DNA from: Methanomethylovorans sp. | GTDB taxonomy: Archaea; Halobacteriota; Methanosarcinia; Methanosarcinales; Methanosarcinaceae | Direction: 5' to 3' | Length of the DNA stretch: 12,054 nucleotides | Assembly (NCBI GenBank): GCA_020854785.1 | Contig: JAHFZE010000010.1 | Span: forward strand, 1 to 12,054 | In this document: one piece after another, positions 1-12,054 of the stretch | Position numbering within the stretch: the first letter of the stretch is position 1 | Layout: each line of letters opens with the position of its first letter | The notes under the pieces: model-generated | Database searches by the model: none | What the model saw: the letters and a program-made list of their open reading frames with translations, nothing else | Told to the model about the DNA's origin: nothing | Translations under genes and position numbers: made by a program

Positions 1-333
1 ATAGAATAATAGGACAGTCTGTGAATATACTCTCATCTGTTCTATTTTTCCGTAAACTGTTCTTCTGAGATTTTCAGGTATTGCATGTAATGCAAGTTCA
101 AGCATGTGTATTACGACTATAGTATTATCTGGAGAAGTATCTGTTATGAACTGTGGTATTTTTTCGAGAGGTAAGACCTTGTATGCATATCCACAGTGCT
201 CTAATTTTCTGGCAATGCTCGTACTATTCTCATCCTCGACCAGTACCAGTGTAGCAATATTTCCGTGTTTTTCGATCATACAGACGAGCTCATCCTCGAA
301 CATCCTGCAGGCAATGATACTAAGTACGAACAT
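1..333 (-). CDS. DUF1638 domain protein, N-terminal part (runs off left edge)
   Basis: The reverse strand reads 111 open codons from the ATG at 333 to the window edge, so the C-terminal part is missing. The protein begins MFVLSIIACRMFEDEL and continues with a TLVLVEDENS strand. This short beta strand, then a Cys and a D-E-L motif, resembles the start of DUF1638 proteins, which are common in methylotrophic methanogens and have no settled biochemical role. The start is well supported: AGGTGATC, a strong methanogen ribosome binding site, lies at 336-343, just before the ATG, and a TATA box lies upstream. No transmembrane segment or signal peptide is visible in the part present. The family assignment rests on recalled family features, not a search. 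Confidence 0.72.
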   Translation of the reverse strand, partial: MFVLSIIACRMFEDELVCMIEKHGNIATLVLVEDENSTSIARKLEHCGYAYKVLPLEKIPQFITDTSPDNTIVVIHMLELALHAIPENLRRTVYGKIEQMRVYSQTVLLFY

Positions 334-335
334 GT

Positions 336-383
336 GATCACCTATTAAGTCCGGTAGATCATATAAGTTTCAGATTATATAAA
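336..383 (-). promoter_or_regulatory. Promoter and ribosome binding site of the DUF1638 gene
   Basis: Read on the minus strand, CTTTATATAA (375-383 region) is a good archaeal TATA box. A transcript starting about 26 bp downstream, near 353, would have a leader of about 20 nt containing AGGTGATC (336-343), which complements the 16S rRNA tail of methanogens. No operator-like symmetry was seen around it. Confidence 0.55.
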
Positions 384-489
384 GAGAATTGGATATTCAT
401 AGTATCCTGTCAAGATATATCATTCACATTCAACATTTCATTGTAGAAGGCGTGTCAAGTAGCTGGAACATGATCTTTTTAGATATTGC

Positions 490-1120
490 TCATTCTGGTT
501 CTCTGCATAAAATGTTTTCCTCGTTTTGTATATAAAGGCCTTGCACTATGTTTTCCCTGCAATGTTCTATTAGTTCTTTTATCCAAATGTCATTGGCCTC
601 TGGATGAAACTGCAGTCCTATTACATTTTTGTTGTAAATGAAACCTTGATTCTGACATGCCTCGCTTTCAAACAATCTTATGGCACTCAGGTATTTCGAA
701 CGTGTCACCATGCCACTGGAAAACAGGAAATGTGTCTGGCAAACCTTTAAGAAGATCATGCCACACCGGGATTTTCCTTACATGATGCCAGCCTATTTCT
801 TTGTGTGCATTTGGCCTTACATCTGCACCTAATAGTTGAGCAAGCATCTGGCCTCCAAAACAGATACCCAATATAGGTTTACCGAGTCTGAGGATTTCCT
901 TTACAAATGCCTTCTCTTTGTACAGCCACTGATGTTCATCTTTTTCGTATACGCTCATAGTACCACCCATGATCACCAGCATATCGAAATTATCTGGTGA
1001 GAGGAGATCAAGACATTTGGAAGGATTGGCAGTTCGAAGCATGTGGTCATGAAGAAGTGCCCACTCTTTCAGATTCCAAAAGTTCTCAAAATCAATGTGA
1101 TAAAGACAATAAATGATCAT
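490..1120 (-). pseudogene. Class I glutamine amidotransferase (GMP synthase-like), split by a frameshift
   Basis: Two overlapping minus-strand frames together give one class I glutamine amidotransferase of about 209 codons. The first frame (1120 to 668) begins MIIYCLYHIDFENF and carries VIMGGTMSVYE and the nucleophile elbow ILGICFGGQMLA with the catalytic Cys. It runs to QWHGDTFEIPE and then stops early. The second frame resumes with AIRLFESEACQNQGFIY and contains VIGLQFHPE, the catalytic His and Glu, ending at 490. Homologs read roughly E-I-P-E-G-A across this point, so loss of two bases (or gain of one) near 682-685 fits. The Cys and the His/Glu are now in different frames, so neither piece can be an active amidotransferase alone. 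A sequencing error or programmed frameshift cannot be excluded. The ribosome binding site is weak (GGGTCCT), and no clear TATA box was seen. Confidence 0.78.
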
Positions 1121-1159
1121 AGGACCCTTTTAAAATGGAGATCATGTGAATACGATGTC

Positions 1160-1198
1160 AAAAAAAGCTGATCAATGGAACTGCAAGGTTGCCATTGA
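1160..1198 (-). terminator. Hairpin plus T-tract terminator downstream of the 45-aa gene
   Basis: Read on the minus strand, TCAATGG pairs with CCATTGA (1198-1192 with 1178-1172). The stem extends by AAC/GTT past a single bulged base and closes with a loop of about six bases. Six bases beyond the stem is a run of seven T (1166-1160). It sits 26 nt after the stop codon of the small gene at 1225-1362 and about 40 nt before the amidotransferase start, so it should separate the two transcripts. Confidence 0.6.
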
Positions 1199-1224
1199 AA
1201 ATTCAAGATCTGTTTTCTATCGAG

Positions 1225-1362
1225 TCAATAATAAACAATGTTTTTAAAGGTCCTGCCTTTTGACATGGAATGAACATTTTCGTTCAACATGACTCCATGC
1301 AGTACTGGTTTCAACTTGATGACCGGATGGTCTTTTTTTGATGATGTGATGTCTTTTACCAT
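1225..1362 (-). CDS. Small 45-residue protein of unknown function
   Basis: The minus strand encodes 45 residues, starting MVKDITSSKKDHPVIKLKPV and ending KGRTFKNIVYY. The case for a real gene is the set of signals around it. AGAGGTG (1374-1368) is a strong ribosome binding site five bases before the ATG. An AT-rich TATA element (1397-1417) is correctly placed for a leader of about 14 nt. A hairpin with a T-tract follows the stop. The protein is basic, has no Cys, no membrane segment and no family I recognise. It would be made from a discrete transcript of roughly 215 nt, which could also act as a small RNA. Confidence 0.55.
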   Translation of the reverse strand: MVKDITSSKKDHPVIKLKPVLHGVMLNENVHSMSKGRTFKNIVYY

Positions 1363-1396
1363 TTTTACACCTCTTTTAAGGCATACGGAATCCTAC

Positions 1397-1417
1397 TATT
1401 TAAATATATTATTTAAA
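1397..1417 (-). promoter_or_regulatory. TATA promoter of the 45-aa gene
   Basis: The minus strand reads TTTAAATAATATATTTAAATA, a long archaeal TATA-like tract. Its proximal half (about 1398-1407) is about 26 bp from an expected start near 1376, just ahead of the AGAGGTG ribosome binding site. A copy of the TTGACTATAAA word lies about 40-50 bp upstream, at 1454-1464. Confidence 0.5.
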
Positions 1418-1453
1418 GCTTTTGATACAATAGAGTTAGATCATTAAATCAAA

Positions 1454-1464
1454 TTGACTATAAA
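1454..1464 (+). repeat. TTGACYATAAA word, copy 1
   Basis: TTGACTATAAA on the plus strand. The same 11-bp word, allowing C or T at position 6, occurs three more times in this window, always between genes (2248-2258, 2422-2432 and, inverted, 2441-2451). This copy lies upstream of the promoter of the 45-aa gene and could be a regulator site. Because it contains CTATAAA, some copies could instead be TATA boxes. Confidence 0.45.
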
Positions 1465-1494
1465 TTCTGTAAACTGTATACCATAAGTGGGTGC

Positions 1495-1518
1495 GATGTC
1501 AACATACCTGTTAACATC
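1495..1518. other. Dyad overlapping the stop of the Xre gene
   Basis: GATGT-C-AACA-TACC-TGTT-A-ACATC forms nine base pairs with one C/A mismatch around a four-base loop. It overlaps the stop codon of the regulator gene. No T-tract follows on the minus strand, so it is not a standard terminator. It may be an RNA hairpin at the 3' end of the operon transcript. Confidence 0.35.
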
Positions 1519-1711
1519 ATTCTTCGTAAAGAAAAATATCTTCAATTGAACATTCGAAGAATCGTGCCATTTTGAACGCCAATGTTATACTTGGATCATA
1601 TTTACCACGTTCTATAGCATTGATGGTTTGCCTTGTCACCTCCATTTCATTTGCCAGCTGTTCCTGAGTAATATCTTTCTTTGCTCTCCAGACCTTTAGA
1701 TTATTTTTCAT
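1517..1711 (-). CDS. Small Xre-family HTH transcriptional regulator
   Basis: The protein is a complete 64-residue single-domain helix-turn-helix regulator of the Xre/Cro type, starting MKNNLKVWRAKKDITQEQLA. The core, DITQEQLANEMEVTRQTINAIERGKYDPS (residues 13-41), has the canonical Q-x-x-L-A turn and the T-R-Q-T-I-N recognition helix. The C-terminal S-I-E-D-I-F is typical of the short members of this family. It is encoded 18 nt downstream of the membrane protein gene, so the two should be co-transcribed from the promoter at 2133-2164. Small Xre regulators paired with a DUF2178-like membrane protein are a recurring arrangement in archaea and bacteria. Autoregulation through the palindrome at that promoter is the simplest model. 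The ribosome binding site is only partial (GGATG). Confidence 0.9.
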   Translation of the reverse strand: MKNNLKVWRAKKDITQEQLANEMEVTRQTINAIERGKYDPSITLAFKMARFFECSIEDIFLYEE

Positions 1712-1729
1712 TCAACATCCGTCCTATAA

Positions 1730-2134
1730 TTAAAACCGTCTTTTGTACCAGTGATAAAATCCCACATATGTCAACACTGTTATAGCAAACAATAAAGACA
1801 CAATGGGATATGCCTGAATATCGAACGCCGTAATTCCAAGAAACGCCATCAATATGCCTTGGAGGATTATAAGTATCGTCAAAGTTTTGTGACTGGCTTT
1901 CTCAGCAATATAAAATATTCTTTCATCTTCCACTATGGTTCCTTTATTTTTAAGTCGGATGCTACGGATACCGAGTCCGATTAATACGATCCCTGCACCT
2001 ACGAATGCACCACCAGTTCCACTTGGATTTATGATCCACCCTGGTTCAAAAATATGAATTCCTATTCCGATCAGACTTATAAAAAACCCTGTGATCAACA
2101 CACCTGTATCTTTGGTTTGCACTTTAATCACCAT
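1730..2134 (-). CDS. Four-helix membrane protein, DUF2178-like
   Basis: The product is a 134-residue integral membrane protein. Hydrophobic segments lie at about residues 11-29, 42-58, 84-103 and 108-127, with a charged cytoplasmic loop between the second and third. That loop contains VEDERIFYIAEKASHKTL, which resembles the D-E-R...I...K-A-S pattern of DUF2178 membrane proteins. No enzymatic motif is visible. It is the first gene of a two-gene operon with the Xre regulator. The ATG at 2134 lies about 26 bp from the centre of the TATA box, so the mRNA is probably leaderless and lacks a ribosome binding site. By analogy with similar regulator and membrane-protein pairs, it may influence the regulator's activity or respond to the same stress. 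That role is inference. Confidence 0.8.
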   Translation of the reverse strand: MVIKVQTKDTGVLITGFFISLIGIGIHIFEPGWIINPSGTGGAFVGAGIVLIGLGIRSIRLKNKGTIVEDERIFYIAEKASHKTLTILIILQGILMAFLGITAFDIQAYPIVSLLFAITVLTYVGFYHWYKRRF

Positions 2135-2164
2135 GTAAAGTATACTTTACATAATGTATATATA
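2133..2164 (-). promoter_or_regulatory. Leaderless promoter with a perfect 20-bp palindromic operator
   Basis: ATGTAAAGTATACTTTACAT (2133-2152) is a perfect palindrome that includes the first two bases of the membrane protein's start codon. Directly upstream on the minus strand is TATATATA (2157-2164), whose centre is about 26 bp from the ATG. The palindrome therefore fills the space between TATA box and transcription start. A dimeric repressor bound here would block RNA polymerase recruitment. The co-encoded Xre regulator is the obvious candidate. Confidence 0.7.
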
Positions 2165-2172
2165 GCTTTCCA

Positions 2173-2191
2173 TAAAGAATGTGATTCTTTA
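2173..2191. promoter_or_regulatory. Second inverted repeat upstream of the same promoter
   Basis: TAAAGAAT-GTG-ATTCTTTA has perfect 8-bp arms around a 3-bp spacer. Its half-site TAAAGAAT resembles the TAAAGTA half of the palindrome at 2133-2152. The two centres are about 40 bp apart, close to four helical turns, with the TATA box between them. Two further CTTTACA words (2187-2193, 2207-2213) overlap or follow it. It is a plausible auxiliary operator. Confidence 0.45.
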
Positions 2192-2247
2192 CAATCAATT
2201 AGGCATCTTTACATCATAATCACCCTGTTATGGATCAAAAACCAAGA

Positions 2248-2258
2248 TTGACCATAAA
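2248..2258 (+). repeat. TTGACYATAAA word, copy 2
   Basis: TTGACCATAAA. It is a perfect inverted match to the copy at 2441-2451 (TTTATGGTCAA), 182 bp away. Both lie in the noncoding stretch between the membrane protein operon and the Trp-Cys repeat gene. The rest of 2192-2400 is AT-rich and holds no convincing gene. Confidence 0.45.
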
Positions 2259-2337
2259 GTAATGCCTTTGCCCGCACAGTCAATGAAAAGTAATTTTTAT
2301 TGTTGTTTGGAGATGAGGTCGTAACTTCAGATTTTAC

Positions 2338-2358
2338 AATTAAAATTAAAATTAAAAT
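2338..2358 (+). repeat. Short TTAAAA tandem repeat
   Basis: Three uninterrupted TTAAAA units with flanking AAT form a 6-bp-period AT tract in noncoding DNA. It may simply be low complexity, or an AT-rich regulatory or bending element upstream of the site cluster at 2402-2451. Confidence 0.5.
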
Positions 2359-2401
2359 GGATCTCCACTTAGTAATAGGAAATTGTTTGAACATATGCGG
2401 T

Positions 2402-2451
2402 TTGACTACAGACTTGGTATTTTGACTATAAAGTAAGGGGTTTATGGTCAA
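2402..2451. repeat. Cluster of TTGACYATAAA words
   Basis: TTGACTATAAA lies at 2422-2432. An inverted copy, TTTATGGTCAA, lies at 2441-2451. A degenerate copy, TTGACTACAGA, lies exactly 20 bp upstream at 2402-2412. Spacing of about 20 bp puts the sites on the same face of the helix. The cluster is 50-100 bp upstream of the TATA box of the Trp-Cys repeat gene, where an archaeal activator would bind. Confidence 0.45.
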
Positions 2452-2500
2452 GATCGATATGATGCTGAGTGTAAAAAAGTATATTGACGATACATCACCC

Positions 2501-2508
2501 TTAAATAA
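2501..2508 (+). promoter_or_regulatory. TATA box of the Trp-Cys repeat gene
   Basis: TTAAATAA follows a CACCC stretch. A start about 26 bp downstream, near 2531, gives a leader of about 23 nt that contains GGGTGA (2545-2550), the ribosome binding site four bases before the ATG at 2554. Confidence 0.5.
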
Positions 2509-2553
2509 GCAATGTTACATTTTATCTTTAAGCATTAGCTAATGGGTGAGACA

Positions 2554-2757
2554 ATGGCCAGCTCTAAAAAGATAAATAATACGGCTGAAAAGAAAAAAGA
2601 CATTATAGTCCCTACGATGGAAGAAGAGATAGATGGCTGGTGCGATCTTCCACCCCAGCCTTCAAATTCCAAAAGCATCGCTGATATAGAGATAGAAGAC
2701 TGGTGTGCAGGCTCAAAGGTATCTTCAGCCCAGCCTGAAAAGAAGAAAAAGAACTGA
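2554..2757 (+). CDS. 67-residue acidic/basic small protein with two Trp-Cys repeats
   Basis: I do not recognise this family. The chosen start is the ATG at 2554. The earlier in-frame ATG at 2542 overlaps the ribosome binding site GGGTGA, which is well spaced for the later one. The protein has a Lys-rich N-terminus (MASSKKINNTAEKKK) and C-terminus (PEKKKKN). Between them, an acidic motif occurs twice, 21 residues apart: EEEIDGWCDL (W29, C30) and DIEIEDWCAG (W50, C51). The two DNA segments encoding the repeat match at 15 of 17 bases (2626-2642 and 2689-2705), so this is a recent internal duplication. There is no membrane segment or signal peptide, so it is probably cytoplasmic. The paired Trp-Cys units could bind metal or a partner, or could be substrate repeats for a modifying enzyme, but none is encoded nearby. 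Its stop is 12 bp from that of the converging histidine kinase gene. Confidence 0.68.
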   Translation: MASSKKINNTAEKKKDIIVPTMEEEIDGWCDLPPQPSNSKSIADIEIEDWCAGSKVSSAQPEKKKKN

Positions 2758-2769
2758 TCTTTTAGGGGA

Positions 2770-4707
2770 TCATTCTCCTTTCTTTATGGAGAACCAGAAC
2801 ACACTTCCTTTGCCAGCCGGGTTACTGGTCACTCCGATGTTTCCTCCATGCAGGTCAATTATTCTTTTTGCAATGGCCAGTCCTAACCCGCTTCCTTTGA
2901 CCCCTCCTTTGTGGGCCCTGCTGAAACGATCAAATATCTGTTCCCTGTCATCGGCTTCCACGCCTTCACCGGAGTCTGTTATAAGGACCTTCCAGTTTGT
3001 GTGTTCATCTTCAATAGTGATGATTATCTCACTATCAGGAGGACTATATTTGATGGCATTGGAAAGTATGTTGGAGAACACTTCTGCAATGATAGGGTTT
3101 ATCAAAGCATTATACTCTTTTTCCTTAGGTACTTTCAATGAAATGCCTTTAGCCTTCAACTGAGGCTGATAGCTATCCACAACTGGCAACATCAGAGGAA
3201 GCAGATCAACTGTCTTAAAATCGAGCTCTTCAATACTCTCGAACTTTGCAAGCTTTGCAGCATTATCTATCATTTCAATAAGCTTGCGGTTATTCTGATA
3301 TATCTTCTCAAGAACTTGCTTCTTTTCATCGTTTTCTGCGCTATCCAAAAGAAACTCAGTGTATCCTTTCATTACAGATGCAGGGCCAAGAAGATCATGC
3401 CGGAGTATGTCGGTGAAAAGATCCTTCATTCTGGTTAACTGTATTAGTTCCTCATTGGATTTACGCAGCATTTCAGCCCTTTTACTCTCGGACAGGTCCC
3501 TTGCAATGTTTATTATTGCTTTTTGCCCTTCATAATCGATCAGTCGGCTGCTCAGTTCAACTGGGATAAGAGTGCCATCTCGGCTGACATGTACTGTTTC
3601 GGAAAATGCCTCTTTATTTTTAAAAACTGCATTGATCCTTTTTTCTGTTTTAATGGGAGAATGATGGAACATGATCTCCCATCTTTGCATTTTAAGTAGT
3701 TCTTCCTTGGAATAACCCAGTGTTTCACATAATACATTATTAACCTCAAGGAAGTTTCCTTTCAGATCATTTATATAAATAGCGTCATTGACATTATTAA
3801 ATATTGATCTAAATTTTTTTTCGGATAACTCAAGTTTTCGCTCATGCTCCTTGCGTTCACTTATATCGAACTTCTGGAATAGGACGATCAATAGGAGAAT
3901 AAGTAAGATGAGATAGAGACTTCCGTGTCCGAACGTTTCCCACAGTTCCAGGTGTGTGCTTAACAGCGTATCAGACGGTAATGCATACAATAACATTTCC
4001 CTGTTGTAAAGCTTCATTTTTGAAGTTGATAGGAACCTATCTGACTGTTCAAATTCCAATTCATAATCTTGTGACGTGTAGACCACTTTCTGGTCATCCA
4101 TTACTTGTAACAATATCTCATTGTTCTGTCTGAAAACACTGTTCTGTGCAAAGATGTCTTCGCATGTAAAGGTGAGCTGGAAAAACGAGTGTCCTTCATA
4201 AGGCACCATTAGAGAATATTGATATTTGCCGGGCGTGACCTCATAAGGCCTTGAAAGGTATGGCTTATTGGTGTGCTCGGCTACAAGCATTGCTATTTCC
4301 AATATTGAACTGTTATCACCATATACAGTTGGCAGAGCATTACTGCTGGCTGGTAATGTGAAGGTAAGGTTTTGTTCGGTATCGATATAATGAATGGAAG
4401 ATAGAAATGTATATTTTTTGAGCAATGGTTTAGCCTTAAATGAGAACTCATCCTGATCCTGTGGAGGAGAGCTTTGTTTAACGTCATATATTGTTAAAAG
4501 ATCGCGGGTCACTTCATCAAGCTGTGCACCAAGGCTTATACCAATATGCATAGCTTCGATTTTGGTTTGAGACTCCATGTTTGCAAGTGTGTTTTTTCTG
4601 TCTTGCTCAATAGAGTAAGATGCCAAAGCTATGAATATCACACAGATCAATACGATCAGAAGAGTCCATCGGTTCCTAGTAGCAAACTCGTAGAGATGTG
4701 AGCCCAT
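2770..4707 (-). CDS. Membrane-bound PAS sensor histidine kinase
   Basis: The product has 645 residues from the ATG at 4707; a TTG one codon earlier is less likely. A first membrane helix lies at about residues 14-33, followed by an extracytoplasmic sensor region of about 220 residues with a Cache/CHASE-like layout (for example YIDTEQNLTFTLP and PYEVTPGKYQYSLMVPYEG). A second helix lies at about 263-279. A PAS domain follows (about 293-409), then a dimerisation domain with phosphoacceptor His437 in ILRHDLLGPAS. The ATPase domain has an N-box (NILSNAIKYSPP), G1 (DSGEGV), F-box (FDRF) and G2 (GSGLGLAIA). All catalytic motifs look intact. The H-box H-D-L-L-G-P differs from the bacterial H-E-L-R-T-P but is usual for methanogen kinases. 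No response regulator is adjacent, so its target is unknown. The ATG is about 28 bp from TATAAAA, which suggests a leaderless mRNA. Confidence 0.92.
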   Translation of the reverse strand: MGSHLYEFATRNRWTLLIVLICVIFIALASYSIEQDRKNTLANMESQTKIEAMHIGISLGAQLDEVTRDLLTIYDVKQSSPPQDQDEFSFKAKPLLKKYTFLSSIHYIDTEQNLTFTLPASSNALPTVYGDNSSILEIAMLVAEHTNKPYLSRPYEVTPGKYQYSLMVPYEGHSFFQLTFTCEDIFAQNSVFRQNNEILLQVMDDQKVVYTSQDYELEFEQSDRFLSTSKMKLYNREMLLYALPSDTLLSTHLELWETFGHGSLYLILLILLLIVLFQKFDISERKEHERKLELSEKKFRSIFNNVNDAIYINDLKGNFLEVNNVLCETLGYSKEELLKMQRWEIMFHHSPIKTEKRINAVFKNKEAFSETVHVSRDGTLIPVELSSRLIDYEGQKAIINIARDLSESKRAEMLRKSNEELIQLTRMKDLFTDILRHDLLGPASVMKGYTEFLLDSAENDEKKQVLEKIYQNNRKLIEMIDNAAKLAKFESIEELDFKTVDLLPLMLPVVDSYQPQLKAKGISLKVPKEKEYNALINPIIAEVFSNILSNAIKYSPPDSEIIITIEDEHTNWKVLITDSGEGVEADDREQIFDRFSRAHKGGVKGSGLGLAIAKRIIDLHGGNIGVTSNPAGKGSVFWFSIKKGE

Positions 4708-4731
4708 CAAATATTATAATTAAGTAAGCAC

Positions 4732-4738
4732 TATAAAA
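4732..4738 (-). promoter_or_regulatory. TATA box of the histidine kinase gene
   Basis: TTTTATA on the minus strand is centred about 28 bp upstream of the ATG at 4707. No ribosome binding site lies between, consistent with a leaderless transcript that starts at or next to the ATG. Confidence 0.5.
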
Positions 4739-4750
4739 TCTTATTCAACC

Positions 4751-4778
4751 AAAAAATAATATGATAAAAATAAAAAGA
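4751..4778 (-). terminator. T-rich terminator of pdaD
   Basis: After the pdaD stop the minus strand reads CTTTTTATTTTTATCATATTATTTTTT, with three runs of five or more T and no stable hairpin. Such T-rich stretches are the usual archaeal termination signal. It lies between pdaD and the kinase promoter, so the two genes are probably transcribed separately. Confidence 0.45.
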
Positions 4779-4797
4779 GATGGGAAAGTAATTATAA

Positions 4798-5346
4798 TTA
4801 TGGAATGATGAATACCATTGCGGCCACTACTGTGGTCCATTTACCATCTTTATCACCCTTTGCACACTGGCAGATGTGCAGTGAATCAAAAATATGGCCG
4901 CTTGCTTTGTAAACCTGTTCACGTTCATGCCATGCAGATTCTACATTGAATTCGATACCCAGTGTTGTTGCAAGCATTGTTGCAGCAAGGTCCTCTGCAT
5001 ATTCTCCTGCAGTGATCTCATCTTCTCCAAAGGAATGATGTTCTGAGATGTATCCATATTGTTCCCGTGCTGCCACCGGGATGGCAGTACCGATCGCAGC
5101 CGCCATCAGACGGTGAGGCTCATTGGTCTGGTTCCTTGCAAGGACACAATGTACTATGGCTCCTGGTTTTAGTTCAGGAAGACCTTCCTCTTTTTTTACT
5201 ATCTTACAATTTGGGGGCAATATGCTTGAAACAGATACAAGGTTATATTTCTCTATACCTGCATCCCTTAAGGCTAATTCAAAAGATGCGAGCTTGTCTT
5301 TATGAACACCAGCGCCTTTGACCATGAAAGATCTTATTGGTATCAT
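4798..5346 (-). CDS. pdaD: Pyruvoyl-dependent arginine decarboxylase
   Basis: The protein has 182 residues and begins MIPIRSFMVKGAGVHKDKLA. It matches the archaeal pyruvoyl-dependent arginine decarboxylase family, which converts arginine to agmatine and CO2 in the cytoplasm. Agmatine feeds polyamine synthesis and the agmatidine modification of the archaeal isoleucine tRNA. The proenzyme cleaves itself at a Ser-Ser pair, seen here as S40-S41 in NLVSVSSILPPNC. S41 becomes the pyruvoyl group of the larger chain. Other family segments are PGAIVHCVLARNQTNEPHR, the GTAIP turn and GYISEHHSFGE. The ATG at 5346 is preferred over an in-frame GTG five codons upstream. It fits the known N-terminus and lies about 26 bp from the TATA box, which suggests a leaderless mRNA. 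The gene stands alone, divergent from the PAS/GAF operon. Confidence 0.93.
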   Translation of the reverse strand: MIPIRSFMVKGAGVHKDKLASFELALRDAGIEKYNLVSVSSILPPNCKIVKKEEGLPELKPGAIVHCVLARNQTNEPHRLMAAAIGTAIPVAAREQYGYISEHHSFGEDEITAGEYAEDLAATMLATTLGIEFNVESAWHEREQVYKASGHIFDSLHICQCAKGDKDGKWTTVVAAMVFIIP

Positions 5347-5366
5347 ACTCACTTCAAACACAGCCT

Positions 5367-5376
5367 CATATATTAA
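5367..5376 (-). promoter_or_regulatory. TATA box of pdaD
   Basis: TTAATATATG on the minus strand is centred about 26 bp before the pdaD ATG at 5346. This spacing supports both that start codon and a leaderless transcript. Confidence 0.5.
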
Positions 5377-5534
5377 GTTTTTCTATATCCTATGCCTGAA
5401 TACGATTCTTGCAATGCTCCATTTGGAACCCTCCATCAAAATGCGTATCCTCAATTCTATTTCAGAGGTGTTATATTCATACCTGCGGATCATTCTGGAA
5501 TTTTGTACATTGATATCGGATCAAACGGAGAAGC

Positions 5535-5570
5535 GTATTAGCTCTAATACACATATAACTATAAAATACA
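5535..5570 (+). promoter_or_regulatory. Probable promoter of the PAS/GAF-mtaC-like operon with an operator dyad
   Basis: GTATTAG-CT-CTAATAC (5535-5550) is an inverted repeat with perfect 7-bp arms. About 10 bp downstream is the strong TATA box ACTATAAAATACA (5558-5570). Transcription would start near 5590, leaving a leader of about 264 nt before the ATG at 5854. Alternative TATA-like elements lie closer to the gene (ATATATAA at 5671-5678, ATTATAAG at 5791-5798), so the start site is not certain. Confidence 0.45.
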
Positions 5571-5589
5571 ATATATAACAAGTACATTG

Positions 5590-5853
5590 ATAAGGATTGC
5601 AGCTCACATCTTGCTGAATACTCCTTGGTAGATTGGATCGAAGGAAGTATCAAAAGTTAGATGCGAGCCGATATATAATCGGGCAAACTTGTATTTAAAG
5701 TCTCTTTTGTCCCTGCAGAATTTTTCAATGATAGTCAACAGTTTCATTAATACCAATATCTGTATTGTGAGCACATCACACGTTGTCTACATTATAAGGC
5801 ACCATTATAGTGACCTTGAACCGGCACTATGATCAAAGATTGCAGGTGTACAC
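5590..5853 (+). other. Long putative leader of the PAS/GAF operon
   Basis: This noncoding stretch holds several signals. GGTAGATTGGATC (5627-5639) followed by GAAGGAAGT (5640-5648) repeats words found in the same order in the mtaCB leader. After them comes a five-codon ORF, ATG CGA GCC GAT ATA TAA (5661-5678), whose end overlaps the dyad CCGAT-ATATA-ATCGG (5668-5682). Near the gene, ATAGTG...CACTAT (5807-5812 with 5825-5830) can form a 6-bp stem 14 nt before the ribosome binding site CAGGTG (5843-5848). The words may be remnants of an mtaC-type leader, or parts of a leader-based control element. Confidence 0.4.
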
Positions 5854-8601
5854 ATGGATGTTTTAGCAAAAAAACTTGGAACTACATTTTGCAATACTGT
5901 ATTTACTATTTCATGGAAGAATGATGAGAACTGGTCAGTCCATCATGTCTCAGAGAATATAGAGCAACTGGGATACACACCCGAAGAGTTCATTTCAGGT
6001 GATCTCAGCTATGCCGGGATCGTACATCCCGATGACAGGGAAAGTTTCAGGTCTTCTGTGCTCCAATGGGACTGGAAGCACACTCCGTGCCTTTTCCAGG
6101 AATGCAGGATACTTGACAATAAAGGCAATATACACCGGATGGCCAAATTTCTGTGCGGACAATGTGATAATAAAGGTGCACTGCAATATGTCGAAGGAAC
6201 TATTGTGGATGTCACAGTAAGTAAAAGGAACGAATTATCCCTCATGTCAGAGAACGATTATCTCAGGAATGCTGTGAACACTGCAAAAGAAGCATTGTTG
6301 GTCCTTGATAGTGATTTGAAGATAATCTTTGCAAACCTTGCCTTTTCCCGTTTATTCTTAACAGGCTCCTCAGCCATAGAAGGACATTCCATGTACGACA
6401 TTGAAGACGGCCAGTGGAATATACCGGTCCTGCAGGACAGAATGTCAGTTCTTCTGAAAGATGGCATAGAGTTCAATGATCTGGAAACAGAGATCCATGT
6501 CAGTAAAAAAGGACAGCGTGTGCTCCTGATCAATTCCAGGATAGTAAGTACAGCCCACAACAGGACAAGCATGGTCCTGCTTGCAGTTGAAGATGTCACT
6601 GACAGCAAAAGGTCTGCAAGGGAGTTAAAGGCATCAGAGGCAAAATATTCTGCCCTTGTGGAAAAAGGTAATGATGGCATAATCATAGTACAGGCAGATA
6701 TCCTAAGGTTCATTAATTCCAAGTTCCTGGAGCTGACAGGGTATCAGGAAGAAGAGATCATCAACAGCATATTGCTTGATCACGTGCCTGTGGATTTCAG
6801 ACGCATGCTTGCAAAAAGATGTGCTAAGGCATTAAGAGACGAAAGAAGCATAAAACGCAATTATGACGTGGACTTCTTCAGGAAAGATGGAGCTACTTTT
6901 CCTGCTGAGGTCAGCTTCTCATTCATATCGTATGAAAATGACCCGGCTGTCATGATCACCATCAGAGACATAGCAGAACGTAAAAAAGCAGAGATGCAGC
7001 TCAAGAACTCTGAAAAGAAGTACTCTACCCTTGTAGAAAAGAGCAATGATGGCATTGTCATTTTACAGGATGATCAGCTTGTGTTTGCCAATAACAAGTT
7101 TATCGAGATCACAGGATATACACTTACAGAGGCCATCGGCAAAAACTTCACAAGCTTTCTTTCCACTCAATATCGTCGCATGTTCATCGGCAACTCCAAA
7201 AAGAAACTGGGAAAAAGAAGTGAGAGTCTCCTGAAATATGAGATAGAGCTGCTTTCAAAGGTGGGTAAAAAGATCCCTGCAGAGATCAACTCATCTGTGA
7301 TCGAGCATGAAGGAAAGCCTGCTTACATGGCCATTATAAGAGATATCACGGAGCAGAAAACAAGAGAAAAGGAGCTCTTGAAGCTCATTGAAGTCAGGAA
7401 GGTCCTGGAAAATGTCATCGAAAGTAGTCCTGCAATTGTTTTTTTCTGGAAAGTCGATAATAAATGGCCTGTAGAATTCGTATCTGAGAACATTTCTCAG
7501 TTTGGATACAGCGCAAAGGAATTCATGTCAGGTGCAATACTTTATGGTGATATAGTTCATCCTTCGGACCTGGAAAAAATAGACCGCGGTATTTCAAGAT
7601 GCTTCCAGGAAGATGATAATAATATTTCTCTTGAGTATCGTATCCTTACAAGATCCGGTGAGGTACGCTGGATAGATGAAAGATCGGTCATCAAAAGAAA
7701 TCCTGAGGGCGACATAGAGTACATACAGGGCATTGTTGTTGATATCACTGAGCGGAAGAATGCCAACAATTTCATGCAAATATGCTCAGAGCTTGATACT
7801 TTTTTCACGCCAACGGCTGATATTAACGAGATCTTCCAGCAATTGATCGAACTTGTGACCCAGGTCAAGGGAATAGATTGCGGTGAATTGTATCTTGTGG
7901 ATGAGGTTACAGGCGATCTGAACCTGGTTGCACACAAAGGCCTGTCTTTCAGGTTCGTGAACAATACCCGGCGGTATGCTGCCAATTCTCTTCAGGCAAG
8001 GGTCCTCAAAACAGAGTATCCGATATATAAATTGTATTATGAGATTAACTCCATGACCCCTGGCAATGATCTTGATTTTGAAGGACTGGAAGCTACTGTC
8101 ATATTACCCCTGAAATATGAAGGTAATATTGTAGCAGTACTTTTGCTGGCATCACATGATGAGTATGCTATTGCGCAAAATACGCGCACTATAATTGAAA
8201 GTATTGCTTCTCAGGTAGGTCCTTCTATTGGACGTATTAGAGAGCAGGTACATTTCCAGAAGGACCTTAACAATCTGCAGGGAATATTTGATAGTTTAGA
8301 TGATTTTTTGTTTGTTCTTGATAAGGATGGGTGTATATTACATACTAATAGCTTCCTGTGTAAACGTCTGGGATATTCCCCTGAGGAATTGCTGGGTTTG
8401 AACATACTTAATGTGCATCCTCAGAACAAAGCCATAGAAATAGCTGCTGAACTTGCAGATATACTGGCCGGAAAAATGTCTATAGTAAGGTCACCATTTG
8501 AATCATATAATGGAGAACTGATACCTGTAGAGGTCAAAGCCACCAGAGGGAACTGGAATGGGCATCCAGCCTTTATTTGTCTAGGCCGGGAGATCAAATA
8601 A
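5854..8601 (+). CDS. Kinase-less PAS/GAF multidomain sensor protein
   Basis: This 915-residue soluble protein has no membrane segment. It reads as six PAS domains at about residues 13-124, 138-255, 262-378, 387-503, 517-636 and 806-915. A GAF domain at about 645-797 separates the last two. PAS-1 and PAS-5 are of the PAS_3 type and close to each other (HVSENIEQLGYTPEEF and FVSENISQFGYSAKEF, both with I-V-H-P). PAS-3 and PAS-4 are a tandem duplication (KYSALVEKGNDGII and KYSTLVEKSNDGIV). The protein ends at FICLGREIK, exactly where the last PAS domain ends. There is no histidine phosphoacceptor, ATPase, GGDEF, HTH or methyl-accepting domain after it. The ATG has a CAGGTG ribosome binding site. 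The MtaC-like gene starts 34 nt downstream with no promoter between, so they form an operon. Redox or heme sensing, as in methanogen PAS/GAF kinases such as MsmS, is possible (Cys676 in GIDCGELYLVD), but unproven. Confidence 0.88.
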   Translation: MDVLAKKLGTTFCNTVFTISWKNDENWSVHHVSENIEQLGYTPEEFISGDLSYAGIVHPDDRESFRSSVLQWDWKHTPCLFQECRILDNKGNIHRMAKFLCGQCDNKGALQYVEGTIVDVTVSKRNELSLMSENDYLRNAVNTAKEALLVLDSDLKIIFANLAFSRLFLTGSSAIEGHSMYDIEDGQWNIPVLQDRMSVLLKDGIEFNDLETEIHVSKKGQRVLLINSRIVSTAHNRTSMVLLAVEDVTDSKRSARELKASEAKYSALVEKGNDGIIIVQADILRFINSKFLELTGYQEEEIINSILLDHVPVDFRRMLAKRCAKALRDERSIKRNYDVDFFRKDGATFPAEVSFSFISYENDPAVMITIRDIAERKKAEMQLKNSEKKYSTLVEKSNDGIVILQDDQLVFANNKFIEITGYTLTEAIGKNFTSFLSTQYRRMFIGNSKKKLGKRSESLLKYEIELLSKVGKKIPAEINSSVIEHEGKPAYMAIIRDITEQKTREKELLKLIEVRKVLENVIESSPAIVFFWKVDNKWPVEFVSENISQFGYSAKEFMSGAILYGDIVHPSDLEKIDRGISRCFQEDDNNISLEYRILTRSGEVRWIDERSVIKRNPEGDIEYIQGIVVDITERKNANNFMQICSELDTFFTPTADINEIFQQLIELVTQVKGIDCGELYLVDEVTGDLNLVAHKGLSFRFVNNTRRYAANSLQARVLKTEYPIYKLYYEINSMTPGNDLDFEGLEATVILPLKYEGNIVAVLLLASHDEYAIAQNTRTIIESIASQVGPSIGRIREQVHFQKDLNNLQGIFDSLDDFLFVLDKDGCILHTNSFLCKRLGYSPEELLGLNILNVHPQNKAIEIAAELADILAGKMSIVRSPFESYNGELIPVEVKATRGNWNGHPAFICLGREIK

Positions 8602-8635
8602 AAAAGTATTCAAAAAATGTATTCGAGGCAAAAAT

Positions 8636-9400
8636 ATGATCAATGTCGATCCATCCAAGATCCTGGTGAGGTATAACGTAAAAGTTGAAAAGGAAATAAG
8701 CCCCGAAGAAATAGCTAAGCAGCTATATCCTGAAGATATTGTGATACGACCTATCGTTGAAGCTGTTTTTGAAGGCGATGAAGATGATGTGATAGATGCT
8801 TTAGAGGCAGCCATCCAAGCAGGCAGGGACCCTTTGTCTTTGATCGATGATGCACTCATGCAGGGGATGGGCATTGTTTCTAAATTATATGACGACGGTT
8901 TTCTTTTCCTTCCGGATGTCATTATATCCGCACATGCCATGACAGATGGCATTGAATATTGTAAACAGAGTTCTAGTGCAACTCATGAGTTTAAAGGAAA
9001 GGTCGTGTCCTTTGTTGTGGAAGGGGATACGCACGATATTGGAAAAAAGATCGTCACGGTCCTGTTGCGTGCCAGCGGATATGAGGTCATAGACCTTGGA
9101 AGCGATGTGCTGGTGAGTGAAGTGATCAGTGTCGTCAGGAGGGAAAAACCTATAATGCTTTCCGGTACTGCTTTGATGACAACTACTATGTACACGTTCA
9201 AAGAGATCAATAACCAGTTGCTTGAGAACGATATCCACATTCCTTTTGTCTGCGGAGGCGGAGCTGTGAAACAGGATTTCGTATTTGGCTATGAACTCGG
9301 AGTATATTGCGAAAATGCAGCAGATGCTCCAAAGATAGCCGATGAGATCCTCAGGGGTGCGGGCGTGAAAGAGCTAAGAGAAAAGTTTCACAGGCATTGA
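8636..9400 (+). CDS. mtaC: MtaC paralog (methanol corrinoid protein-like) without a partner mtaB
   Basis: This 254-residue corrinoid protein has the same length as the MtaC encoded at 10027 and aligns with it without gaps at 164 of 254 identical residues (about 65%, counted by hand). The N-terminal helical cap domain covers about 31-115, and the B12-binding Rossmann domain covers about 121-254. The cobalt-ligand motif is intact: D131-T-H133-D-I-G136, as are SGTALMTTT (176-184) and C-G-G-G-A (206-210). It should therefore bind a corrinoid. It lies 34 nt after the PAS/GAF gene, with ribosome binding site GAGG (8625-8628), and no methyltransferase gene is next to it. Differences from the other copy cluster in the interdomain linker (111-119) and include H100 for D and C225 for G. 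It could serve as an alternative partner for MtaB, or as a corrinoid sensor working with the PAS/GAF protein; the context favours the latter. Confidence 0.9.
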   Translation: MINVDPSKILVRYNVKVEKEISPEEIAKQLYPEDIVIRPIVEAVFEGDEDDVIDALEAAIQAGRDPLSLIDDALMQGMGIVSKLYDDGFLFLPDVIISAHAMTDGIEYCKQSSSATHEFKGKVVSFVVEGDTHDIGKKIVTVLLRASGYEVIDLGSDVLVSEVISVVRREKPIMLSGTALMTTTMYTFKEINNQLLENDIHIPFVCGGGAVKQDFVFGYELGVYCENAADAPKIADEILRGAGVKELREKFHRH

Positions 9401-9440
9401 TTTTTGTCTGCGCTCTGCATACATACATTTTTAAATTGAA
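9401..9440 (+). terminator. Possible T-rich terminator after the MtaC paralog
   Basis: Immediately after the stop codon the sequence reads TTTTTGTCTGCG and then ACATTTTTAAATTG (9427-9440). Both are short T-runs of the archaeal termination type. No strong hairpin is visible. Confidence 0.3.
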
Positions 9441-9867
9441 TGAATATTAATTTACTATTTAACCAATGATTCTTTGATATTTTTCATTTTAGTTGAACTA
9501 TAGAGCATGGAGGATATATATATTCTTTAGTGCAAAAGTCGCTATCTTGAAAATATACCTGTAGTTTTTTTTTATGTGTTAGGTTTTGGAAAAATACTGA
9601 TATTTTAATATTTTGCTTCATTAAAATCCATTTCAGGTAAATAGCGGCCTGTCAAAAAAAAACGCAACTAGTAGCCTGTAATATCTGTTGCCACAGATCA
9701 TTTATATGCTTTACCGCAATAATTTATTTATACCTCCTCTAAATAGTGTTTTTTTAGTTAAACATATATAAAAATTGTTGCACTAGAAGAGATATTTATT
9801 TTATTCTTTGGACAGTTGAATTAGTAAAACTGCATCAATTAACTCATTATTTATGGCACATATTATA
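9441..9867. other. AT-rich noncoding region upstream of mtaCB
   Basis: No ORF with a ribosome binding site or protein-like composition was found here on either strand. The stretch contains homopolymer runs (nine T near 9566, nine A near 9655) and AT-rich blocks. It may be an extended upstream regulatory region for mtaCB. Confidence 0.5.
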
Positions 9868-9887
9868 TTTGATGCATTTACATCAAA
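9868..9887. promoter_or_regulatory. Inverted repeat upstream of the mtaCB promoter, candidate activator site
   Basis: TTTGATG-CATTTA-CATCAAA has perfect 7-bp arms around a 6-bp spacer. Its centre is about 50 bp upstream of the mtaCB TATA box, the usual position for an archaeal activator. In Methanosarcina, mtaCB operons are controlled by dedicated Msr HTH regulators; no msr gene is in this window, so assignment of a protein is speculative. Confidence 0.5.
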
Positions 9888-9924
9888 CATAAAGGTTATA
9901 TACCTAAACCATAAGAACCAAACA

Positions 9925-9932
9925 TTTAAATA
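9925..9932 (+). promoter_or_regulatory. TATA box of mtaCB
   Basis: TTTAAATA in an AAACATTTAAATACA context. Transcription would start near 9955, giving a leader of about 72 nt. A second TATATA at 9898-9903, within AGGTTATATACCT, is an alternative that would lengthen the leader by about 27 nt. Confidence 0.45.
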
Positions 9933-9954
9933 CATAAATTGAAGTTGCTTAGCT

Positions 9955-10026
9955 GGGTCGAGAGACCTACTAAGGTAGATTGGATCAAGGCTTATTGGAG
10001 CCTTAAAAAATAGAAGGAAGTGTAGC
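9955..10026 (+). other. Structured mtaCB leader and ribosome binding site
   Basis: The leader contains CTAC-TAAG-GTAG (9967-9978 region), then GGTAGATTGGATC (9974-9986), then a 6-bp perfect hairpin AAGGCT-TATTGG-AGCCTT (9987-10004) followed by six A. GAAGGAAGTG (10013-10022) then supplies the ribosome binding site before the ATG at 10027. Methanosarcina mtaCB transcripts are known for long leaders, so a role in mRNA stability or translation control is plausible. Confidence 0.45.
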
Positions 10027-10791
10027 ATGTTAAAAATAGACTACAAGGATATATTAGTCAGATACAACGTAAAAATGGAAAAATCAATGACCCCGGAAGA
10101 CGCTGCAGCAGAGCTTTATCCAAAGGATGCTCTTATACGCCCCATCGCTGAAGCTATTTTCGAAGGCGAAGAAGACGATGTGATCGCAGGTCTGGAAAAG
10201 GCCATTGAAGCCGGAAAAAGTCCAATTTCCCTCATTGATGATGCCCTGATGGTCGGAATGGGCGTAGTAACAAAACTTTATGACCAGGGTATAATCTTCC
10301 TGCCAAACGTTATGATGTCTGCAGATGCAATGCTTGATGGTATCGAGTATTGTAAGGAAAAATCTGGTGAATCCCCGGTAACAAAAGGAAAGATCGTTGT
10401 CCACGTAGCAGAAGGAGATGTTCACGACATTGGTAAGTCCATCGTTGCAGCACTTCTCAGAGCAAACGGTTATGAAGTGGTCGATCTTGGCAGAGATGTA
10501 CCAGCAGCAGAGGTTCTCGCAGCAGTTAAAGAACATAAGCCTCTGTTGGTATCAGGCACTGCATTGATGACAACCACCATGTATGCCTTCAAAGAAGTTA
10601 ACGACCAGCTCCTTGAAGCCGGTATCAAGATACCTTTTGCATGTGGTGGCGGAGCAGTTAACCAAGACTTCGTTTCAACATACAATCTTGGTGTCTATGG
10701 TGAGGAAGCAGCAGATGCACCAAAGATGGCAGATGCTATACTGAAGGGTGCTGGCATAGAGAAGCTAAGAGAGATGTTCCACAAACACTGA
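10027..10791 (+). CDS. mtaC: Methanol-specific corrinoid protein MtaC
   Basis: The protein has 254 residues, the expected length for MtaC. It begins MLKIDYKDILVRYNVKMEKS and has the helical cap domain (about 31-115) and the B12-binding domain (about 121-254). The cobalt-ligand motif is D131-V-H133-D-I-G136, and SGTALMTTT and C-G-G-G-A are present. MtaC carries the methyl group: MtaB methylates its Co(I) corrinoid with methanol, and MtaA moves the methyl to coenzyme M, the substrate of methyl-coenzyme M reductase. All steps are cytoplasmic. The mtaB start lies 14 nt beyond the stop, so the two genes are co-transcribed. An unusually large upstream region with an inverted repeat, TATA box and structured leader suggests strong, regulated expression. 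Confidence 0.96.
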   Translation: MLKIDYKDILVRYNVKMEKSMTPEDAAAELYPKDALIRPIAEAIFEGEEDDVIAGLEKAIEAGKSPISLIDDALMVGMGVVTKLYDQGIIFLPNVMMSADAMLDGIEYCKEKSGESPVTKGKIVVHVAEGDVHDIGKSIVAALLRANGYEVVDLGRDVPAAEVLAAVKEHKPLLVSGTALMTTTMYAFKEVNDQLLEAGIKIPFACGGGAVNQDFVSTYNLGVYGEEAADAPKMADAILKGAGIEKLREMFHKH

Positions 10792-10805
10792 ACGAGGTGA
10801 AAAAA

Positions 10806-12054
10806 ATGGCAGTCAAAAGATATACACAGATGGCTTATGCAAATGCAGATGAGATGGTATTCGGCCGTGCAAAATATCCGGTAAAGGCAGGACTTGGAAT
10901 TGAGCTTGGTGCAGGATGCACTATTGCTGAAGTGAACTACGCACCCAGACCAGAAGCAGGCGCTTCCAAAGAGAAGCTGGTCAATGAGTACCAGAGGATC
11001 ACAAGAGACATTCTGCAGAGAATGGTACAGGTGGGCTTCCCGGCAGTAGTACTTGAAACAGAACACGTGCAGCAGATGACAAATAACCCAACATGGGGTG
11101 GCGAGGTTGCACACGCACAGAAGACCATTATGGAAGAGTACTATGAGGAATACGGACTGAAGTCCGCACTGAGGCATACTCCCGGTGACATAAGAGAGAA
11201 CAAGGATTACATGGACCTCAGAGGAAACAAGTATCCTGTCCTTATGGAGTCATTCGAGGCTGTTGCAGAAGGCGGAGCAGACTTCTTATCCATTGAATCA
11301 ATGGGCGGAAAGGAGATCTTTGACCATGCGATCCTGAGGAATGACATTGGCGGTATGCTCTACGCAATAGGCGTACTGGGCAGCATGGACATGGAATACC
11401 TCTGGCAGGACATTGCAAAGGTCGCACAGAAGAAGAATGTTATTGCAGCCGGTGACACAGACTGTGCCCAGGCAAACACTGCAATGTTCATTGCAGGCGG
11501 ACTTCTGGACAAGAACCTGGCACACACCCTCGCTATCATCGCAAGGAGCCTGGCAGGAGCAAGGACACTGTCCGGATATGAAGCCGGTGCAGTTGGCCCA
11601 GGAAAGGACTGCGGATACGAAAACATCTTCGTAAAGGCGATCACTGGTATGCCAATGGCCTTTGAAGGTAAGACCTCCACCTGTGCTCACTCCGATGTAA
11701 TGGGTAACCTCATCATGCAGTGCTGCGACCTGTGGTCCAACGAATCCGTTGAATACCACTCTGAGTTCGGTGGAACTACGGTCCAGTGCTGGTCAGAGAC
11801 CCTCAGCTACGACTGTGCTCTGATGAACGTTGCACTCAGATCCGGAAACGAGAAGCTCCTCAGGGACATGCTCGTAGCATCTGACAAGTACAGAGACCCA
11901 CAGTCCTACATCCTTGCATACGACAACGCATACAAGGTAGGTCAGTCAATTGTTAAGGACGGTAACGACCTGTACCTCCGTGCAAAGAACGCTGCTGTGG
12001 AATGCTGCAACCTGCTGACCGCTGCAGAGGGCCTTGAGATGACAAGGTTCGAGA
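10806..12054 (+). CDS. mtaB: Methanol:corrinoid methyltransferase MtaB (cut by right edge)
   Basis: An open frame of 416 codons runs from the ATG at 10806 to the window edge. MtaB is usually about 460 residues, so roughly the last 45 are outside. It begins MAVKRYTQMAYANADEMVFG. The three zinc ligands known from Methanosarcina barkeri MtaB fall at exactly the expected positions: E164 (FLSIESMGG), C220 (AGDTDCAQA) and C269 (GPGKDCGYE). The enzyme uses zinc to activate methanol and transfers its methyl group to the corrinoid of MtaC. The ribosome binding site GAGGTG (10794-10799) is strong. The 14-nt spacing from mtaC is the classical mtaCB arrangement. Confidence 0.97.
   Translation, partial: MAVKRYTQMAYANADEMVFGRAKYPVKAGLGIELGAGCTIAEVNYAPRPEAGASKEKLVNEYQRITRDILQRMVQVGFPAVVLETEHVQQMTNNPTWGGEVAHAQKTIMEEYYEEYGLKSALRHTPGDIRENKDYMDLRGNKYPVLMESFEAVAEGGADFLSIESMGGKEIFDHAILRNDIGGMLYAIGVLGSMDMEYLWQDIAKVAQKKNVIAAGDTDCAQANTAMFIAGGLLDKNLAHTLAIIARSLAGARTLSGYEAGAVGPGKDCGYENIFVKAITGMPMAFEGKTSTCAHSDVMGNLIMQCCDLWSNESVEYHSEFGGTTVQCWSETLSYDCALMNVALRSGNEKLLRDMLVASDKYRDPQSYILAYDNAYKVGQSIVKDGNDLYLRAKNAAVECCNLLTAAEGLEMTRFE

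Follow-up and report, generated by a model that had tools for sequence, protein, structure and literature searches.

Across several genera of methylotrophic methanogens, a gene for a PAS/GAF protein without an output domain is paired with a gene for an orphan paralogue of the methanol corrinoid protein MtaC (hereafter MtaCx). This pairing is well supported by comparison of a 12,054-nt stretch of Methanomethylovorans sp. DNA (the window) with related genomes. The pair is best read as sensory or regulatory. It probably senses the supply of methyl groups and helps to control methane formation, because the pairing is conserved and because methanol genes and the sensor gene have a structured 5′ leader in common.

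The PAS/GAF gene (5854..8601, + strand) encodes 915 aa in the order PAS-PAS-PAS-PAS-PAS-GAF-PAS. Comparison of seven pieces of the protein with Pfam gave PAS above the cut-off in six and GAF_2 in one, so the reading frames, Pfam and NCBIfam bear out the initial annotation of six PAS domains, one GAF domain and no output domain. No cryptic kinase or HTH came to light: the whole protein has no Pfam match to HisKA, HATPase, REC or HTH at E≤0.01, every match to the NCBIfam kinase and regulator models falls below the model's own cut-off (PpsR-CrtJ, which matches over the PAS part, reaches 55 bits against 275), and simple patterns found no kinase motifs. HATPase also gave no match in 12 relatives of the protein. 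At the position of the GAF residue Cys676, a possible counterpart of the MsmS cysteine, 26 of 43 rows of one alignment and 14 of 19 rows of another have C. MtaCx (8636..9400, + strand; 254 aa) begins 34 nt downstream and carries the corrinoid motif EGDTHDIGK (nt 9020-9046). It exceeds the NCBIfam NF040655 MtaC_Meth cut-off (456.4 versus 420 bits), is 65% identical to the product of the window's canonical mtaC, and is similar over residues 7-254 to MtaC of 2I2X chain B (E 5.5e-106). That canonical mtaC (10027..10791, + strand; MtaC_Meth 468.6 bits) follows after 626 nt, and 5 nt beyond it lies the sole mtaB of the window (10797..12053, + strand; MtaB_Meth 749.9 bits), which is cut by the window end. 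The reading frames and the NF040655 score thus agree with the initial description of a complete MtaC paralogue without mtaB, followed further downstream by an mtaC-mtaB pair. No mtaB directly follows MtaCx in the window or in 18 mapped relatives with the methanol form of the pair.

The initial annotation made its proposal depend on the pair recurring in other genomes, and we find it in the window's genus, in Methanolobus and in three glycine-betaine operons. Gene maps place the methanol form in 16 Methanolobus genomes and, counting the window itself, in three from the window's genus, hence in 18 beyond the window; it adjoins mtaCB in both genera, with the gene order swapped in Methanolobus. 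In trees of sampled loci, those MtaCs that have a PAS/GAF link and no mtaB fall into a single clade (17 of 57 rows, support 96/98) and their PAS/GAF partners into a matching one (17 of 42 rows, support 100/99), both holding the same rows: 3 betaine, 3 window-genus and 11 Methanolobus. Labels in the MtaC tree are automatic: a contig end made L098_6623 and L081 count as mtaB-less, a stop codon within the frame did so for L082, and among the canonical mtaCs of Methanolobus some were scored as PAS/GAF-linked. Within the clade, the window-genus and Methanolobus orphans are grouped against the betaine orphans only weakly (83/40). A PAS/GAF gene adjoins 44 of the 46 highest matches of the MtaCx search (G022:C115 judged by eye), the two exceptions being the canonical mtaC of the window and G070:C23, which lies at a contig end; the 50 adjacency cases were hand-picked from the top MtaCx-search matches and the g12, g3 and betaine loci. 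Conservation across genera, the order swap and the matching trees rule out a chance neighbourhood. According to the gene maps, in which neighbour-gene families are clusters named from scanned representatives, a PAS/GAF-linked MtaC in Methanococcoides, g3, g9, g10 and g12 has its own mtaB, so the link to PAS/GAF does not require an orphan MtaC. The original interpretation is partly supported: the pairing is real, conserved and specific, and the signal that is sensed, the binding of the two proteins and the route by which a signal would leave the PAS/GAF protein are predictions. Two genomes of the window's genus (G067 and G068) have no close MtaCx and no match to either of the leader models described below.

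MtaCx has an intact corrinoid motif and is under purifying selection. The dN/dS between the window copy and its nearest relative, from G066, is 0.082, and the other two orphan pairs gave 0.054 (dS 1.29, near saturation) and 0.101; with the motif intact, these values make a decaying duplicate unlikely. In a comparison of 16 orphans with 38 MtaB-paired rows (row L003 left out), neither group shows more than one exception at any of 61 positions that include the corrinoid motif, and this holds for E129, G130, D131 and H133-K137. Three positions picked by a scan of all positions in the alignment behave differently: M21 is constant in the 38 paired rows and retained by 2 of 16 orphans, E227 is present in 37 of 38 and retained by none of the 16, and D230 is constant in the 38 and retained by four, the window copy among them. 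These data bear on the possibility that MtaCx is a spare catalytic subunit that is methylated by the downstream MtaB (gene 1.4 kb away), or by another MtaB, and delivers the methyl groups to MtaA, the PAS/GAF neighbour being an independent regulator. The 65% identity to canonical mtaC and the retained corrinoid motif make an enzymatic MtaCx with MtaB in trans possible, as does the score above the MtaC_Meth cut-off, and PAS/GAF-linked MtaCs outside the orphan clade still adjoin mtaB. We nevertheless regard this role as unlikely: the orphan clade keeps its PAS/GAF gene and not mtaB through the order swap and the move into betaine operons, and the positions constant in MtaB-paired rows are mostly lost in the 16 orphans.

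A structured leader with the core GATTGGA is common to the PAS/GAF gene and mtaC, and in some genera to mtaA; its sharing by the PAS/GAF gene and mtaC is well supported. In the window, the PAS/GAF leader (5599..5671, + strand) consists of an outer stem P1 (5602-5611 with 5659-5668) around the core AGATTGGATCGA (5630-5641), and the mtaC leader (9948..10008, + strand) of hairpin A (about 9954-9969), the core AGATTGGATCAA (9977-9988) and hairpin B (about 9987-10004). Model R1 was built from 26 PAS/GAF leaders and R2 from 24 mtaC leaders, which therefore match by construction; the window leaders (E 1.5e-12 for R1, 2.2e-12 for R2) are rows of their own models. The 12-mer AGATTGGATYRA occurs twice in the window's genome (assembly 76.5% complete), both times inside the window, and is not specific by itself: six genomes of the genus hold 16 matches, seven at this locus and nine elsewhere, and the seven off-locus sites checked have no match to window proteins within 1.5 kb. 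Among the 111 genomes of the family, 51 have R1 matches, including 10 from g3, g9 and g10, genera outside the model, and 51 of the 54 matches lie 5′ of a PAS/GAF gene; one that has no such gene downstream is G026:C14. Of the 54 best PAS/GAF matches, 51 are methanol-type genes, and R1 lies upstream of every one of these; the distribution of the leader thus tracks the methanol-type PAS/GAF gene. The 34 matches to R2 comprise 27 mtaC leaders, three PAS/GAF leaders, one mtaA leader (G073) and three, at G069:C1, G071:C9 and G105:C171, that are probably chance. No GATTGGA lies within 350 nt of 10 mtaC genes from g13, which is probably Methanosarcina, of two g5 mtaC genes and of three second mtaCs of Methanolobus. 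G070 was considered as a counter-example, having an mtaC leader and no PAS/GAF match, and was rejected: its contig C44 has the same two upstream genes as the window, followed by the leader, and breaks off after about 75 nt of a PAS/GAF reading frame, so the gene was probably lost in an assembly gap.

Covariation supports an RNA structure in the PAS/GAF leader. Across 26 of 32 leaders (the near-duplicates L015, L031, L034, L035, L038 and L045 were omitted), 85.6% of P1 cells are paired and 22 are changed on both sides, a score met by 0 of 500 shuffles; trimming of the rows at the stem motifs favours pairing, not covariation. Fold z-scores are -2.79 for the window PAS/GAF leader (5598-5690), -1.70 for the window mtaC leader (9944-10030) and -3.44 for the mtaC leader of L065, and a 121-nt slice with the G066 leader (L062) folds no better than shuffles (z 0.05). 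The RNAalifold consensus of the mtaC leader is weak (-0.04 kcal/mol) and its pairs differ from hairpins A and B, which were read per sequence in 24 leaders without a chance control. TATA-like boxes lie 29 nt before the PAS/GAF leader row (AATATATA, 5570..5577, + strand; one mismatch to a member of a set of five TATA 8-mers) and 23 nt before the mtaC row (TTTAAATA, 9925..9932, + strand; exact match). The PAS/GAF box is a candidate, such a match being weak evidence in AT-rich DNA. All 24 scanned mtaC leaders have an exact match within 60 nt upstream (at 23-56 nt) and the window-genus PAS/GAF leaders (window, L007 and L055) one with 0-1 mismatches; for the 23 aligned PAS/GAF leaders from other genera, the best match within 60 nt has 2-3. 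These mismatches, together with the compensatory changes in P1, make a promoter element in the DNA a less likely reading than an RNA. Rfam 15 gave no match in the window at gathering score, and none at E≤1 for 5540-5860 and 9900-10060; on this ground a known riboswitch in the leaders was rejected.

Two Methanococcoides and M. vulcani B1d also have the pair in their glycine-betaine operons, where BCCT transporters and an MttB-type gene free of Pyl lie nearby and the mapped stretch holds no mtaB; in the two Methanococcoides loci, a histidine kinase gene on the opposite strand sits between the two genes of the pair. Only 3 of the 111 family genomes hold this MttB-type gene at E≤1e-150, and the same three hold the B1d-like orphan MtaC (73-100% identity). 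The names MtgB and MtgC follow the B1d paper (PMC6855144); the G026 MttB-type gene and the G022 corrinoid gene score below the specific NCBIfam cut-offs. Betaine:CoM transfer of B1d is described as rebuilt in vitro with only MtgB, MtgC, RamM and MtaA, and the MtaCx-PAS/GAF pair is accordingly not among the components given in that account (PMC6855144). No leader was found upstream of the betaine PAS/GAF genes, and the leader therefore cannot be the general output of the pair.

On balance, we lean towards the PAS/GAF protein and MtaCx being a regulatory pair of the methanol regulon, in which the state of a corrinoid is passed on by contact, with a likely action through the leader and a reuse for betaine. 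That MtaCx carries a corrinoid and touches its partner, what the signal is, which way control runs, what the output is and that the leader is the site of action are all inferred, as follows. MtaCx would bind corrinoid and no longer serve a dedicated MtaB; its corrinoid state (methylated, Co(I) or Co(II)) would follow the methyl supply and redox state of the cell, and would be passed through direct contact to the output-less PAS/GAF protein. The latter would then act on its own expression and on that of mtaCB, probably at the GATTGGA leader that the PAS/GAF and mtaC transcripts share, either directly or via a further partner, and the same pair would have been reused in the glycine-betaine operons. 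A more specific version, in which a methyl-carrier subunit has turned into a methyl-flux sensor and the pair controls the methanol genes after initiation via a new leader RNA on the sensor gene, mtaCB and, in some genera, mtaA, is tentative and rather doubtful.

A quite improbable alternative makes the PAS/GAF protein a redox-sensing accessory of corrinoid repair by RamM/RamA and a CobW-type GTPase, with MtaCx as a docking form or substrate and protein activity, not expression, under control. It draws on the position of the PAS/GAF gene after mtaA, ramM and/or a cobW-type gene in Methanococcoides, g3, g9, g10 and g12, and on COG0523 GTPases being described next to mta genes (PMC2770081), whereas the stretches mapped for Methanolobus and for the window's genus hold no such clusters beside the pair, and the shared leader links the PAS/GAF gene to the control of expression. 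More improbable still is that the leader only marks co-regulation by an unrelated factor while the pair controls a separate kinase such as the histidine kinase at 2770-4710: this kinase is encoded two genes from the pair in the window and in G070, and methanogens are described as having output-less REC-PAS/GAF proteins without assigned partners (PMC5847659), yet G066 has no match to the kinase in the 9.9 kb upstream of its pair, so it is not a fixed neighbour.

For the methanol operon that they used in M. vulcani B1d, the authors of the betaine pathway state that the regulation is not currently known (PMC6855144), and substrate sensing in methylotrophic methanogens outside Methanosarcina is largely open. 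The regulatory pair proposed here and its leader provide named genes and an RNA element to examine. For one class of output-less PAS/GAF proteins in archaea, MtaCx is a candidate partner, and it may be an example of an enzyme whose cofactor-carrying subunit has come to serve as a sensor; the GATTGGA leader is an undescribed RNA motif with no Rfam counterpart.

In the main texts of open-licence papers, we found no described system that has the form of a PAS/GAF protein with an orphan MtaC. MtaC of methanol:coenzyme M methyltransferase (2I2X chain B) shares the corrinoid motif and the MtaC_Meth family with MtaCx, which differs in having no adjoining mtaB, a clade of its own, a fixed PAS/GAF partner and changes at M21 and E227. 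MsmS and RdmS of Methanosarcina acetivorans are PAS/GAF proteins of the type with a haem- or thiol-binding GAF cysteine. They are described as cytosolic sensors tied to methyltransferase genes (PMC11784639, PMC11619418) that bind and hydrolyse ATP via a kinase domain without an H-box (PMC11784639), a domain that the window protein lacks. Unlike MsmS and RdmS, the window protein has a corrinoid protein as its partner gene. The Msr proteins of Methanosarcina mtaCB are separate regulators, and GATTGGA is absent before the 10 checked mtaC genes of g13 (probably Methanosarcina). Control of the methanol methyltransferase genes is attributed to Msr (PMC11619418). Output-less REC-PAS-GAF proteins of archaea are described with ligand-binding domains, no output and no assigned partners (PMC5847659). 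The window protein, unlike these, has no REC and has a conserved partner gene.

By analogy, AerR/CrtJ is the closest working analogue of the pair. The AerR and CrtJ genes are adjacent in purple bacteria, and in the window the gene for a B12-domain protein likewise lies next to a multi-PAS gene. The two systems differ in that CrtJ has a DNA-binding HTH, for which the window protein has no match, that AerR, a light receptor, has no methyl carrier as a close paralogue, and that AerR/CrtJ is bacterial and the window pair archaeal. As described for purple bacteria, the B12-domain protein AerR (PpaA) regulates the multi-PAS protein CrtJ (PpsR), which is the relation proposed here for MtaCx and the PAS/GAF protein, and AerR resembles MtaCx in the lower-ligand His of a Rossmann-type B12 domain (PMC9144470, PMC6199135, PMC5362033).

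The window corresponds to contig C119 in a 76.5% complete genome of 2.06 Mb. When its 915-aa PAS/GAF ORF (5854-8601) was cut into seven pieces, six matches to PAS and one to GAF exceeded the Pfam cut-offs, and Pfam and NCBIfam scans of the whole protein matched no kinase, receiver or HTH domain, which bears out the initial annotation of a 915-residue protein with six PAS domains, one GAF domain and no output domain. The 254-aa MtaC paralogue MtaCx (8636-9400) begins 34 nt past this ORF, scores 456.4 bits against a cut-off of 420 for the NCBIfam MtaC model, and aligns over residues 7-254 to the MtaC chain of the methyltransferase structure 2I2X; canonical mtaC (10027-10791) lies 626 nt beyond MtaCx and is followed after 5 nt by mtaB (10797 to the window end). 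The ORFs and the MtaC model thus also confirm the annotated complete MtaC paralogue without an adjacent mtaB, and the mtaC-mtaB pair further downstream. A histidine kinase and PvlArgDC are encoded upstream of the pair, both here and in G070 (contig C44, L174), where the kinase is read as two overlapping frames. A GATase class-I-type protein on the reverse strand (490-1120) appears to be broken into overlapping ORFs at 668-1120 and 490-759, possibly by a frameshift.

Gene maps drawn from named relatives and stretches of family genomes revealed that the pairing of a PAS/GAF gene with an mtaB-less MtaC, originally noted in the window, is present in 18 further methanol-form relatives. The order is PAS/GAF, MtaCx, mtaC-mtaB in the window's genus (window, G066 and G069) and MtaCx, PAS/GAF, mtaC-mtaB in the 16 mapped Methanolobus genomes, including G047, where a contig end cuts MtaCx; mtaB directly follows MtaCx in none of these 19 maps. 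In the mapped stretches of Methanococcoides and the genera g3, g9, g10 and g12, the PAS/GAF gene is mostly preceded by mtaA, ramM and/or a CobW-type gene, and is followed by an MtaC with its own mtaB (in G030 of g9 the contig stops within this mtaB). The PAS/GAF-linked MtaC of G038 from g10 (L082:10515-11279) carries an in-frame TAG, which may mark either pyrrolysine read-through or a broken gene. MtaCx was matched at E<=1e-70 in 94 of the 237 genomes of the class, every one within this family, and a PAS/GAF gene adjoins on the same strand in 44 of the 46 best MtaCx matches among the 111 family genomes, with orphan and paired forms pooled. No kinase or other output family reached the Pfam cut-off in 13 scanned PAS/GAF proteins from methanol, betaine, methylamine and g5 loci, the window's included; the PAS region overlaps with a match to a diguanylate-cyclase-like sensor.

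Other PAS/GAF genes, encoding 730-864 aa, form a separate clade of the PAS/GAF tree (L090, L092, L093 and L096) and lie in clusters of trimethylamine type, alongside mttB-like and corrinoid genes. These four loci have neither an MtaC-type orphan nor a match to R1, the covariance model of the PAS/GAF-gene leader, and no kinase was found in the two proteins scanned. In g5 (L085 and L086), PAS/GAF proteins of 560-728 aa are encoded near corrinoid proteins of 216-217 aa and MtaA/MtbA-type genes.

The pair also occurs in a second operon context, in Methanolobus G064 (M. vulcani B1d) and Methanococcoides G022 and G026, where BCCT betaine transporters and a Pyl-free MttB-type gene are encoded nearby. 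These are exactly the three family genomes of 111 that match this MttB-type gene at E<=1e-150. A further corrinoid gene comes next in two of the three maps (the G026 stretch stops short of that point), mtaB is absent from all three stretches, and in G022 and G026 an opposite-strand histidine kinase gene sits between PAS/GAF and MtaCx. At E<=1e-90 across the 111 genomes, the B1d orphan was matched at 73-100% identity in these three genomes and at 58-62% in three others. Betaine:CoM transfer of B1d has been reconstituted with MtgB, MtgC, RamM and MtaA; a text search of the main text of that report found no mention of the PAS/GAF-MtaCx pair (PMC6855144).

In the MtaC tree, the PAS/GAF-adjacent orphans of methanol and betaine loci form one clade (17 of 57 rows, support 96/98) of three betaine, three window-genus and 11 Methanolobus rows, within which the fork uniting window-genus and Methanolobus orphans is weak (83/40). 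The tree of the last 560 PAS/GAF residues groups the matching 17 of 42 rows (100/99) with the identical three subgroups, and gives the same inner fork 97/94; both trees are unrooted and midpoint-drawn, and their rows are the fetched loci, not all 111 genomes. The Methanococcoides betaine pair thus clusters with orphan pairs from other genera rather than with the methanol PAS/GAF encoded in the same genome, which indicates from sequence that the two genes have moved, or been inherited, as a unit. At 61 MtaC positions, including the corrinoid motif, the 16 orphans compared show no more than one exception, and the 38 MtaB-paired rows likewise no more than one. M21, E227 and D230, conserved in 37-38 of the 38 paired rows, are retained in 2, 0 and 4 of the 16 orphans, respectively, D230 being present in the window's own MtaCx. 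Between the window and G066, dN/dS is 0.162 for PAS/GAF, 0.082 for MtaCx, 0.033 for mtaC and 0.048 for mtaB; between the G026 and G022 betaine orphans it is 0.101.

The PAS/GAF gene and mtaC have AGATTGGATYRA in common in their 5' regions, a 12-mer found at two sites in the window's genome (5630 and 9977; control matches, 0). The tighter TAGATTGGATHGA is matched in 48 of the 111 family genomes; 23 Methanolobus genomes carry the locus, of which 21 have exactly two matches, both inside it, and the other two, G047 and G055, a single match each. The core GATTGGA lies in a PAS/GAF leader at 5599-5671 and an mtaC leader at 9948-10008. Alignment of 26 PAS/GAF leaders places the core inside an outer stem, P1, with covarying pairs: 85.6% of cells are paired (slid controls, 22.7-43.0%), changes on both sides occur in 6 of 12 pairs (22 cells), and the covariation score was equalled by 0 of 500 shuffles; against this stem, pairs 8-90, 11-87 and 13-85 are broken in 12, 9 and 16 of the 26 rows. 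In 24 mtaC leaders the core is flanked by two hairpins.

R1 was matched at E<=0.01 in 51 of the 111 genomes, many of them rows of the model and ten, from g3, g9 and g10, outside it. Fifty-one of its 54 matches, across 50 genomes, are located 5' to a same-strand PAS/GAF match. Of the remaining three, the one in G038 reads a palindromic site in reverse, the one in G070 is on a contig that ends within the gene, and the one in G026 (C14, L173) is a stray copy with no PAS/GAF gene downstream. Among the 54 best PAS/GAF matches, R1 covers all 51 methanol-type genes and precedes none of the three betaine genes. R2, the model of the mtaC leader, was matched in 30 of the 111 genomes, and mtaC leaders from Methanolobus and the window's genus account for 27 of its 34 matches. 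GATTGGA also stands upstream of mtaA in two of three g10 maps and two of three g12 maps (L075, L076, L082 and L083), and no copy occurs within 350 nt of the 15 further mtaC genes checked (10 from g13, probably Methanosarcina, two from g5 and three Methanolobus second copies). Rfam gave no match to the window or its leaders, and the GATTGGA leader of methanol genes is a candidate new RNA family absent from that database.

The leader common to the PAS/GAF gene and mtaC places the PAS/GAF gene in the methanol regulon, and suggests that control acts after transcription start; stabilization of mRNA in the cold by long mtaA and mtaC leaders is stated for another methanogen (PMC5378194). The best interpretation of MtaCx is as a sensor subunit, since it keeps the corrinoid motif, lacks an mtaB and retains its PAS/GAF partner even where the operon serves a different substrate. 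The state of its cobalt (methylated, Co(I) or Co(II)) would track methyl supply and redox state. The initial proposal that corrinoid state is read as a signal is partly supported; the receiver role it suggested for the PAS/GAF protein is plausible, and might operate via contact or a ligand of its own. Action of the pair itself on the leader would be a guess, and the betaine form has no leader.

By sequence MtaCx belongs to the MtaC family, but unlike canonical MtaC it is not encoded with an mtaB. Identity of the PAS/GAF protein as an MsmS/RdmS kinase is ruled out by the absence of HATPase, and as a REC-PAS-GAF protein by the absence of REC. The pair is not a member of the AerR/CrtJ system either, because its PAS protein has no DNA-binding domain, but AerR/CrtJ, in which a B12-domain protein controls a multi-PAS regulator (PMC9144470), is the nearest in its way of working.
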